64,000 nt of DNA from assembly GCF_024807845.1 (NCBI RefSeq), contig NZ_JANUEQ010000002.1, positions 186,001 to 250,000 of the forward strand, read 5' to 3'. This DNA comes from Klebsiella sp. BIGb0407 (GTDB lineage: Bacteria > Pseudomonadota > Gammaproteobacteria > Enterobacterales > Enterobacteriaceae). Positions 1 through 64,000 of this stretch are shown here, one piece after another. Made by a program: the position numbers and the translations under genes. The notes under the pieces were generated by a model. The model was not told the DNA's origin. It did no database searches and saw only the letters and a list, made by a program, of their open reading frames with translations. Within the stretch, counting starts at the first letter, position 1; each line of letters starts with the position of its first letter.

Positions 1-346
1 ACATAGTACCAATCAAGGCATCAAGAATACCGGCTCCGACACGACGAAAAGACCAGCCGGTTTTGGCAGCCGGTCGGGTATCCTGAGCGGCACCTTCCGG
101 CAGCAATTTAATCACTTCGGCATAAGCCTGAGAAACGGTATTGCCAATAATCACCTGGCATTGTGAATCGGTTTTTACCACCCCCATCACACCACTGATA
201 CTTTTTAATTTTTGAATATCAACGGGCTCGTCATTTTTCAGCACAAATCTGAGGCGAGTCATACAGTGAGTGACAGCAGTAATATTTTCGACCCCGCCGA
301 TAGCATCAACAATCGAACGGGAAACAGCCACATAGTTCTTGGACAT
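1..346 (-). CDS. ascF: PTS beta-glucoside (arbutin/cellobiose/salicin) EIIBC, N-terminal part
   Basis: Only the first 115 codons lie in the window; the gene continues past base 1. The start is ATG at 346. The visible part is an EIIB domain of the glucose superfamily with the phospho-acceptor Cys at residue 28 in THCMTRLRF, followed by the linker that leads into the EIIC domain (RRVGAGILDALIGTM). This wording closely matches what I remember of E. coli AscF. The protein would phosphorylate aryl-beta-glucosides and cellobiose during import. It is divergent from the ascG-like regulator at 706, the same arrangement as in E. coli, with an operator and a CRP-like site between them. A bgl, tre or scr type EIIBC is the alternative. 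Confidence 0.85.
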   Translation of the reverse strand, partial: MSKNYVAVSRSIVDAIGGVENITAVTHCMTRLRFVLKNDEPVDIQKLKSISGVMGVVKTDSQCQVIIGNTVSQAYAEVIKLLPEGAAQDTRPAAKTGWSFRRVGAGILDALIGTM

Positions 347-504
347 AGGTAAATGAGCTCTTGTAATCGCACTCTACATCCAGCGGTATAGGGCACTAAA
401 TGTAACGGCCAGACATCCCGTTTCATGGCGATTTATTTAAGTTTATGTATTAACTGATATTTCTATCGTTAATTGAGTATTTATGTTACTGAGCAACAAA
501 AGAG

Positions 505-516
505 GTAACCGGTTCC
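505..516. promoter_or_regulatory. Candidate AscG operator
   Basis: The segment GGTAACCGGTTCC has an 8-bp perfect palindromic core AACCGGTT at 507-514, the shape expected for a GalR/AscG-type LacI-family operator. It lies in the ascF-ascG divergent region (347-705), closer to ascF. Assignment to AscG is inference from position and core sequence. Confidence 0.5.
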
Positions 517-576
517 ACACAATATTTATTTTATTTGTTATTAATTCAATTTATTTTTAATTCGATTGTCATTTTA

Positions 577-592
577 TGTGATCGGGTTCACC
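577..592. promoter_or_regulatory. Candidate CRP-cAMP site, ascF-ascG region
   Basis: TGTGA-TCGGGT-TCACC matches the TGTGA-N6-TCACA consensus with one mismatch. It lies in the 359-bp divergent spacer that holds no gene. Catabolite control of a beta-glucoside PTS is expected for the family. Confidence 0.5.
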
Positions 593-705
593 AAATTCAT
601 TCATGTTTTAAATGGACTTCGCTCTGATAGCGGCACAGTTCTCTGCATCTCTGACGTTAAAAAATGTGTAAAATGATTCCGGTATCAATTGGTCGGGATA
701 AAGAC

Positions 706-1719
706 ATGTCTACAATGCAGGAAGTAGCGAAACGGGCAAACGTATCAAAAGCGACAGTTTCGCGTGTGTTGTCAGGGAAAGGCTATACCAGTGACGAAAC
801 CAAAGCGCGGGTGTATCAGGCGATTGAGGAAACGGGCTATCGCCCGAATTTGCTGGCGCGCAACCTTTCGACCAGCAAGTCCGCCTGTATTGGCCTGGTG
901 GTGACCAACAATCTTTATCAGGGCAGTTACTTCAATGAAATCCTGTCTCAGGCGGCCAAAAAGGTTGAGGATAATGGCCGGCAACTGATCCTGGTTGACG
1001 GCAAACACAGCGCCGAGGAAGAACAGGCTGCGATTCAATTTCTGCTCGACTTACGCTGTGATGCGATTATTGTTTATCCCCGCTTTCTCAGCATTAGCCA
1101 GATGGATGAGATAATTGAGCAACATCCCCAGCCTATTATGGTCGTGAACCGTAAACTGAGAAAAAATCAGAGCCACTGCATCGTCTGCGATCATAAAGGT
1201 TCCAGTTTTAATGCCACCCAATATTTAATTTCCCGCGGACATAAAGAGATTGCCTTTATTACCGGTTCGATGGACTCACCGACAGCCATTGAACGCCTGG
1301 CTGGCTATAAAGAGGCGTTGACTGCAAACGGAATAAATATTACCGAATCACTGATTATTCCAGGCCGCTGGACGCCTACTTGCGGTGTTCAGGCCGTCAT
1401 GAAGTTACACCACCAGGCTACGCCTTTTACCGCAATTCTGGCCAGCAATGATGATATGGCCATCGGGGCAATCAAAGCGCTGGACGATACAGGTATTGCA
1501 GTTCCTCAGCAGGTATCCGTTATCGGTTTCGATGATATTCCAACCGCTCCCTTCCTGAAGCCAGCTTTATCCAGTGTGAAAGATCCGGTTAATGAAATGA
1601 TTAATGAAGTGATTCATCGGGTTATTTCGATGCTCGATGGCGGGCATTTCTTAAAAGATAATATCTTTACGTCTGAATTAAAAATCAGGGATTCTGTGGG
1701 GGATGTCCCCGGCGTATAA
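706..1719 (+). CDS. ascG: LacI-family repressor AscG
   Basis: A 337-residue LacI/GalR-family regulator. The N-terminus is the DNA-binding HTH (MSTMQEVAKRANVSKATVSRV) with hinge helix, then a periplasmic-binding-protein-like sugar domain containing the family segment SVIGFDDI near residue 270. The length and wording match E. coli AscG (about 336 residues). An upstream in-frame ATG at 664 would add 14 residues before the canonical HTH; I chose 706 because LacI proteins start directly at the HTH and because of the E. coli length. It probably represses the divergent ascF operon in the absence of an aryl-glucoside inducer. It is followed by a strong hairpin terminator. Confidence 0.85.
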   Translation: MSTMQEVAKRANVSKATVSRVLSGKGYTSDETKARVYQAIEETGYRPNLLARNLSTSKSACIGLVVTNNLYQGSYFNEILSQAAKKVEDNGRQLILVDGKHSAEEEQAAIQFLLDLRCDAIIVYPRFLSISQMDEIIEQHPQPIMVVNRKLRKNQSHCIVCDHKGSSFNATQYLISRGHKEIAFITGSMDSPTAIERLAGYKEALTANGINITESLIIPGRWTPTCGVQAVMKLHHQATPFTAILASNDDMAIGAIKALDDTGIAVPQQVSVIGFDDIPTAPFLKPALSSVKDPVNEMINEVIHRVISMLDGGHFLKDNIFTSELKIRDSVGDVPGV

Positions 1720-1723
1720 ATGT

Positions 1724-1755
1724 AATAACGCCAGCAAGAAGCTGGCGTTATTTTT
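1724..1755. terminator. Rho-independent terminator after ascG
   Basis: A 12-bp perfect stem (AATAACGCCAGC / GCTGGCGTTATT) with the 5-nt loop AAGAA and a T tract on the + side. It sits between convergent ascG and the PTS IIC gene, and the A-rich left flank could let it act on both strands. Confidence 0.85.
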
Positions 1756-1775
1756 GATATTCGTCGCAGTGAAAA

Positions 1776-3032
1776 TTAACGAACAATAATCCCTAACAGA
1801 ATACCCAGGGCACCAAAGTCAGCATCACTGAAGGTGGTGTTGGCGAAGCCGATATTGCCAAGTACTGGCAGCAGGAATACTGGCAGGAAGGTAATCAGCA
1901 AGCCTTGGGCAAAGGCACCCAGAATTGCACCACGGCGTCCGCCGGTTGCGTTCCCAAAGACCCCGGCAGCTGCCCCCACGAAGAAGTGTGGTACTACACC
2001 CGGAATAATAACCGTCATATCCAACAGATACAGAGCAAACATACCAATTAAGCCTGCTGAAAAACTGCTCAGGAAGCCAACCAGTACCGCATTCGGTGCA
2101 TAAGGGAAGACGACCGGGCAATCCAGCGCAGGTTTCGCGTTAGGCACTAACTTATCGGAAATACCTTTAAATGCCGGGACGATTTCCGCGATAACCATAC
2201 GTACACCTTGCAGGATGATGTAGACACCACCGGCAAAAGTGATTGACTGCATGATGGAGAACATAAACCAGTTCTTACCGCCACTTAGCTCTTTCACCAC
2301 ATCCGCACCGGCAAAAAAGCAGGTGACCAGGAAAATAATGCTCATTGTGAACGAGATGGCAACCGGAGTATCACGTAAAAACAGCAGGCTTTTTGGCACA
2401 TTCATATCTTCCGTTGAATGCGCTTTATTACCAAATTTACTACCGATAAAGCCGGCCAGGACATAAGACAGTGTTGAAAAGTGACCGATAGCAACATCAT
2501 CAGAACCGGTGACTTTCTTCATATATGGATGAGCAATCGCCGGGAAGAAGACCATCGCCACACCGACAACCAGAGAGCCTACTGCAATCAGGGTCGTACC
2601 TGTCATTCCTGCCGTTGCCAGAATCACCGCCACCATCATTGACATAAATAAGGTATGATGGCCGGTCAGGAAGATAAATTTCCAGGGCGTAAAACGCGCA
2701 ATCAAAATATTGATAACCATCGCGAAGAACATAATCATCGCCATTTCTTTACCAAAACTTTTCTGTGCAACTGAAACGATAGCTTCGTTGTTCGGTACGA
2801 CACCTTGTATACCAAAGGCGTGCTGGAAAATATTAGCGAAGTCTCCCAATGATGAGACCACTAAACCCGCACCGGCACCTAAAATCACAAAACCCATAAT
2901 GGTTTTGACGGTACCTTTAATACATTCTGTCACCGGTTTTTTCTGTGCAATCAGGCCAATTAAGGCGATAAAACCGACCAGTACGGCAGGTTCTGACAGC
3001 ACATCACTCATCAAAAAACGAAAGAAATCCAT
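1776..3032 (-). CDS. PTS ascorbate-type IIC component (UlaA/SgaT family)
   Basis: A 418-residue polytopic membrane protein with about ten hydrophobic segments, resembling the UlaA/SgaT family of PTS permeases (for example MGFVILGAGAGLVVSSL near residue 45 and GNATGGRRGAILGAFAQGL near residue 360). It forms the translocation channel for a substrate phosphorylated on entry by the IIB and IIA proteins encoded just upstream (13- and 15-bp gaps). Start ATG 3032 has a GAGG ribosome site. The family includes the L-ascorbate transporter, but here no ula catabolic genes (ulaD, E, F or G) accompany it, so the substrate is unknown. Confidence 0.8.
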   Translation of the reverse strand: MDFFRFLMSDVLSEPAVLVGFIALIGLIAQKKPVTECIKGTVKTIMGFVILGAGAGLVVSSLGDFANIFQHAFGIQGVVPNNEAIVSVAQKSFGKEMAMIMFFAMVINILIARFTPWKFIFLTGHHTLFMSMMVAVILATAGMTGTTLIAVGSLVVGVAMVFFPAIAHPYMKKVTGSDDVAIGHFSTLSYVLAGFIGSKFGNKAHSTEDMNVPKSLLFLRDTPVAISFTMSIIFLVTCFFAGADVVKELSGGKNWFMFSIMQSITFAGGVYIILQGVRMVIAEIVPAFKGISDKLVPNAKPALDCPVVFPYAPNAVLVGFLSSFSAGLIGMFALYLLDMTVIIPGVVPHFFVGAAAGVFGNATGGRRGAILGAFAQGLLITFLPVFLLPVLGNIGFANTTFSDADFGALGILLGIIVR

Positions 3033-3044
3033 ACTGACCTCAGC

Positions 3045-3332
3045 TTAAAGTGCGCCTAACTCGGTTAATGCCACCGACAAGCGCTCTTTCATGGCTTTCT
3101 TATCGATCATATTTTCCAGTGAAACAATTTTCCCGGCGACGGACTGGGCAACGAGTTGCTCGGCAATGTCTTTAGTTCCGACAAAAATATCACTCGGCGT
3201 TCCTTTGGCAGAACCGAGATCGACATGGTCAACTTCAGCGCTGACGGACAGCTCTTTCAGGATGTTTTTGATGCTCATTTCCATCATCAGGCTGGTACCT
3301 AAACCATTTCCACAAACCACTGTAATTTTCAT
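3045..3332 (-). CDS. PTS ascorbate/galactitol-type IIB component
   Basis: A 95-residue IIB domain beginning MKITVVCGNGLGTSLMM. Cys7 lies in the phosphate-binding P-loop and is the expected phospho-acceptor. Family members pass phosphate from IIA to the sugar bound in IIC. The ribosome site AGGAG lies 8 nt before ATG 3332. It is the middle gene of the IIA-IIB-IIC operon. A galactitol-type IIB (GatB) would look similar, but the adjoining IIC is of UlaA type. Confidence 0.8.
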   Translation of the reverse strand: MKITVVCGNGLGTSLMMEMSIKNILKELSVSAEVDHVDLGSAKGTPSDIFVGTKDIAEQLVAQSVAGKIVSLENMIDKKAMKERLSVALTELGAL

Positions 3333-3347
3333 AACTGAACTCCTGGA

Positions 3348-3791
3348 TTAATAGCGTGCAATGACAGATAAGATTTCTGGCACGGTTGTGGCCTGTAAAA
3401 GGGCCTGAGTGTCTTGCTCGTTATCGAATAACTGAGCAAGCTGAGAAATGATTTCAATGTGACTTGTGCTATCTGTCGCCGCTAACACAATCAACAGTTT
3501 CACCGGGTCGTTTTCATCGGCATCAAAATTTACGCCAGAAGGAATCACTGTCAGCGCCAGAGACAGTTTGTTTGCGCCTTCTTCAGGGCGAGCATGGGGC
3601 ATGGCAATACCCGGGCCAACCACATAATAAGGGCCAATCGCTTCATGAGAGCGGTAGATAGCCTCAACATAACGTGGTTCTATCGAACCATTTTCAATCA
3701 ATGGCTGACAGGATATCGCTATGGCATCGCGCCAGTCTTTAGCCTGTTCGACTATCTGAACAACCTCTGTGGTTAATAAATTTTTTAGCAT
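3348..3791 (-). CDS. PTS fructose/mannitol-type IIA component (UlaC-like)
   Basis: A 147-residue EIIA domain of the mannitol/fructose fold. His66 in the block GIAMPHARPEEG is the canonical phospho-histidine that accepts phosphate from HPr. It is the first gene of the operon; ATG 3791 is preceded by GGAG. Upstream lie a CRP-like site centred about 65 bp from the start and three LacI-type operators. The length and motif fit UlaC (about 154 residues). Confidence 0.8.
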   Translation of the reverse strand: MLKNLLTTEVVQIVEQAKDWRDAIAISCQPLIENGSIEPRYVEAIYRSHEAIGPYYVVGPGIAMPHARPEEGANKLSLALTVIPSGVNFDADENDPVKLLIVLAATDSTSHIEIISQLAQLFDNEQDTQALLQATTVPEILSVIARY

Positions 3792-3848
3792 GCTTAACGA
3801 CTCCAGGTGGTGATGGCAAGCAGAGTAGATTTTTCACAAACAGATAAA

Positions 3849-3864
3849 TGTGATTGATCTCTCA
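3849..3864. promoter_or_regulatory. Candidate CRP-cAMP site upstream of the IIA gene
   Basis: TGTGA-TTGATC-TCTCA has one mismatch to TGTGA-N6-TCACA. Its centre at 3856.5 would sit at about -41.5 if transcription of the PTS operon started near 3815, a class II arrangement that leaves a short leader with a GGAG site. Inference from sequence only. Confidence 0.5.
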
Positions 3865-3880
3865 TTTTGTGACGCCATTT

Positions 3881-3938
3881 GGTAGCGCTATCATGAAAAC
3901 GTGATAGCGCTACCAAAAAACGATGATAGCGCTATCAT
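3881..3938. promoter_or_regulatory. Three LacI-type operators in phase
   Basis: The palindromic core TAGCGCTA occurs three times, at 3883-3890, 3905-3912 and 3927-3934, with centres exactly 22 bp apart. The third site is a perfect 16-bp palindrome (ATGATAGCGCTATCAT, 3923-3938). The first two are exact 13-nt inverted copies of each other (3881-3893 and 3902-3914). They lie in the 304-bp spacer between the PTS operon and the divergent LacI-family gene at 4096, its likely regulator. Confidence 0.8.
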
Positions 3939-4095
3939 CATTTCAGATTTATGATTCTGGTCAGGATGGATTTGCCCCTTTTTCCAGCATAATTTGAGTG
4001 ACTTATTGGTCTACAATGTACCGACCTGATTAGACAGATAAATGGCGTGATGAATATAATGGAAGCAATTGATTGTGAGTGCTCCGGGAGCCTGA

Positions 4096-5130
4096 ATGAA
4101 AACAACGCGTAAGCGCCGCAATACCGGGCGGGTTACATTACAAGAAGTGGCTAATTTTGCAGGTGTCGGAACCATGACCGTTTCCCGGGCCTTAAGAACC
4201 CCGGAACAAGTCTCGGATAAACTGCGGGAAAAGATAGAACAGGCGGTTGAAGCCTTAGGCTATATCCCTAATGGAGCGGCAGGCGCTCTGGCTTCAGGTA
4301 CCAGTAATATTGTTGCCGTATTGCTTCCTTCTCTGTCTGATAAAGCCAGCTCACGTTTTATTCAGTCACTGCAACAGGTACTCAATAAAAATGAATTTCA
4401 GCTGTTACTGGGCTTCCATGAACATAATCACCATAAAGAAGCCAAAATACTCACCACCCTGCTGCAAAGTAATCCGGCTGCATTAGTGATTTTTGGCTCC
4501 CAGCTAGCCGATGAAACTTATCAGATTATCGATAAGACAAATGTTCCTACTATTAACGTAGTGGGTGCACCCTATAGCCAGGCCCATATTTCTATAGAGA
4601 CCTCTTTTTCAGAAGCGACACGCAAACTGACTGAACAGTTACTCGATCGTGGATACAAGAATATTGGTTTTATTGGTGCAAATATGGATAACCGTCTGCA
4701 GCGTCAGGAACTGAATGGCTGGCATAAAGCCATGTTGAGTCATTATCAGAACTCAGATTTTGTGGTCACGACGCGGGATACCGCCAGCCTCCAGTTTGGC
4801 CGTTATGCGTTAAGTGAGATGTTACTGCAGCGGCCAGAATTAGATGCCGTGATTTGTAGCCATGAAGACATTGCCCTGGGCGTCATGTTTGAGTGTCAGC
4901 GCCGCTTACTGAAGATCCCCGGTAATATTGCCGTCGCTTGTCTGGACGACTCAGGTAGCTGCGACCAAACCTTCCCGACGATAACCGCTATCCACATCGA
5001 TTATCAGAATATGGGCAAAGTGACGGGTAACCTGCTGATTGAGTTACTCAGCGATGGCCAGGATGATGAACTGGACGAGCCACGCGTTGAATCATTCAGC
5101 TACCAGATTGAATTAAGACAAAGTACATAA
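4096..5130 (+). CDS. LacI-family regulator of the adjacent PTS (GntR/IdnR-like)
   Basis: A 344-residue LacI-family protein. After a basic leader (MKTTRKRRNTGR) comes the HTH VTLQEVANFAGVGTMTV, then a ligand domain. The basic tail before the HTH and the spelling GVGTMTVSRALRTPEQVS resemble the GntR/IdnR branch. ATG 4096 follows a GGGAG site. It is divergent from the three-gene Ula-type PTS, and the spacer contains three TAGCGCTA operators, so it very probably regulates that PTS and itself. The inducer is unknown. It is followed by a hairpin at 5151. Confidence 0.8.
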   Translation: MKTTRKRRNTGRVTLQEVANFAGVGTMTVSRALRTPEQVSDKLREKIEQAVEALGYIPNGAAGALASGTSNIVAVLLPSLSDKASSRFIQSLQQVLNKNEFQLLLGFHEHNHHKEAKILTTLLQSNPAALVIFGSQLADETYQIIDKTNVPTINVVGAPYSQAHISIETSFSEATRKLTEQLLDRGYKNIGFIGANMDNRLQRQELNGWHKAMLSHYQNSDFVVTTRDTASLQFGRYALSEMLLQRPELDAVICSHEDIALGVMFECQRRLLKIPGNIAVACLDDSGSCDQTFPTITAIHIDYQNMGKVTGNLLIELLSDGQDDELDEPRVESFSYQIELRQST

Positions 5131-5150
5131 AAACAAGAAAAAATACGCTC

Positions 5151-5171
5151 TTTCCCAGCAATGCTGGGAAA
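5151..5171 (+). terminator. Hairpin after the LacI-family gene
   Basis: TTTCCCAGCA / TGCTGGGAAA, a near-perfect inverted repeat with a very short loop, 20 bp after the stop codon. There is no run of T after it, so it is a weak terminator call. Confidence 0.5.
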
Positions 5172-5615
5172 AATGGCCATCAGGTTATGACATTCTTCCC
5201 GCTCATCTCTTCCGTACCGATACTTGAAGCCGCTCTGCTACTTATCAAAAAAGTTTGTAACCTTTCATTTAAAATCAATAACATGTAGGAACTTTCTTAC
5301 TTTATATTTTTAATTAAATCGCGAGAAATTATTCCTCTTTTATTTATTCTCTAGAGCGACGTCAAACTTTTATGAATTATTTATTCTTTATAAGGTTTCC
5401 CTTATACCCCTAATGATAACCCTCGAGTACTATGTACTTCTTCCTTGATGAGAACGATTTTTAAATTATTTAAATAGATGATTTAACGATGTAACCTCAG
5501 CAGAGAAATTAGTGATAGCAAAATGAATTTAATAGCATATGGCTTATTCCATATGTAACGAAACACTATTTTTTAAATAAAATATACACCCAATAAATTA
5601 AACAAGGCAATTAAA
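5172..5615 (+). promoter_or_regulatory. AT-rich fimbrial promoter region without a gene
   Basis: This 444-bp stretch before the pilin gene holds no convincing coding sequence. It is strongly AT-rich. Two short palindromes stand out: AGTAC-TAT-GTACT at 5426-5438 and CATATGG-CTTATT-CCATATG at 5536-5555. Either could be a site for the RcsB-like regulator encoded downstream, but that is a guess. I see no pair of inverted repeats of the kind that flank an invertible fim switch and no recombinase gene nearby. Confidence 0.4.
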
Positions 5616-6152
5616 ATGAAACTTAACGTATTAGCATCTTCCGTACTGGCTTTAGTTATTTCTAGCGCATCTTCATCTGTATTTGCAGCTGACGTTGGTA
5701 GCGGCACTATTAAATTTGATGGCACTGTTAACACCGGCGCATGTACTATTGTTCCTTCATCTGTAAACAAAGAAGTTGGCCTCGGTTCTGTACCTGTAGC
5801 TTCACTTCAGGTTGCAGGAAACCAGGGTCCGGTTTCTGATTTTACTCTGGAACTGACTAACTGCATGTTAGACCCAAGCAACAGCGGTACTGATTTCTCT
5901 AAAGTTATCGTAACCTTTACCGGTCAGATGGACACTGCTGGCAGCCTGTGGGCAAACAACGGTACCGCAGCAAATATGGGCGTACTGTTCCAGGATGCTA
6001 ACGGTGCTGACCTGACCAATAACGGTACTGTTGAACAGAGTCTGAGAGCAGGTAGCAACACCATTAACCTGACTGCACGTATGCAAGCTCTGGGTGCAGC
6101 AACAGCCGGTTCAGTAAAATCAACCGTTGCTTACGTACTGGATTACCAGTAA
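5616..6152 (+). CDS. Major fimbrial subunit (type 1-like pilin)
   Basis: A 178-residue pilin of the FimA/PapA type. It has a typical Sec signal peptide ending near residue 24 (SSVFAADV), the conserved first block GTIKFDGTVNTGACTI with the first Cys, a second Cys in LTNCML for the intradomain disulfide, and a C-terminal donor-strand-type ending with the penultimate Tyr (YVLDYQ). It is exported to the periplasm, capped by the chaperone and polymerised through the usher encoded downstream. It is the first gene of the operon and is separated from the usher by an intergenic palindrome that may protect or attenuate the message, in line with the pilin being the most abundant product. Confidence 0.92.
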   Translation: MKLNVLASSVLALVISSASSSVFAADVGSGTIKFDGTVNTGACTIVPSSVNKEVGLGSVPVASLQVAGNQGPVSDFTLELTNCMLDPSNSGTDFSKVIVTFTGQMDTAGSLWANNGTAANMGVLFQDANGADLTNNGTVEQSLRAGSNTINLTARMQALGAATAGSVKSTVAYVLDYQ

Positions 6153-6176
6153 TAGATACGAGCCAGCTTTATTGTT

Positions 6177-6237
6177 ATATCCCTGAATACTTCAAGTTGC
6201 AGCCAACGCGCATGCAACTTGAAGCATGATGGATATA
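6177..6237. repeat. Intergenic palindromic repeat (short form)
   Basis: An inverted repeat with outer arms TATATCC / GGATATA and inner arms CTTCAAGTTGCA (6190-6201) / TGCAACTTGAAG (6213-6224). It shares the CAACTTGAAG...ATGA...GGATATA end with the larger elements at 32390 and 63122. It lies between pilin and usher genes and would form a stable hairpin in the mRNA. Confidence 0.7.
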
Positions 6238-6338
6238 CAGTGCAGGCCACATCCTGCACTGTATATAAATAACTACACCTCTATTTTCCTATGACGAGTC
6301 CTGCTGAGTGCGATTATTTTTGATAATCAAAATTGCAT

Positions 6339-8810
6339 ATGAAAAAAAATATAATTATTAAATTACTCGCCAGTACGTTCTTCTATTCCTATTTAGCTCA
6401 CGCTCAGGATGTACAGTTTAACGAGCAAGCCCTCGTTATTTCCGGAATTTCTAATATAGACTTAAGTTCTTTTGAAAAAAGTGCCCAGTCTGAAGGGGTT
6501 TATTTTGTCGGTGTTACCGTCAATGGTCGAAAAATTAACTTTTTCGATAAAATCAGCTTTGCTAAAAAAGACGGCATTATTCAACCCTGTCTGACGGACA
6601 GTTTGATCAAGGCAATTGGCTTAAAAGACGAATTTATTAAAAAAATCCCTCAATGGAATCAAGGGGAATGTTTCGATCTCGGTTCTCAGGATCAAAACAT
6701 CAAAATTAATTTTGATGATGAAAAACAGGAACTGAATCTTTCTATACCACAGATCTATTTTCAATATAATGATGATAACTGGATCCCTCCGCAACAGCGT
6801 GACAGTGGTGTGAACGCCCTGATACTGGATTACAGTGTCATTGATAACTATATAAAAAGCAGAAATATAGCTGGCTATAATAGCCTGAGCTCTTACGGGA
6901 CGGCTGGAGCCAATATCGGTTCCTGGCGTCTGCGTAGTAATTATCAATATCAGAATAATAACAGCAGTCAAAATCGGCAGAATAAATTTGAGTGGATACA
7001 GACCTATGCATTTACCGATATCCCTGCACTAGCATCTAAATTATTTATCGGTCAGCATTATACATCCAGCAGTATTTTTGATTCAGTTCGCTTTAAAGGC
7101 GCCAGTGCCTTTAGCGACGAGAATATGTTACCGGCGATTTTAAGAGGCTACGCCCCTCAAGTGACGGGAACCGCAACCAGTAATGCAACGGTAACTATCT
7201 CTCAGAATGGCAGAATACTGAATCAGGTGAAGGTGCCGCCAGGCCCATTCTCGATTGATAACTTGAGCTCATCGCTCTCCGGTACGCTGGATGTCAAAGT
7301 AGAAGAAGAAGACGGTGCTGTTCGTCAGTTCCAGGTCGCCACTACGTCTATTCCTTTCCTGACGCGTAAGGGAATGGTGCGTTATAAAATAAATACCGGG
7401 CAATTTGATCCGCTTAGCTATGGTGAGGTTAACACCGGTTTTGTTTCTGGCGAGCTATCATGGGGGTTGTTGAATAACCTTTCCGCTTACAGCGGAATGT
7501 TCGCCACCATCGGCAGTAAGTATAAAGCCTTAAGTATTGGGCTGGGTACCAATATGGGTAACCTGGGGGCGCTATCTTTTGATGTGACCCAGTCTCGTAG
7601 CCAGATAGAAGATATGCCAAGACGCCGGGGAGAAAGCTACCGGGTGAGCTATGCAAAAAGGTTCTCTGACTCCAGCAGACTTAACCTGACGGGATATCAG
7701 TTTTCTAATGAAGGCTATATGTCCGTGAATAACTATGTCGAAAGCAAGGCCAGAAGAGCGGATGCGTTATATCGGCAAAAGAATTTATTTTCGACCTCAT
7801 TCACTCAGCGATTACCTGATTTGAATGCGGATGTTAGCCTGAATTACTCAAGGACAACATACTGGAATAAAGCAAAAAGCAACGATAGCCTGAGCCTGTC
7901 TTACAGCACGATGCTTAAAGATAGCTGGCTGAAGGATACATTATTAAGCGTTTCAGTTAGCCAGAGCATCTCTTCAAGAGAGAGTCGCGCTAAACAGGCT
8001 TATATTTCATTAAGCGTTCCGTTTGGCGGTGAATCAAAATCACGACTGCAATACTTCGGCTCTTATGACGAACGCAGTAAGAATTATAGCAATAATATGA
8101 GTTATTCGACCGTGAAGGATAACAACAATATTAATATTGGCGTTTCAAACACGAACTTTTTTGAAAATACGGCGATGAACGGATCGGTTTATCGTGATAC
8201 GCCTTATGCCACGACGCAGTTCAGTGGAGCCTATGGCAAAGATCACCAGTCTCTGAGTGCGTCAGTAGACGGATCATTGACCTTAACCCAACAGGGGCCG
8301 GTGCTTCACAGAAGGGTGTATCCGAACCAGGCGCGTATGATTATTGATGCTGATACGGCAAGTAACGTCTCAGTTAATGATAATGAGTCTGTTACTAACC
8401 GTTTTGGTCTGGCAGGGATAAGTAATGTCCCAACCTATTACCGAAGTGCGCAGTATCTTGATCTCAACAATATGCCCGATAACGTCAGTATTGAAGATAA
8501 CGTTATTGAATCGGCCTTAACCACGGGCGCTATTGGTTATGCCAAAGTGAATGCCGTTATCGGTGACAAAGCATTACTCACCATTATGTTAACCAATGGG
8601 ACAGTGCCGCCGTTTGGTGCCACCGTCTATGATAAAGAAAGTAATAAACAGCTCGGGATTGTTTCAGAAAAAGGACAAACCTATCTGACAGGTATCAAAA
8701 GTACACAGAAGATATTTGTTAAATGGGGCGACAACCAATCTTGCCAGATTATGATTAAAAATGCCGATGTCCAGAAACTGAAGCAATTAACCTGTACGAA
8801 GGATTTATGA
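6339..8810 (+). CDS. Fimbrial outer-membrane usher
   Basis: An 823-residue PapC/FimD-family usher. It has a signal peptide (ending near SYLAHAQD), a periplasmic N-terminal domain, a 24-strand beta-barrel with an internal plug domain around residues 230-330 (GYAPQVTGTATSNATVTI), and C-terminal domains ending with the Cys pair SCQIMIK...LTC. It receives chaperone-subunit complexes and threads the growing pilus through the outer membrane. ATG 6339 is preferred to the TTG two codons upstream. The codons after the start contain a run of eight A. The stop overlaps the chaperone start by 4 bp (ATGA), which points to translational coupling. Confidence 0.92.
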   Translation: MKKNIIIKLLASTFFYSYLAHAQDVQFNEQALVISGISNIDLSSFEKSAQSEGVYFVGVTVNGRKINFFDKISFAKKDGIIQPCLTDSLIKAIGLKDEFIKKIPQWNQGECFDLGSQDQNIKINFDDEKQELNLSIPQIYFQYNDDNWIPPQQRDSGVNALILDYSVIDNYIKSRNIAGYNSLSSYGTAGANIGSWRLRSNYQYQNNNSSQNRQNKFEWIQTYAFTDIPALASKLFIGQHYTSSSIFDSVRFKGASAFSDENMLPAILRGYAPQVTGTATSNATVTISQNGRILNQVKVPPGPFSIDNLSSSLSGTLDVKVEEEDGAVRQFQVATTSIPFLTRKGMVRYKINTGQFDPLSYGEVNTGFVSGELSWGLLNNLSAYSGMFATIGSKYKALSIGLGTNMGNLGALSFDVTQSRSQIEDMPRRRGESYRVSYAKRFSDSSRLNLTGYQFSNEGYMSVNNYVESKARRADALYRQKNLFSTSFTQRLPDLNADVSLNYSRTTYWNKAKSNDSLSLSYSTMLKDSWLKDTLLSVSVSQSISSRESRAKQAYISLSVPFGGESKSRLQYFGSYDERSKNYSNNMSYSTVKDNNNINIGVSNTNFFENTAMNGSVYRDTPYATTQFSGAYGKDHQSLSASVDGSLTLTQQGPVLHRRVYPNQARMIIDADTASNVSVNDNESVTNRFGLAGISNVPTYYRSAQYLDLNNMPDNVSIEDNVIESALTTGAIGYAKVNAVIGDKALLTIMLTNGTVPPFGATVYDKESNKQLGIVSEKGQTYLTGIKSTQKIFVKWGDNQSCQIMIKNADVQKLKQLTCTKDL

Positions 8811-9547
8811 TAGTGAAAAATACAAACGTTATTCTCAGCACCCTTTTATTATTAAGCAGCTATGCTCAGGCGTCACTCACCATGGACCGCACGCGTGTTA
8901 TCTATGATGCGGCAAAACCGGGCGTGAGCGTTGTGGTCGAAAATATTGATGCGAAAGATCCGTATTTAGTACAGACCTGGCTTGAATCAAGTGATGGCAA
9001 GAAAATAACCGAGCCCTTAGTGGCACTGCCGTTGTTACAGCGAATTGAGCCGAATCAGAAAAAACAGATCCGCATTAATTCGGTTAACGAGATAACGCCT
9101 CTGTCTAAGGATAAAGAAAGCCTGATGTATTTTAACATTCTTGGCGTTCCTCCTAAAAGTAACATAGAGAACGTGGTGGAAGTGGTTATTCAGTCTCGCT
9201 TTAAGCTATTTTATCGTCCAAAGGGATTACAAAAATACCCTGACAATAACTGGCAGCAAGAGCTAAAAGTTGAGAAGAAAAATAACCAGCTTTACTTTAG
9301 CAACCCAACACCTTATCACGTTGTGATTATTAACATTAATAACAAACCACAAAAGGTGAAGGATTTCTCAGAGGTTATCATTAAACCAAACGGTAATTTT
9401 GTTTACCCGTTAAATGACAAGCAAAGAAGTGGTAATGATTTTATGGTGACTTATATTGATGATTACGGTGCACCAAAAACATTAAAATACACATGTTCTG
9501 GCAGCAGTTGCTCTTTATTAAAAGAAAAGCCTTCGAGTAAAGGGTAA
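8807..9547 (+). CDS. Periplasmic fimbrial chaperone
   Basis: A 246-residue PapD-family chaperone with a signal peptide ending at SYAQAS and two immunoglobulin-like domains. Recognisable elements are LTMDRTRVIYDAAKPG at the start of domain 1 and the G1-strand/FGL segment ENVVEVVIQSRFKLFYRP with the subunit-anchoring basic residues. It folds and caps pilin subunits by donor-strand complementation and delivers them to the usher. It overlaps the usher gene by 4 bp and is followed 3 bp later by the adhesin gene. Two Cys near the C-terminus (TCSGSSCS) may form a disulfide. Confidence 0.92.
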   Translation: MIVKNTNVILSTLLLLSSYAQASLTMDRTRVIYDAAKPGVSVVVENIDAKDPYLVQTWLESSDGKKITEPLVALPLLQRIEPNQKKQIRINSVNEITPLSKDKESLMYFNILGVPPKSNIENVVEVVIQSRFKLFYRPKGLQKYPDNNWQQELKVEKKNNQLYFSNPTPYHVVIININNKPQKVKDFSEVIIKPNGNFVYPLNDKQRSGNDFMVTYIDDYGAPKTLKYTCSGSSCSLLKEKPSSKG

Positions 9548-9550
9548 GAT

Positions 9551-10528
9551 ATGCTCAGATTAAACAGTATCATAAAAAAAATAATTTTCACCCTGGTGCT
9601 TAGTATGCTGGGTATCAGTCAAATTTTTGCTGCTGTCTCCAATTGTCAGCCTAGTGACATGGGTGATCATATTGATCTATCTATCAATTTTGAGATAACA
9701 AAAAATACAACGACAATAGCACCTGGAACAATTCTCGCCAGTCAACAAAGTGCTTTTATTGGTTTATTATGTCACTTTACTGGTCAAAGAAATAATGTTT
9801 ACTTTAGAAGTACCATGCCTGAAAATATAAGAATCATGTTAACTGACAATGGTGTTGAGATATTTCAGCAATATAGCATTGGCGGGGATATTGATTATAA
9901 TATTACTCAGCCAGGGCATTCCGATATTTTACTAGGTGCCTGGGGCGAATCTACTAATGGGAAAGGGTTTGGTATACGCTATATGTTTACCGTCAAAAAA
10001 GGGGCTGCTAATTTAAAACCCTTTGATACAGGCGTTTTTCTACTGGGTTATCATATTAATGAAGAAAGGCAAAATATTGGCGCTCCTATCTATGCCCGTT
10101 TTATGGGTAACCTAACGCTACTCTGTCCGACACCTAAGGTCGATATCACTGCCTCAAACGGTGGTAGCGTGAACTTCGGCACTATATCGCCACAAAGTAT
10201 GAAGAGTGGAAGTGTAGTCAGTAAGACTTTTAACCTTAATATGAAGGTGAATCCGGAGTGCGAAACGGGTTTAAATATCTCGGTACGCTTCGAACCAAAT
10301 AATAATACCGTACTGGACAATAAAAACCTGGATATGGGCAACGGGTTACAAGTTCAGCTAAGCAATAGTAGCGGCGATATTGACTATAACGAATCGTACT
10401 TTGTCGGTGACATTATGCCTTTCACGCCAGTAGACCAGTTCTATACCGCGACACTTTCGCATATACCTGGCAGCAATATTGTTTCCGGACCCTTTTCGAA
10501 AACCATCCGGGTAGTGGTTTCTTATTGA
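9551..10528 (+). CDS. Fimbrial tip adhesin (two-domain)
   Basis: A 325-residue secreted protein with a signal peptide ending near IFAAVS, an N-terminal region of about 175 residues with no recognised family motif, and a C-terminal pilin domain (about 195-325) starting with LLCPTPKVDITASNGG and ending with IRVVVSY. This adhesin layout, lectin-like domain plus pilin domain, and its position as last gene of a pilin-usher-chaperone operon indicate the tip subunit. The receptor cannot be read from sequence. The gene is more AT-rich than the window average. Confidence 0.8.
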   Translation: MLRLNSIIKKIIFTLVLSMLGISQIFAAVSNCQPSDMGDHIDLSINFEITKNTTTIAPGTILASQQSAFIGLLCHFTGQRNNVYFRSTMPENIRIMLTDNGVEIFQQYSIGGDIDYNITQPGHSDILLGAWGESTNGKGFGIRYMFTVKKGAANLKPFDTGVFLLGYHINEERQNIGAPIYARFMGNLTLLCPTPKVDITASNGGSVNFGTISPQSMKSGSVVSKTFNLNMKVNPECETGLNISVRFEPNNNTVLDNKNLDMGNGLQVQLSNSSGDIDYNESYFVGDIMPFTPVDQFYTATLSHIPGSNIVSGPFSKTIRVVVSY

Positions 10529-10533
10529 TATTC

Positions 10534-10568
10534 GATGCTGGTGGTACAAATATTTTACTACCAGCATC
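10534..10568 (+). terminator. Hairpin after the fimbrial operon
   Basis: GATGCTGGTGGTA pairs with TACTACCAGCATC (one G-U) across a 9-nt loop, 5 bp after the adhesin stop. There is no T tract, so it may be an mRNA-stabilising hairpin or a weak terminator before the kinase gene. Confidence 0.5.
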
Positions 10569-10732
10569 ATCAGGTTGATTAAAAAGCCAGCCCGACAAGC
10601 CACATGAAAGAGCATGATGTTATACATCTTGCGAAAAACAGAACTTATTCAGCGCCTGAACTTTTCGGTAATAAGTTCTTTAATTAAGGTAAACCTTATT
10701 GATAAAAGGCCGCTCGCCTTTATGATGTGTGC

Positions 10733-13132
10733 ATGAAATATTATAAAGATATCAATAGCAAGCAAAGATACTGGCGAGTTTTTTTCATTAAATTCTCACT
10801 AACGGCTATCTCATTTTTATTTATATTTTTGTTTGGTTTGACGATCATCGTTTACATAAATCATAAAATACATAATTCTTTTTCTGATATCTATAATACA
10901 ATTGAAAATGATGCTGTAAACACGCGAAATTATTATAAAAGCTATGAAACGCTTTTATTATCATTACTCCACTCTTCATCTGAGATCAATAACACAGATG
11001 ACGTACTTGTTTTTTTCAAAGAAAAAAATGACAATAGTTACAATCACTTTAATTACCAGCCAGAGCCCACTGAGGCTGGATATTCAGGGATTATTCCAAC
11101 TAAAAATCATATTTCAATGCTTATTGAAAAAAATATTGACCTCATTCATATATCCACATTGACAGGTGGTATTGATTTTATTGTTTCCCCTTCAACGGCA
11201 AGTCGTCAAAAAATAAAACAAGACCGTTTCTGGCTATGGCGAAACCTGGCTCAGCATAGCCAAAACAATGTATCTGAAAACCAAGACCAGATTATATGGA
11301 TTAATACCTCTGATATTCATGACGACAGAATATATATGTTCACTCTGTTACAGGACAGGTCAAATGGTACTGAATGGCTGGGTATTTCATTTATGCCGGC
11401 TAATAATTTAATTAATGATAACTCCTCTTTTAAAGAGAATAAATTCTTGCTCAGCCCGGCAGGAAAAGTCGTGTCATCTAAAGAAAAAATGGGCAATGTT
11501 TCTCAGTGCCTGATTAACTCCTCTCATCAGAGTTTATTGTCTAATATTCAGAATAATATCATTCCGAAGTATTTAAGCCTCAACATTTCCTTAGGGCAGC
11601 CTGGGTGGGCGCTACTCTATTGCGTTGAATGGCATACGGTTATAAAACAGAGCGTTAGCAGTTTCGCGGGTATGCTGGCATTGATCGTAATAGTTTCCTT
11701 GCTAAATTTCTCAGCAAACTACTACCTGTTCCGCTATCTGATGAAACCGAATATAGCGCGCTATCGATACCTTGAAAAAAGAAATAACAGATTAAACAAT
11801 TTAATAGATACTGCGCCTATCGGACTGGGATTGATTAGCTATAACAATGTAGAGATTCTATTAGCCAATTCACTTATCAGAGAATGGATGGCCTGCGATC
11901 CTGACTGGCTGAGCAGAATCTCATCACATACGACATCATTAACATCACAGGAAATTTATCTTGGCAATGGTAAGGTTTACCAGTTGAGTACCCTGTTATT
12001 GGATGAAAACGATGAAACTATCGTGTTCTGCTTATTAAATGATATCAGCTGGGTGAAAAAGAAAGAGCGCTATCTGAACAACGCCAAAAATAATGCTGAA
12101 GCTGCTAACCTGGCAAAATCGATGTTTATCACGACCATGAGCCACGAAATACGTACTCCTTTATATGGGATGTTAGCGACGCTTGAACTGATGTATCTGA
12201 CGCCACATTCAGAGCAACAAAGAAATCATTTAAATACCTTAAAGTATGCTTTTACTAGTTTGCAGAGAATCGTCAATGACAGCCTTGATCTGTCGGTTAT
12301 TGAAGCGGGTAAATTGCAGCTTATTAATACTTTGTTTAACCCGATGGAACTCGCAGAACAGGTGATTACTTTTTTCTCTGCTAAAGCTGAAAGTAAAAAT
12401 CTGACTATCTATGCTCTGTGCGACCCGGGAATTCCATCAACCTTAATCGGTGATGGTATGAGAGTACGGCAAATACTGGATAATTTAGTTAATAATGCGA
12501 TTAAGTTTACCGATATAGGACAAATCATCTTACGCATCAAGGCGAAAAAATTCTCTCTTGGCTCAGTGCAACTGATGTTTGAAGTCACGGATTCCGGTAT
12601 TGGGGTCAACCAGGCTGATTTGCCTAAATTATTTGATCCTTTCTTCCATACCAATCGCCGTGGAGTAGGATCGGGCTTAGGGTTATCCATTTGTCTCAGA
12701 CTGGTAAAAATGATGGATGGCACCATTGAAGCCGCAAGCATCCCCGAACTGGGCACCAGGATAGCAGTGAACATTACATTTCCTTTACCAGCAGATAAAT
12801 TTGAACTGGACACTATCTATTTGCCCAATGAAGTCGTTTTTGTAGAAGGTGCTCTGCCGGAGGTGGTGAATAATATTTGCGACTGGCTTTGCCTGTGGGG
12901 AGCTGATGCCCGTCCTTTAGAGTCAGAAACATCGGGGCTATTAATCTCCACCTGGCCTCAGTCCTATAGAAGCATTAACTGGATTGGTCCACGGATTATC
13001 GCCCTTCCACCTTCAGCGGATAGCCGGTTATATGAGAACGCACATACCACTGTGGTTAATGCATACAGCGTACTGGATATTGGAAGAGAACTGGCTCGCC
13101 ACTATGCACTGATGAAAAAAATAGGGTCTTAA
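10733..13132 (+). CDS. RcsC-like sensor histidine kinase without receiver
   Basis: A 799-residue inner-membrane kinase. TM1 is at about 17-40, a periplasmic sensor region at about 41-305, and TM2 at about 308-332. A PAS-like segment (NLIDTAPIGLGLIS) follows, then HisKA with the phospho-accepting His471 in FITTMSHEIRTPLYG, and a HATPase with N box (LDNLVNNAIKF), G1 (DSGIGV) and G2 (GSGLGLSI). The C-terminal 110 residues resemble the ABL-type region that in RcsC lies between kinase and receiver; here the protein stops there, with no receiver and no HPt domain. It needs the REC or HPt of the neighbouring kinase, or acts directly on the regulator. ATG 10733 is chosen over GTG 10727; a small hairpin (10703-10723) lies just upstream. 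It follows the fimbrial operon in the same direction. Confidence 0.85.
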   Translation: MKYYKDINSKQRYWRVFFIKFSLTAISFLFIFLFGLTIIVYINHKIHNSFSDIYNTIENDAVNTRNYYKSYETLLLSLLHSSSEINNTDDVLVFFKEKNDNSYNHFNYQPEPTEAGYSGIIPTKNHISMLIEKNIDLIHISTLTGGIDFIVSPSTASRQKIKQDRFWLWRNLAQHSQNNVSENQDQIIWINTSDIHDDRIYMFTLLQDRSNGTEWLGISFMPANNLINDNSSFKENKFLLSPAGKVVSSKEKMGNVSQCLINSSHQSLLSNIQNNIIPKYLSLNISLGQPGWALLYCVEWHTVIKQSVSSFAGMLALIVIVSLLNFSANYYLFRYLMKPNIARYRYLEKRNNRLNNLIDTAPIGLGLISYNNVEILLANSLIREWMACDPDWLSRISSHTTSLTSQEIYLGNGKVYQLSTLLLDENDETIVFCLLNDISWVKKKERYLNNAKNNAEAANLAKSMFITTMSHEIRTPLYGMLATLELMYLTPHSEQQRNHLNTLKYAFTSLQRIVNDSLDLSVIEAGKLQLINTLFNPMELAEQVITFFSAKAESKNLTIYALCDPGIPSTLIGDGMRVRQILDNLVNNAIKFTDIGQIILRIKAKKFSLGSVQLMFEVTDSGIGVNQADLPKLFDPFFHTNRRGVGSGLGLSICLRLVKMMDGTIEAASIPELGTRIAVNITFPLPADKFELDTIYLPNEVVFVEGALPEVVNNICDWLCLWGADARPLESETSGLLISTWPQSYRSINWIGPRIIALPPSADSRLYENAHTTVVNAYSVLDIGRELARHYALMKKIGS

Positions 13133-13379
13133 AAACATCCTCTCTCAATAACTTTGACAGAATGAGTTATCTCCAAGGCTCTCTTCTCCCCTTTGCCAGA
13201 AGCAGGCAGGTTAAGTTAATAAAAATTTTATCTGACATTAGCTTTTTATAGCTGAAATCTGTTTTACTGAGAGATGTAATGTATAAAAAAAGTGGCTGTC
13301 ATCACACTCTGATAGTTCACTTTTTGTATATTAATACAAAGTGTCTTTTTACAAAAAACATTAAAGAAATCGAGGCCAT

Positions 13380-16300
13380 ATGCGGGAAACTCCTTTAGTC
13401 AAAATCCTTCAATGGTCGCGGCGACACAACTGGTTACTATTCGGAATAGTACCCTTGACCTTTGCACTTGCACTTCTGCTCCTGTGGGGAAGTTTACGCA
13501 TTATTGAACAAGAGAAGAAACGTCTGGTGCTGGACTTTTCAACGCTCGTCTCCTATGCCCGCGAACAGGAGAAATTTTTACAGGATATCAACGACCCGCA
13601 GGATTTCTCTTTCATCGCTAAAAATGAAAGCGTATTAAATAGAGGCGTTATTGAGAAGTATCCTGGTACTCATGACGACTATTATAGCATCCCTGAGTCA
13701 CAAGCTAATATGACCTATTCATGGGAATGTTCAAAAAATGCTGACTGCACTAAAACAGAACATGATATTACCCCCTATGGCATTTATCTTTCTTATAAAT
13801 TTTTGAATTTTTGGTCATCGTCTTACTTTCCTTCATCATCCGTCTGGTTAATTTCAGCAAATGATATTGTTAATATTGGCGTACCTGCTCTGGATGACGA
13901 TGATACAGATTTCAAAGAGGAACTTACTGAATATCAGAGCGTAACAAAAGCAACAGAACAGTACATTTCTCAGAAAGGGATTAAAGGCTGTCAGATTGCT
14001 GATGATAATAATAAAGTAGTCTGGTTTAAAGATGAAAACCTTTCAGGCAAGTTGCTCGGTATCATTATGACCGAAATCGAGACCACCGAGCCAGTTTCGA
14101 CCAGTAAAACCAATGACTGTTTATATGCCGTCGCTGTTCTCGACCCACAGAGAATTAATATCCTTGAGCGTGCGGTTTATCCGATGCTTGATAGTTCATT
14201 TTGGTTACAGCGCCGTGATAATTTCTGGTTTGCACACCAGCACTACGGTACTTTATTGGGTGACGGTGACGCACCGTCATTTGATGAGCAAGGTATGTAC
14301 TTTACGACCGATGGTATCGTTTTTAAAGTAAATGACGACAGTGAAAACTGGACCGGTTATTACCTTGTCAGCTACCTGAATTTCTTCCAGGACAATACCT
14401 GGTTATCGGGTGGATTAATCACCATTATTCTTTTCAGTCTGTTTGGCAGCCTGGCATATAACCGCTGGTATACACAGCGAGTTATTAAACCTGCGCAAGT
14501 TGCCCATGATAAACTATTGGAAAGTGATGAGTTTAGTAAAACACTCATTCAAACGGCTCCCGTTGCCGTTTGTCTGCTCTCCCGTGAAAACTGTAACGTT
14601 ATTTTTGCCAATGAGCTGGCATTAGAATGGTTAAATCCGGATGACAACGGCAAAATAGGTATCAGTAGCTGGTCAGATAATATGCTGTGCCAGGTGATGC
14701 GTGACAATAAGGCCGGTATGATTGAACAGCTGGTCATTTCCGAAGCATTAACGGTAAACGTGAGTTACGTACCGACACGTTATAAACAGAGTGATGTCAT
14801 ACTCTGCGCCTTTACAGACGTCAGTATTCATGTCGAAACTGAACGCCACTTAAAACAGGCCAGGCTTGCAGCCAATGAAGCTAATGAAGCTAAAACCTTG
14901 TTTTTAGCGACGATGAGTCATGAAATACGCACACCACTGTACGGTACTCTTGGTACCATAGAGCTGCTTTCTTTAACTGAACTGAATACTAAACAACGTC
15001 AATATCTGAACCGAATTGAAATAGCTTCTCAGTCGCTGATGCAGCTGATCAGTGATATTCTTGATATCAGTAAAATTGAAGCTAATCAGTTGCAGCTGGA
15101 AAATATTCCATTTAACCCTATTGAGCTCATTCAGGGTTGTACCGGCTCCTACTCTTCGGTAGCTTATAATAAAGGGTTGCTGCTATTTTCCATTGTCCCG
15201 ACCGATCTTCCCTCTCAGGTTTATGGCGATCCTAATCGACTTCGTCAGATTATTAATAATTTAATCAGTAATGCAATAAAATTCACCGATTATGGCTATG
15301 TGATTGTTCGTCTTAGCCAGGCAAAAAAAACGACAACTCAGTCCCGTTTGCTCATAGAAGTATTAGATAGTGGTATGGGAATAGCAGAAGAACATCTCAA
15401 AAACCTGTTTAAACCCTTCTTCCTTATTAACTCGGAGAATAACATTTCCAGCGGTGCAGGCCTCGGGCTATTTATTTGTTCGCGCCTGGCCGGGTTAATG
15501 GGTAGTGAGATGGCGGTCGTTAGCGAACCGCGTATTGGCAGTAAGTTTTCAGTTGAAATCGATTTTACTTTACCGGATGTCAGTCTGCCACCTGCTATCA
15601 CGCCAAAACTCGATCAGGTGAATATTGTGGTACGTAGTCCTCACCCTGATTTAACAAAAAATATTGTACTATGGCTCAATAGCTGGGGGGCAAATGCCAA
15701 AGCATTAGCCGAACAGATGTCCTATGACGACAAACAAGCCACCTTAGTTGATATTCAATTAAAAAAAGAAGCATCGCCCCTGAACTGGGAAGGTCAGACG
15801 GTCGCTATTTCACTGTCAGAACAGTTTGATTACGCTTATAATATAGACGTACACAATATATTTAGCATCGGCTTTGGTTTGGAGCAGTTTTTCCATGGAA
15901 GTATCACACAACAATCTCAGCAGCCTGTTTTTCCTCATTTCTCAATCAGTGTTTTAATCGCTGAAGATAATCCGCTCAATCAAATCACGCTCAAGGAACA
16001 GCTTGAACTACTGGGTTGCGCGGTGACTCTGGCGAGTGATGGCGAGGAGGCATTAGCCCTGTGGGATATATCGCCAAGTGATATCATTTTTACTGATGTT
16101 AATATGCCCTATCTCAATGGGTATGGACTCGCGACAAAATTACGTTCTGAAGGTGTCACCGTCCCGATTATTGGACTTACCGCTAATGCCATGCTTGATG
16201 AAGAAAAACGTTGTATCGAATCAGGGATGGATGCCTGGTTGGTCAAACCGATAGAATTGAAAAAACTTGCTGAAATTTTAAGAAATTATGTAGGAACTGA

Positions 16301-16616
16301 GCACTTAAAACATATTGATGAGTCGTTACTCGCGCTGCCTGGGATAGATATTCTTACTAAGCATCGGGATATCTTTATTCAATCAATGAGTGATGATCTG
16401 GAAATCCTTCAGAAATCGATAATCAGCCTGGATGTAAAGATGATAATCATGACTTTACATCGAATGAGAGGTGCTTTAGTACTTGCTAACTATCATGATC
16501 TTTCTCTACGACTGGAAGTTATGGGAGAATATTTAGAGTCATACGGCATGGATGAAAAAGGTACTCCGCAGGTAAATGCCTTAGTTAGTGAGATACAACT
16601 GCTGATTGAGCAGTAA
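13380..16616 (+). CDS. RcsC/RcsD-like tripartite hybrid kinase (HK-REC-HPt)
   Basis: A 1078-residue inner-membrane hybrid kinase. TM1 is at about 18-38, a large periplasmic domain follows, and TM2 is at about 340-360. Then come a PAS-like segment (LIQTAPVAVCLLS), HisKA with His514 (ATMSHEIRTPLYG), a HATPase (NNLISNAIKFT, DSGMGI, GAGLGLFI), an RcsC-type ABL-like region, a receiver with Asp906 (IIFTDVNMPYLNGYG) and Lys in WLVKPIE, and a C-terminal HPt domain with His1027 in LHRMRGALVLAN. The HPt motif resembles the RcsD HPt (HRLKG...) as I remember it. The protein therefore joins in one chain functions split between RcsC and RcsD. The regulator gene follows 27 bp downstream. Confidence 0.88.
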   Translation: MRETPLVKILQWSRRHNWLLFGIVPLTFALALLLLWGSLRIIEQEKKRLVLDFSTLVSYAREQEKFLQDINDPQDFSFIAKNESVLNRGVIEKYPGTHDDYYSIPESQANMTYSWECSKNADCTKTEHDITPYGIYLSYKFLNFWSSSYFPSSSVWLISANDIVNIGVPALDDDDTDFKEELTEYQSVTKATEQYISQKGIKGCQIADDNNKVVWFKDENLSGKLLGIIMTEIETTEPVSTSKTNDCLYAVAVLDPQRINILERAVYPMLDSSFWLQRRDNFWFAHQHYGTLLGDGDAPSFDEQGMYFTTDGIVFKVNDDSENWTGYYLVSYLNFFQDNTWLSGGLITIILFSLFGSLAYNRWYTQRVIKPAQVAHDKLLESDEFSKTLIQTAPVAVCLLSRENCNVIFANELALEWLNPDDNGKIGISSWSDNMLCQVMRDNKAGMIEQLVISEALTVNVSYVPTRYKQSDVILCAFTDVSIHVETERHLKQARLAANEANEAKTLFLATMSHEIRTPLYGTLGTIELLSLTELNTKQRQYLNRIEIASQSLMQLISDILDISKIEANQLQLENIPFNPIELIQGCTGSYSSVAYNKGLLLFSIVPTDLPSQVYGDPNRLRQIINNLISNAIKFTDYGYVIVRLSQAKKTTTQSRLLIEVLDSGMGIAEEHLKNLFKPFFLINSENNISSGAGLGLFICSRLAGLMGSEMAVVSEPRIGSKFSVEIDFTLPDVSLPPAITPKLDQVNIVVRSPHPDLTKNIVLWLNSWGANAKALAEQMSYDDKQATLVDIQLKKEASPLNWEGQTVAISLSEQFDYAYNIDVHNIFSIGFGLEQFFHGSITQQSQQPVFPHFSISVLIAEDNPLNQITLKEQLELLGCAVTLASDGEEALALWDISPSDIIFTDVNMPYLNGYGLATKLRSEGVTVPIIGLTANAMLDEEKRCIESGMDAWLVKPIELKKLAEILRNYVGTEHLKHIDESLLALPGIDILTKHRDIFIQSMSDDLEILQKSIISLDVKMIIMTLHRMRGALVLANYHDLSLRLEVMGEYLESYGMDEKGTPQVNALVSEIQLLIEQ

Positions 16617-16643
16617 ATAGATTCCTGAACCAAGAGAAAAAAG

Positions 16644-17294
16644 ATGAAAAAGATGCGAGTGGTATTGGTAGACGATCATCAAGTCGTTTTGGCTGGAATG
16701 AAAGATTATATTAATCAGTTACCTAACGTTGAGGTTATTGGCACCTATTCGACATCTTCAGCCCTAATCAAAAGCTTAGAGACTGACATACCTGATATCA
16801 TTATTACCGACTACAATATGCCTAAAGATGAGCTTTATGTAGATGGTATTCGGTTTGTCAGCTATTTGAAGAGAAGCTATCCGCAGATTAAGTTGCTGGT
16901 ACTGACCATGATTACCAACTCGATGATCGTCTCATCTTTATATGATTTTGGGATAGCCGGTGTCGTTTACAAACAAGATCCGCTTGATGAAATGCGTAAA
17001 GCACTGCATGCCATTAAAATGAATAATACTTATTATCCTCCTTCCTTTAACGCGGAGTCACATAAAGTAAAAAAGAAGCCCCTGCTTAACGATAAAATAA
17101 ATAGTCTTTCGCCGAGAGAATTTGAAGTTCTGCGTTACTTTGTCTCTGGCGAATCCATCGTGAGCATCTCCACCAGGCTTAATCGCAGCGCTAAAACAAT
17201 CAGCTTACAAAAAAACTCAGCAATGAGAAAACTGGATATTGATAATAATCAGGAGCTTATACAGTTCTGTACCCTGAATAATATTTTTGATTAA
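16644..17294 (+). CDS. RcsB-like response regulator
   Basis: A 216-residue NarL/FixJ-type regulator: a receiver with Asp10/Asp11 and phospho-acceptor Asp56 in IIITDYNMPKDELYVDG, Lys in VVYKQDP, and a LuxR HTH at about 150-195 (LSPREFEVLRYFVSG...NRSAKTISLQK). The spelling around Asp56 and the HTH (SAKTIS.QK.SAM.KL) is much closer to RcsB than to BvgA, EvgA or FimZ as I remember them. It most likely receives phosphate from the HPt domain of the upstream kinase and controls the fimbrial operon. The stop codon lies inside a 15-bp hairpin. Confidence 0.88.
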   Translation: MKKMRVVLVDDHQVVLAGMKDYINQLPNVEVIGTYSTSSALIKSLETDIPDIIITDYNMPKDELYVDGIRFVSYLKRSYPQIKLLVLTMITNSMIVSSLYDFGIAGVVYKQDPLDEMRKALHAIKMNNTYYPPSFNAESHKVKKKPLLNDKINSLSPREFEVLRYFVSGESIVSISTRLNRSAKTISLQKNSAMRKLDIDNNQELIQFCTLNNIFD

Positions 17295-17308
17295 ATATTA
17301 TTCAGGGT
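17271..17308. terminator. Hairpin overlapping the stop of the RcsB-like gene
   Basis: ACCCTGAATAATATT (17271-17285) pairs perfectly with AATATTATTCAGGGT (17294-17308). The arms straddle the TAA stop at 17292-17294. No T tract follows. It lies between convergent genes and may serve as a 3' barrier for both. Confidence 0.6.
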
Positions 17309-17374
17309 AATCGCTGACAAACAGATGTTTCGAGCCCATCTTCAGCCGAATCAGTGTCAGCGAGGCCAAATCGG

Positions 17375-18334
17375 CTATTTTTTAGGTAATAACCGACCTC
17401 TAACCAGCAGCAAAAGTGTTTTTACGATAAGCCCACCCAGCAGCAAATTAGCCAGCGAAAATAATATCCAGGCTAACACGTGCATATCGTCCCCCGGCCG
17501 GCTGTGTGCCAGCCGCAGGGCTGCATTTGCCATTGCAGAGAGTCCGAACGAAAATGCCCACATCGCCGGGCTAAAACCGCCGGCAAAAAACCATCTCACC
17601 AGTCGCAGCATAAAGAACAGTTGCAGTAAGCCATACCCCAGCAGTAACAGGGCAAAGATATCAAAATGGTTACCGTTGACACATAACCATGCGTAACAGG
17701 CGACAAAAGCCGGAGCGAGCTGGATACCAATCACGCCTCGGGCCGGGCTGGCCAGCGCCGTTTGCGTACGCAGGCGATGAATAATGGCGGGTTCCAGCGT
17801 CAGCCATGAAATCAGCCCAGCCCCCAGAAAGAGCGCACCGATATCCTGATGTCCGGCGGTACCAAAAGCCATGGCGCAGATAAAATTGGCCGCAACGGTT
17901 GGCAGATAAAAACCCGGAGTGGTGGCTTCGTGAGTAAACTCACCGCGCCACAACGGGGCGCAACGCCATGCGGAGAAAACAAGCTGGCCGATAGCGCCGA
18001 CTATCATGAGAGTATTAGCGAGAATCAGATGATAAGGATGCAGCCCTATCGAAACCAGCACGCCGCCCGCAGGAAGCAGGCTGATAAAACTAAACTGATT
18101 ATTATTCAGAAACTCATCATGTACCGCTTTCGGTTCTGTCAGGCAGCGGGCAGCATAAATCAGCGCCAACGTTAGCCAGATAAAACTGCCAGCAAAAATC
18201 AGCGTTTCACCGAGCCAGGCCGGGCCAATCCCCAGAGTCGCGGCATAGCGCCAGCTGCTGCCCAGCCCAAACACACCCAGAACTATCCCAAAAAAGCTAA
18301 CGGGAACCCGATGAACAAACTGCTTCAATGACAT
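17375..18334 (-). CDS. tehA: TehA-like dicarboxylate/tellurite-type transporter (TDT/SLAC1 family)
   Basis: A 319-residue protein with about ten membrane segments, recognised as TehA by blocks such as TTPGFYLPTVAANFICAM, GAGLISWLTLEPAI and GIQLAPAFVACYAWL, nearly identical in pattern to the E. coli protein (330 residues). TehA is an anion channel-like membrane protein; multicopy expression gives tellurite resistance and its natural substrate is unsettled. ATG 18334 (MSLKQFVHRVPVSFFG) is preferred over an in-frame ATG 20 codons upstream. No tehB gene follows. It converges with the RcsB-like gene and may mark the boundary of the fimbrial island. Confidence 0.88.
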   Translation of the reverse strand: MSLKQFVHRVPVSFFGIVLGVFGLGSSWRYAATLGIGPAWLGETLIFAGSFIWLTLALIYAARCLTEPKAVHDEFLNNNQFSFISLLPAGGVLVSIGLHPYHLILANTLMIVGAIGQLVFSAWRCAPLWRGEFTHEATTPGFYLPTVAANFICAMAFGTAGHQDIGALFLGAGLISWLTLEPAIIHRLRTQTALASPARGVIGIQLAPAFVACYAWLCVNGNHFDIFALLLLGYGLLQLFFMLRLVRWFFAGGFSPAMWAFSFGLSAMANAALRLAHSRPGDDMHVLAWILFSLANLLLGGLIVKTLLLLVRGRLLPKK

Positions 18335-18559
18335 GACGATTAGCCGAAAAGAAAAATAAGTAACGAGATTATAGGCAAAGAAAATCATCAGCAATAAGCA
18401 CCTGTCGTCGGTTTGCGTCCGGCTTAAGCATCGATTAGCTTATTTATGCATAAGAATAAGAGATTTAAGTCTTAGGCATTCATTTATCACTGCATGTAAA
18501 ATTTCTTTTCAATATCAGCCTGTTTTGCTGGGAAGAAGCGAAAACACATCAGAATAATA

Positions 18560-19873
18560 ATGAATTTTAAAAAACTCCCTTTTGACCAAAATATTAATGG
18601 CTGGTCTGCCATTACAGATTCCACGGCCTGTTATCCTGCGCTGAATCGAAAAATTACGGCTGACTGGTTAGTCATAGGCGCGGGTTACGCCGGGCTGGCA
18701 TTTGCACGACGGATTGCTGAACTACGCCCGCAACAGCATGTGGTGGTGCTGGATGCCGTTGATATTGCGGACGGTGCTTCCGGGCGCAACTCCGGATTCG
18801 TCATTGACCTGCCGCACACTGTCGGAAGTTCTTCGGCTGAATTAGACCATGCGAATAGCTATCGGCGTTTACTGCAGTACGGTGTCAGTCACCTCAAAGA
18901 CACTGTCGAGGGTCAGAATATTCAGTGTGACTGGAGAAATGACGGCAAGTATCACTGTTCAGTCAGTCCCGATTTCGATAATGAAATTGAGCACTATCAG
19001 CAGACATTGCGCACGCTTGGCGAAGATTTTCAGTTACTGGAAAGCCAGGAACTCCGTCAGCGGCTGGGAACCGACTTTTATCGACGTGCTGTCTATACCC
19101 CCAATTGCATTCTGGTTAACCCCGCCGCGCTGATTGCCGGTCTGGCGGAGAGTTTGCCTGAAAATGTTTCTATTTACGCACAGTCGCCCGCACTGGAGAT
19201 AACGACCCAAGGGGGAATTAGGGCGATTACCCCGCATGGGGAAGTGCAGGCAAATAAACTGATGTTTGCCATTAATGGTGCCGCGCGTGGTTTACCACAC
19301 TTTAAAGGCAGCGTGTTTGCGATGTCGACCTTTGCCACGCTGACTGAACCCCTGACGTCTTCACAGCGTGCACGGCTGGGAGATATCACATCCTGGGGTC
19401 TCACTCCCGTCAATGCCCTTGCCGGTGCCACACTCCGTTATACATCCGACCATCGATTTCTGATCCGCGAGCACGTTAATTTCGCCCCTGACCTGCAAAC
19501 CAATGCCGTCGAAACAGGGCGTCATGCGCGCCGCCATCAACAACTGTTCTTACGGCTTTACCCACAGCTGGAGGATGTTGCCATGGCTTACAGCTGGTCT
19601 GGTTTGATAAGCATTACGCGTAATGGCGCACCTGTCTGGGGTGAGCTTGCGCCTAATATTTATTCCGCCGCGGGCTGCAACGGCGCGGGTATCTCTAAGC
19701 AAAGTGCCTTTGGCCGTCTGTTAGCGGAACAAGCATTAGGGGAGGACAACCCGTTGTTGTCCGATCTGATTTCATTGGGTCGTGCCAATTACCTGCCCCC
19801 TCGCCCATTTCTTGATATGGGTGTAAAAGGTTTTATGGCCCGGGAACGCTGGCGCTCACGACATGAAATTTAA
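18560..19873 (+). CDS. FAD-dependent amine/amino-acid oxidoreductase (DAO family)
   Basis: A 437-residue protein with a dinucleotide-binding motif VIGAGYAGLAFARRIAE near residue 37, the DAO signature GASGRNSGFV near residue 75, and a C-terminal FAD-contact block SAAGCNGAGIS near residue 373. The architecture matches PuuB/OrdL-type and DadA-type enzymes, which oxidise gamma-glutamylputrescine, N-methylated or D-amino acids. It is followed after 34 bp by an M19 dipeptidase homologue, probably in the same operon, suggesting a two-step pathway in which a conjugate is hydrolysed and an amine oxidised. The substrate cannot be named from sequence. Confidence 0.75.
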   Translation: MNFKKLPFDQNINGWSAITDSTACYPALNRKITADWLVIGAGYAGLAFARRIAELRPQQHVVVLDAVDIADGASGRNSGFVIDLPHTVGSSSAELDHANSYRRLLQYGVSHLKDTVEGQNIQCDWRNDGKYHCSVSPDFDNEIEHYQQTLRTLGEDFQLLESQELRQRLGTDFYRRAVYTPNCILVNPAALIAGLAESLPENVSIYAQSPALEITTQGGIRAITPHGEVQANKLMFAINGAARGLPHFKGSVFAMSTFATLTEPLTSSQRARLGDITSWGLTPVNALAGATLRYTSDHRFLIREHVNFAPDLQTNAVETGRHARRHQQLFLRLYPQLEDVAMAYSWSGLISITRNGAPVWGELAPNIYSAAGCNGAGISKQSAFGRLLAEQALGEDNPLLSDLISLGRANYLPPRPFLDMGVKGFMARERWRSRHEI

Positions 19874-19907
19874 TACGTAACCTGATGGCTAAAAAACGAG
19901 AATAGAG

Positions 19908-20903
19908 ATGACAATACCCACACTGCAGCAACAAGCTAAAACGCTATACGCTAATGCGCTGGTATGGGACGGGCATTCCGGTTTTATGCCCGACCCTGCA
20001 GCCGACCTGAATAATCTGCAATTGTGGCGTGAGGCAGGTATTCACTATCTTTCGATTAATGTCGGTTTTGACGTGCTGCCCTGGGAACAAAGCGTACGTA
20101 ATCTGGCCGCCTTTCGTCACTGGATACTCGACAACCCGGATGACTATCAGTTGGTCAGCCATGCACAGGATATTCTGACTGCCCGTGCAGCAGGAAAGCT
20201 GGCAGTGACATTTGATCTTGAAGGGATGAATGCGCTGGACGGGCGTGTGGAGATGGTGGAGTTTTATCATCATCTGGGTGTGCGGCAGATACTCTTCGCC
20301 TATAACCGTAATAATCTGGCGGGTGGCGGTTGTCACGACAAGGATATCGGGCTGACTAGCTTCGGGAGTGAAGTGATTGATGAAATGAACAGACTGGGCA
20401 TGTTTGTTGATGTTTCACACTGTAGCTATCGCACCAGTATTGAAGCGATGGAGTACTCAAAAAAACCGGTGATATTCTCTCACTCTAATCCGCTGGCAGT
20501 CACTCGTCACGGCCGTAATATCAGCGATGAGCAGATCCGTGCCTGTGTTAAAACCGGTGGTCTGATTGGGGTCAATGGTATCGGTACATTTCTGGGTCAC
20601 ACACAACCTGATGCTGCGCTATTAACCCACCATATCGACTATCTGCTAAAAGTAGCGGGCCCGCGTCACGTTGGAATCGCTCTGGATTACGCCTTTGCTG
20701 TCGGAAATACCAGTACCGAAGAGATTTTAGCTGCGCATCCTGAGTACTGGCCGCAAGAAGAGTACAACGATACCAGCGGTTATGTCGCACCCGATGCCCT
20801 GGAGCAGGTGGTAGCCGAGCTATTACAACTGGGACATAGCGAGAAAACGATTCGCAATGTACTGGGAGATAATTTCTATCGGTTAGCCTGCGAAATTTGG
20901 TGA
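19908..20903 (+). CDS. Membrane dipeptidase-family (M19) protein
   Basis: A 331-residue protein of the renal-dipeptidase fold, with no signal peptide and so cytoplasmic. It keeps the bridging Glu in TFDLEGMNAL and the His ligands in VDVSHCSY and IFSHSNP. The first metal motif, normally His-x-Asp, reads His-Ser-Gly here (WDGHSGFMPD near residue 22), so one metal-ligand Asp is absent. M19 enzymes hydrolyse dipeptides, often with a C-terminal D-residue; the altered motif leaves activity open. Its ribosome site AGAG precedes ATG 19908. It is paired with the upstream FAD oxidoreductase. Confidence 0.75.
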   Translation: MTIPTLQQQAKTLYANALVWDGHSGFMPDPAADLNNLQLWREAGIHYLSINVGFDVLPWEQSVRNLAAFRHWILDNPDDYQLVSHAQDILTARAAGKLAVTFDLEGMNALDGRVEMVEFYHHLGVRQILFAYNRNNLAGGGCHDKDIGLTSFGSEVIDEMNRLGMFVDVSHCSYRTSIEAMEYSKKPVIFSHSNPLAVTRHGRNISDEQIRACVKTGGLIGVNGIGTFLGHTQPDAALLTHHIDYLLKVAGPRHVGIALDYAFAVGNTSTEEILAAHPEYWPQEEYNDTSGYVAPDALEQVVAELLQLGHSEKTIRNVLGDNFYRLACEIW

Positions 20904-20923
20904 AGTATTAAGGTATTATCGTT

Positions 20924-20959
20924 TAAAGAGAGTTATCCTGGATAAGATAACTCTCTTTA
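20924..20959. terminator. Bidirectional terminator
   Basis: TAAAGAGAGTTATC and GATAACTCTCTTTA form a perfect 14-bp stem around an 8-nt loop, between the convergent dipeptidase-like and lyase genes. Confidence 0.75.
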
Positions 20960-20966
20960 TAGCCAC

Positions 20967-22337
20967 TTACTTATAATGCTGCTTAATCTCTTGGGCGATA
21001 GCAAAACCACGCCGTGACTCTTTCTCTGCTATTTCAACCGATAGTCCAATATAAGCTCTGGGATCCAGCATATGTTTAATTTCATCCTCATTAAACGCAG
21101 CTGAAATAACCTCGTTGTTAATCAGGTTGGTGTAAAAATCTTCGCCGTCGGCTGCGGTCTTAATCGCTTCATCATAGAGTAGTGAGTGTGCTTTATCTTT
21201 ACCCAGCTTTTCAGCCATCTTCATCATCACGTATTCAGTATTATCTAAGCCTTTATTTCTTAATACGTTATGTAGCATTCTTTCTTCATGAGGAACCAGA
21301 GTTCTGGAAAGCTCTTCAGTTCTTAACAGGATCTCGGTCGTTAACTCTAATGCTTCTTCAAGTAACCCATCAAATAACATGTATGAACTGCTGTCACCTT
21401 CATAAGGTCTGACAGCTGAGTACATACCTACACTCGGTAAAGAATAAAGTTTCTGCGAATTAGCGATAATACCTTTGGCTAATTTCGGGTTAATTTTATG
21501 CGGCATGGTGCTACTACCTACAGTGCCCTTGGTAAACCCTTCGGAAACCTCGGCTATCTCTTCGAGTGTCGTGCTGTAAACCTCTTCACCGATTTTATGA
21601 CAAATATTCGCCATCAGGGCCAGATTAGAAATATATTCTAATTTATGGGTACTCAGGTTTCTGGAGGGAACCTCCATAGCTTCCATGCCGGTCAGTTCAG
21701 CCACTCTTTTTTGAACCGCCATGCCAACGCCAGGCATTGAGTTAAAAGCGCCCACGGCCCCGCCCATCATGATGGTGAATACGCGTTTCTCGCACTCTTT
21801 CATACGCTGATAACAGTCGATAAAATCGCTTATCCATACCGAGACTTTGTAGCCATAGGTGATAGGAATCGCATGCCGACCATGCGTTCTGCCCGGCATC
21901 ACCATTTTTTTGGTTTTCTCAGCTAAATTAGCCAGATTTTCAATAATTTCGCTGAGCAGTAACATAAATTTATGATGCACTGTTTTCATCATATACAGCT
22001 GTGAACTTTGCTGAATATTTTGCGTGGTAATACCGTAATGAATATATTTACCACTTTCTTCTGAGCAAGCATTCACTAATACTTTTAAAAAAGGAACAAA
22101 GCCATGGCCAATTTTTTGATAAATACGGCTCATTTCTTCAAAATCGATATTCTCTATGATAGCTTTTTCTTTTATTTCATCAGCCGCTGATTGTGGAATA
22201 AAACCAAGTTCAGCTTGGGCTTGAGCTAACATAGACTCGAACATTAACCAGGTTGAATACTTTGCTTCATTAGATAGCAAGTCTTTGATACCACGGTCGT
22301 CGATTGTTTTACTCTTTGAATCATATAAAGCTCTCAT
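20967..22337 (-). CDS. Adenylosuccinate-lyase/aspartase-superfamily lyase, PTS-linked
   Basis: A 456-residue member of the fumarase/aspartase/adenylosuccinate lyase superfamily. The three conserved regions are visible: IHYGITTQN at 99-107, GRTHGRHA at 149-156 with His152, and the signature GSSTMPHKINP at 274-284 on the flexible loop with the catalytic Ser. Enzymes of the family cleave C-N or C-O bonds by beta-elimination, usually releasing fumarate. In region 1 the usual T-S-x-D is T-T-Q-N, unlike a housekeeping PurB, so a different substrate is likely. It is the last gene of an RpiR-PTS-lyase operon, 13 bp after the PTS gene, which suggests it acts on the phosphorylated transport product. 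It is not the housekeeping purB, judged by context. Confidence 0.8.
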   Translation of the reverse strand: MRALYDSKSKTIDDRGIKDLLSNEAKYSTWLMFESMLAQAQAELGFIPQSAADEIKEKAIIENIDFEEMSRIYQKIGHGFVPFLKVLVNACSEESGKYIHYGITTQNIQQSSQLYMMKTVHHKFMLLLSEIIENLANLAEKTKKMVMPGRTHGRHAIPITYGYKVSVWISDFIDCYQRMKECEKRVFTIMMGGAVGAFNSMPGVGMAVQKRVAELTGMEAMEVPSRNLSTHKLEYISNLALMANICHKIGEEVYSTTLEEIAEVSEGFTKGTVGSSTMPHKINPKLAKGIIANSQKLYSLPSVGMYSAVRPYEGDSSSYMLFDGLLEEALELTTEILLRTEELSRTLVPHEERMLHNVLRNKGLDNTEYVMMKMAEKLGKDKAHSLLYDEAIKTAADGEDFYTNLINNEVISAAFNEDEIKHMLDPRAYIGLSVEIAEKESRRGFAIAQEIKQHYK

Positions 22338-22350
22338 AATATATCCTTGT

Positions 22351-23907
22351 TTATTTCTTCATTGCGTCATCAACAGCATTGCGAACGAATTCAACCTTCG
22401 GTCCATAAACGACATGAATATGATTTTCCGTTGGGAATAAAAATGCTGAACAACCTGACTTCAATATTAAATCTTTATCGATTTTATCCGCCTCTGCGAT
22501 ATCAATGCGAAGCCGGGTAATACAGTTATCGACGTTACGGATATTTTGTTTGCCACCTAAGGCCTCAAGCAGAATAGCTGCCGCTTCTCCGTAGCGTTTC
22601 TCTTTGATTAAGGTGCTTTTAATACTAGCAGACTCTTCTCTGCCCGGTGTTTTGATATCAAATCTCACAATGGAGAAGTAGAAGATGAAGTAAGTGACGA
22701 CGGCTAAACAGCTACCGATGAGGACCAGGAAAATCCAGTTAGTATGTTCGTAGAGCAGACCAAATATGGTGAAGTCAAAAACAGTACCCCGGATATACCC
22801 TATCGCTACACCCGCCAGTGAGAGTAATACCGCGCCAATACCGACGATCATGGCATAGATGAGATATAACAGCGGTGCAATAAAGACAAAGGTAAACTCT
22901 AGCGGTTCAGTGACATTACCGAGCATCGCGGTTAATACCATGGTCACGAGCATCGATTTCACTTCTGCGCGATTTTCTTTTCTTGAGGTTCTATAAATCG
23001 CCAGGGCTATCGCCGGGAATAAGAATAGCGTCACCAGCATTTGTTGCTGAGCCATAAAACGTGTCAGGCTTGGCATCATTGACCAGTATTCACTGTTTGG
23101 CCCTTGCTTAAACAAGACTTCTGTCATCGCCGGGACAACACCAACAAAGGTTTCTCCATCAATAACATAAGAACCACCGGCTTCAGTAAATCTGAACAGC
23201 ACGTTCCAGACGTGGTGTAATCCGAATGGGATAAACAGTCGTTCTCCCCCGGCCGTAAAGAATGGCCCGACAGGGCTGAGGATAACCGCAGATAATTTCA
23301 TTAAACCAAGAACTAAAACTTCCCAGATAAAGGGTAGAAAGGCTCCAACGACCATCATCAGGCCAATCATGATAATGGAGACAGACTTTTTCCCGGCGAA
23401 GAAAGCAAATGCGGTAGGTAGTTCAAGGTTATAAAATTTATCAGTCGCCCAGGCAGCAATCAGACCGGTGATAATCCCCCCGGCGGCGCTGATATTCATG
23501 GTTTGAATGCCCAGAACTTTGATTTGTCCGACCTGGGTCATCACCGCCGCATCCGCCAGTTTGCCATTCAGTATCAGCCAGACATTGATAGTGATTATCA
23601 ATGTTAAGTATCCGACCACCGAGGCAAAAACCGCTATTCCTTTATCCCGCTGACTCATGCCATAAGCAACCCCCATCGCAAACAGCAGTGGAATATTGTC
23701 AAAAATAACACCCGCAATAGAACGAATACTGACTAGTAGCTCATTGACCGTTTCGTTTCCAAGGAAAGGGAATCGAGCAATCATATAAGATTGAACTAAA
23801 GCTCCGCTGATACCCAGAACCATACCAATGGGAGCCAGAACACCGATAGGAAGAAGCAACGTTCTCCCAAACCGCTGAATTGAATCACTAAACTTTCTCT
23901 TAGCCAT
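22351..23907 (-). CDS. PTS glucose-superfamily EIICB permease, unknown substrate
   Basis: A 518-residue EIIC-EIIB fusion. The EIIC part (about 1-420) has the glucose-family blocks RTLLLPIGVLAPIGMVLG, FIPFGLHHVWNVLF and TEPLEFTFVFIAPLLY (sugar-binding Glu region). The EIIB domain carries Cys462 in NVDNCITRLRIDI. It lacks an EIIA domain, so it probably uses EIIA-Glc (Crr). The MalX/GlvC/PtsG/NagE branch is indicated, but the substrate is unknown. It lies between the RpiR regulator and the lyase. AGGAT precedes ATG 23907. A 19-nt palindrome about 100 bp upstream may be its operator. Confidence 0.85.
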   Translation of the reverse strand: MAKRKFSDSIQRFGRTLLLPIGVLAPIGMVLGISGALVQSYMIARFPFLGNETVNELLVSIRSIAGVIFDNIPLLFAMGVAYGMSQRDKGIAVFASVVGYLTLIITINVWLILNGKLADAAVMTQVGQIKVLGIQTMNISAAGGIITGLIAAWATDKFYNLELPTAFAFFAGKKSVSIIMIGLMMVVGAFLPFIWEVLVLGLMKLSAVILSPVGPFFTAGGERLFIPFGLHHVWNVLFRFTEAGGSYVIDGETFVGVVPAMTEVLFKQGPNSEYWSMMPSLTRFMAQQQMLVTLFLFPAIALAIYRTSRKENRAEVKSMLVTMVLTAMLGNVTEPLEFTFVFIAPLLYLIYAMIVGIGAVLLSLAGVAIGYIRGTVFDFTIFGLLYEHTNWIFLVLIGSCLAVVTYFIFYFSIVRFDIKTPGREESASIKSTLIKEKRYGEAAAILLEALGGKQNIRNVDNCITRLRIDIAEADKIDKDLILKSGCSAFLFPTENHIHVVYGPKVEFVRNAVDDAMKK

Positions 23908-24000
23908 ATACTATCCTGATGACAATGAATGTTTAAATTATTGCCATACTAGCATTGATATTTTTTTAGCAAATGATTCTGCGGTTTTAAATATTAACTA

Positions 24001-24019
24001 AGGTCACAAAATATGACCT
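24001..24019. promoter_or_regulatory. Candidate operator upstream of the PTS-lyase genes
   Basis: AGGTCA-CAAAATA-TGACCT, a 19-nt inverted repeat in the 165-bp gap between the RpiR gene and the PTS gene, 94 bp before the PTS start. Binding by the neighbouring RpiR protein is inference. Confidence 0.45.
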
Positions 24020-24072
24020 GGGACATTTCAGGAAGAGAGGTAACTTAAACTCAAATAACCATATAAATTTGA

Positions 24073-24813
24073 TTACATTAGTTGCTCTAATTCATATACC
24101 AGTAAATCAACTAAAATAAAAAACCCCACCCTGGATTTAGTATCATCTTTTTTTGTGTCGTGATTATCAGCGAAACAAAAAAGATTATGGTTAGCATAGG
24201 TTGTGAGTTCATTAGAATGAAATGCCGTCATACTAATAATATCCGCCTCTTTTAATTGAACCGCTTTTGCGGTTTCAATGATTTTCTTGGTCCCACCGGA
24301 TAAAGAAATAAACACCACGGTATCGTCACTGCTGACTAACCGCGTAAAAGAATCGGACAAGTTATAATCATTGATAAAAAAGCAATGCAATCCTAATGAA
24401 AACAACAAGTGTTCAAGATAGTAACCAACGGCTTTACTGGTTCCTCGGGTGACAATGAAAATATTTTTTGCATGACGTAAAGATTTAGCGCAGTCATGGA
24501 TCTGTTCTTCATTGATCAGAGTAAAGCTTTTATTGATGTTTCTTTCCAGCTGTTTTTTAAACGAAGGCAGATTTTGGTTTTTATTTTTGTTTTCAGCTAA
24601 AATATGCTCATTGATCTTGAACTTAAGCTCTTTATAGCCATTGAAGCCGAGCTTTTGAGACAGATTGACGATCACGGTCTTTGAGACAAAGGCTTTAGCC
24701 ACTAACTCATTGATATTCAGCAAGGGAATGTCAGCGATATGATCGATAATGTATTTTAGTGCTTTTTTTTCACTGGTTGTTAAATCAGCGTAATTTTTCA
24801 AAAAATCCAACAT
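24073..24813 (-). CDS. RpiR/MurR-family regulator of the PTS-lyase operon
   Basis: A 246-residue protein with an N-terminal RpiR HTH (about 1-75: SEKKALKYIIDHIADIPLL, AFVSKTVIVNLSQKLGF) and a C-terminal SIS domain that in this family binds a phosphosugar (VTRGTSKAVGYYLEH, FISLSGGTKK). AGG precedes ATG 24813. It lies upstream of and codirectional with the PTS and lyase genes. By family analogy the inducer is a sugar phosphate, probably the PTS product. A run of eight A (coding strand) is present in codons for SEKKA. Confidence 0.85.
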   Translation of the reverse strand: MLDFLKNYADLTTSEKKALKYIIDHIADIPLLNINELVAKAFVSKTVIVNLSQKLGFNGYKELKFKINEHILAENKNKNQNLPSFKKQLERNINKSFTLINEEQIHDCAKSLRHAKNIFIVTRGTSKAVGYYLEHLLFSLGLHCFFINDYNLSDSFTRLVSSDDTVVFISLSGGTKKIIETAKAVQLKEADIISMTAFHSNELTTYANHNLFCFADNHDTKKDDTKSRVGFFILVDLLVYELEQLM

Positions 24814-25245
24814 ACCCTGCCTTGTTCATTGAGTATCATACGCCACAGACCCTAAGATGACCTTAAATCGACGCAAGACACAAGTTTTATTGTAGCTTAA
24901 GAATGGCTCATATACGCGCCAGGATACAAGCACTTTCTGGAACTCAATATTCCAGAGTGTTGCCCGACATTTTTTATAGAGATGATGAAAATAAGTAATA
25001 TTTAGTCGTGATCCATTCATCACATTAGCGATTATCCTATTTTTGTATTTCTGTGATTATTACTTACTATTTAATAAAAAAATATTTTTATTTATACCAA
25101 TCATTGTTTTTCACTAACTGACATGATAAAAAATTCACGTTGTCATTTATTTCTTATGATGACATCAATCAGGTTATTTTATATTTAATCATCATATATT
25201 TAACATATACCAAGCTATATATTCAATATAAAAGGAAAATACTAT
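24814..25245. other. 432-bp AT-rich divergent spacer
   Basis: A spacer between the divergent RpiR and LPMO genes. It contains one open frame of 65 codons on the minus strand without a recognisable ribosome site or motif, which I do not call a gene. An AT-rich promoter-like region (about 25060-25230) precedes the LPMO ribosome site AAAAGGAAA. Confidence 0.5.
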
Positions 25246-26397
25246 ATGGACATTAAATATATACTCCCTTCATTATTTTTGGTAACGTCATCCTGTGTGT
25301 TTTCAGATATTTTACCCAGGCATGGTTATATAAACTCCCCTCCAAGCAGAGCATTTCTTTGTTCTGGTTCAGGGAATAACGTGAATAAGATGTGTGGTCC
25401 TGTTCAATACGAACCTCAATCAGTTGAAGGGCTTAAGGGGTTTCCTGAAACAGGCCCCATGGATGGGAAGATCGCCAGCGGTGGTAATGCTAATTTTGAT
25501 GCATTAAATGAACAGTCTCCTACCCGATGGAGTAAAACCAAAGTAAACAGCGGAAAGAACACCTTCTCCTGGACATTAACGGCTGCTCATCGTACGACAT
25601 CATGGCGATTTTTTATCACTAAACAAAATTGGGATCCAACAACCCCCCTGGAGCGTTCTGATTTTGATTTAACACCATTCTGTGAGCAATTTGATAATGG
25701 TAAAATGCCTGCTAGCAAAGTAAAAATAAACTGTAATGTGCCGGAACGTCAAGGATATCAGGTAATTCTTGGAGTATGGGATATAGACGACACCGCGAAT
25801 GCTTTTTATCAAGTCATTGATGCTAATATGACTGGCCATGATAACGGCAGTGGCAATGGCAATGGCAATGGCAATGGCAATGGCAGTGAGGATGATGATA
25901 AGAAAGATAAAGAATATCTAACCGAAGCTAACTTAGTTAAAGATCAAAAAGATAATGGCAGCTATGTATCATATAATCTTGAGGTTAAATCGGATGCCTA
26001 CCCCGCTTCAACACCAGACTATAAATGGTCGTTACCAAAAAATGCAGAGCAGGTTGTGACTGCAGATAATTACAGCCGTTTTATTATTAATAAAAAAGAT
26101 AATATACAAGAAGATAAAGTTAGAGTGAAAGTTATAGCGGGAAAAATCTCTAAAGTATTAATACAAGATATTAATGTTCCAGGATTAGTTCAGGAGCACG
26201 AATATGATTATATATTTCCAGATAATCTCGCATTTTATACAGCGGGTACAATAGTTTATCAGCCAAAAGATAAAAATACGTATGAGTGTAAACCTTTCCC
26301 TAACAGCGGTTTTTGTATCCAATGGTCTCCTGGCGCAAATCAATATGAACCCGGTGTTGGTTTCGCCTGGCAATCAGCCTGGACTTTGCTGGATTAA
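25246..26397 (+). CDS. Chitin-active lytic polysaccharide monooxygenase (AA10) with chitin-binding module
   Basis: A 383-residue secreted protein. Residues about 26-197 are an AA10/CBP21-type domain: HGYINSPPSRAFLC, the second copper His115 in LTAAHRTTSWRFFIT, and VILGVWDIDDTANAFYQ. A (Gly-Asn)n linker at about 201-214 follows, then a beta-rich region, and at 330-383 a CBM5/12-like module with aromatic residues (YQP...WSPG...YEPG). AA10 enzymes oxidatively cut crystalline chitin using a copper held by the N-terminal His and a second His. Here the putative first His is residue 26, after SDILPR; a normal signal peptidase cut after VFS would leave it five residues inside the chain. Ribosome site AAAAGGAAA. 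No chitinase gene is adjacent. Confidence 0.88.
   Translation: MDIKYILPSLFLVTSSCVFSDILPRHGYINSPPSRAFLCSGSGNNVNKMCGPVQYEPQSVEGLKGFPETGPMDGKIASGGNANFDALNEQSPTRWSKTKVNSGKNTFSWTLTAAHRTTSWRFFITKQNWDPTTPLERSDFDLTPFCEQFDNGKMPASKVKINCNVPERQGYQVILGVWDIDDTANAFYQVIDANMTGHDNGSGNGNGNGNGNGSEDDDKKDKEYLTEANLVKDQKDNGSYVSYNLEVKSDAYPASTPDYKWSLPKNAEQVVTADNYSRFIINKKDNIQEDKVRVKVIAGKISKVLIQDINVPGLVQEHEYDYIFPDNLAFYTAGTIVYQPKDKNTYECKPFPNSGFCIQWSPGANQYEPGVGFAWQSAWTLLD
25846..25887 (+). repeat. Hexanucleotide tandem repeat in the LPMO linker
   Basis: Seven hexamers: GGCAGT, five copies of GGCAAT, then GGCAGT, encoding Gly-Ser/Gly-Asn pairs. Unit loss or gain keeps the frame and would only change linker length. Confidence 0.9.
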
Positions 26398-26447
26398 AAT
26401 AATTGTTTTATACCAAAATGAACCGAGTTACTTATAGAAGTAAATAG

Positions 26448-26478
26448 AGGCAGTCGATTACCACAAATTCGACTGCCT
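26448..26478. terminator. Hairpin between LPMO and iolR
   Basis: AGGCAGTCGA pairs with TCGACTGCCT across an 11-nt loop, between convergent genes. Just after it, at 26487-26515, is a degenerate end of the CGACTTGAAGCATGG-type intergenic repeat. Confidence 0.6.
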
Positions 26479-26524
26479 TCTCTGTGGCAATATCCAGGCG
26501 ACTTGAAGCATGGCACAGTAATAA

Positions 26525-27358
26525 TCAGTTTTTCGACTCCCCCTGAAAATATGCCAGCGCAATCATCAGTGACTGAACCAGGCACAGGGTGGCTGACTGA
26601 GAGCGAAACGCATCAACCTGAGCCTCTTTAACCACAAAACACAGATCGCTGAAGGTCGCGAGCGGACTAATCTGGCTATCTGTTATCACTATTTGTCTGG
26701 CACCAGCATTGGCCGCTATTTCACTGATCATCACCGTTTCTTCGGCATAAGGCGAAAAGCTGATCGAGACTAACAGATCCTTTCCTGTAATACGGCTAAC
26801 CTGCTCACGAAACATCCCGCCCATCCCGTCGAGTAATACCGGACGACATTCAAGATGGCTGAGGGCATAAGACAGATAAGCCGCAACGCTAAAAGAACGT
26901 CGCAGACCTACCACATAAATCGTTTCTGCATTCGCCAGCAGTTCTACCGCCTGCTCCAGCATTTCCGGCTTGGTACGCGCTGCTAATTGCTGTAAAGCCT
27001 GGGCATTAGAACGGGAGAATTCCTGCAAAATATCAAAGGGCGTTTCTGGTATTTCTTCACTTTCCATCTCACGAAATAATCGTGCCCGGTCAGTATAGCT
27101 CGCCGTTTCCTCCACCAGATTCATACGAAATAATTGTTTCATTTCATTGAATCCACTGAAATTAAAAGCATTGGCAAAGCGGATCAAGGTGGAAGGTGGA
27201 ACCCCCGCTCGTTCAGCTATTATCGCGACGGTGTCAAAGGCCACGCTATTGGTGTTATCCAGTACATAGCGTGATACCTGCTGCAGCCGTTTGCTCAGGT
27301 CATCATAGCGCTCACGGATCTGCTCTTGCAGTTCACTTAAACTCGTCGCAGTGCTCAA
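26525..27358 (-). CDS. iolR: RpiR-family regulator of myo-inositol catabolism
   Basis: A 277-residue RpiR-family protein with an N-terminal HTH (LSKRLQQVSRYVLDNTN...AGVPPSTLIRFANAFNF, about 18-80) and a SIS domain (YVVGLRRSFSVAAYLSYAL near 145 and SISFSPYAEETV). It is divergent from iolA and belongs to the RpiR-type IolR group that represses iol genes in Salmonella and rhizobia. The inducer is probably a phosphorylated intermediate. It likely binds the TTTCA/TGAAA palindromes in front of iolA and iolG. ATG 27358 follows AAGGGGA. Confidence 0.85.
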   Translation of the reverse strand: MSTATSLSELQEQIRERYDDLSKRLQQVSRYVLDNTNSVAFDTVAIIAERAGVPPSTLIRFANAFNFSGFNEMKQLFRMNLVEETASYTDRARLFREMESEEIPETPFDILQEFSRSNAQALQQLAARTKPEMLEQAVELLANAETIYVVGLRRSFSVAAYLSYALSHLECRPVLLDGMGGMFREQVSRITGKDLLVSISFSPYAEETVMISEIAANAGARQIVITDSQISPLATFSDLCFVVKEAQVDAFRSQSATLCLVQSLMIALAYFQGESKN

Positions 27359-27570
27359 TGTTATTCCCCTTAAAAAGTGTACTAACGGGTATTTAAACGC
27401 AGTAAAGCAGAAAATGAAACAGATGTACCGTTATCATCTTTCGCATAAACGCCCCAATTCCCTGTCTGTGCCTGTCGCCTGGCGGACTGTGCCAGCGATC
27501 GTCCAATGTCGGTTATGTATGGTGTAAACATCAAAATTGATTCTTGATCACAATAATCAATATTTATTTT

Positions 27571-27601
27571 ATTTCAAGCTGAAATGAAATGTTTGTTTCA
27601 T
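27571..27601. promoter_or_regulatory. Candidate IolR operators before iolA
   Basis: Two overlapping palindromes built from the same half-site: ATTTCA-AGC-TGAAAT at 27571-27585 and ATGAAA-TGTTTG-TTTCAT at 27584-27601, about 45-70 bp before the iolA start. The half-sites recur before iolG. Binding by IolR is inference. Confidence 0.5.
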
Positions 27602-27643
27602 ATACAGTGTTCAGGACATCTATTTAACAGCGAGAGGGTAGAT

Positions 27644-29149
27644 ATGGAGACGGTAGCGAATTTTATTCACGGCAAATGTATCACGGGTGACAGCCAGCGC
27701 GTTCAGGCAATCTTTAATCCGGCCACCGGAGCACAGATCCGTCAGGTTGCTATGAGTACGGTACAACAGACAGAACAAGCTATTGCTGCCGCGCAGCAAG
27801 CTTTCCCCGACTGGTCCCGCCAGTCTCCGCTCAAACGTGCCCGTGTCTTATTCCGCTTTAAAAGTTTGCTTGAACAGCATATGGATAGCCTGGCAAAACT
27901 CATTAGCGAAGAACACGGCAAAGTCTATTCTGATGCCGTCGGTGAACTGACACGCGGCCTGGAAGTGGTTGAGTTCGCCTGCGGTATTCCACATCTACAA
28001 AAAGGTGAGCATTCTGCCAATGTCGGTACCGGCGTTGACAGCCACTCACTGATGCAACCGCTAGGGGTCTGTGCCGGAATCACGCCGTTTAACTTCCCGG
28101 CCATGGTGCCGATGTGGATGTTCCCTATTGCGCTGGCAACGGGAAATACTTTCGTACTTAAGCCATCAGAAAAAGATCCCTCCCTGGCAGTAAGACTGGC
28201 GGAGTTACTGAAAGAGTCAGGACTTCCTGATGGCGTCTTTAACGTGGTGCAAGGAGATAAAGAAGCCGTTGATGTGCTGCTAACCGACCCGCGTGTACAG
28301 GCCGTCAGTTTTGTCGGTTCAACGCCGATTGCTGAATATATCTACAACACCGCATCCGCCCACGGTAAACGCTGCCAGGCACTCGGTGGAGCAAAAAACC
28401 ACTGTATCCTGATGCCGGATGCGGATATGGCGATGGCCACAAATGCCATTATGGGTGCTGCCTTTGGTGCTGCCGGGGAACGCTGTATGGCGCTGTCAGT
28501 GGTCGTTGCCGTCGGTGATAACGCCGCCGATACCCTCTGCTCCCAGCTGGAACAACAGATAGCTACCCTGCGCGTCGGCCCGGGCCTCGGCCACCAGCCA
28601 GAAAACGAAATGGGACCACTGATAAGCAGCGCACATCGTGCCAAAGTCCTGGGTTATATTGATAGCGGTGAGTCGCAGGGTGCCACGCTGCGTGTTGATG
28701 GACGTGGACTTAAAGTCGCGGGTAATGAGGAAGGTTATTTTGTCGGCCCGACACTGTTTGACCACGTCACGCCAGAGATGACAATTTATAAAGAGGAGAT
28801 CTTCGGCCCGGTACTGAGCGTAGTGCGCGTGGCTGATTATCAAAGTGCCCTGAATCTGATTAATCAGCACGAATACGGTAATGGTACCGCCATTTTCACC
28901 CGCGATGGCGGAACAGCAAGACGTTTTTGTGAAGAGGTTCAGGTGGGTATGGTTGGCGTGAACGTGCCGATTCCGGTACCCATGGCGTTCCACAGTTTTG
29001 GTGGCTGGAAACGATCTATCTTTGGCCCCCTGAATGTCCATGGTAATGATGGTGTACGTTTCTATACTCGCATGAAAACCATTACTGCGCGCTGGCCGGA
29101 AAGCCATCACCAACAAGGTGCCGCATTTTCGATGCCGACACTGGGCTGA
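27644..29149 (+). CDS. iolA: Methylmalonate/malonate-semialdehyde dehydrogenase
   Basis: A 501-residue CoA-acylating aldehyde dehydrogenase. The catalytic Cys281 lies in [14 protein letters not shown]; the N-terminal MMSDH wording ([15 protein letters not shown]) and the late block FKMP-like region ([13 protein letters not shown]) are typical of IolA. It converts malonate semialdehyde, the end product of inositol breakdown, to acetyl-CoA, CO2 and NADH. ATG 27644, preceded by GAGAGGG, is preferred over an in-frame ATG 20 codons upstream that lacks family sequence. iolD follows 11 bp later. Confidence 0.92.
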
Positions 29150-29160
29150 CAGGGGAAAAA

Positions 29161-31089
29161 ATGACAACACTACGTTTAACCATGGCGCAGGCGCTGGTCA
29201 AATTTCTTAATCAACAATACATTGATGCCGAGGGTGAGGAGCAGCCGTTTGTCGAAGGCATACTGACCATCTTTGGTCACGGAAATGTTTTAGGTATCGG
29301 CCAGGCGCTGGAAGAAGCCCCTGGCCATCTGAAAGTTTACCAGGGATGCAGCGAGCAAGGAATGGCCCACATTGCCACCGGGTTTGCAAAACAGCATCTG
29401 CGGCGTCGTATCTATGCGGTGACTTCTTCGGTAGGTCCTGGGGCTGCCAATATGATTACTGCGGCTGCGACAGCAACCGCTAACCGTATTCCATTACTGT
29501 TATTACCGGGGGATATTTATGCCAGTCGCCAGCCCGACCCGGTGCTACAGCAGATTGAGCAATACCATGACTTAAGTATCAGTACCAACGATTGCTTCCG
29601 TCCGGTATCGCGCTACTGGGATCGTATTAACCGTCCGGAACAGCTGATGAGCGCCATGCTAAGCGCCATGCGAGTGCTCACCAACCCAGCCGATACCGGA
29701 GCAGTGACTATCTGCTTACCCCAGGATGTGCAGGGTGAAGTCTGGGACTATCCGGCCAGCTTCTTTGCTCGCCGGGTACATCATATTGAACGCCGTCCAC
29801 CGGATGAAAGTCGATTACAGGCAGCACTGGCACTGATTAAAAGTAAACGCCGACCTCTGGTGATTTGTGGTGGCGGGGTACGTTATTCAGGTGCCCATGA
29901 CGCTTTTCAGGCATTTGTTGAAACGGCGCAGCTACCGTTCGCCGAAACACAGGCGGGTAAAGGTGCGCTAGTGAGTAATCACCCACTCAATCTTGGCGGC
30001 CTGGGGGTTACCGGGGGGCTTGCCGCTAATCTGCTGGCTCCCAAAGCAGACTTGATTATTGGTGTCGGAACACGTTTAACTGACTTTACCACCGGCTCAA
30101 AAGCGCTGTTTGCGCCCGATGCTGAGTTTCTGATGCTGAACGTGGCAGAGTTTGATGCCATGAAACTCGATGCCACGCCGCTGATAGCCGATGCCCGTAT
30201 CGGACTGGAGCGATTAACGTCAGAACTCAGTGATATCAAGTATCGCGCGCAATGGGATGACGATATCCTGCATGCCAGAACGGCCTGGAATCAGGAGTGT
30301 CAGCGGCTATGGGAGCGTCACTGGCAGGCGGGTGACACGCCTGAAGTTGCCGGGCATCTTGATGAAACCTTGCGAGAGTACAGTGAGGCTCTCGGCACCT
30401 CACTGACGCAAACCCGCGTGCTGGGGCTTATCAATCAGCATATCGAAGATGATGCAATTGTGGTGGGTGCCGCAGGTTCACTCCCGGGGGATTTACAGCG
30501 GTTATGGCAGGTAAAAACGCCCGATAGCTACCACCTGGAATATGGCTACTCCTGCATGGGCTATGAAATAGCTGCGACGGTCGGGGCTAAACTGGCGAAA
30601 CCCGCTCAGCCAGCCTACGCCATGGTGGGGGATGGTTCTTATATGATGCTCCATTCTGAGCTGCAAACCGCCGTGCAGGAGGGGGTGAAAATAACCGTCT
30701 TACTGTTTGATAACGCTGGGTTTGGTTGTATTAATAACCTACAGATGGGGCACGGTATCAGTAGTCTGGCAACCGAAAATCGCCAGCGAAACCCGACAAC
30801 CGGCAAGCTTGACGGACCGCTGGTGAAGGTGGATTTTGCTAAAAATGCTGAGAGCTATGGCTGCCGTGCTTTTCGCGTTCATGATGAGCAAAGTCTGCTG
30901 GCAGCTCTTGAAGCCGCTAAGCTCGCTGATGGTCCGGTTTTACTTGATATCAAAGTGCTGCCTAAGACCATGACGCATGATTATGAGGCCTGGTGGCGAA
31001 CCGGTGATGCCGAGGTAGCGCTGTCCCCTGCGGTAACTCAGGCTTTCGAAGAGACTCAGTCAATGCTCAAGCGCGCCCGTCAGTATTAA
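29161..31089 (+). CDS. iolD: 3D-(3,5/4)-trihydroxycyclohexane-1,2-dione hydrolase
   Basis: A 642-residue thiamine-diphosphate enzyme. It shows the N-terminal Pyr domain with the catalytic Glu region ([19 protein letters not shown]), a middle TPP-family domain, and the C-terminal ThDP motif [15 protein letters not shown]...[11 protein letters not shown]. It opens the inositol ring, converting trihydroxycyclohexane-dione to 5-deoxy-glucuronate. GGGGAAAAA precedes ATG 29161. A hairpin terminator follows, separating iolAD from the iolG-iolB transcription unit. Confidence 0.93.
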
Positions 31090-31095
31090 CCCCCT

Positions 31096-31130
31096 GTTCC
31101 GCCTGTAAACCAGGCGGAACATTTATTTCA
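31096..31130 (+). terminator. Terminator after iolD
   Basis: GTTCCGCCTG-TAAAC-CAGGCGGAAC, a perfect 10-bp stem followed by ATTTATTTC, 6 bp after the iolD stop. Confidence 0.75.
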
Positions 31131-31403
31131 TCTCGTTGTGGATAATCCCCTGTCAGTAGCCCATTCTCGCTAAATCTCTCAATTTCACCTTCTGTAAATT
31201 TTTCTGCTTAGCCAATATTGTGATTCCGATAACAAAAAGGATCCATCAGAGGAACAAAATGTTAACCCCCACACAAAAATGAAACTTTCAGTCTGCATTA
31301 AAATGAAATAAATGTTTTATTTTAGGTGTCGATTATTAGTTGCCTAGGGTGCCGGTGTTCTCCGGTATCAGAGATTAACGCAATACCCATTTCGGGAGCC
31401 GCT
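31131..31403 (+). promoter_or_regulatory. iolG promoter region with candidate IolR sites
   Basis: No gene is visible. It contains TGAAA-C-TTTCA at about 31280-31290 and, 20 bp on, the near-palindrome AAATGAAATAAATGTTTT at about 31301-31320, which resembles the sites before iolA. This probably is a second IolR-controlled promoter. Confidence 0.45.
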
Positions 31404-32417
31404 ATGTTTAACATTGCTTTATTGGGTGCCGGCCGCATTGGCCAGATCCACGCTGCAAATATTGCCGCCCACAAAGAGACGACTCTGTGGTCAGTTGTTG
31501 ATCCGAATGAAGAGAATGCCGCCCGTATTGCTGCCCAGTATCAAACCAAGGTACAGAGCGTAGACGAGGTCATGGCTGATACTAACGTACATGCTGTGCT
31601 GATTGCCTCAGCAACCGATACCCATGCAAACTTAATCGAACTTGCCGCCCGTCATGGCAAAGCGATTTTCTGTGAAAAGCCGGTACACCTTGACCTTGCC
31701 CGCGTTCGCGAATGTCTTGAAGTGGTAAAGGCAAATAGCGTCCCACTGTTTATTGGTTTTAATCGCCGTTTTGACCCGCAATTTCGTCGCGTCAAAACTG
31801 AGGTTCTTGAAGGCCGGATAGGCAAACCAGAATCCCTGCTGATTATCTCACGCGACCCTTCCCCGCCGCCGGTTGAATATGTGCGTGTTTCTGGCGGCAT
31901 GTTCCGCGATATGACTATCCACGATTTCGATATGGCGCGTTTCATCATGGGTGAAGAGCCGGTCTCTATCTACGCTCAGGGAAGCAATCTGGTCGACCCT
32001 GCTATCGGTGAAGCGGGTGATATCGATACCGCGTTTATTGTCCTGAAATATCGTTCCGGGGCAATGGCGACCATTGTTAACAGCCGTCGTTCAGCCTACG
32101 GCTATGACCAGCGCATTGAATTACACGGCGCTAATGGCCTGCTGTCTGCCGGAAATATTCTGGAAAACCAGGTACAGCATCTCAGCTCTGCGGGTTGCCG
32201 GAGCGCCTTACCAGAGCACTTTTTCCTGCAACGTTACAAAGATGCCTATGCCGCAGAATGGCAGCATTTTGTTGGCGTTCTGCGCGGTGAAACTAAACCA
32301 GAATGTAGCGGCGAAGATGGTGAGCGTGCGCTGTATCTGGCCGACAAAGCACTGGAGTCCCTGCATAACCGGTGTGAAATAACGTTAGATACCCTAAATA
32401 ATTCGAGTGGCTTGTAG
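31404..32417 (+). CDS. iolG: Inositol 2-dehydrogenase
   Basis: A 337-residue Gfo/Idh/MocA-family NAD enzyme. The Rossmann motif GAGRIGQIHAANIA is at the N-terminus, CEKPVHLDLA carries the conserved Lys, and GGMFRDMTIHDFDMARF carries the catalytic Asp-His region. It oxidises myo-inositol to scyllo-inosose. ATG 31404 (MFNIALLGAG, site GGGAG) is preferred over an upstream ATG at 31326. The last few codons and the stop lie inside a 125-bp intergenic repeat, so the natural C-terminus may have been altered (ends NNSSGL). Confidence 0.9.
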   Translation: MFNIALLGAGRIGQIHAANIAAHKETTLWSVVDPNEENAARIAAQYQTKVQSVDEVMADTNVHAVLIASATDTHANLIELAARHGKAIFCEKPVHLDLARVRECLEVVKANSVPLFIGFNRRFDPQFRRVKTEVLEGRIGKPESLLIISRDPSPPPVEYVRVSGGMFRDMTIHDFDMARFIMGEEPVSIYAQGSNLVDPAIGEAGDIDTAFIVLKYRSGAMATIVNSRRSAYGYDQRIELHGANGLLSAGNILENQVQHLSSAGCRSALPEHFFLQRYKDAYAAEWQHFVGVLRGETKPECSGEDGERALYLADKALESLHNRCEITLDTLNNSSGL

Positions 32418-32514
32418 GCGCCAAGTTCAGACAGGCGATGAGCATAGATAGACTATGTGATTCGGCTGTCTGAATGCAGGCAACACCCAAGCAACTTGAA
32501 GTATGACGGGTATA
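32390..32514. repeat. 125-bp intergenic palindromic element
   Basis: It begins TACCCTAAATAATTCGAGT and ends CAACTTGAAGTATGACGGGTATA, with a conserved middle (GGCGATGAGCATAGAT, CTATGTGATTCGGC). The same 125-bp form is at 63122-63246 in the same orientation. Outer arms TACCC / GGGTA are complementary. It overlaps the end of iolG. Confidence 0.8.
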
Positions 32515-32550
32515 ACCTTCGGTAGCCCTACAAATAGAAGAGATATAATA

Positions 32551-33480
32551 ATGAAAAAACTCATTCTTGCCGCCCTTATCGCATTAACCACAACTCCTGC
32601 ATTAGCCGCAAATGAACAAATTGTTTTTAGTACCCCAAACCTCGCCATGCCATTTGAGGTTCATATGCAGCGTACTGCCGTTAACGCTGCCAAAGAAATG
32701 GGCGTGAAACTTCAGGTTCTTGATAGCCAGGGTAGCTCACCGAAACAAGCCGCCGATCTGGAAAATGCCATCACCCGAGGCGCTCAGGGCTTTATCGTCT
32801 CTCCTAATGATATTAATGCTGTTTCAAGCGCTGTCGGTGAAATCCAGGACGCAAATTTACCGGTAGTGACTCTGGATCGTTCGGTTATTAGTGATAAAAA
32901 AGTACCGCATTTTGGTGCGAATAACTACAAAGGTGGGCAGGCCGTAGCGAGTTTCGTAATTGAGAAATTCCCTGACGGAGCAGATATCGTTCTGCTGACC
33001 GGTCAGCCTGGATCCTCTTCCAACATCGAGCGGACCAAAGGGATCCGCGATCGTCTGACTGAAGGCGGTAAAAAATACAATATCGTCGTCGATCAGACCG
33101 GAAACTGGATGCGTTCTGAAGGTATGCGCATTGTTGAAAGCGTGCTGCCATCCCTGGCGAAGAAACCACAAATTATTCTGGCAGCAAACGATGATATGGC
33201 TCTCGGTGCCATTGAAGCACTTCAATCACAAGGCATGAAACCGGGCGAGGTTCTGGTCACCGGCTTTGATGCAGTACCAGAAGCCCTGGAGAGAGTAAAA
33301 GACGGCTGGCTGGCAGTTACCGCTGACCAGCGTCCGGGCTATGCCGTCACCACCGCAATGACTCAGTTGGTCGAAAATATTCGCGATAAAAAGGCTATCA
33401 CCGGAGCGGACTACGCGCCAACTCTGATAACCAAAGATAATCTCGATAAAGCAGAGCGTATCAGCGAAACCGGTAAATAA
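32551..33480 (+). CDS. Inositol ABC transporter, periplasmic binding protein
   Basis: A 309-residue ribose/inositol-type substrate-binding protein (RbsB class). The signal peptide ends at TPALAAN, and the ligand fold shows FIVSPNDINAV, VVTLDRSV and LAANDDMALGAIEAL. It delivers inositol to the ATPase and permease encoded next. ATG 32551 (AAGAGATATA upstream) is chosen over an upstream in-frame ATG inside the repeat. A 9-bp hairpin separates it from the ATPase gene, probably favouring higher expression of the binding protein. Confidence 0.85.
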   Translation: MKKLILAALIALTTTPALAANEQIVFSTPNLAMPFEVHMQRTAVNAAKEMGVKLQVLDSQGSSPKQAADLENAITRGAQGFIVSPNDINAVSSAVGEIQDANLPVVTLDRSVISDKKVPHFGANNYKGGQAVASFVIEKFPDGADIVLLTGQPGSSSNIERTKGIRDRLTEGGKKYNIVVDQTGNWMRSEGMRIVESVLPSLAKKPQIILAANDDMALGAIEALQSQGMKPGEVLVTGFDAVPEALERVKDGWLAVTADQRPGYAVTTAMTQLVENIRDKKAITGADYAPTLITKDNLDKAERISETGK

Positions 33481-33488
33481 GCCTGTAT

Positions 33489-33510
33489 ACGCCCGTCTCA
33501 CGACGGGCGT
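33489..33510 (+). other. Intercistronic hairpin
   Basis: ACGCCCGTC-TCAC-GACGGGCGT, a GC-rich 9-bp stem with no T tract. It probably stabilises the 3' end of the binding-protein message rather than ending transcription. Confidence 0.6.
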
Positions 33511-33527
33511 TACAAAGGAGCCAACTG

Positions 33528-35075
33528 ATGTCACAGCCCCTATTAAAAGTTACCCATCTTGCCAAGAGTTTCTCCGGTGTCTGGGCACTCAGTGACGCCA
33601 ACCTGAGCGTCGGAGCAGGAGAGATCCACGCCCTGCTGGGTGAAAATGGTGCCGGTAAATCGACGCTATTAAAAGCGCTGGCAGGCGCACAACCGCAAAC
33701 GCGCGGTGAAATTTGGTTCAATGGTGAAATGCTGGGCATAGATGATTCGCCAGTGGAACGCCAGAACAAAGGCATCATTACTATTTATCAGGAATTTAAC
33801 CTGCTGCCGAATATGACGGTGGCGGAAAATATGTTTCTGGGCCGCGAGCCGCGACGTCACAACCTGGTGGTCGACGCCAAAGCGGTTAATAACGAAGCTC
33901 AGGTCATTCTGAGTTATTTACAGCTGAATATCGCCCCAACGACTGCGGTTGCTCGTTTAAGCGTAGCCCAGCAGCAGATGGTTGAAATAGCCCGCGCCCT
34001 GACCCTTAACGCCAAACTTATCATTATGGATGAGCCTTCTGCGGCACTCAGTGATAGTGAAGTCGAAAGTTTGCACCGCGTGGTCCGTGAGCTTAAGGGA
34101 CGCGGCGTGAGCATTATCTACGTCACACACCGTCTGCATGAAGTTTTCCAACTTTGCGATCGTTTTACCGTCTTTCAGGATGGGCGCTATACCGGTTCTG
34201 GCGACGTAGCAGGCACCAATGTTGAGCAAATTATCCGTCTGATGGTAGGCCGTAATGTGGTGTTTAACCGCCGCGACGCCAGTCTGACGCACCACCAGGA
34301 TAAGCCGATACGTTTATCGGTAAAAGGATTAAGCCGCGAAAAACCGCCGCTCGATCCACACGGTATTGCACTGAAAGATGTCAGTTTTCATGTTCATGCC
34401 GGAGAAGTGCTGGGGATAGCAGGCCTGGTCGGTGCAGGTCGAACCGAAATAGCACGCTGCCTGTTTGGCGCTGACAAATTTACCACCGGCAGCTTTGAAC
34501 TCGACGGTAAGCCTTACCAGCCTCGCGATCCGATGCATGCTTTGGATCAGGGCATTGCTCTGGTACCTGAAGATCGCAAAAAAGAAGGTGCCGTGCTGGG
34601 GTTATCGATCCGCGACAATATGTCTCTTTCCAGCCTTTCATCCTTGCTGACCTGGCGTTATTTCGTCAGCCCCCGCAAAGAAGATGCCCTGATTGCCGCT
34701 TACCGTCAGGCGCTGCAAATCAAAATGGTTAACCCCGAGCAGGAAGTGCGCAAGCTGTCCGGCGGAAATCAGCAAAAAGTGATTCTGGCGCGCTGCATGG
34801 CGCTGAATCCAAGGGTCTTGATTGTCGATGAGCCAACGCGCGGTATCGACGTCGGAACAAAATCTGAAGTTCATCAGGTGCTCTTTGACATGGCAAGCCG
34901 GGGGGTGGCAGTTATCGTCATCTCGTCCGATCTACCGGAAATACTGGCGGTATCCGACAGAATAATCACCCTGAGCGAAGGGCACATTACCGGCGAAATA
35001 CACGGTGATGAAGCCAACGAAGAACGCCTGATGACAATGATGGCGATTAATCACAGTGCGTTAAACGCCGCATAA
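33528..35075 (+). CDS. Inositol ABC transporter, ATP-binding protein
   Basis: A 515-residue tandem ABC ATPase of the RbsA/MglA class. The first domain carries Walker A GENGAGKST near residue 41, the signature LSVAQQQMVEIARAL and Walker B LIIMDEPSAALS. The second domain has a degenerate Walker A (GLVGAGRTEIAR), the signature LSGGNQQKVILARCM and IVDEPTRGIDVG. Such a split is normal in sugar importers. It powers the permease encoded 11 bp downstream. AAAGGAG precedes ATG 33528. Confidence 0.9.
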   Translation: MSQPLLKVTHLAKSFSGVWALSDANLSVGAGEIHALLGENGAGKSTLLKALAGAQPQTRGEIWFNGEMLGIDDSPVERQNKGIITIYQEFNLLPNMTVAENMFLGREPRRHNLVVDAKAVNNEAQVILSYLQLNIAPTTAVARLSVAQQQMVEIARALTLNAKLIIMDEPSAALSDSEVESLHRVVRELKGRGVSIIYVTHRLHEVFQLCDRFTVFQDGRYTGSGDVAGTNVEQIIRLMVGRNVVFNRRDASLTHHQDKPIRLSVKGLSREKPPLDPHGIALKDVSFHVHAGEVLGIAGLVGAGRTEIARCLFGADKFTTGSFELDGKPYQPRDPMHALDQGIALVPEDRKKEGAVLGLSIRDNMSLSSLSSLLTWRYFVSPRKEDALIAAYRQALQIKMVNPEQEVRKLSGGNQQKVILARCMALNPRVLIVDEPTRGIDVGTKSEVHQVLFDMASRGVAVIVISSDLPEILAVSDRIITLSEGHITGEIHGDEANEERLMTMMAINHSALNAA

Positions 35076-35086
35076 CGGGAGCCCCC

Positions 35087-36115
35087 ATGACGCAGATGAT
35101 TTCTAAAACCCAGCCTGAGGAAAAGCGCGCATCGCGTATCGACTTTATCGGCTTTTTTGAGCGCTTCGGGGTCCTGATTTTTATGATCCTGCTGCTGATT
35201 TTTTTCCAGACGCAGAACAGTAATTTCCTGAGCGAACGAAATATATTAAACATTCTTACTGAAGTTTCGATCTACGGGATCATTGCTATCGGTATGACCT
35301 TCGTCATTCTGACTGCGGGTATCGACCTCTCGGTTGGATCGATTCTTGCGCTCTGTGCCATGACCGCAGCCTACGTCATTAAAGGCGATAACTTTACCAC
35401 CGTTGATCCCGACGCCTGGGGCGGTCTGAGCTGGCTGTTAGCCATGGGTATTTGTCTGGCAATGGGTACGCTGATAGGACTGGTACAAGGGCTGGGTGTT
35501 ACCCGTCTGCGCCTGCCTCCTTTCATTGTCACCTTAGGCGGTATGACTATCTGGCGCGGACTGACGCTGGTAATTAACGATGGTGCACCGATAGCAGGGT
35601 TTGATGCCGGTTATCGCTGGTGGGGACGCGGGGAAATGCTCGGCATCTCCATTCCCATTTGGATCTTCGCTTTTGTTTCCATCATCGGTTATCTGGCACT
35701 GCATAAAACCCGCTGGGGACGCTTCGTCTATGCCATAGGCGGTAACCCTGAAGCTGCAAGACTGGCAGGGGTCAATGTCAAACGTGTGCTGGTCAGCGTT
35801 TATGTGGTGATTGGTTGCCTGGCAGGACTGGCAGGCTTTGTACTGAGTGCTCGCCTGGGAAGCGCTGAAGCGGTCGCCGGGATCTCCTTTGAATTACGCG
35901 TTATTGCCTCAGTCGTTATTGGCGGAACTTCCCTGATGGGTGGCTATGGCCGCATCAGTGGGACAATTATCGGCGCAATCATTATGGGCATTTTAATTAA
36001 TGGCCTGGTACTGATGAACGTTTCCGCTTACTACCAGCAAATTATTACCGGTCTGATTATCGTGCTGGCGGTTGCCTTTGATACCTATGCCAAGAGTCGT
36101 CGCGGCGCAATTTAG
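35087..36115 (+). CDS. Inositol ABC transporter, permease
   Basis: A 342-residue RbsC-family permease with about nine membrane segments. Family blocks are GMTFVILTAGIDLSVGSILAL, LPPFIVTLGGMTIWRGL, GGNPEAARLAGVNV and RVIASVVIGGTSLMGG. With the binding protein and ATPase it makes a complete importer; the substrate assignment to inositol rests on its place inside the iol operon. GGGAG precedes ATG 35087. Confidence 0.9.
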   Translation: MTQMISKTQPEEKRASRIDFIGFFERFGVLIFMILLLIFFQTQNSNFLSERNILNILTEVSIYGIIAIGMTFVILTAGIDLSVGSILALCAMTAAYVIKGDNFTTVDPDAWGGLSWLLAMGICLAMGTLIGLVQGLGVTRLRLPPFIVTLGGMTIWRGLTLVINDGAPIAGFDAGYRWWGRGEMLGISIPIWIFAFVSIIGYLALHKTRWGRFVYAIGGNPEAARLAGVNVKRVLVSVYVVIGCLAGLAGFVLSARLGSAEAVAGISFELRVIASVVIGGTSLMGGYGRISGTIIGAIIMGILINGLVLMNVSAYYQQIITGLIIVLAVAFDTYAKSRRGAI

Positions 36116-36129
36116 TTCAGGAGCATTTT

Positions 36130-37263
36130 ATGAAACAAGTAAGAATTGGTCTGATTGGCACCGGATATATTGGCAAAGCCCACGCGATTGCTTATGCCCA
36201 GGCACCGACAGTGTTTGAACTTCAAGGCCAGCTAGTACGTGAAATGGTGGCGGAAGTTACACCTGAGCTCGCTGAAAAACGCGCAGCGTCGTTTGGCTTC
36301 AACCGTTCGACGGGCGACTGGCGTGAGCTGGTGGCCGATCCCAATATTGATGTGGTGGATATTTGTTCCCCTAACCACCTTCATAAAGAGATGGCACTGG
36401 AGGCGATTCGTCACGGGAAACACGTCTACTCTGAAAAACCACTGGCGCTTAATGCCCGTGATGCAAAACAGATGGTTGATGCGGCGCGCGAGGCAGGCGT
36501 GAAAACACTGGTGGGTTTCAACTATATGAAAAACCCTACCGCCAAGCTGGCAAAACAGATAATCCAGCGCGGTGAAATCGGGGAAATTATCCATTTCTAC
36601 GGCACACATAACGAAGACTATATGGCCGACCCGCTGGTGCCCATTCACTGGCACTGCTTTAAAGAAACAGCCGGACTGGGTGCATTAGGGGATTTATCCG
36701 CGCATATCGTCAATATGGCGCAATACCTGGTGGGCGATATTGAGCAAGTGTGCGGCGATTTAAAAATTGTCGTCCCGGAGCGTCCAGCCTATGCCGGTAG
36801 TAGCGAAATGGTCAGGGTTGAAAACGAAGATCAGGCTCATGCAATGGTGCGTTTTTCCGGGGGTGCACAAGGCATTATCGAAACCTCGCGGGTTGCCAGT
36901 GGCCGCAAGATGGGGCTGACATGGACAATTACCGGTACCAAAGGCGCGATGACCTTTACTCAGGAACGCATGGCAGAGCTGAAACTGTATCTGCAAGACG
37001 ATCCTGAAGGACGTCAGGGATTCCGTACCTTACTGGTAGGCCCCGCTCATCCGGATTATGGATCCTTCTGTATGGGTGCAGGCCACGGGATTGGTTTTAA
37101 CGATCAAAAAACCGTCGAAATACGTGATCTTATTGATGGTATTGCGGGCGATAAACCGCTATGGCCTGACTTTGAAGAAGGCTGGAAAGTTTCACGTATT
37201 CTCGATGCTATCGCCCTGTCTCATCAGGACGGCCGCTGGGTGAAAGTATCTGACATTGTCTAA
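36130..37263 (+). CDS. Second Gfo/Idh/MocA inositol dehydrogenase
   Basis: A 377-residue NAD(P)-dependent oxidoreductase with the Rossmann motif GLIGTGYIGKAHAIAYA, the Lys motif SEKPLALN and a putative catalytic His block (LGALGDLSAHIVNMAQYL). It is larger than IolG and different in sequence. Paralogues in iol operons oxidise scyllo- or D-chiro-inositol or rework the keto-inositol. It lies between the permease and iolC with 14- and 9-bp gaps, so it is part of the pathway. The exact isomer cannot be read. Confidence 0.8.
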   Translation: MKQVRIGLIGTGYIGKAHAIAYAQAPTVFELQGQLVREMVAEVTPELAEKRAASFGFNRSTGDWRELVADPNIDVVDICSPNHLHKEMALEAIRHGKHVYSEKPLALNARDAKQMVDAAREAGVKTLVGFNYMKNPTAKLAKQIIQRGEIGEIIHFYGTHNEDYMADPLVPIHWHCFKETAGLGALGDLSAHIVNMAQYLVGDIEQVCGDLKIVVPERPAYAGSSEMVRVENEDQAHAMVRFSGGAQGIIETSRVASGRKMGLTWTITGTKGAMTFTQERMAELKLYLQDDPEGRQGFRTLLVGPAHPDYGSFCMGAGHGIGFNDQKTVEIRDLIDGIAGDKPLWPDFEEGWKVSRILDAIALSHQDGRWVKVSDIV

Positions 37264-37272
37264 GGACCAAGA

Positions 37273-39186
37273 ATGAAACAAAAACAATTGGATCTTATTT
37301 GCATGGGACGCGTGGCCGTCGATCTTTACAGTCAGCAGATTGGTGCCCGACTTGAAGATGCCACCAGTTTTTCCCGCTATCTTGGCGGTTCATCGGGTAA
37401 CGTAGCTTATGGCACCGCGCGCCAGGGACTAAAATCGTCAATGCTGGCACGGGTAGGCGATGAGCATATGGGGCGTTTTCTGCGTGAAGAGCTGACTCAG
37501 GTGGGCTGTGATACCAGCCATCTGATAACTGATACCGAGCGACTCACCGCCCTGGTATTACTCGGCATTAAAGACAGGGATACCTTTCCGCTAATTTTCT
37601 TCCGTGAGAACTGCGCTGATATGGCGATTACCTCGGACGATTTCAGCGAAGAGTACATCGCCTCTGCCCGCTGTCTGGCGATTACCGGCACCCATCTTTC
37701 CAACCCACGCACTCGGGATGCCGTGCTGACAGCGCTGAAATATGCGCGCCGTAACGAAGTACGTACCGCACTGGATATCGACTATCGTCCGGTATTGTGG
37801 GGTCTGACGGCACTGGGTGATGGTGAAACGCGTTTTATCGCCGCAGAACAAGTGACACAACAGTTGCAGTCAGTCCTGCATTTATTTGATGTCGTAGTAG
37901 GTACCGAAGAAGAGTTTCATATCGCCGGAGGAACGACCGATACCCTGCAAGCGCTCAAGCAAGTACGTGAAGTCACTGGAGCAACTCTGGTTTGTAAGCG
38001 CGGGGCGCAAGGGTGCTCTGTCTTTACCGGGCCCATTCCCGACTCACTGGATGGCGGCATTAATGTTTCCGGCGTACGCGTTGAAGTGCTCAATGTACTG
38101 GGTGCTGGGGATGCCTTTATGTCCGGTTTACTGCGCGGCTATATTAATGATGAAGGCTGGGTTCAGTCTTGTCGTTATGCCAATGCCTGTGGTGCCCTGG
38201 TGGTATCCCGCCACGGCTGCGCTCCTGCTATGCCGGGTAAAATCGAACTGGATGACTACCTGGCGCGTGAAGAGTCCGTTCCACGTCCCGATCTCGACGC
38301 TCACTTAAACCATCTTCACCGGGTCATTTCCCGTCGCCGTCAGTGGCCGGAACTCTGTGTGATGGCATTTGACCATCGCAGCCAGTTAGCCGAAATGGCC
38401 CTGCAAAGTGGCGCCGACTTACGCCGCATCCCGGCGCTAAAACAACTGATCCTACAAGCCAGCCGGGAAGCGGCGAAAAGTGCCGACCTGGAAGGAAAAG
38501 CAGGCTTATTGTGTGACGGGACCTTTGGTCAGGATGCACTGAATGCGATTACCGGCGAAGGCTGGTGGATTGGTCGCCCGATAGAACTGCCGGGTTCACG
38601 GCCGCTGGAAATGGAACACGGCAATATTGGCTCGCAGCTGATCAGCTGGCCACAGGAACACATCGTTAAATGCCTGGTTTTTTTCCACCCGGAAGATGCC
38701 CATGGTTTACGTCTTGAGCAGGAACAAAAAGTTGCTGAGATCTATCAGGCCTGCTGCCAGTCAGGGCATGAATTGCTGCTAGAGGTCATTTTACCTGCCG
38801 ATATGCCGCGCAATGACGACTTATATCTGCGCGCGATTTCCCGCTTCTACAATCTTGGCATTTATCCGGACTGGTGGAAATTACCGCCACTGGGCGATGA
38901 AGGCTGGACCGCGCTGAGTGCCTTGATCGAAAAACGCGATCCTCATTGTCGTGGCGTGGTGATCCTCGGTCTCGATGCGCCGGTCTCTGTGCTGCGTGAC
39001 GGATTTAATACCGCAGCAAATTACCCGATTGTTAAAGGATTTGCCGTCGGTCGCACCATCTTTGGTGAGCCATCGCAGGCCTGGCTGAAGCGTGAAATTG
39101 ACGATGCCGAGCTGGTGAACCGTATTCGGAATAACTATTTGCAGCTGATTGCCCTGTGGCGTGAGCGCGGCCAGACTATATCTTGA
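37273..39186 (+). CDS. iolC: 5-dehydro-2-deoxygluconokinase fused to DUF2090 aldolase-like domain
   Basis: A 637-residue two-domain protein. Residues 1-about 330 are a PfkB-family kinase (YLGGSSGNVAYGTARQGL, catalytic Asp in NVLGAGDAFMSGLL). Residues about 345-637 are a DUF2090 TIM-barrel-like domain (VMAFDHRSQLAEMA, GILCDGTFG-like LLCDGTFGQDAL, KCLVFFHPED, VKGFAVGRTIF). The kinase phosphorylates 2-deoxy-5-keto-gluconate. No separate iolJ aldolase gene is present, so the C-terminal domain may split the product into DHAP and malonate semialdehyde; that is inference. It ends 10 bp before iolE. Confidence 0.9.
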   Translation: MKQKQLDLICMGRVAVDLYSQQIGARLEDATSFSRYLGGSSGNVAYGTARQGLKSSMLARVGDEHMGRFLREELTQVGCDTSHLITDTERLTALVLLGIKDRDTFPLIFFRENCADMAITSDDFSEEYIASARCLAITGTHLSNPRTRDAVLTALKYARRNEVRTALDIDYRPVLWGLTALGDGETRFIAAEQVTQQLQSVLHLFDVVVGTEEEFHIAGGTTDTLQALKQVREVTGATLVCKRGAQGCSVFTGPIPDSLDGGINVSGVRVEVLNVLGAGDAFMSGLLRGYINDEGWVQSCRYANACGALVVSRHGCAPAMPGKIELDDYLAREESVPRPDLDAHLNHLHRVISRRRQWPELCVMAFDHRSQLAEMALQSGADLRRIPALKQLILQASREAAKSADLEGKAGLLCDGTFGQDALNAITGEGWWIGRPIELPGSRPLEMEHGNIGSQLISWPQEHIVKCLVFFHPEDAHGLRLEQEQKVAEIYQACCQSGHELLLEVILPADMPRNDDLYLRAISRFYNLGIYPDWWKLPPLGDEGWTALSALIEKRDPHCRGVVILGLDAPVSVLRDGFNTAANYPIVKGFAVGRTIFGEPSQAWLKREIDDAELVNRIRNNYLQLIALWRERGQTIS

Positions 39187-39196
39187 GGAGAACATC

Positions 39197-40087
39197 ATGA
39201 CCGTACATTTAGGTATTAATCCACTGACCTGGACCAATGACGACTTGCCTTCACTGGGCTCCGATACATCGCTTGAGACTTGTCTTAGCGAAGGAAAAGA
39301 AGCAGGGTTTGAAGGGTTTGAGCTGGGTAATAAATTTCCAAGAACGGCAGCCGTACTGGGCCCGATTCTCGCTCAGCATGACTTAAAACTGGTTTCCGGC
39401 TGGTATTCCGGCCGCTTGCTGGAGCGAAGCGTAGAAGAAGAAATTGAGGCGGTACAGTCGCACCTGACTTTATTGCGTGAACTTGGCTCGAAGGTACTGG
39501 TCTTTGCCGAAGTCTCTGACTGTATTCACGGTGAGCAGCAGACACCCGTTCATCTGCGGGCACGCTTTCCGGCCGAACGCTGGCAGGAATATGGTGAAAA
39601 ACTCACCGCTTTTGCCCGCTATACTCAGCAACAGGGCGTGCAAATTGCTTATCACCACCATATGGGCACGGTGATTGAAAGTGCTCAGGATGTCGATAAC
39701 CTGATGACGCATACCGGCCCGGAAGTCGGGCTGCTGCTGGATACTGGTCACCTGACCTTTGCCGGGGCAGATCCACTCGCTGTGGCACAACGCTGGATTT
39801 CCCGTATCAACCACGTTCACTGTAAGGACGTGCGTGCAGACGTGCTGGCCGAAGTGAAAAACCGTAAAACCAGCTTCCTTGATGCGGTGTTAAGTGGCGT
39901 ATTCACCGTTCCGGGAGATGGCTGTGTAGACTATCCGCCTATCATGGCATTGCTTAAACAGCACGGCTATCAAGGCTGGTTAGTGGTAGAAGCAGAGCAG
40001 GACCCGGCGATTGCCCATCCGCTGACTTATGCCCGTCTCGGCTACAATAATCTGAGTAATCTGGCGCGTAATGCCGGGCTGATTTAA
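39197..40087 (+). CDS. iolE: 2-keto-myo-inositol (inosose) dehydratase
   Basis: A 296-residue xylose-isomerase-like TIM barrel beginning VHLGINPLTWTNDDLPSLG, with metal-binding blocks such as YHHHMGTVIE, LLLDTGHLTFAG and INHVHCKDVR. It dehydrates scyllo-inosose to the diketone used by IolD. ATG 39197 (TTGAGGAGAACATC upstream) is chosen; an earlier in-frame ATG overlaps iolC and adds residues unlike the family. iolB follows after 9 bp. Confidence 0.92.
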   Translation: MTVHLGINPLTWTNDDLPSLGSDTSLETCLSEGKEAGFEGFELGNKFPRTAAVLGPILAQHDLKLVSGWYSGRLLERSVEEEIEAVQSHLTLLRELGSKVLVFAEVSDCIHGEQQTPVHLRARFPAERWQEYGEKLTAFARYTQQQGVQIAYHHHMGTVIESAQDVDNLMTHTGPEVGLLLDTGHLTFAGADPLAVAQRWISRINHVHCKDVRADVLAEVKNRKTSFLDAVLSGVFTVPGDGCVDYPPIMALLKQHGYQGWLVVEAEQDPAIAHPLTYARLGYNNLSNLARNAGLI

Positions 40088-40096
40088 GGGGGAGCG

Positions 40097-40915
40097 ATGT
40101 CCGAGTTACTTTCACGCTGGCAGTCACCGAATCACCAGGGACGTACCCAGTCCGTCACGCCTGAAAATGCGGGATGGGGTTATGTGGGCTTTGAAGTTTA
40201 TCAGTTAAATGCCGGTCAGAAGCTATCATTACCGGCAGTGTCTGAGGAGCGTTGTCTGGTGCTGGTTGCCGGACGTGCAACGATTGATACCCCTTCATCA
40301 AGCTTCCCGAATATCGGTGAACGGATGAACCCCTTTGAACGGCTTAAGCCCTGGGCGGTATATGTCACTTCAGGTGAGACAATCGAGGTCGAGGCGCTGA
40401 CCCCGCTAGAGCTGGCGGTCTGTGCCGCTCCAGGCCAAGGTACCTACCCGACCCGATTGATTGCTCCGCAGGATATTGATGCCGAGGCTCGAGGTAAAGG
40501 ACATAACCAGCGTTATGTCCATAATATTCTGCCGGAAGATAAACCGGCTGATAGTCTGCTGGTGGTGGAAGTCTATACCAATGAAGGCTGTACCAGCTCT
40601 TACCCCAGCCATAAGCATGATACCGATAATCCGCCAGAGGAAACCTATCTCGAAGAGACCTATTATCATCGGCTAAATCCACCCCAGGGTTTTTGTATGC
40701 AGCGGGTTTACACCGACGATCGCTCACTGGACGAGTGTATGGCAGTCTATGATAAAGACGTGGTTAAAGTTCCGAAAGGCTACCACCCGGTTGCGACCAT
40801 CGCAGGCTATGATAGCTATTACCTCAATGTGATGGCCGGCCCGGTACGTAAATGGCTGTTTACCTGGGAAAAGGACCACCTCTGGGTAAATGGCGAAAGC
40901 TACGCTAAAGACTAG
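40097..40915 (+). CDS. iolB: 5-deoxy-glucuronate isomerase
   Basis: A 272-residue KduI/IolB-family bicupin. Metal-ligand-rich blocks are visible (SYPSHKHDTDN...EETYYHRLNPPQGF and KGYHPVATIAGYDSYYLNVMAG). It isomerises 5-deoxy-glucuronate to 2-deoxy-5-keto-gluconate, the IolC substrate. GGGGGAG precedes ATG 40097. It is the last gene of the operon and is followed by a GC-rich hairpin. Confidence 0.92.
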   Translation: MSELLSRWQSPNHQGRTQSVTPENAGWGYVGFEVYQLNAGQKLSLPAVSEERCLVLVAGRATIDTPSSSFPNIGERMNPFERLKPWAVYVTSGETIEVEALTPLELAVCAAPGQGTYPTRLIAPQDIDAEARGKGHNQRYVHNILPEDKPADSLLVVEVYTNEGCTSSYPSHKHDTDNPPEETYLEETYYHRLNPPQGFCMQRVYTDDRSLDECMAVYDKDVVKVPKGYHPVATIAGYDSYYLNVMAGPVRKWLFTWEKDHLWVNGESYAKD

Positions 40916-40922
40916 TTGTAAT

Positions 40923-40946
40923 ACTGCCGCCTTATGAGGCGGCGGT
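40923..40946 (+). terminator. Hairpin terminator after iolB
   Basis: ACTGCCGCC / GGCGGCGGT (one wobble pair) with a 6-nt loop, followed by GTTAATAG, 8 bp after the stop. The T tract is weak. Confidence 0.6.
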
Positions 40947-41015
40947 GTTAATAGTGAGTTCAGATAACGGTCGTTAATACAGCGATAGCTACGCCTCATC
41001 ATTTGAAAATGTATT

Positions 41016-41309
41016 TTATAGCACTGAACGAACCCAATGACTTTGTATCTTCATATCATCAGACACTTTCTTATCTTTAGGTAAAAACATAAGATCATGA
41101 TAAATCATAGCTTCTATAACCGCCTTGACGTATTTTCGCGGAGCTATAGTCGCATCCTGGAAAGTAACGATTACCAGAGGGTCTGGGGCACTATTACTCA
41201 ATAACCGAGCATGATACAGACCAGTATAATGAGGAGAAGAACCCGGGGTTTTGTTTGAATCTTTAGCTAAGGGGGTATACAGCTCGGTCGCCATGAACTG
41301 TACTATCAT
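41016..41309 (-). CDS. Hypothetical protein, third of three overlapping small genes
   Basis: A 97-residue protein I do not recognise (MIVQFMATELYTPLAKDS...). It has no signal peptide or membrane segment. It overlaps the preceding gene by 47 bp in another frame. GAGAT lies before ATG 41309; a second ATG at 41294 is possible. The order of three overlapping codirectional frames could be a true small operon or one gene broken by a frameshift. It is followed by no clear terminator and converges with iolB. Confidence 0.4.
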   Translation of the reverse strand: MIVQFMATELYTPLAKDSNKTPGSSPHYTGLYHARLLSNSAPDPLVIVTFQDATIAPRKYVKAVIEAMIYHDLMFLPKDKKVSDDMKIQSHWVRSVL

Positions 41310-41487
41310 AGATCTCTATATAGCCTTGTTCTTCCCAGATTTCCTGGAGCTGTAGTAGGTCATCATCATAGTCTTCTTGTATTTCAACGTCATATCCGAA
41401 CTTGATGCTGGTGGAAGCAAACTTTGCAGATACTTCCACTCTCGAAATATAAATATGCTTCTCTTTATCCGACGTATTGCTGGACAA
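41263..41487 (-). CDS. Hypothetical acidic protein, second of three overlapping small genes
   Basis: A 74-residue, acidic protein (YDVEIQEDYDDDLLQLQ) with a TTG start at 41487, overlapping the 57-codon gene upstream by 23 bp and the 97-codon gene downstream by 47 bp. I recognise no family. The non-ATG start with overlap suggests translation coupled to the upstream gene. Confidence 0.4.
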   Translation of the reverse strand: MSSNTSDKEKHIYISRVEVSAKFASTSIKFGYDVEIQEDYDDDLLQLQEIWEEQGYIEIYDSTVHGDRAVYPLS

Positions 41488-41638
41488 CGTGATAACCTTC
41501 CGTGGTTAAATCCCTACGACGAAGTTCCTGTAACTGTGCTTTACGCTCTTCTCTTGAACCCGTCAAATGAACGCTGCCACTTTTACGAGAAATACTCAGA
41601 ATTTCAACAATCTCTTTTTGTGTTGGAGTCTGCTTCAT
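41465..41638 (-). CDS. Small hypothetical protein, first of three overlapping small genes
   Basis: A 57-residue protein starting MKQTPTQKEIVEILSISRK, rich in Lys/Arg/Glu with a predicted helical middle (GSREERKAQLQELRRRD). A strong ribosome site (GGAGGTT) lies 7-8 nt before ATG 41638, the best initiation signal of the three. Small basic size and a coupled partner are seen in toxin-antitoxin pairs, but no family is recognised. Confidence 0.55.
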   Translation of the reverse strand: MKQTPTQKEIVEILSISRKSGSVHLTGSREERKAQLQELRRRDLTTEGYHVVQQYVG

Positions 41639-41889
41639 AGATAACCTCCAGTTAATCTATTTTAGTAGTATAAAGTATAATCAATTCAAAGAAAAATCCT
41701 TTAAAATATCTGAAGATGCGTTTTATAACGTCTCTGATTAAAAATATACCAAAAAACACCCATTTAACTTTAAACACAGCCTGGATGCTGCTGTCAAAAA
41801 TCCTGTCGAATCACAGAGTTTATCTATATGTATCGACAGAATTTTCTCAGCGTCTATAAGTAACTCAAATTATTTCGAGTATCATGGAA

Positions 41890-42450
41890 TTAAAAACGAT
41901 AACCAACACCAAGATTCAATCCATTGATTGATATATTTTCATTATATTTAGTATGGGTTCCTTCATAGCCGATATTAACCGATATATTCTCAATCGGATT
42001 AATAGCAATACCTGCACCATAAGCAATGGAAGTGGCGTTTCCTTTGTATTGTTCTGAATACTGAGTTAAGTAAGTTGTTTTCCTCTCTATTTTTGTATGA
42101 GCCAGTCCGACCAGCACATATAGACTGATGTCATCATGAATACGATATGCGGGACCGGCCAACAGAGAGTAATATTTCATATTTATTTTTGAATCATAAC
42201 CACTAGAATTCTCCCGGAGTGAATAGCTGTCATCTCCTTTCATCGATGTAAATGAACTGATAAAACTGACTTGAGAATCCCATTCGTAACGGTACTGGGC
42301 ATTGACTCCACGAATATTTTTAAAATCCTGAACCTTACTCTGCGCATAGCCGAGCGAAACAGTATGATTGTTGTCTTCACTGACACTGGCATTAGCGCTA
42401 ATCATGATAAATGAAGATAACAAACACCCAATAACCACTTTCCTTGACAT
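41890..42450 (-). CDS. Ail/OmpX/Lom-family outer-membrane protein
   Basis: A 186-residue protein with a signal peptide (ending near SANASVS) and alternating-hydrophobicity strands of an eight-stranded barrel. It begins HTVSLGYAQSKVQDFKNIRG and ends with the family's terminal aromatic strand (GLNLGVGYRF). The YSLLAGPAYRIHDDISLYVLVG block is characteristic of Ail/PagC/OmpX proteins, which act in adhesion, serum resistance or envelope stress. AGGAT precedes ATG 42450. It is monocistronic. Confidence 0.85.
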   Translation of the reverse strand: MSRKVVIGCLLSSFIMISANASVSEDNNHTVSLGYAQSKVQDFKNIRGVNAQYRYEWDSQVSFISSFTSMKGDDSYSLRENSSGYDSKINMKYYSLLAGPAYRIHDDISLYVLVGLAHTKIERKTTYLTQYSEQYKGNATSIAYGAGIAINPIENISVNIGYEGTHTKYNENISINGLNLGVGYRF

Positions 42451-42732
42451 AAAATATCCTTTTAAATAAACCTGTTAATTAAGCAACTAAATTAGATATG
42501 AAAAAAGTGGTTTTGATAAGAGGGGTTTTAGATGAAAGAACAATATAAAACATAAAATAATCGTTTTCTGAAAATTAATTTATCCGAAAAACCAAATCAG
42601 ATATTAACAACTTCATTGGGTCTATTAGCAGAGTAATAAATTCAGAAACTACAGAAGACTAAAACATCTATACTCTGGCATAACGATATGCGTATACTTT
42701 GCGTTAGTCTCCCTCAGGTTACAGAGTATGAT

Positions 42733-43596
42733 ATGTCCAGCCCGATAGATATTATCTCCTGCATTAATGAGCGTTTCCCCACCCTCACCCCAGCTGAAAA
42801 ACGGATTGCACAGTTTATTTTAGATGATGTGAAAATGACTATCACACTGCCGATCGCAGAACTAGCGCGTCTGACACAAAGTAGCCAGGCCACTGTTACG
42901 CGTTTTGCTCGCAGCGTGGGCTGCAAAGATGTCAGGGAGCTAAAGCTAAAAATGGGTCAGGCGCTGGCTGTCGGACAGCGTTTTATTCTGGATAGCCCGG
43001 ATTTTGAGGGGGTGTCTGGGGTTTATGATGCAATCATTCGGGTATTAGACATCAATAAACGCTCCCTGGATATCTCGCTAATAAAACAGGCGATATCCTG
43101 GATAAATGACGCTCGCCAGATTGTCGTTATCGGTATGGGGGGGGGATCGACAATCTGTGCCAGCGAGCTTCAAAATCGACTCTTTCGCTTAGGGTTGCCC
43201 GTTGTCAGCCATAATGACGGCTTACTGGTTCGTATGATCTGTGCGGCTGTCAGTCCCAGAGATGTCGTTATCGCATTATCATTGAGCGGGCAAACTCCGG
43301 AAATAGTAGAGAGCTCTGCGATTGCCCGTCACTATGGTGCCAGGGTTATCGCCATTACCCCAAAGCAGACATTACTTGCCACCGAGGTAAACCTGGTGCT
43401 CCCGCTTTATATTGAAGAGAACGACTCAATCTTCAAACCCAGCGCTTCACGTTTTGCGATGCTTGCACTGGTTGATGTCCTGGCGACGGAAGCCGCAATG
43501 GCAAATAAAGCACAGGCAAAAGATAGCCTGCGCCGAATTAAACTCGCCCTTGATAGCCATCGTGGAGGAGGTGACCGTCAGCCGATTGGCGATTGA
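42733..43596 (+). CDS. RpiR-family regulator, D-amino-acid cluster
   Basis: A 287-residue RpiR-type regulator: HTH at about 1-75 (TPAEKRIAQFILDDV, TQSSQATVTRFARSVGC) and a SIS domain at about 120-265 (QIVVIGMGGGSTICASEL, IALSLSGQTPEIVESS). ATG 42733 is chosen because the following MSSPIDIISCINERF is the normal family start; the earlier in-frame ATG 42688 adds an unconserved leader. The SIS phosphate-loop codons contain nine consecutive G at 43137-43145. It is convergent with the deacylase gene. RpiR regulators of this sort often accompany D-aminoacylase and D-amino acid deaminase genes. Confidence 0.85.
   Translation: MSSPIDIISCINERFPTLTPAEKRIAQFILDDVKMTITLPIAELARLTQSSQATVTRFARSVGCKDVRELKLKMGQALAVGQRFILDSPDFEGVSGVYDAIIRVLDINKRSLDISLIKQAISWINDARQIVVIGMGGGSTICASELQNRLFRLGLPVVSHNDGLLVRMICAAVSPRDVVIALSLSGQTPEIVESSAIARHYGARVIAITPKQTLLATEVNLVLPLYIEENDSIFKPSASRFAMLALVDVLATEAAMANKAQAKDSLRRIKLALDSHRGGGDRQPIGD
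43137..43145 (+). repeat. Poly-G tract (G9) inside an RpiR gene
   Basis: Nine uninterrupted G in the codons of the GMGGGS loop of the SIS domain. A gain or loss of one G would truncate the regulator soon after. It is the longest G run I noticed in the window. Confidence 0.85.
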
Positions 43597-43620
43597 CTTA
43601 ATATCCTCGGGTGAGGATTG

Positions 43621-45063
43621 CTACAGTTCACCACGACGTAAAAAACGCCCTGCCCGGCCTGTCACGTATCTATTCTGCCCCGTATAGCTGACCACGCCGT
43701 TGACCATGACCAAATCAATACCATCAGCCATTTGTTTTGGCGAGGTATAACTGGCTTTATCGATGATAGTTAACGGATCAAATAACACCAGATCGGCAAA
43801 ATAACCCACTTTAACGAATCCCCGCCCGGCAAGCTGGAAACGCTCAGCAGACAGCCCGGTCATTTTATAAATCGCCTCGGTGAGCGGAAAAAGTTGCTGC
43901 TCACGGCTGTAATACCCTAACACGCGTGGAAAAGCGCCCCATAATCTGGGGTGAGGCATAGGATCGTTTGGCAGACCATCAGAGCCAATCATCGTTCTGG
44001 CATGTTTTAATACCCTTCTGACATCCTGCTCATCCATATTATGATAGATGGCACCAGCGGGCATTAAGCGAACTGCGGCTTCAGCTAAATCTACCTGCCA
44101 TTCAGTGGCAATCTGCATCAGCGTTTTACCTGCCTGTTCAGGCGCCCCCTGAGACCAGGTGATAGTGATTTCAAACTCATCAGTGACTTGTTTAAGATCC
44201 AGATTCGATGAGCTGGCGGAGTACGGATAACAGTCGCAGGAAACCTGCTGTTTTTTACTGACTTTATCCATCAATGCCAGCGTTTCACCTGTTCGCCCCC
44301 AGTTTTTGGGACCCGCACACTTATGATGTGAAATAACAACCGGAACCATAGCGCGCTTGCCAATACGAAAAGCTTCATCCATTGCATCAAGAATAGGTTC
44401 AAATTCAGAACGTAAATGCGTGGTGTAAATCCCCTGCTCATCGGTAAGTACTTCAGCTAACGCCATAACTTCTTCTGTCGAGGCGCTAAAGGCACTGCCA
44501 TAGGCAAGCCCGGTACTTAATCCCAACGCTCCCTGTTGCAATGCCTGCTGCAATTGCTGGCGCATCACGGTAATTTCTTCTGCCGTTGCCGTACGATCGA
44601 GTGAATCCATATGGTTATTACGCAGAGTGGTATGCCCTATCAGGGTTGCCACATTAACCGCGGGTTTCGCCACTATAACGCCTCTGGCATAGCTCTCGAG
44701 CGAGGGATAAATAAACTCTTGTGGTTTACCTAACAGGTTTATCGGCTCAGGGAATGCAGGCTGCGGGTAGGCTGATGCCGCGCTGATACCACAGTTCCCG
44801 ACAATGACCGAAGTGACGCCTTGACTGAGTTTGGGTAAATATTCCGGCGTTGAAATGACATTAAGATCATCATGCGTATGGACATCAATGAACCCCGGAG
44901 AAAGTACCCGTCCATTACCGGCAATTTCTTGTTCAGCTGGCCGATTGATAAGCGGTGCAATATCGGCAATACGATCATTTTTTATGGCGACATCAGCCCG
45001 GTATGCACCCTTGCCGGTACCATCAATTACTGTAACTTGTCGAAAAATCCAGTCGTAACACAT
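43621..45063 (-). CDS. N-acyl-D-amino-acid deacylase (D-aminoacylase)
   Basis: A 480-residue amidohydrolase-superfamily enzyme. It shows the metal motif SPGFIDVHTHDD, the Cys ligand of the D-aminoacylase subgroup in VIVGNCGIS, His ligands in TTHLRSE and ISHHKC, and the catalytic Asp in MIGSDGLPND. It removes the acyl group from N-acyl-D-amino acids. The start is ATG 45063 (spacing from GAG is better than from ATG 45069). It is convergent with the RpiR gene and divergent in theme from, but neighbouring, the PTS genes. The released D-amino acid could be the substrate of the deaminase at 50512. Confidence 0.88.
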   Translation of the reverse strand: MCYDWIFRQVTVIDGTGKGAYRADVAIKNDRIADIAPLINRPAEQEIAGNGRVLSPGFIDVHTHDDLNVISTPEYLPKLSQGVTSVIVGNCGISAASAYPQPAFPEPINLLGKPQEFIYPSLESYARGVIVAKPAVNVATLIGHTTLRNNHMDSLDRTATAEEITVMRQQLQQALQQGALGLSTGLAYGSAFSASTEEVMALAEVLTDEQGIYTTHLRSEFEPILDAMDEAFRIGKRAMVPVVISHHKCAGPKNWGRTGETLALMDKVSKKQQVSCDCYPYSASSSNLDLKQVTDEFEITITWSQGAPEQAGKTLMQIATEWQVDLAEAAVRLMPAGAIYHNMDEQDVRRVLKHARTMIGSDGLPNDPMPHPRLWGAFPRVLGYYSREQQLFPLTEAIYKMTGLSAERFQLAGRGFVKVGYFADLVLFDPLTIIDKASYTSPKQMADGIDLVMVNGVVSYTGQNRYVTGRAGRFLRRGEL

Positions 45064-45236
45064 CGTCATTACTCAGTTAAGCAGGTCATAACAGAATAAA
45101 GGGTTAGCAAAACTGAAAATTTGAATGCCATGTCAGAAACTATTTTCATTTCTGATACTTTTCTTATGAAAATGACATAAAACTAAAAAAATAACCTTAA
45201 ATTCAATAAATTACACCATGTTACTGGAGGCGTAAT

Positions 45237-46199
45237 CTAGTCAGTGTTTGATCGACCCAATATCTTTTCCAGCTTATCGAGGGCAAACAATATACCGTAA
45301 CGGCGCCCATCTTCTGCCTCTGGCAGAGGTAGCCAAAATTTGGCTTGCTCGGCCAGTTTAATATTGCCGGGGCATAATGCGATAACTGAGGTTTGCTGAA
45401 TAATGGCATGGTGTACAGCGCTTAACAGGTTGCTGTTAATCTTGTCCGGCGCCAGGATTAATAACAAGTCATCGGGCTTAAGGCGCCCCAGTGTCAGGTG
45501 TAATAAGTTTTCATCCTGAATCCAGGCAATCGGAAGTCCTGAGCGAGTTAGCCGCAGCTGCACTTCCTGGATTAACGGGGTCGATTCCCCCGCGCCTCCG
45601 ATAAGCAATACCGTACGCGCTTTACGCAATACGAAAACAGCCTGCTCCCATATCGCCTCACTCACGAGGGCTGACTGCTGATTTAATGCCTGAGTGATAG
45701 CTCTTACCTCAGGAATAGACTCAACCTGCGCTGTCGATTTCGACGGTATGCCACGGGCCAGCTTCATGCGTAAATCACGAATATCTTCACAACCCACAGA
45801 TCGAACAAAACGGGTAATTGTTGCAGCGCTCACTTCTGCTCGCCCGGCGAGTTGTTCAATGGTCGCACTCGAGGCAAAAAGAGGATCTCTGAGAATAGCT
45901 TCAGCAACACGATTTTCCTGCTGGCTGAGCGATGGCTGCTGCGCCCGAATCACGTTCGTGAAAGAAGTTTCCTGGCGACTGGCTTTACGTATCTGATGTA
46001 AAAAATCATCGAGATTCGGATAACCTGCTGATTTAGAAAAATTCTTTAACGCATCAGGGCTTACTCCTGCCTTCGCAGAAAGAGACTCCATCGTTGCCTG
46101 TTCACTGGTATGAAGGTTATCCAGAATAAAACGCGCCAGTTTCGATTCCTGAGAATCAAACCGTTCAGACTGTGTTCTCAACTGCCAGACAATATCCAT
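45237..46199 (-). CDS. RpiR-family regulator with two tandem HTH domains
   Basis: A 320-residue protein with an unusual layout: two successive RpiR-type HTH domains, at about 1-72 (DSQESKLARFILDNL, AGVSPDALKNFSKSAGY) and 80-150 (LSQQENRVAEAILRD, AEVSAATITRFVRSVGC), then a SIS domain at about 165-315 (VLLIGGAGESTPLIQEV). The usual family has one HTH. The first copy is the more divergent. ATG 46199 with AAGGATAA upstream is chosen over ATG 46253. It is divergent from the cellobiose-type PTS operon, its likely target; two ATGAAA-N5-TTTCAT palindromes lie between them. Confidence 0.85.
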   Translation of the reverse strand: MDIVWQLRTQSERFDSQESKLARFILDNLHTSEQATMESLSAKAGVSPDALKNFSKSAGYPNLDDFLHQIRKASRQETSFTNVIRAQQPSLSQQENRVAEAILRDPLFASSATIEQLAGRAEVSAATITRFVRSVGCEDIRDLRMKLARGIPSKSTAQVESIPEVRAITQALNQQSALVSEAIWEQAVFVLRKARTVLLIGGAGESTPLIQEVQLRLTRSGLPIAWIQDENLLHLTLGRLKPDDLLLILAPDKINSNLLSAVHHAIIQQTSVIALCPGNIKLAEQAKFWLPLPEAEDGRRYGILFALDKLEKILGRSNTD

Positions 46200-46236
46200 C
46201 AACAAATTATCCTTGTGGGTGAGGAGATACTTTACC

Positions 46237-46253
46237 ATGAAAATTATTTTCAT
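46237..46253. promoter_or_regulatory. Candidate RpiR operator 1
   Basis: ATGAAAATTATTTTCAT, a perfect 17-nt palindrome with one central base, 38 bp before the double-HTH regulator gene. Confidence 0.55.
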
Positions 46254-46338
46254 TGCGATTTTTTACATCTTGAAAAATGATCAAATACATCCTTTAAATC
46301 TGCTTTCAGGCTAAATAAATTAGCGCCACATCACATTC

Positions 46339-46355
46339 ATGAAAAAAAATTTCAT
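46339..46355. promoter_or_regulatory. Candidate RpiR operator 2
   Basis: ATGAAAAAAAATTTCAT, the same ATGAAA-N5-TTTCAT form as the site at 46237, centres 102 bp apart, in the promoter region of the PTS operon. Isolated half-sites (ATTTTCAT, ATGAAAAT) also lie upstream of the deacylase at about 45142-45172. Confidence 0.5.
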
Positions 46356-46487
46356 CAAAAGATAGGTTTCAATACACTGATTTTAAATAAGTAATTAAAT
46401 TATCGTATAGATTTCATAGTACCAGGCGCTATTTACAAGCGACTGAAAAAAAGTTTTAAATCATCCGGTAAATAACAGGAGAAGAAC

Positions 46488-46793
46488 ATGCGTATTGTAC
46501 TTTGTTGTGCTGCCGGAATGTCCACCAGCATGCTGGTAGAAAGAATGAAAAAATCTGCCAAAAACCGTGGGTTAGACGTTGATATCAATGCTGTACCCGT
46601 GTCCGAGTTTGAACGAATTCTTCCCGATGCAGACGTCATTCTTCTTGGGCCACAGGTACAATTCCAGCATTCCCGTCTGAGCGCGATTGCCAGCCCGCTG
46701 GGAAAATCGGTCAGTGTCATTGATATGATGGACTACGGCATGATGCGCGGTGAGGAAGTCCTCGATAAAGCGTTAGCACTGCATAACGCATAA
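46488..46793 (+). CDS. PTS lactose/cellobiose-type IIB
   Basis: A 101-residue IIB protein with the P-loop LCCAAGMSTSMLVERM; the second Cys of the pair (Cys7) aligns with the phospho-Cys of ChbB. It passes phosphate from the IIA protein to the disaccharide in IIC. GGAGAAGAAC precedes ATG 46488. It is the first gene of the IIB-IIA-glycosidase-IIC operon. Confidence 0.9.
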   Translation: MRIVLCCAAGMSTSMLVERMKKSAKNRGLDVDINAVPVSEFERILPDADVILLGPQVQFQHSRLSAIASPLGKSVSVIDMMDYGMMRGEEVLDKALALHNA

Positions 46794-46858
46794 ACCCCAA
46801 CTTTTTCAATTAAAACAATAACAAACCGGACACGGCGTCATGCTGTGGGAGATTTTTC

Positions 46859-47200
46859 ATGTCTGAAGAAGTGGATGTGGTCTTTGAAGAGGAAATTATG
46901 ATGCTGCTGGTACAAGCAGGCAGTGCACGTAGCGCGGCCTTAAATGCCCTGCGTCTGGCACGAGAAGGTCATTTTCAGGAGGCAGAAATGCAATTAGCAG
47001 CCTCAAAAGAGAGTGTCAACGCCGCACATAAACAGCAGACAGCATTGATTGGCCGCGATGAGGGTTGTGGAAAAATTCAGGTGACGTTGATTCTGGTTCA
47101 TGCCCAGGACCACCTGATGAATGCCATGTTACTACTTGATTTAGCGGGTGAAATAATAGAGCTCTATCGTCGTTCAGTCACAGGAGGCAAACATGCTTAA
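46859..47200 (+). CDS. PTS lactose/cellobiose-type IIA
   Basis: A 113-residue helical IIA protein of the LacF/ChbA family. The active His81 is in LILVHAQDHLMNAML; ALNALRLAREGHFQEAE is the typical first-helix region. It is trimeric in the family. It overlaps the glycosidase start by 8 bp. Confidence 0.9.
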   Translation: MSEEVDVVFEEEIMMLLVQAGSARSAALNALRLAREGHFQEAEMQLAASKESVNAAHKQQTALIGRDEGCGKIQVTLILVHAQDHLMNAMLLLDLAGEIIELYRRSVTGGKHA

Positions 47201-48506
47201 GATTGCAATTATTGGCGGAGGAAGCAGCTACTCCCCGGAACTTATTGAAGGCATTATCAACCGTTATGACCAGTTACCGGTGACAGAACTGGCGCTGGTT
47301 GATGTCGAGCAAGGGAAAGAGAAGGTAGAGATTATTGCCAGCCTGGCCCGACGGATGCTGAATAAAAGCGGCCTTGAGCAGGTTACTGTTTCAGTACACT
47401 TTGAGCTTGATGATGCTATCCGTGATGCGAATTTTGTTTTAACCCAATTACGGGTAGGCCAGCTTGCTGCTCGAGCCGCTGATGAACGTCTGGGCCTTAA
47501 ATATGGCAAGCTGGGTCAGGAAACCACCGGTGTCGGCGGCTTCGCCAAGGCACTACGTACCATTCCGGTCATTCTTAACGTTGCCCGTAAGGTAGAAGAA
47601 CTGGCTCCGGACGCTTTCATTATTAACTTTACCAACCCGGCGGGTATTGTGACTGAAGCTATCAGCCGCTATAGCACAGCAAAAATCATTGGTGTCTGTA
47701 ATGTGCCTATCAATATGCACTATATGATTGCCAATATGCTTAAGGTGCCTGCCAATGAGCTTCAACTCCGCTTTGCCGGATTGAACCATCTGGTATGGGT
47801 CCACAAGGTCCGCCATGGCCATCTCGATGTAACATCCGACGTTATTGACCTGCTTTGCGATGGTGAAACACTGACCATGAATAACATCAAGGAAATGCCC
47901 TGGTCCCCGGCATTCCTTCGCGCGTTAAATGCGATTCCTTGCCCCTACCATCGTTACTACTGGCAGACGCCATTGATGCTGGCTGAAGAGCTGGAAAAAG
48001 CCAAAAATGGCCATGAAGGAACCCGGGCAGAGCAGGTTATGAAAGTTGAGGCGGAGCTTTTTGAACTGTATGCCGACCCAAACCTTGACCATAAACCGGA
48101 ACAATTAAGCTTCCGCGGCGGCGCTTATTATTCGGAAGTCGCCGTTGAGCTAATCAGTTCGATTTATAACAACAGTGGGAAAAATATGGTGGTGAATTGC
48201 CGCAATAATGGTGCAATTCACGGTCTGCCTGATGATGCTGTAGTAGAAACAAACTGCATCATTGATGCCCAGGGTGCTACACCGCTGGTATTTGGGGAAC
48301 TGCCATTGGTTATGAAAGGCATTACCCAGCAAATAAAAGCATTTGAACAACTGACAGTAGAAGCGGCCGTTAAGGGTGACCGTCACCTGGCGCTGCTTGC
48401 TCTGGTTAGCAATCCACTGGTGGGTGATGTTGAGACTGCAACAGCAGTCCTGGATGAAGTTATCGAACTCAACCGCCAATGGCTGCCACAGTTTGCCACG
48501 GCTTAA
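47193..48506 (+). CDS. GH4 6-phospho-beta-glucosidase
   Basis: A 437-residue glycoside hydrolase family 4 enzyme. It has the N-terminal NAD-binding [13 protein letters not shown], the [12 protein letters not shown] block, the metal-binding Cys in [11 protein letters not shown] and the [11 protein letters not shown] block. GH4 enzymes use NAD and a divalent metal in an oxidation-elimination mechanism to cut phosphorylated disaccharides such as cellobiose-6-P. Its position between IIA and IIC implies it cleaves the product of this PTS. GGAGG precedes ATG 47193. Confidence 0.9.
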
Positions 48507-48537
48507 TTGATTACATCTTGATTCTGAGGGGGCTCCA

Positions 48538-49893
48538 ATGTCTCATCGTACTATTATCGAAAGATATGTCTTACCTGCCGTGTTAAAGATTGCTGGCCAG
48601 AAACACGTACTTTCCGTGCGGGACGGTATTATTCTTAACATGCCTTTTATGCTGATTGGCAGTTTCTTTCTTATTTTTGCTTATCTGCCAATCCCTGCAT
48701 GGGGCCACCTGATGACAGACTTATTCGGAGAAAGCTGGCGCGATAAGCTGCTTTATCCTGTAAGTGCTACCTATAACATCATGGCTCTGGTATCCAGTTT
48801 TGGCATTGCTTATCGACTGGCAGAGAAGTACCGCACGATTGATCCTCTGACCAGCGGTGCGATGGCATTGGTTGCCTTTGTCATGACCATTCCCCAACAA
48901 ACATTGTTTACTGCGGCAACGGGTGCCTCACCCCAGCTGGTTACCGGTGTGATCCCCATGTCGCAAGTCGGGAGTCAGGGCCTGTTCGTTGCTATTGTTG
49001 TCGCCATTGTTTCAACCGAAATTTATCGCTTTATACATAGCCGGAATCTGGTTATCAGAATGCCTGACGGCGTTCCGCCTGCGGTGGCAAAATCATTCCT
49101 CGCACTGGTTCCAGGATTTTGTGTTCTGGCCTTTATGCTGATTGTTCGCCTTGCGGTTGAGGCATCCTCCTTTGGTAATATTAATAGTCTTATCGAGACC
49201 GTTATTGGTTTACCGATGCACCATGTCGGCGGCACATTACCCGGGATGATATTCTCAGTGTTACTGATTGGTTTGCTGTGGACGCTGGGATTACACGGCG
49301 ATGCCATTGTAATGGTCTTTATCCAGCCTGTCTGGCTTTCCAATATGAGTGAAAACCTGTACGCGTTCCAAAATAATCTGCCTATTCCCCATGTCTTTAC
49401 ATTGCAATTTTACGACCTGTGGATTGTACCTGGGGGAACCGGGGCCCTATTAGGCTTAGTGATTTTTATGCTGTTCCGGTCCCGAAGCCGTCAAATGAAA
49501 CAGCTGGGAAGGATCGCCGCACCCGCCGCTCTGTTTAATATCAGTGAACCTTTGGTGTTTGGTATTCCACTGGTCATGAACCCCTATTTATTCTTACCTT
49601 TTATCGTTACCCCTATTGTCCTGGTTATCGTCTCCTGGGCTGCTATGACGTCAGGTTTAGTGGCAATGCCAGCAGGTATTGCGCTTCCCTTCACGACACC
49701 GATTTTTGTCAGTGGATATCTGGCAACCGGGGGGCATATTTCAGGTGCCGTATTGCAGTTCGTCAACCTGGCAATTTCCATGGTTATCTATTATCCCTTC
49801 TTCCGAACATGGGACAGGTTAAAAGCCCAGGAAGAACAACAGCGTGCCCAGCAGCTTGAAGCTGAAGCGAATGTGATAGCCGCTAATCAATAA
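48538..49893 (+). CDS. PTS lactose/cellobiose-type IIC
   Basis: A 451-residue polytopic permease of the CelB/ChbC/LicC family. It shows LSVRDGIILNMPFMLIGSFFL, HVGGTLPGMIFSVLLIGLLW, LHGDAIVMVFIQPVW and NISEPLVFGIPLVMNPYL. It carries the sugar across the membrane. GAGGGGG precedes ATG 48538. A strong terminator follows, which separates this operon from ridA. Confidence 0.9.
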   Translation: MSHRTIIERYVLPAVLKIAGQKHVLSVRDGIILNMPFMLIGSFFLIFAYLPIPAWGHLMTDLFGESWRDKLLYPVSATYNIMALVSSFGIAYRLAEKYRTIDPLTSGAMALVAFVMTIPQQTLFTAATGASPQLVTGVIPMSQVGSQGLFVAIVVAIVSTEIYRFIHSRNLVIRMPDGVPPAVAKSFLALVPGFCVLAFMLIVRLAVEASSFGNINSLIETVIGLPMHHVGGTLPGMIFSVLLIGLLWTLGLHGDAIVMVFIQPVWLSNMSENLYAFQNNLPIPHVFTLQFYDLWIVPGGTGALLGLVIFMLFRSRSRQMKQLGRIAAPAALFNISEPLVFGIPLVMNPYLFLPFIVTPIVLVIVSWAAMTSGLVAMPAGIALPFTTPIFVSGYLATGGHISGAVLQFVNLAISMVIYYPFFRTWDRLKAQEEQQRAQQLEAEANVIAANQ

Positions 49894-49934
49894 TATTCAG
49901 GATACGTAATACTCCGCTTTGCTCTGGTTGTGTT

Positions 49935-49963
49935 GCCGGAACTCATGATGTTCCGGCTTTTTT
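49935..49963 (+). terminator. Rho-independent terminator after the PTS operon
   Basis: GCCGGAAC-TCATGAT-GTTCCGGC followed by six T, 41 bp after the IIC stop. Confidence 0.9.
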
Positions 49964-50042
49964 ACCAGGGTGGCGAGGAATAACCTGACTTATTGTAGTA
50001 TGTGACCGTTAATTCATGCTTATTTATAGAGGAGTACAAAAT

Positions 50043-50438
50043 ATGACAATCAAACGTTATGGCGTCGAAGGTGGAATAGGAACTGGCGGCCAAAAACTCC
50101 CTTTCGCACGTGCGGTGGAAGCTGATGGTTGGCTATATATCTCAGGCCAAACCCCTATGCGTGAGGGTGAAGTCGTAGAAGGCGGAATTGTCGAGCAGAC
50201 AACACTGGCATTCGAAAATTGCCTGACTATTATGCGCGAGGCAGGATATCAGATAGAAGACGTCGTACATGTTACCGTGGTACTCACTGACGCACGTTAT
50301 TTTAGTTCTTTTAATAAAGTGTTCAGTGAGATATTTAAGGATCATCCCCCCGCGCGTATTTGCAGCGTGCAAGACCTGGTCGTCGATTGTAAGGTCGAAG
50401 TCGATATGAAATGTTTTCGTGCCGATCGCAAAAAATAA
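50043..50438 (+). CDS. RidA-family enamine/imine deaminase
   Basis: A 131-residue RidA/YjgF-family protein with LYISGQTPMREGEVVEGG, NCLTIMREAGYQIEDVVHVTVVLTD (trimer face) and the conserved Arg in PPARICSV. It hydrolyses 2-aminoacrylate and related enamines set free by PLP-dependent dehydratases. That matches its neighbour, a PLP D-amino acid deaminase 73 bp downstream. ATG 50043 (GAGGAG upstream) is preferred over ATG 50016. Confidence 0.88.
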   Translation: MTIKRYGVEGGIGTGGQKLPFARAVEADGWLYISGQTPMREGEVVEGGIVEQTTLAFENCLTIMREAGYQIEDVVHVTVVLTDARYFSSFNKVFSEIFKDHPPARICSVQDLVVDCKVEVDMKCFRADRKK

Positions 50439-50511
50439 TAACTTTACTGATACTTATTTTTACCCGAATAAATCGTTATGACTTCGCGCGCCTGAACATT
50501 AAGGATAAATA

Positions 50512-51783
50512 ATGTCGATCCAATTTCCCCTGCAGGCTGACCAGCGCCTTGATCCACTACAGATAACTCCGCGCTTTAAATCTGTCGCCGGTGAAGGTAA
50601 TGCGCCGCTCGCCATTGGAAGTGAGCTATTTAACAATGCTGACGTTTTCTCACCCGTGATGGTTATGAAGCAGTCTGCGTTAGAGAATAACTTACAGCAA
50701 CTGGCAATATATTGTCAGGAACAGGGAGTAATGTTAGCTGCACACGGTAAAACATCGATGTCCTCAACTATTCTACGCCGTGCGGTGAGTCAGGGAAATG
50801 CCTGGGGAATATCAGCCGCAACGCCTGCACAAGTCCGCGCCATGCGCCAGTTTGGGATCCGCAATATCTTACTGGCAAACCAGCTGGTTGATCCCGCGGC
50901 GATTCGCTGGATAGCACAATGGCAGCAACAGCACCCGGATCACGGTTTTCTCTGCTATGTTGATTCCCAGGCTGGAGTGACACTGCTAACACAGCAGGTG
51001 GCGACAACCAAAATTTCAGTATTACTGGAGATGTCTGTCACTGGCGGTCGAACCGGCTGTCGCTCTCTCCCGGAAGCTATCAAAATTGCCGAAGCCATCA
51101 AAGCAAGCCCTTCACTGGAATTAGTCGGTATCGCTGGCTATGAAGGGGCATTGGGGGCACAACGTGATGAAAAGGGAATACAGCAGGTTAAAGATTATTG
51201 TCAGATGATGGTCGACACCGCAGCACACCTGGCCGCACAAGACCTGTTTGCCAGCGAGCAGATAATCCTCAGCGCAGGCGGCGGAGCATGGTTTGATATT
51301 GTGAGTACCTGTTTTCGCCACGCCCAATTATCACTTCCCGTCATCCCCTTGATCCGCGCGGGTGCCTATATGGCACATGACTGTGGTCTTTATGCCCGTA
51401 CCGCGCCGTTCAGTCAGGCAGGAGCAGAGCATCACTTTGAGCCGGCACTGGAAATCTGGGGGCGGGTCTTATCAAGGCCGGAGGAAAATCTGGCTTTTCT
51501 CGACTTTGGTCGTCGCGATGTTCCTTTTGATCAAGACTTACCGAACCCACTATGGATACGTCATGCGGATGGTAGCCAGCCGAGAGACGCCACACATTGC
51601 CGTATCAGCCAGGTAAACGATCAGCATGCTTATCTGCAACTCCCGGCCGGGGATAAATTAGCGGTGGGTGACTGGGTTGGTTGCGGGATTTCCCACCCTT
51701 GTACCGCATTCGATAAATGGCGTTATCTGCCCTTAGTGGATAACCATTATCGCGTTACAGATAGTGTGGAAACTGCCTTTTAA
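50512..51783 (+). CDS. D-threonine/D-serine dehydratase-like amino acid deaminase (DSD1 family)
   Basis: A 423-residue fold-type III PLP enzyme (alanine-racemase-like barrel plus a C-terminal metal-binding domain). The PLP Lys80 is in MLAAHGKTSMS, with EMSVTGGRTGCR and ILSAGGGAWFDIV for phosphate binding. The C-terminal block ending GISHPCTAFDKW holds the His and Cys expected for the Zn site of D-serine dehydratases. It would convert a D-hydroxy amino acid to a keto acid and ammonia. With the deacylase and RidA it forms a path from N-acyl-D-amino acids to keto acids. AAGGATAA precedes ATG 50512. Confidence 0.85.
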   Translation: MSIQFPLQADQRLDPLQITPRFKSVAGEGNAPLAIGSELFNNADVFSPVMVMKQSALENNLQQLAIYCQEQGVMLAAHGKTSMSSTILRRAVSQGNAWGISAATPAQVRAMRQFGIRNILLANQLVDPAAIRWIAQWQQQHPDHGFLCYVDSQAGVTLLTQQVATTKISVLLEMSVTGGRTGCRSLPEAIKIAEAIKASPSLELVGIAGYEGALGAQRDEKGIQQVKDYCQMMVDTAAHLAAQDLFASEQIILSAGGGAWFDIVSTCFRHAQLSLPVIPLIRAGAYMAHDCGLYARTAPFSQAGAEHHFEPALEIWGRVLSRPEENLAFLDFGRRDVPFDQDLPNPLWIRHADGSQPRDATHCRISQVNDQHAYLQLPAGDKLAVGDWVGCGISHPCTAFDKWRYLPLVDNHYRVTDSVETAF

Positions 51784-51936
51784 ATCTTTTTCTTATCTGC
51801 ATACTCCGCTCTGCGACAACCCCAAAGAAGAAAATAATTTCTGTGGGGTTGAATGAAGACTATGAATCCATTTAATATCGCGATCTTAATCGATATAAGA
51901 ATAATTCACATTTTCATTCACGCCATGGGTCATAAA

Positions 51937-53049
51937 ATGAAAGTCAGTAATTCATTGATTTTATTAAAAACGTGTCTATTCATGCTCGCAAGCGCTGTAA
52001 CATTCAACTCTGTTGCCGCGGTAAAAAATATTACTGACGTGATGGGACGCGAGGTAAAAGTCGATCTCCCCGCCAAACGTGTGGTTCTGGGTTTTTACTT
52101 TGAAGACTATATGGCAGTTGGCACCGAAAAGGCCTTCGACTCTGTCGTGGGGATTTCTCGAGATGCCTGGGAGAGCTGGGTTCCGGCAAACTGGGATATG
52201 CACGTTGCCCATCGCCCGTCGCTAAAAACTATCCCTGATGTGGGAGAAGTGGAAGAGCAGACATTTTCCCTCGAGAAAGTGCTCAGCCTGAAGCCTGATT
52301 TAGTGATTCTTGCCGAGTGGCAGTACAAAGCTCTTGGGTCTGAAGTTAAACGCCTTGAAGATGAAGGTATACCCGTAGTCGTGGTTGATTACAATGCACA
52401 AACGGTTGCCGCCCATACCGCATCAACGCGCATATTAGGCGATCTGACAGGCCAGGAAGAACGGGCAAATGAGCTGGCAAACTTTTACGCTAACGCGATG
52501 AAAGACGTCAACGATCGCGTAGTAAAAGCGAATATCGCGAAACCGAAAGTCTATGTTGAATTTGGTAATAAAGGCCCGGCAGAATATTCATTCACCTACG
52601 GAAAGAATATGTGGGGAGCCATGATAGCCGCAGCGGGAGGCGATAATATTGCAACGCCTTTTGTTGAATGGTGGGGTCCGTTAAACCCGGAACAAGTCCT
52701 GGCCTCACGTCCCGATGCCATTTTTATTTCCGGTCGTGAGAACAATAAAATTGCCAGTGCACTGCCAATGGGACAAGGTGTCGCGCCTGAAGAAGCGCGT
52801 AAAAAACTGGCTGCTTTTGAAACTCGCCAGGGCTGGAACGCATTACCCGCCATCAGCAACAACCAGCTTTTTGGTGTTTATCAAGGCGCATCCCGTACCC
52901 TCTCTGATTTCGCGATGGTGCAATATATTGCAAAAGCCCTTTATCCTCAGCAGTTCCCAGACGTAGATCCTGTATCTAACTATCTGAATTATTATAAAAA
53001 ATACCTGCCGGTTACACCTCAGGGGACTTTTGCCATTTCAGTAAAATAA
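51937..53049 (+). CDS. FecB-type periplasmic binding protein of an iron-complex ABC transporter
   Basis: A 370-residue class III substrate-binding protein: signal peptide (LLKTCLFMLASAVTFNSVAA), then the N-lobe TDVMGREVKVDLPAKRVVL, a long helix region and C-lobe blocks NMWGAMIAAAGGDNIA and RPDAIFISG. It is longer than FhuD or BtuF (about 265-300). The class binds siderophores, haem or cobalamin. The ligand cannot be read and no TonB receptor gene is adjacent. ATG 51937 is preferred over ATG 51853, whose leader is not like a signal peptide start. A terminator-like hairpin follows. Confidence 0.8.
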   Translation: MKVSNSLILLKTCLFMLASAVTFNSVAAVKNITDVMGREVKVDLPAKRVVLGFYFEDYMAVGTEKAFDSVVGISRDAWESWVPANWDMHVAHRPSLKTIPDVGEVEEQTFSLEKVLSLKPDLVILAEWQYKALGSEVKRLEDEGIPVVVVDYNAQTVAAHTASTRILGDLTGQEERANELANFYANAMKDVNDRVVKANIAKPKVYVEFGNKGPAEYSFTYGKNMWGAMIAAAGGDNIATPFVEWWGPLNPEQVLASRPDAIFISGRENNKIASALPMGQGVAPEEARKKLAAFETRQGWNALPAISNNQLFGVYQGASRTLSDFAMVQYIAKALYPQQFPDVDPVSNYLNYYKKYLPVTPQGTFAISVK

Positions 53050-53069
53050 ATTCATCATCTTTTCTGTTA

Positions 53070-53095
53070 ACAGGAGCCTTGTGCTCCTGTTTTTG
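53070..53095 (+). terminator. Terminator/attenuator between binding protein and permease genes
   Basis: ACAGGAGC-CTTGT-GCTCCTGT followed by TTTTTGG, 20 bp after the stop. It probably lets part of the transcripts end after the binding-protein gene. Confidence 0.75.
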
Positions 53096-53109
53096 GATGT
53101 AATGTAAAT

Positions 53110-54165
53110 ATGAATATCCCAACGAGTCATCACACTGATGATATTAAGTCTTTTCGTCAGCGTGAAAAGCGCCGGGCAAAATGGCTGTTGCTGTTTTTTA
53201 TTCTGACGGTCTGTACGCTGGTACTTGATGTGGCAACCGGCCCTTCGTTGCTACCCCCTGAAGAAGTTATTCGGTCGCTGCTGAATTATGGCGAAAGAGA
53301 TCTGATGACTGATTCTATCGTGCGCGGGTTACGCCTTCCTATTGCCTTAATGGCACTGGCGGTTGGCGCCTCTTTGGGGGCCGGTGGTGCTCAGATGCAA
53401 ACCCTGTTAAATAACCCGATGGCCAGCCCCTATACTCTGGGTATGGCTGCGGCCGCAGGTTTTGGCGCGGCGGCTATGCTGGCATCAGGCGGATTTGGTT
53501 TGCCTGATATGATTGCCGTTCCACTCGGTGCCTTTGTGTTTTCAATGATTGCCGCGATATTTTTATTCTTTCTGGCTTCGATGAGGCGCACCAGCGTTGA
53601 GTCGATAATCCTGGGGGGTATCGCCCTGCTGTTTCTGTTTCAGTCGCTTATCTCCCTGATCCAATTTATCGCCTCACCCGAGCTTTCACAGCAGATTCTC
53701 TTCTGGTTATTTGGCAGTCTGACCAAAACAACTTGGCCAACACTGAGTATTACTACCGTAGTGACTATTGTCTGTTGCCTGCTGCTGTGGCTTGATTCCT
53801 GGAAATTAGCGGCACTGCGTATGGGAGAAATGCGAGCCGCGAGTCTCGGCGTTAATGTCCGTATGCTGCGTATTAAAGTGTTAGTCATTGTCGCAGTGAT
53901 GACCGCCACCGCGACCAGTTTTGTCGGTGTAATTGGTTTTATTGGTCTGGTCGCACCGCATCTGGCACGAACCTGTGTTGGCGAAGACCAGCGCTTTTAT
54001 CTGCCGATGTCCATGCTTAGTGGGGCACTGATGCTCTCCGCTGCATCCGTATTATCAAAATCAATTATCCCCGGAGCTTTATTTCCTGTCGGCATCGTGA
54101 CGGCCATTATTGGCGTGCCTTTCCTGCTCTGGCTTATCTTTTCCCCGCGGAGGCGTGCAGCATGA
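53110..54165 (+). CDS. FecCD-family iron-complex permease
   Basis: A 351-residue permease with about ten membrane segments: RGLRLPIALMALAVGASLGAG near residue 75, NNPMASPYTLGMAAAAGFGA, ILGGIALLFLFQSL, FVGVIGFIGLVAPHLART. It is a single protein, so it would work as a homodimer like BtuC. It overlaps the ATPase gene by 4 bp (ATGA). Confidence 0.9.
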   Translation: MNIPTSHHTDDIKSFRQREKRRAKWLLLFFILTVCTLVLDVATGPSLLPPEEVIRSLLNYGERDLMTDSIVRGLRLPIALMALAVGASLGAGGAQMQTLLNNPMASPYTLGMAAAAGFGAAAMLASGGFGLPDMIAVPLGAFVFSMIAAIFLFFLASMRRTSVESIILGGIALLFLFQSLISLIQFIASPELSQQILFWLFGSLTKTTWPTLSITTVVTIVCCLLLWLDSWKLAALRMGEMRAASLGVNVRMLRIKVLVIVAVMTATATSFVGVIGFIGLVAPHLARTCVGEDQRFYLPMSMLSGALMLSAASVLSKSIIPGALFPVGIVTAIIGVPFLLWLIFSPRRRAA

Positions 54166-54971
54166 TTATGCTTGAGGATGTCAGTATTGCTCACGGCAAA
54201 AAAAGCGTGATGCGCGGAATAAGCACCACTCTCACCAGCGGGCATATTCATGTCATCATCGGCCCGAATGGCACAGGAAAATCAACCCTGCTGCGAACAC
54301 TGTTTGCTGATTTGCCCCTGCAGTCTGGCCGTATCACCCGCGATACTCGAGTACTTGATTGTGGAAATCATCCGTCCCGCAAGCTCAATGCATGGCGGCA
54401 AGATATCGCCTATATGCCGCAGGATACAGGTCTCGATATCTCACTGAGTGTCCTGGAAGTGGTGGTACTGGGTGGGCTTGAAAACTTGACCATGCATGTT
54501 GATCAGCAGCTACTGGAACGGGCGATGCAATGTCTGCAATCGGCAGGTATTGCCGAACTGGCACATAACGACGTGGCCCGTTTGAGTGGCGGACAGCGTC
54601 AGATGGTGCTGTTTGCGCAAATACTGATGCGTAATGCCCGAGTCATGCTGCTTGATGAACCCGTCAGTGCTCTGGATCTTCACTACCAGATTGCCATGCT
54701 GGATCTCGTGCGGGAACAAACCCGTGCGCAGGATCTGGTCACCCTTATTGTTCTGCATGATCTCAATCTTGCCTGTCAGTATGCGGATAATCTGCTGGTT
54801 TTTTCGCAGGGTACACTGCAAGCCAGTGGTGCTCCTCAAGCGATTATTACCGCTGAACTCTTATCTGAAACTTACGGCATTTCTCTGGATATTGTTTATG
54901 ACAAAGCGGGTTTACCGCTGGTGCAACCACTCAGCCGACATCATCCGCTAAACACCGTTCGACAAGTTTAA
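54162..54971 (+). CDS. FecE-type ATP-binding protein
   Basis: A 269-residue ABC ATPase: Walker A GPNGTGKST near residue 37, Q-loop AYMPQDTG, signature LSGGQRQMVLFAQIL, Walker B VMLLDEPVSALD and switch His in VLHDLNLAC. It energises the FecCD-type permease. Translationally coupled to it by the 4-bp overlap. Confidence 0.9.
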   Translation: MIMLEDVSIAHGKKSVMRGISTTLTSGHIHVIIGPNGTGKSTLLRTLFADLPLQSGRITRDTRVLDCGNHPSRKLNAWRQDIAYMPQDTGLDISLSVLEVVVLGGLENLTMHVDQQLLERAMQCLQSAGIAELAHNDVARLSGGQRQMVLFAQILMRNARVMLLDEPVSALDLHYQIAMLDLVREQTRAQDLVTLIVLHDLNLACQYADNLLVFSQGTLQASGAPQAIITAELLSETYGISLDIVYDKAGLPLVQPLSRHHPLNTVRQV

Positions 54972-55056
54972 GAGAAATCGCTCGCTTATTGACCCTGTAT
55001 TGAAAAGGGGGAATTCACTCTCCCTATCTTTTATCCACTCACTATCGCCCCATAAA

Positions 55057-55072
55057 TGTGACAACCATCACA
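55057..55072. promoter_or_regulatory. CRP-cAMP site upstream of the FbpABC-like operon
   Basis: TGTGA-CAACCA-TCACA is an exact match to TGTGA-N6-TCACA with AT-rich flanks, 139 bp before the binding-protein gene. Just downstream is a direct repeat ATATTTAACA at 55092 and 55111. Confidence 0.7.
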
Positions 55073-55131
55073 TATTTGATTTCGTAGCGTTATATTTAAC
55101 AAACGAAACGATATTTAACATACAAACGGGA

Positions 55132-55150
55132 GTCATTATCATTTACATTA
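55132..55150. promoter_or_regulatory. Candidate Fur box
   Basis: On the minus strand TAATGTAAATGATAATGAC contains ATGATAATGA, similar to the GATAATGATAATCATTATC consensus. The match is partial. Position (61 bp before the start) and the iron-binding product support it. Confidence 0.45.
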
Positions 55151-55210
55151 CCGTTTTGTAGAAAATAGCTACTCTTTTGGTACGTTTTATAACTTCTCTG
55201 GAGTAAATGA

Positions 55211-56254
55211 ATGACTGTATCTTTCAAGCCTTCTCTGCGTATGAAACGCATTTTTCTTGCTACAGCACTGGTATTACCCGCAAGCTTCCCGGCTTTCGCC
55301 GATGACGCTCTCACTCTGTATACCACTCGTGAACCAGGACTTATTCAGCCACTGTTAGATGCCTGGACCAATGAAAGCAAGGTGAAGGTGAATACGGTCT
55401 ATATCAAAGACGGTATGCTGGAACGCGTAAAAGCCGAAGGCGCGAATTCTCCTGCCGACCTGCTGATGGCGGTTGATGCCGGCAATCTGATTGACCTGGT
55501 AGAAGCTGGCGTAACGCAGCCTGTGGTTTCTGAAAAACTGAATGCTGCGGTACCTAAAAACCTGCGCGGCGACGATAATCAGTGGTATGCCCTGTCGATG
55601 CGCGCCCGCGTGTTATATGCGGACAAGTCATTCCCAACCGCTGACTGGCATTATGAGCAGCTCAGCAATCCTGAGTACAAAGGTAAAGTCTGCCTGCGTT
55701 CCGGACAACACCCTTATAACACAGCCATGATTGCGGCGATGATCGCTCACCACGGCGAAGCGAAAACAGAAGAGTGGCTGCGCGGCGTTAAAGCAAACCT
55801 GGCCCGTAAAGCGACCGGCGGTGACCGTGACGTCGCCCGTGATATTCTGGGTGGTATCTGTGATATTGGCCTTGCTAACTCTTATTATGTCGGCCATATG
55901 AAAAATGCCAAAGAAGGCAGCGATGCGCGCCAATGGGGCGATGCGATTCAAGTGATTAAGCCAACCTTCGAAGGTGGCGGCACGCACGTCAACATTAGCG
56001 GTGCAGCCGTTGCACGCCATGCTCCGAATAAAGAAAAAGCCGTGGAGCTGATGGAGTATCTGGTTTCTGCCCCGGCACAGCAGATCTACGCTAAGGCAAA
56101 CTATGAATATCCGGTGGTTCAGGGTATCGAGCTGGATCCGATCATTAAAGACACTATCGGTGAAATTCAGGTTGATACGATCCCGCTGACAGAGATCGTG
56201 AAGCACCGTAAACAGGCTAGTTTGCTGGTAGATAAAGTTGGATTCGATCAATAA
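55211..56254 (+). CDS. Ferric-iron binding periplasmic protein (FbpA/FutA-like)
   Basis: A 347-residue class II binding protein: signal peptide ending at FPAFADD, then LTLYTTREPGLIQPLLDAW, SPADLLMAVDAG and the adjacent tyrosines in IGLANSYYVGHM that coordinate iron in FbpA/FutA proteins. It would carry Fe3+ to the permease. ATG 55211 (CTGGAG at 8 nt) is preferred; a second ATG at 55241 directly before the hydrophobic core is possible. An exact CRP-like site and a weak Fur box lie upstream. Confidence 0.85.
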   Translation: MTVSFKPSLRMKRIFLATALVLPASFPAFADDALTLYTTREPGLIQPLLDAWTNESKVKVNTVYIKDGMLERVKAEGANSPADLLMAVDAGNLIDLVEAGVTQPVVSEKLNAAVPKNLRGDDNQWYALSMRARVLYADKSFPTADWHYEQLSNPEYKGKVCLRSGQHPYNTAMIAAMIAHHGEAKTEEWLRGVKANLARKATGGDRDVARDILGGICDIGLANSYYVGHMKNAKEGSDARQWGDAIQVIKPTFEGGGTHVNISGAAVARHAPNKEKAVELMEYLVSAPAQQIYAKANYEYPVVQGIELDPIIKDTIGEIQVDTIPLTEIVKHRKQASLLVDKVGFDQ

Positions 56255-57926
56255 AGTACCGCAGTTGACCTCGCAGCGTGGCTGGTTAACCCAGCTACGT
56301 TCGGGTATTTCCCCCCTGCAACTGATGGCCACTTTAGTGGCCATTGGCGTTCTCACGCCTCTGGCTACTCTCGCCTGGCTCGCGACTCAGTCTGATTTTT
56401 CTCACTGGGATAATCTGGTCCAGTATGTCCTGCCGACAGCAATAAAAAACACCGCAATCTTACTTCTTGGCGTCGCGGCTATGGTCGCGGTGATTGGCGT
56501 CGGTTGTGCCTGGGCGGTTACCGCCTGGCAGTTTCCGGGCAGGAAAATACTCTCCTGGGCTTTGCTGCTACCCCTGGCAATGCCGACCTATATTGTTGCC
56601 TTTGCCTGGCTGGATATTCTGCATCCGATAGGGCCACTACAAGGTGCTATTCGTTATTTGCTCGGTTACGATAGTCCGCGGCAATTCCGTTTACCGGACG
56701 TACGCTCTCTTGGAGGTGCGATAATCCTGCTCGGATTAGTGCTCTACCCTTATGTCTACCTTACCGCCAGAGCGATGTTTATCAGCCAGCCAGCTCACTT
56801 AATTGAGGCTGCCAGAACCTTAGGCTGTACGCCAACCGGGGCATTTTTCCGTGTAGTCTTACCGATGGCGCGTCCGGCACTGGCGGTAGGTGTCAGTCTT
56901 GCACTATTAGAAACGCTGAATGATATTGGTGCCTCTGAGTTTCTCGGAATACAAACCCTGACCGTCACCGTGTATACCACCTGGGTAACGCGTTCCGATC
57001 TCGCGGCGGCAGCGCAGATAGCCAGCCTGATGCTCCTGTTTATCTTCTGCATTCTGACGATGGAATTTTATGGCCGAAAGAAACAGGGCTATAGCAGCCG
57101 TAACTTTCGCGAAGTCAAACCGGTGAAACTGACTGCCGGAAGAGCCACATTAGCCACCTTCCTGGTTGCACTCCCCGTACTGTTAGGATTTGTCGCCCCA
57201 GTCAGCTATCTGCTGGTGGAAACCTTTAAGCGTCTCGGGGAAGGTAATCCTTTTTCTCCTGCACTATTAAGTGCCTTACAGCACACGCTGATGCTGGCCG
57301 GCGGCGTCACGCTGGTGGTGATGATAGTCAGTTTGATAGTCGCCTGGAATGCCCGACAAATGGCGGTTGGCAGCCCCTTACCCGGTTACCGCCGTTCAAT
57401 TTTACGGCTCTCCTCTCTGGGCTATGCGGTACCCGGTACTATCCTGGCGATCGGTTTTTTATCCCCCGCCCTATCGGTTGATAAATGGCTGGCGGGATTA
57501 CTCGATATACGCGGACTGCCGTTGATGTCACTGGGGATTGTGCTGGTTATCTGCTGTGCGATTCGTTTTCAGGCCATCGCTATTGGGGCGATTGATTCAG
57601 GCCTGGCCAGATTACCCAAAAGCCTTGAGCAGGCCTCTCGTTCACTGGGAGAAAGCGCCTCGGGAACCTTCCGTCGCGTTCATTTTCCTCTGTTACGTCC
57701 GGTTCTGGTAAGTAGTGCATTGCTGGTATTTACCGATGCGATGAAAGAGTTGCCCACTACCCTGCTATTGCGCCCGGTAAACTTTGAAACCCTGGCAACC
57801 TTGCTGTATGCCGAAGCCGCACGAGGCACCTACGAAGAAGGGGCGATTGCTGCGCTATTAATTGTCGTGGCTGGCACACTGCCGGTACTGTTGCTGATGC
57901 GCAACCAAATCACTCGCGGGGAGTAA
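56238..57926 (+). CDS. Ferric-iron ABC permease (FbpB-like, two fused halves)
   Basis: A 562-residue permease with two repeated halves, each with about six membrane segments and an EAA loop: IEAARTLGCTPTGAFFRVVLP near residue 190 and EQASRSLGESASGTFRRVHFP near residue 465. This is the FbpB/SfuB layout. The likely start is TTG 56238, overlapping the binding-protein gene by 17 bp; the next ATG (56325) would cut into the first membrane segment. Confidence 0.85.
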   Translation: MDSINKVPQLTSQRGWLTQLRSGISPLQLMATLVAIGVLTPLATLAWLATQSDFSHWDNLVQYVLPTAIKNTAILLLGVAAMVAVIGVGCAWAVTAWQFPGRKILSWALLLPLAMPTYIVAFAWLDILHPIGPLQGAIRYLLGYDSPRQFRLPDVRSLGGAIILLGLVLYPYVYLTARAMFISQPAHLIEAARTLGCTPTGAFFRVVLPMARPALAVGVSLALLETLNDIGASEFLGIQTLTVTVYTTWVTRSDLAAAAQIASLMLLFIFCILTMEFYGRKKQGYSSRNFREVKPVKLTAGRATLATFLVALPVLLGFVAPVSYLLVETFKRLGEGNPFSPALLSALQHTLMLAGGVTLVVMIVSLIVAWNARQMAVGSPLPGYRRSILRLSSLGYAVPGTILAIGFLSPALSVDKWLAGLLDIRGLPLMSLGIVLVICCAIRFQAIAIGAIDSGLARLPKSLEQASRSLGESASGTFRRVHFPLLRPVLVSSALLVFTDAMKELPTTLLLRPVNFETLATLLYAEAARGTYEEGAIAALLIVVAGTLPVLLLMRNQITRGE

Positions 57927-57934
57927 AACCGTTC

Positions 57935-58606
57935 ATGTCTGAGATTGCTCTGTCGCTGGATAATATCAGCGTCACTTATAGCGGCAGTACCCGCCCGATA
58001 CTGAACGGCTTTTCGATGACGGTCAGACGTGGTGAAATCGCCTGCCTGCTCGGCGCTTCGGGCTGCGGGAAAACGACGGCGCTGAGGGCAATTGCCGGGT
58101 TTGAATATATCAGTGGCGGAGAGATTCATCTCACCCGGCGCTGCGTTGCAGGACCTCAGTTACATCTGCCGCCTGAAAAGCGCAATGTGGGCATGGTATT
58201 TCAGGACTATGCGCTTTTCCCCCATCTGACGGCCGCGCAGAATATTGCTTTCGGGCTGCGTAAGTTACCGCGTGAAGAACGACAGGCTCGGGTTGATACG
58301 CTACTCACCCTGGTAGAATTACAGCAACATGCCGGACGCTATCCCCATGAACTTTCTGGCGGCCAGCAACAGAGAATTGCGCTAGCCCGCGCGATGGCAC
58401 CCGAACCGGATATTCTGTTACTGGATGAGCCTTTCTCAAGCCTTGACCGTCCGACCAGGGAACGTTTAAGTGGAGAAGTGCGCGAGATTTTGCATCAGGC
58501 AGGCCAGACCGCGCTGCTGGTCACCCATAGCGAGTGGGAAGCAGAGGCGATAGCCAGCCGGATTGGTTATGTCGAAAACGGTCGATATGTGGCTATGGCA
58601 CAATAA
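57935..58606 (+). CDS. Ferric-iron ABC ATPase (FbpC-like), short form
   Basis: A 223-residue ABC ATPase: Walker A GASGCGKTT near residue 37, Q-loop MVFQDYALFPHLTA, signature LSGGQQQRIALARAM, Walker B ILLLDEPFSSLD, switch His in LLVTHSEWEAEA. FbpC proteins usually run to about 350 residues; here the C-terminal TOBE-like regulatory domain is missing and the stop follows the core directly (GYVENGRYVAMAQ). No frame is evident downstream that would restore it, so it looks like a natural short form. Confidence 0.88.
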   Translation: MSEIALSLDNISVTYSGSTRPILNGFSMTVRRGEIACLLGASGCGKTTALRAIAGFEYISGGEIHLTRRCVAGPQLHLPPEKRNVGMVFQDYALFPHLTAAQNIAFGLRKLPREERQARVDTLLTLVELQQHAGRYPHELSGGQQQRIALARAMAPEPDILLLDEPFSSLDRPTRERLSGEVREILHQAGQTALLVTHSEWEAEAIASRIGYVENGRYVAMAQ

Positions 58607-58695
58607 AATGGTGCTGTCAGATAAATTAGAAAAATAAAAAAGTGTTTTGGCCTAAAATAGAGGATATATTGATAGAGTTGGTTGTAGTCTCGAAA

Positions 58696-58736
58696 GATAA
58701 CAGAATTAACTTAACGGATTAGTTAATTTTGTTATC
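58696..58736. terminator. Hairpin between the iron transporter and the YafO-like gene
   Basis: GATAACAGAATTAACT pairs with AGTTAATTTTGTTATC with one mismatch around a 9-nt loop, between convergent genes. Confidence 0.5.
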
Positions 58737-58803
58737 TCCGAAATAATTCATAAATACAAAATAAATAACTAGTCACTTAAAAAGAAGGATTTTATATTAT
58801 ATT

Positions 58804-59325
58804 TTACTTTGAATATTTAATAGACTCTGAATATTGTTTTATCCTGTCAATAAGAGAATCCATCTCTTTTATATCTTGGTGAAATGAGTGCCCGTCAGGG
58901 TCTGCGACAAACTGTAACACATAAAAATAGTGTTTTCCCTCATAAATAAAATAGCTATAAAACAATAAGGTATCACAAACACGTTGAATCTGATATTTTC
59001 CAATCCACTTTGCTAATTCGCGATCATTACTTCCATCGAATATATGAATATGATGTAATCCGTAATCCTTTGCTTCAGGTTTGGGGAACTCATTGGGTTT
59101 ATCTTTGCCAAAAAGATCAACTAAAGATGCAAAATCTTTCTGTGTATCTTCACTTGGACAAGGTATATTGCCTAAATCTGCACTTTGAGTTTTGTACTCA
59201 ATAAAATTTTCATAAATAAGCGAGAAGCCTGCAAGTTGACTCTTGGGTATTTCTAATATCGGGTCAACGTCGAAAATTAATGTAACCTGCTCTTCTTCTG
59301 ACTGCGATTCCCTTCTGTAGCTCAT
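58804..59325 (-). CDS. YafO-like toxin candidate
   Basis: A 173-residue soluble protein. The middle (FIEYKTQ...LVDLFGKDKPNEFPKP...LHHIHIFDGSN) and the tail (FYVLQFVADPDGHSF) follow the pattern of the YafO mRNA interferase family as I remember it (FISYK...IFGRD...HIHL...LIAILKPEPH). It is longer than E. coli YafO (132 residues) because of an N-terminal extension and an insert. The family cleaves mRNA on ribosomes and is controlled by a small antitoxin encoded upstream; a 46-codon gene ends just upstream here. The start region has been duplicated (see 59315-59370). The family call is tentative. Confidence 0.5.
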   Translation of the reverse strand: MSYRRESQSEEEQVTLIFDVDPILEIPKSQLAGFSLIYENFIEYKTQSADLGNIPCPSEDTQKDFASLVDLFGKDKPNEFPKPEAKDYGLHHIHIFDGSNDRELAKWIGKYQIQRVCDTLLFYSYFIYEGKHYFYVLQFVADPDGHSFHQDIKEMDSLIDRIKQYSESIKYSK

Positions 59326-59370
59326 AGTTTCCCTATGCCTGTCTGTAGCTCATAGTTTCCCTATGCCTGT
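59315..59370. repeat. Perfect 28-bp tandem duplication over a start codon
   Basis: CTGTAGCTCATAGTTTCCC... is present twice, at 59315-59342 and 59343-59370, with no difference. On the minus strand each unit holds an AGGGAAACTATG initiation region. The unit next to the upstream small gene contains that gene's TAG; the other copy opens the YafO-like gene. Confidence 0.95.
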
Positions 59371-59501
59371 GCAGATTCCTCTTTGGCTGGAGGAATCTCT
59401 GATACTTTGACGCGTATCGCGCGAGCCGTTGCGGCCATGCGGAGCATATCTGTATGACTCGTGTTGACACGTTTATTATTTTGCTTAACGGGCTGCGTCA
59501 T
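59361..59501 (-). CDS. Small protein upstream of the YafO-like gene
   Basis: A 46-residue basic protein (MTQPVKQNNKRVNTS...) with a good AGGAG site 8 nt before ATG 59501. An earlier in-frame ATG (59552) exists. Its stop lies in the tandem duplication. It is much shorter than YafN-type antitoxins (about 97 residues) and I recognise no DNA-binding fold, so it may be an atypical antitoxin, a remnant, or unrelated. Confidence 0.45.
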   Translation of the reverse strand: MTQPVKQNNKRVNTSHTDMLRMAATARAIRVKVSEIPPAKEESAQA

Positions 59502-59647
59502 ACATCGCTCCTGTTTGTTGGTGAATAGCTTCATTGAAACTTTTTTATTCATGCGTTCAGGCTACGCAATCTACTGCACCCCGTCAATAATTGTTTTAAA
59601 AGTGAGCAGGATGACACCAGGATAATGCTGTTTTAAGATACTTTTAT

Positions 59648-60364
59648 CTAACACGAATTTTTCAGATAACGCTGCGGGTCAATCGCTGTCGCCCGGTAAC
59701 GTAACTGGAAGTGCAACAGAACAGAGCTGGCTCCGCTGCTACCCATGGTCGCTATTTTCTGCCCGGCTTTAATCTTTTGTCCGGTGCTGACCAGAATAGT
59801 ATCGTTGTGGGCGTAAGCGGTTATATAGTCTTCATTGTGTTTAATCATCACCAGATTGCCATATCCGCGTAATTGATTACCGGCATAGACCACTGAACCT
59901 GCGCCTGAGGCGTAAACAGGCTGTCCGCGTGAACCCGCAATATCAATCCCTTTATTGCCGCCATCACTGTAAGAATAACCTTCGACCACCTTTCCTTTAG
60001 CCGGCCATAACCAGCAGCGGGAACCTACCGGAGGCAGGGTGACTTTAGGCAATGCCGCAGGGGCAGCCTGGCGAACTGGGGTGCTCTTTTTGGCGGTCGC
60101 GGTATTTTTGCTGTTACCACGGTTCGACGTCCCTTTGGTTTGCAGACGCTGACCAACCAAGAGTTTGTAGGGCGGCGGCAGGCTGTTCATTTTCGCCAGT
60201 TCGCCGACGCTGGTACCCGTCATACGCGATATTTTGGATAAGGTATCGCCACGCTTAACGGTATAGACAGAACCATTGAAGGTTCCTTCATTACTCGTCT
60301 TTTTGGAAGAACATGCCGTCAACAGAAGACTCATCAGTAAACAGACGATGATTTTCCAGCGCAT
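59648..60364 (-). CDS. actS: LytM/LysM lipoprotein activator ActS (YgeR)
   Basis: A 238-residue outer-membrane lipoprotein: lipobox LLLTACSS, LysM domain at about 35-80 (YTVKRGDTLSKISRMTG), and a degenerate LytM/M23 domain at about 125-235 (GNKGIDIAGSRGQPVYASG, LRGYGNLVMIKHNEDYITAYAHN). It closely matches E. coli YgeR/ActS, which activates the amidase AmiC rather than cutting peptidoglycan itself. The Zn-ligand pattern of active M23 enzymes is incomplete, as in NlpD and EnvC. ATG 60364 (MRWKIIV) gives the usual signal sequence. Confidence 0.9.
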   Translation of the reverse strand: MRWKIIVCLLMSLLLTACSSKKTSNEGTFNGSVYTVKRGDTLSKISRMTGTSVGELAKMNSLPPPYKLLVGQRLQTKGTSNRGNSKNTATAKKSTPVRQAAPAALPKVTLPPVGSRCWLWPAKGKVVEGYSYSDGGNKGIDIAGSRGQPVYASGAGSVVYAGNQLRGYGNLVMIKHNEDYITAYAHNDTILVSTGQKIKAGQKIATMGSSGASSVLLHFQLRYRATAIDPQRYLKNSC

Positions 60365-60415
60365 AAGAGGGCTTTCCTTGAACAAAACAATTCTCGGGGT
60401 GTTGTGGTGCAGGAC

Positions 60416-60445
60416 ATTTCCCTCCCTGATAGCAGGGAGGGAAAT
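60416..60445 (-). terminator. Hairpin after lysS
   Basis: ATTTCCCTCCCTG-ATAG-CAGGGAGGGAAAT, a perfect 13-bp stem just past the lysS stop. No U tract follows, so termination may be partial. Confidence 0.7.
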
Positions 60446-60450
60446 TGAGC

Positions 60451-61971
60451 TTACTTAACCGGACGCAGAGCTGGGAATAAGATAACGTCGCGAATAGTAT
60501 GGCTATTGGTAAATAACATCGTCATACGGTCAATACCGATGCCTAAACCGGCAGTCGGTGGCAGGCCATGTTCCAGGGCGGTCACATAGTCTTCATCGAA
60601 GAACATTGCTTCATCATCACCGGCATCTTTGGCGTTAACCTGGTCTGCAAAGCGCTGCGCCTGGTCTTCAGCATCGTTCAGCTCAGAGAAGCCGTTACCG
60701 ATTTCACGACCACCGATAAAGAACTCAAAACGATCGGTAATTTCAGGGTTCACATCGTTGCGACGAGCCAGCGGTGAAACTTCTGCCGGGTATTCAGTGA
60801 TAAAGGTTGGCTGGATCAGATGGCTCTCAGCCACTTCTTCGAAGATTTCAGTAACAACGCGTCCCAGACCCCAGCTCTTTTCAATCTTGATACCAATAGA
60901 CTCTGCGATAGCAACCGCTTTATCCATATCGTCAAGGCTTGCGATATCGGTTTCAGGGCGATGTTTTTTAATCGCTTCACGCATGGTCAGTTTTTCAAAC
61001 GGCTTACCGAAATCGAAGACCTCATCACCGTATTGCACTTCGGTGGTACCCAGCACTTTTTCTGCAATAGTGCGGAACAAGGATTCGGTCAGTTCGATCA
61101 GGTCACGATAATCCGCATACGCCATGTAGAGTTCCATCATGGTGAATTCTGGATTATGACGCGGAGAGATCCCTTCGTTACGGAAGTTACGGTTGATTTC
61201 GAATACTCGGTCAAAACCACCGACAACCAGACGCTTCAGATACAGTTCCGGCGCAATACGCAGGTACATATCGAGATCCAGCGCATTGTGATGAGTGATA
61301 AATGGACGCGCAGCTGCCCCACCCGGGATGGCTTGCATCATTGGGGTTTCAACTTCCATAAAATCACGGTCAACCATGAACTGGCGGATAGACGCCATGA
61401 TCTTTGAACGAATTTTAAAGGTGTGGCGGGACTCATCGTTAGAGATAAGATCCAGATAACGCTGGCGATAGCGTGTTTCCTGGTCCGCAAGGCCGTGGAA
61501 TTTATCCGGCAATGGACGCAGCGCTTTGGTCAGCAGGCGCAACTCACTACAGTGAATAGATAACTCACCGGTTTTAGTTTTAAACAGTTTGCCGCGCGCA
61601 CCAAGAATGTCGCCCAGATCCCATTTTTTAAATTGTTCGTTGTAGATGCCTTCCGCTAAGTCATCACGAGAGACATACAGCTGGATACGGCCACCCACAT
61701 CCTGCAAGGTCACAAATGACGCCTTACCCATAATACGGCGGGTCATCATACGCCCGGCTACCGCGACTTCGATATTCAGGTCTTCCAGTTCTTCGTTTTC
61801 TTTCGCATCGAAGTCAGCATGAAGCTGGTCTGAGATACTGTCGCGACGGAAATCATTTGGAAACGCAATACCGTTCTCACGTAGCGCGACCAGCTTTTCA
61901 CGGCGAGTTTTCAGTTCATTATTTAATTCAACTGACGCATCTACATTATTATGTTCTTGTTGTTCAGACAT
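60451..61971 (-). CDS. lysS: Lysyl-tRNA synthetase (class II)
   Basis: A 506-residue LysRS. The N-terminal OB-fold anticodon-binding domain is at about 60-170; motif 2 is [20 protein letters not shown] and motif 3 [15 protein letters not shown]. It charges tRNA-Lys. Length matches E. coli LysS (505). It lies 8 bp after prfB, the classical prfB-lysS operon. Confidence 0.97.
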
Positions 61972-61979
61972 GTTGGTTC

Positions 61980-63078
61980 CTATAGCCCAGCTTTCAAACT
62001 TGCTTCGATAAATTTGTCCAGATCGCCATCCAGTACCGCTTGCGTATTACGGGTTTCAACCCCGGTACGTAAGTCTTTGATACGAGAGTCATCTAATACA
62101 TAAGAGCGAATCTGACTACCCCAGCCAATATCAGACTTGTTCTCTTCCATCGCCTGTTTCTCAGCATTTTTCTTCTGCATTTCCAGCTCATACAGCTTAG
62201 CTTTCATCTGCTTCATTGCCTGATCTTTATTCTTATGTTGCGAGCGATCGTTCTGGCACTGGGTCACGGTTCCGGTTGGAATATGGGTAATACGTACAGC
62301 CGATTCGGTACGGTTAACGTGCTGACCACCGGCACCTGACGCACGATAAACGTCAATACGCAGATCGGCAGGATTGATCTCGATATCAATGTCATCATCC
62401 ACTTCCGGATAGACAAATGCCGAGCCGAATGAAGTATGACGCCTGCCGCCGGAATCAAACGGGCTCTTACGAACCAAACGATGTACGCCAGTTTCAGTAC
62501 GCAGCCAGCCGAAAGCATAATCGCCCTGAATACGAATAGTGACCGACTTAATACCGGCGACATCCCCTTCAGACTCTTCAATAATTTCCGTTTTAAAACC
62601 GCGAGACTCAGCCCAGCGCAGGTACATACGTTCCAGCATGCTGGCCCAGTCCTGTGCTTCTGTCCCGCCAGAACCTGCCTGGATATCAATATAGCAATCA
62701 GCACTATCGTACTCGCCTGAGAACATGCGGCGGAACTCCAGCTGAGCCAGTTTTGCATCAAGCTGATCCAGCTCAACGACGGCTTCATTGAAGGTCTCTT
62801 CGTCGTCGGCTTCAATCGCGAGCTCCAACAAGCCGGAAACATCGTCCAGACCTTGTGTCATCTGATCCAAGGTCTCAACGATAGCCTCGAGTGCAGAACG
62901 TTCTTTACCCAGCGCTTGTGCACGTTCGGGTTCGTTCCAGACATCAGGCTGTTCGAGTTCAGCGTTTACTTCTTCCAGACGTTCTTTCTTGGCATCATAG
63001 TCAAAGATACCCCCTGAGAACGTTACTACGCTCAGTGAGATCCTGGATGCGGTTTTTTACCGGGTTAATTTCAAACAT
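61980..63078 (-). CDS. prfB: Peptide chain release factor 2, expressed by programmed +1 frameshift
   Basis: Release factor 2 for UGA and UAA codons. The start is ATG 63078 ([16 protein letters not shown]). Frame 0 stops at UGA 63001-63003, codon 26, and the rest ([11 protein letters not shown]... to LKAGL at 61980) is in the +1 frame. Later blocks include the tripeptide anticodon region ([12 protein letters not shown]) and the GGQ motif in [17 protein letters not shown]. The total, about 365 residues, equals the E. coli protein. When RF2 is scarce the ribosome shifts at CUU UGA and makes more of it. lysS follows after 8 bp. Confidence 0.97.
63001..63015 (-). promoter_or_regulatory. prfB programmed frameshift signal
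   Basis: Minus strand reads AGGGGG TAT CTT TGA C: an internal Shine-Dalgarno (63010-63015), the slippery CTT (63004-63006) and the UGA (63001-63003), all at canonical spacing. Confidence 0.95.
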
Positions 63079-63121
63079 GCTTAAATTCTTATGTTGGTGT
63101 CAAAAGACAAAATGCGCTCAT

Positions 63122-63246
63122 TACCCAAAATAATTCGAGTTGCTTGTAGGCGCTGAGTAAATTTTGGCGATGAGCATAGATGAACTATGTGATTCGGCAA
63201 CATTTGCGAAAGCAACACCCAAGCAACTTGAAGTATGACGGGTATA
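63122..63246. repeat. 125-bp intergenic palindromic element, second copy
   Basis: It begins TACCCAAAATAATTCGAGT and ends CAACTTGAAGTATGACGGGTATA with the shared middle GGCGATGAGCATAGAT. Same length and orientation as 32390-32514. It lies between recJ and prfB. Confidence 0.8.
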
Positions 63247-63294
63247 AACCGGAAAGTTTACCGGAATTACCTCATATTTTGTAGTCTGTTGGTG

Positions 63295-64000
63295 TTAAAT
63301 CGGCCAGATATTGTCAATCAATAACTGTACGGTTCGATTGCCCCTGAAGACATTCACGTCAAGCTTATAAACCAGTTCAACTTCACGCACACTATTATCA
63401 GGCCAGAACGTAGGGTCAATATTAAAAGCAATGCCATCAAGCAGTGGCCCGCCCCCTAAAGGTTCAACCATCAATTTAAGATGGCGTTCACCGACCAGCC
63501 GCTGTTGTAATATCTTGAATTTGCCATCAAATAATGGTTCCGGGAACATCTGTCCCCAAGGGCCGGCATCTCTGAGCATATCCGCGACATCCAGGGTCAT
63601 CTCTTGCCCGCTTAAGGCACCATCAGACCAGATCTCACCTTCCAGCATTGAAGCATCCATGAGCTCATTGACCAAAGCTGCAAAACGGGTTCGGAACTCG
63701 TCAAAGCGCGACTCATCCAGTGATAACCCTGCAGCCATCGCATGACCACCAAATTTCAGCATTAGCCCCGGATAAAGTGTATCCAGCCGCTCCAGCACAT
63801 CACGCAGATGAAGCCCCTGAACAGAACGACCTGAACCTTTCAGCGTACCGTCACCAGCGGGAGCAAAAGCAATTACCGGGCGATGGAAACGTTCTTTAAT
63901 TCTCGAGGCCAGAATACCGACCACTCCCTGATGCCACTGCGGATGATAGATGGCCAGTCCGTAAGGTAACTCACTCTGACTACGCAACAACTCGTCACAC
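63295..64000 (-). CDS. recJ: Single-stranded-DNA exonuclease RecJ, C-terminal part
   Basis: The last 234 codons of recJ; the frame is open to the window edge (reads C-D-E-L-L-R before SQSELPYG). It contains the DHHA1 region (HQGVVGILASRIKERF, LKGSGRSVQGLHLRD, FGGHAMAAGLSL) and the C-terminal OB-like domain ending LQLLIDNIWPI-like (VQLLIDNIWPI). RecJ degrades single-stranded DNA 5' to 3' in recombination and mismatch repair. It precedes prfB in the same direction, as in E. coli. Confidence 0.95.
   Translation of the reverse strand, partial: CDELLRSQSELPYGLAIYHPQWHQGVVGILASRIKERFHRPVIAFAPAGDGTLKGSGRSVQGLHLRDVLERLDTLYPGLMLKFGGHAMAAGLSLDESRFDEFRTRFAALVNELMDASMLEGEIWSDGALSGQEMTLDVADMLRDAGPWGQMFPEPLFDGKFKILQQRLVGERHLKLMVEPLGGGPLLDGIAFNIDPTFWPDNSVREVELVYKLDVNVFRGNRTVQLLIDNIWPI

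Follow-up and report, generated by a model that had tools for sequence, protein, structure and literature searches.

The 64,000-nucleotide stretch of Klebsiella DNA analysed here (the window) carries a compact three-gene unit on the minus strand. It comprises a 246-aa RpiR/MurR-family regulator with a SIS sugar-phosphate domain (24073..24813, Pfam HTH_6 and SIS), a glucose-superfamily PTS EIICB (22351..23907, PTS_EIIC and PTS_EIIB) and a 456-aa enzyme of the fumarase/adenylosuccinate-lyase superfamily (20967..22337, Lyase_1 and ADSL_C). The reading frames and Pfam domains agree with the original prediction of three codirectional genes, and its residue-level claims also hold: a 13-bp gap between EIICB and lyase, EIIB Cys462, lyase His152 (within GRTHGRHA) and GSSTMPHKINP at residues 274–284. 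A candidate operator matching a consensus (23995..24026, minus strand) starts 119 nt upstream of the EIICB start codon. At the other end, the lyase gene converges with an M19 dipeptidase gene, and an inverted repeat with a 16-bp stem and a 4-base loop (about 20924..20959, no strand assigned) closes the unit between them. Judged by its sequence and predicted fold (–19.8 kcal/mol, 66 bases folded), this repeat is a probable transcription terminator. The usual PTS partners (glycosidase, deaminase, isomerase, kinase) are absent from the three-gene unit, as had been claimed, and it contains neither a deacetylase nor a fumarase; clusters of relatives elsewhere do carry deacetylases, fumarase and malic enzyme.

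The lyase belongs to the fumarase/aspartase superfamily, with a Lyase_1 score of 106.2 bits (gathering score 27) and the GSSxMPxKxNP signature at 274–284. A Foldseek search with a structure model of the enzyme (pLDDT 75, active-site loops low) gave superfamily members for all of the best 50 matches listed, CMLE and Tad1 being the best folds. The family signatures are HYG[IV]TTQN[IV]QQ (TTQN begins at residue 104 in the window lyase), GRTHxxHA, GSSTMPxKxNP and an N-terminal DSKSKT. By pattern search HYGxTTQN occurs in 38 of 41 family members and HYGxTTKN in one, two rows having no match; GRTHxxHA is kept in all 41, and the GSS loop is kept as well. In the database records examined, the family is so far named only "adenylosuccinate lyase family protein".

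As far as sequence goes, a plain PurB copy is rejected. The window lyase misses both PurB cut-offs (TIGR00928, 244.3 bits versus 326.2; PRK09285, 71 versus 446 bits), and its host carries a separate PurB of its own. In a quick tree with long-branch warnings, from which 6 near-identical rows of 41 were dropped, the 35 PTS-paired lyases group into a single clade (SH-aLRT 99) that excludes both PurB types. The superfamily placement proposed as a check thus sets the enzyme in a clade of its own and not with housekeeping PurB. The reading of TTQN in place of TSxD as a sign that the enzyme is no PurB copy was right in its conclusion, which clade and scores bear out, but the motif is family-wide and no quirk of the window copy. 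XcbD and CMLE functions were also rejected, with scores far under the cut-offs and the His of GRTH retained; XcbD is nevertheless the best NCBIfam score of the lyase (292.1 bits, cut-off 600).

The window EIICB is a member of the glucose superfamily by its PTS_EIIC and PTS_EIIB domains and active-site Cys462, the residue that is phosphorylated, and has no EIIA domain of its own. Its nearest NCBIfam model is malX (403 bits, cut-off 632), and it also falls under the curated cut-offs for glcB (340 versus 592), nag (290 versus 553) and MurP (27.6 versus 516). It is therefore not MalX, PtsG, NagE or MurP proper.

We found that the lyase gene has a homologous EIICB gene next to it in 60 of 62 distinct loci, spread over Morganellaceae, other Enterobacterales and Bacillota. 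The 62 are what remains of 64 after removal of L084 and L085, repeats of L037 and L038, and their Morganellaceae loci come from one search only, those from another genome search being left out. The two exceptions are L094, where the lyase is decayed, and L155, a Companilactobacillus plasmid whose lyase has an alpha-glucoside PTS cluster next to it. In some loci (L040, L057, L066, L072, L169) the PTS gene is incomplete or split, and adjacency holds even at L095, whose lyase shows just 41% identity. Such pairing is far above chance and excludes chance neighbours; by comparison of genomes, the PTS–lyase pair is a conserved system, which answers the question of conservation raised in the original prediction. 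The outcome named there as refuting, grouping with PurB together with pairing in one strain only, is excluded as far as sequence goes.

Nor is the unit a strain-specific island: 29 of 343 genomes of the family carry it, the window's own included, although among three further genomes from its genus one (G002) is without it. Many Providencia, Proteus and Morganella have the pair, as does a Klebsiella plasmid for which conjugative transfer is predicted; the gene cluster appears mobile. At blastn sensitivity, 5,426 E. coli genomes gave no match, and the phage collection held only PTS proteins below 60% identity (9 records). More distant alphaproteobacterial homologues of the lyase (~40% identity) neighbour ABC/TRAP transporters and fumarase, with no PTS, which argues that the wider lyase family is not sugar-specific. 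A link to the neighbouring LPMO and to chitin found no support, as an LPMO homologue lies near the lyase in only one of the 62 distinct loci (L037).

In 39 of the 62 distinct loci the lyase has an RpiR relative no more than 4.2 kb away, that of L155 being a distant one. The operator consensus is ATGACCTAGGTCAT-N6-TGACCTnnGTnA, and the window site scores 21 of 23. A score of at least 17 is reached by 35 of the 37 further RpiR-type loci whose EIICB start is intact (L093 scores 12 and L095 16), the consensus being derived from the same sequences that it scores; L066 and L155 could not be scored. The first inspection covered 19 loci and the first scoring 18, with L093 dropped, while the later scoring took in every RpiR-type locus whose EIICB start is intact, and so L093 as well. 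As a control, 1080 shuffles of 18 upstream stretches reached a maximum of 17, once. We infer repression by RpiR at this conserved operator: the regulator, through its sugar-phosphate SIS domain, would act at the TGACCT operator in response to a phosphosugar. PMI2974, reported as a fitness gene of P. mirabilis (PMC5484520), is an RpiR regulator.

Clusters of relatives add further genes: among the 62 distinct loci, a class II fumarase (FumC) occurs in 9, malic enzyme in 6, a NagA-type deacetylase in 14 and a ChbG/YdjC-type deacetylase in 7. Of the genes mapped, Morganellaceae and the window show just PTS, lyase and regulator. Family models place FumC of L062 and L068 and NagA of L068 and L072 over their cut-offs, with Pfam in agreement, and ChbG of L062 and L068 under it (194.1 and 226.3 versus 227). 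Six hosts with a cluster FumC were tested: in five of them any further match stays at or below 471 bits, and in G104 a second one reaches 599, whereas all five tested hosts without a cluster fumarase have FumC elsewhere at 753 bits or more. Three of six cluster FumC copies (G100, G104, G107) score below the FumC cut-off. The window host genome encodes FumC and two members of the NagA family. Cluster copies of NagA are paralogues, show motif changes (ADGxH to KQ[TS]GxT, NAM to S[GA]M) and score 225–252 bits, at or just over the 225.65 cut-off, and all five tested hosts (G025, G051, G105, G107, G108) have another, higher-scoring NagA. Given the changed motifs, the marginal scores and the canonical NagA alongside, GlcNAc-6-P may not be the substrate of the cluster enzyme. 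L068 and L071 each carry both NagA and ChbG, a pair that one acetyl group does not need.

Taken as a whole, the gene content, conservation, clade and operator sequence, all directly observed, are best explained by a catabolic operon for a sugar conjugate (probability about 0.6), its chemistry, sugar and substrate being deduced from them. The EIICB would import an aminosugar joined to a C4 dicarboxylate through a C–O or C–N bond and phosphorylate the sugar, probably at C6, as the PTS family suggests. The lyase would then eliminate the phosphosugar from a malyl- or aspartyl-type carbon, by anti-elimination as in PurB or fumarase, to give fumarate and (N-acetyl)hexosamine 6-phosphate. Fumarate would pass through malate to pyruvate, and the phosphosugar would be deacetylated and enter glycolysis; the window host would use chromosomal FumC and NagA for these last steps, for which many relatives have dedicated cluster copies. 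Fumarate release is the part we hold most likely, since fumarase and malic enzyme occur in the clusters, mostly where the host has no other strong FumC. An N-acyl aminosugar, specifically an N-acetylhexosamine phosphate, is a probable sugar half in view of the NagA- and ChbG-type deacetylases in relatives' clusters.

The class of pathway first proposed, a PTS importer and a fumarate-type lyase acting on a sugar conjugate, is thus upheld by the pairing, the clade and the fumarase and malic enzyme, but its example of a substrate, an aspartate Amadori compound, is not. Import and phosphorylation of a fructosyl-aspartate-type compound, with elimination to fructosamine 6-phosphate and fumarate, would draw on the same genes and suit the fumarase and malic enzyme, and the Gfr system is described as taking up Amadori compounds by a PTS (PMC12675984). 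However, that system works by deglycases (PMC12675984), no gene for fructosamine-phosphate use was seen in the clusters, and the NagA-type (14/62) and ChbG/YdjC (7/62) deacetylases, which argue for an N-acylated aminosugar half, would have no role; we regard this substrate as improbable. Even less credit goes to an ordinary sugar of glucose or maltose type, with the lyase as a side enzyme for a purine- or arginine-like internal metabolite or for detoxification and the pairing merely historical. The PTS is indeed nearest malX and ptsG-type models and the lyase has PurB-type Pfam domains, but the pairing is retained over two phyla with a common operator, the host has its own PurB while the lyase clade is separate, and fumarase and malic enzyme were recruited into clusters.

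The likeliest single substrate that can be named is GlcNAc- or GlcN-O-malate, the bacillithiol backbone, which we put forward tentatively. It is favoured over the Amadori compound by two unrelated N-acetylglucosamine-type deacetylase families, the Amadori sugar having no N-acyl group. Enzymes of the fumarase/adenylosuccinate-lyase superfamily act on L-aspartyl and L-malyl centres, which L-malate glycosides suit. GlcNAc-malate exists as a metabolite: BshA makes it and BshB removes its acetyl group (PMC4360819). Counted against the catabolic reading as a whole are the altered cluster NagA, its co-occurrence with ChbG, a bshA match over the cut-off in no more than 3 of the 14 hosts examined (an external substrate would not require one), the three of six cluster FumC copies under the cut-off, the alphaproteobacterial homologues without PTS, the alpha-glucoside PTS at L155 and the lack of deacetylase and fumarase in the window unit itself. 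By eye, no other bsh genes were noticed in cluster flanks. Unlikely, but weightier than the Amadori compound, is another aminosugar conjugate: a different N-acylhexosamine on malate or aspartate, whole bacillithiol, or GlcNAc-asparagine from glycoproteins, with the NagA-like enzyme working on the uncleaved conjugate or on some other acyl group. This would fit a separate NagA paralogue with altered conserved motifs and a better-scoring NagA elsewhere in the host; yet the extra enzyme is not needed everywhere, Morganellaceae and the window managing with PTS, lyase and regulator, and GlcNAc-asparagine would call for deamination and an amidase.

Extending the malate-conjugate reading, the transferable pathway may feed on the bacillithiol backbone itself, a rather doubtful proposal in which GlcNAc-malate or GlcN-malate shed by bacillithiol makers would be taken up and phosphorylated by the PTS, and a fumarate-releasing beta-elimination would open the O-glycosidic malyl bond with no glycosidase involved. 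With phosphorylation as the tag for cleavage, imported molecules would be split while bshA-bearing Bacillus hosts would keep their own unphosphorylated pool. Bacillithiol is argued to be the most widespread bacterial thiol (PMC6282198). If the proposed catabolic pathway is right, it becomes testable whether the bacillithiol backbone is recycled between species as food, the lyase family gains a function, and elimination joins etherase and deglycase as a further route for dismantling acid-bearing sugars after PTS uptake. The cluster points to a way of eating a natural sugar conjugate, possibly the sugar–malate core of bacillithiol; in open-licence PMC papers we found no description of a PTS-plus-fumarate-lyase conjugate pathway, in line with the original statement that none was known.

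Among known systems, MurP-MurQ-MurR imports N-acetylmuramic acid by a glucose-superfamily PTS, removes the acid intracellularly after phosphorylation to yield GlcNAc-6-P and is controlled by an RpiR-family regulator. The unit shares the type of PTS for an acid-bearing aminosugar, the acid removal after phosphorylation (as proposed here) and RpiR-family control. MurQ, however, is a SIS-fold etherase that releases lactate, whereas here a fumarase-superfamily lyase would release fumarate. In the Fra pathway, as in Gfr, a conjugate is taken up, phosphorylated and cleaved inside the cell. Gfr, which handles glucoselysine and fructoselysine, resembles the present proposal in this uptake, phosphorylation and intracellular cleavage of a sugar–amino acid conjugate, but its PTS permease has four subunits and its deglycases set the amino acid free intact (PMC12675984). 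The lyase family retains the superfamily fold, signature regions, GSS loop and catalytic His of PurB; unlike PurB, it is found with a PTS, has 22–28% identity to PurB of the seven hosts compared and reads TTQNIQQ where Bacillota PurB copies read TSTDVVD. XcbD, the nitrosuccinate lyase CreD, CMLE and Tad1 belong to the same superfamily, in which several other proteins compared read GRTW, ARTN or GRTL in contrast to the GRTH of the window lyase family. Bacillithiol biosynthesis (BshA, BshB, BshC) supplies the best-fitting conjugates, its intermediates GlcNAc-malate and GlcN-malate, but is a biosynthetic pathway, whereas the one proposed here would be catabolic.

Transcribed in one direction, three minus-strand genes encode an RpiR/SIS regulator (24073–24813), a PTS permease, EIICB (22351–23907), and a lyase (20967–22337), each with the position, domains and residues of the original prediction (Cys462 in the permease; His152 and GSSTMPHKINP at 274–284 in the lyase). 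Their G+C content is 0.35–0.45 versus 0.463 for the window. An inverted repeat closes the unit between the lyase gene and a convergent M19 dipeptidase gene, which is paired with a FAD-dependent oxidoreductase (DAO) gene (18560–20903, plus strand; domain search). An LPMO/GbpA-like gene adjoins the operon (25246–26397, plus strand; 364 bits on the GbpA model, cut-off 481); among 62 related loci a homologue was seen near the lyase in just one, that of the Cedecea genome, and there the match is partial. A second RpiR-family gene and an inositol-type cluster follow (26525–32417; IolA-, IolD- and IolG-like ORFs by eye).

The pairing of permease and lyase genes, on which the proposed pathway was built, holds across genomes, at 60 of 62 distinct loci (contig-scan loci plus further genomes and plasmids). 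The contig scan itself gave 38 lyase loci with 58–97% identity, all with a homologous EIICB, whole or partial, immediately upstream. They belong to Enterobacterales and others (Providencia, Proteus, Morganella, a Cedecea, an Enterobacteriaceae bin and an Ignatzschineria bin) and to Bacillota that include Vagococcus, Bacillus, Cytobacillus, Lacticaseibacillus, Atopococcus, Alkalibacterium and a Gallicola bin. The Ignatzschineria label is doubtful, perhaps through mis-binning, because that contig (L036) also bears the window's second RpiR gene (92%) beside the operon. In Bacillus kwashiorkori (L066, 1099–7948) the EIICB match is limited to its C-terminal part, behind transposase-like ORFs (by eye), and the lyase frame is open. 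On Companilactobacillus pabuli plasmid pLNT-1 (L155) the usual EIICB was not found at the locus, and the lyase lies immediately downstream of an alpha-glucoside PTS/6-phospho-alpha-glucosidase/alpha-glucosidase cluster. A predicted conjugative plasmid of Klebsiella aerogenes also carries the pair. Within the plasmid collection, PTS relatives at E 1e-100 or better occur in three records only, two of them chromosome-sized Proteus entries, and all three have the lyase. Its frequency is patchy: 29/343 genomes in the window's family, 3/398 in a sample of the Vagococcus class, 4/27 and 5/29 in two Bacillota family samples, 1/34 in a further sample and 1/299 with the Gallicola lyase as query, every sample including the genome used as its centre.

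Regulation supports the view that regulator, PTS and lyase would form one functional unit. A conserved putative operator, ATGACCTAGGTCAT-N6-TGACCTnnGTnA, lies upstream of EIICB in RpiR-type loci. The window copy (23995–24026) begins 119 nt upstream of the EIICB start codon and scores 21/23. Of the other RpiR-type loci, 37 have an intact EIICB start, and 35 of these score 17–22, with the spacing constant at 6 and the site beginning 112–212 nt upstream of the start used; L093 (12) and L095 (16) fall below. In 1080 shuffles of a smaller set of 18 loci a score of 17 was reached once. The consensus was derived from the scored sequences themselves, and most of the loci with the site are close Morganellaceae relatives, but Vagococcus, Bacillus and Lacticaseibacillus have it too. 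A Mga/PRD-type regulator lies within 4.2 kb at 22/62 loci, namely NagA clusters and other clusters without RpiR, and L065 has both types. Boxes like AAGCGCTTT, seen by eye in several Bacillota promoters, resemble CcpA sites, as expected for a carbon-source operon. In Proteus mirabilis an RpiR regulator, PMI2974, possibly that of this operon, is reported as a kidney fitness factor (excerpt of PMC5484520).

As judged from sequence, by model score, identity and tree position, the lyase is not a second PurB. Of the five Lyase_1 proteins that the host genome encodes, one is a PurB with 500 bits, over the cut-off of 326; on this model the window lyase reaches 244 bits, below it. It is 23% identical to the host PurB across 196 matched columns and 27–28% identical to PurB from four Bacillota hosts. 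In a 67-row tree (quick method, long-branch warnings, unclean FumC/ArgH outgroup) 35 PTS-paired lyases form a single clade (SH-aLRT 99) apart from both PurB types. The region 1 TTQN, cited in the original prediction as a departure, is indeed present but is the rule within this clade, 39 of 41 members matching HYG[IV]TT[QK]N[IV]QQ. The Morganellaceae–Cedecea branch, window included, is nested within Bacillota lyases, which suggests a transfer across phyla. The closest rows outside the clade are two alphaproteobacterial plasmid lyases, one within an ABC-transporter cluster. A Cereibacter sphaeroides plasmid (L156, 4111–15530) carries two fumarase-superfamily lyases, a class II fumarase, an MR/MLE enzyme, and TRAP and peptide-type ABC transporters; one of these lyases is 40% identical to that of the window, and the cluster is perhaps another fumarate-releasing catabolic pathway. 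The predicted lyase fold (18 sequences, mean pLDDT 75, poor active-site loops) matches CMLE, Tad1, BNC1 fumarate lyase, PurB and CreD in structure comparison, as expected for the superfamily, and such modelled matches do not decide the substrate.

Clusters of relatives bear on the products. Class II fumarase is present in 9/62 loci and malic enzyme in 6/62, in Bacillota clusters. Among 11 hosts picked, not randomly drawn, for a fumarase search, in five of six with FumC in the cluster any other match stays at or below 471 bits, about the level of the window host's second fumarase match (442); the exception, G104, has two FumC matches (599 and, in the cluster, 524 bits). All five hosts without a cluster FumC hold one of at least 753 bits elsewhere. 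Cluster FumC is over the curated cut-off in L062 and L068 and below it (664.75) in three of the six hosts (G100, G104, G107). We read this near-complementary pattern as genomic evidence that fumarate would be the lyase product.

The sugar half is less certain. ChbG/YdjC deacetylase occurs in 7/62 loci (Bacillota clusters) and NagA-type deacetylase in 14/62 (two Carnobacteriaceae, Gallicola, eleven Enterobacterales); cluster NagA of L068 and L072 is over the curated cut-off, and ChbG of L062 and L068 just short. The entry of two unrelated families of N-acetylglucosamine-compound deacetylases into the clusters argues for an N-acylated aminosugar phosphate. Cluster NagA copies score at or slightly above cut-off, and all five tested hosts with such a copy have a second, higher-scoring NagA elsewhere. 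In 12 cluster copies (L068, L071, L072, L081, L082, L164–L170) aligned with 11 others, KQ[TS]GxT replaces ADGxH and S[GA]M replaces NAM, motifs that both bind sugar phosphate in canonical NagA; metal and catalytic motifs are mostly retained (L169 has Tyr for Asp of [TS]DC). Cluster NagA likely has a new specificity; given the altered motifs and the better-scoring NagA in the host, its target may be the acyl group of the whole conjugate, or that of another sugar. The proposed scheme does not explain why L068 and L071 have both NagA and ChbG.

The conjugate should yield fumarate by elimination, together with an aminosugar phosphate. The aspartate Amadori compound originally offered as an example is disfavoured. 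GlcNAc-malate or GlcN-malate, the bacillithiol backbone, is to our knowledge the sole common natural compound that fits, and we give it about one chance in three of being the substrate; its L-malate configuration is the one that the lyase superfamily handles. Since bshA is over cut-off in only 3/14 hosts, the conjugate would be external in the others. Searches of open-licence PMC papers turned up, among the matches listed, no account of a PTS–lyase pathway of this kind, nor of bacillithiol-backbone catabolism through a PTS. Overall, the pathway class put forward originally, PTS import followed by a lyase that would release fumarate, is well supported by pairing, clade and cluster fumarase. The most interesting candidate substrate is the bacillithiol backbone, of which the intermediate GlcNAc-Mal is made by BshA and deacetylated by BshB (excerpt of PMC4360819).
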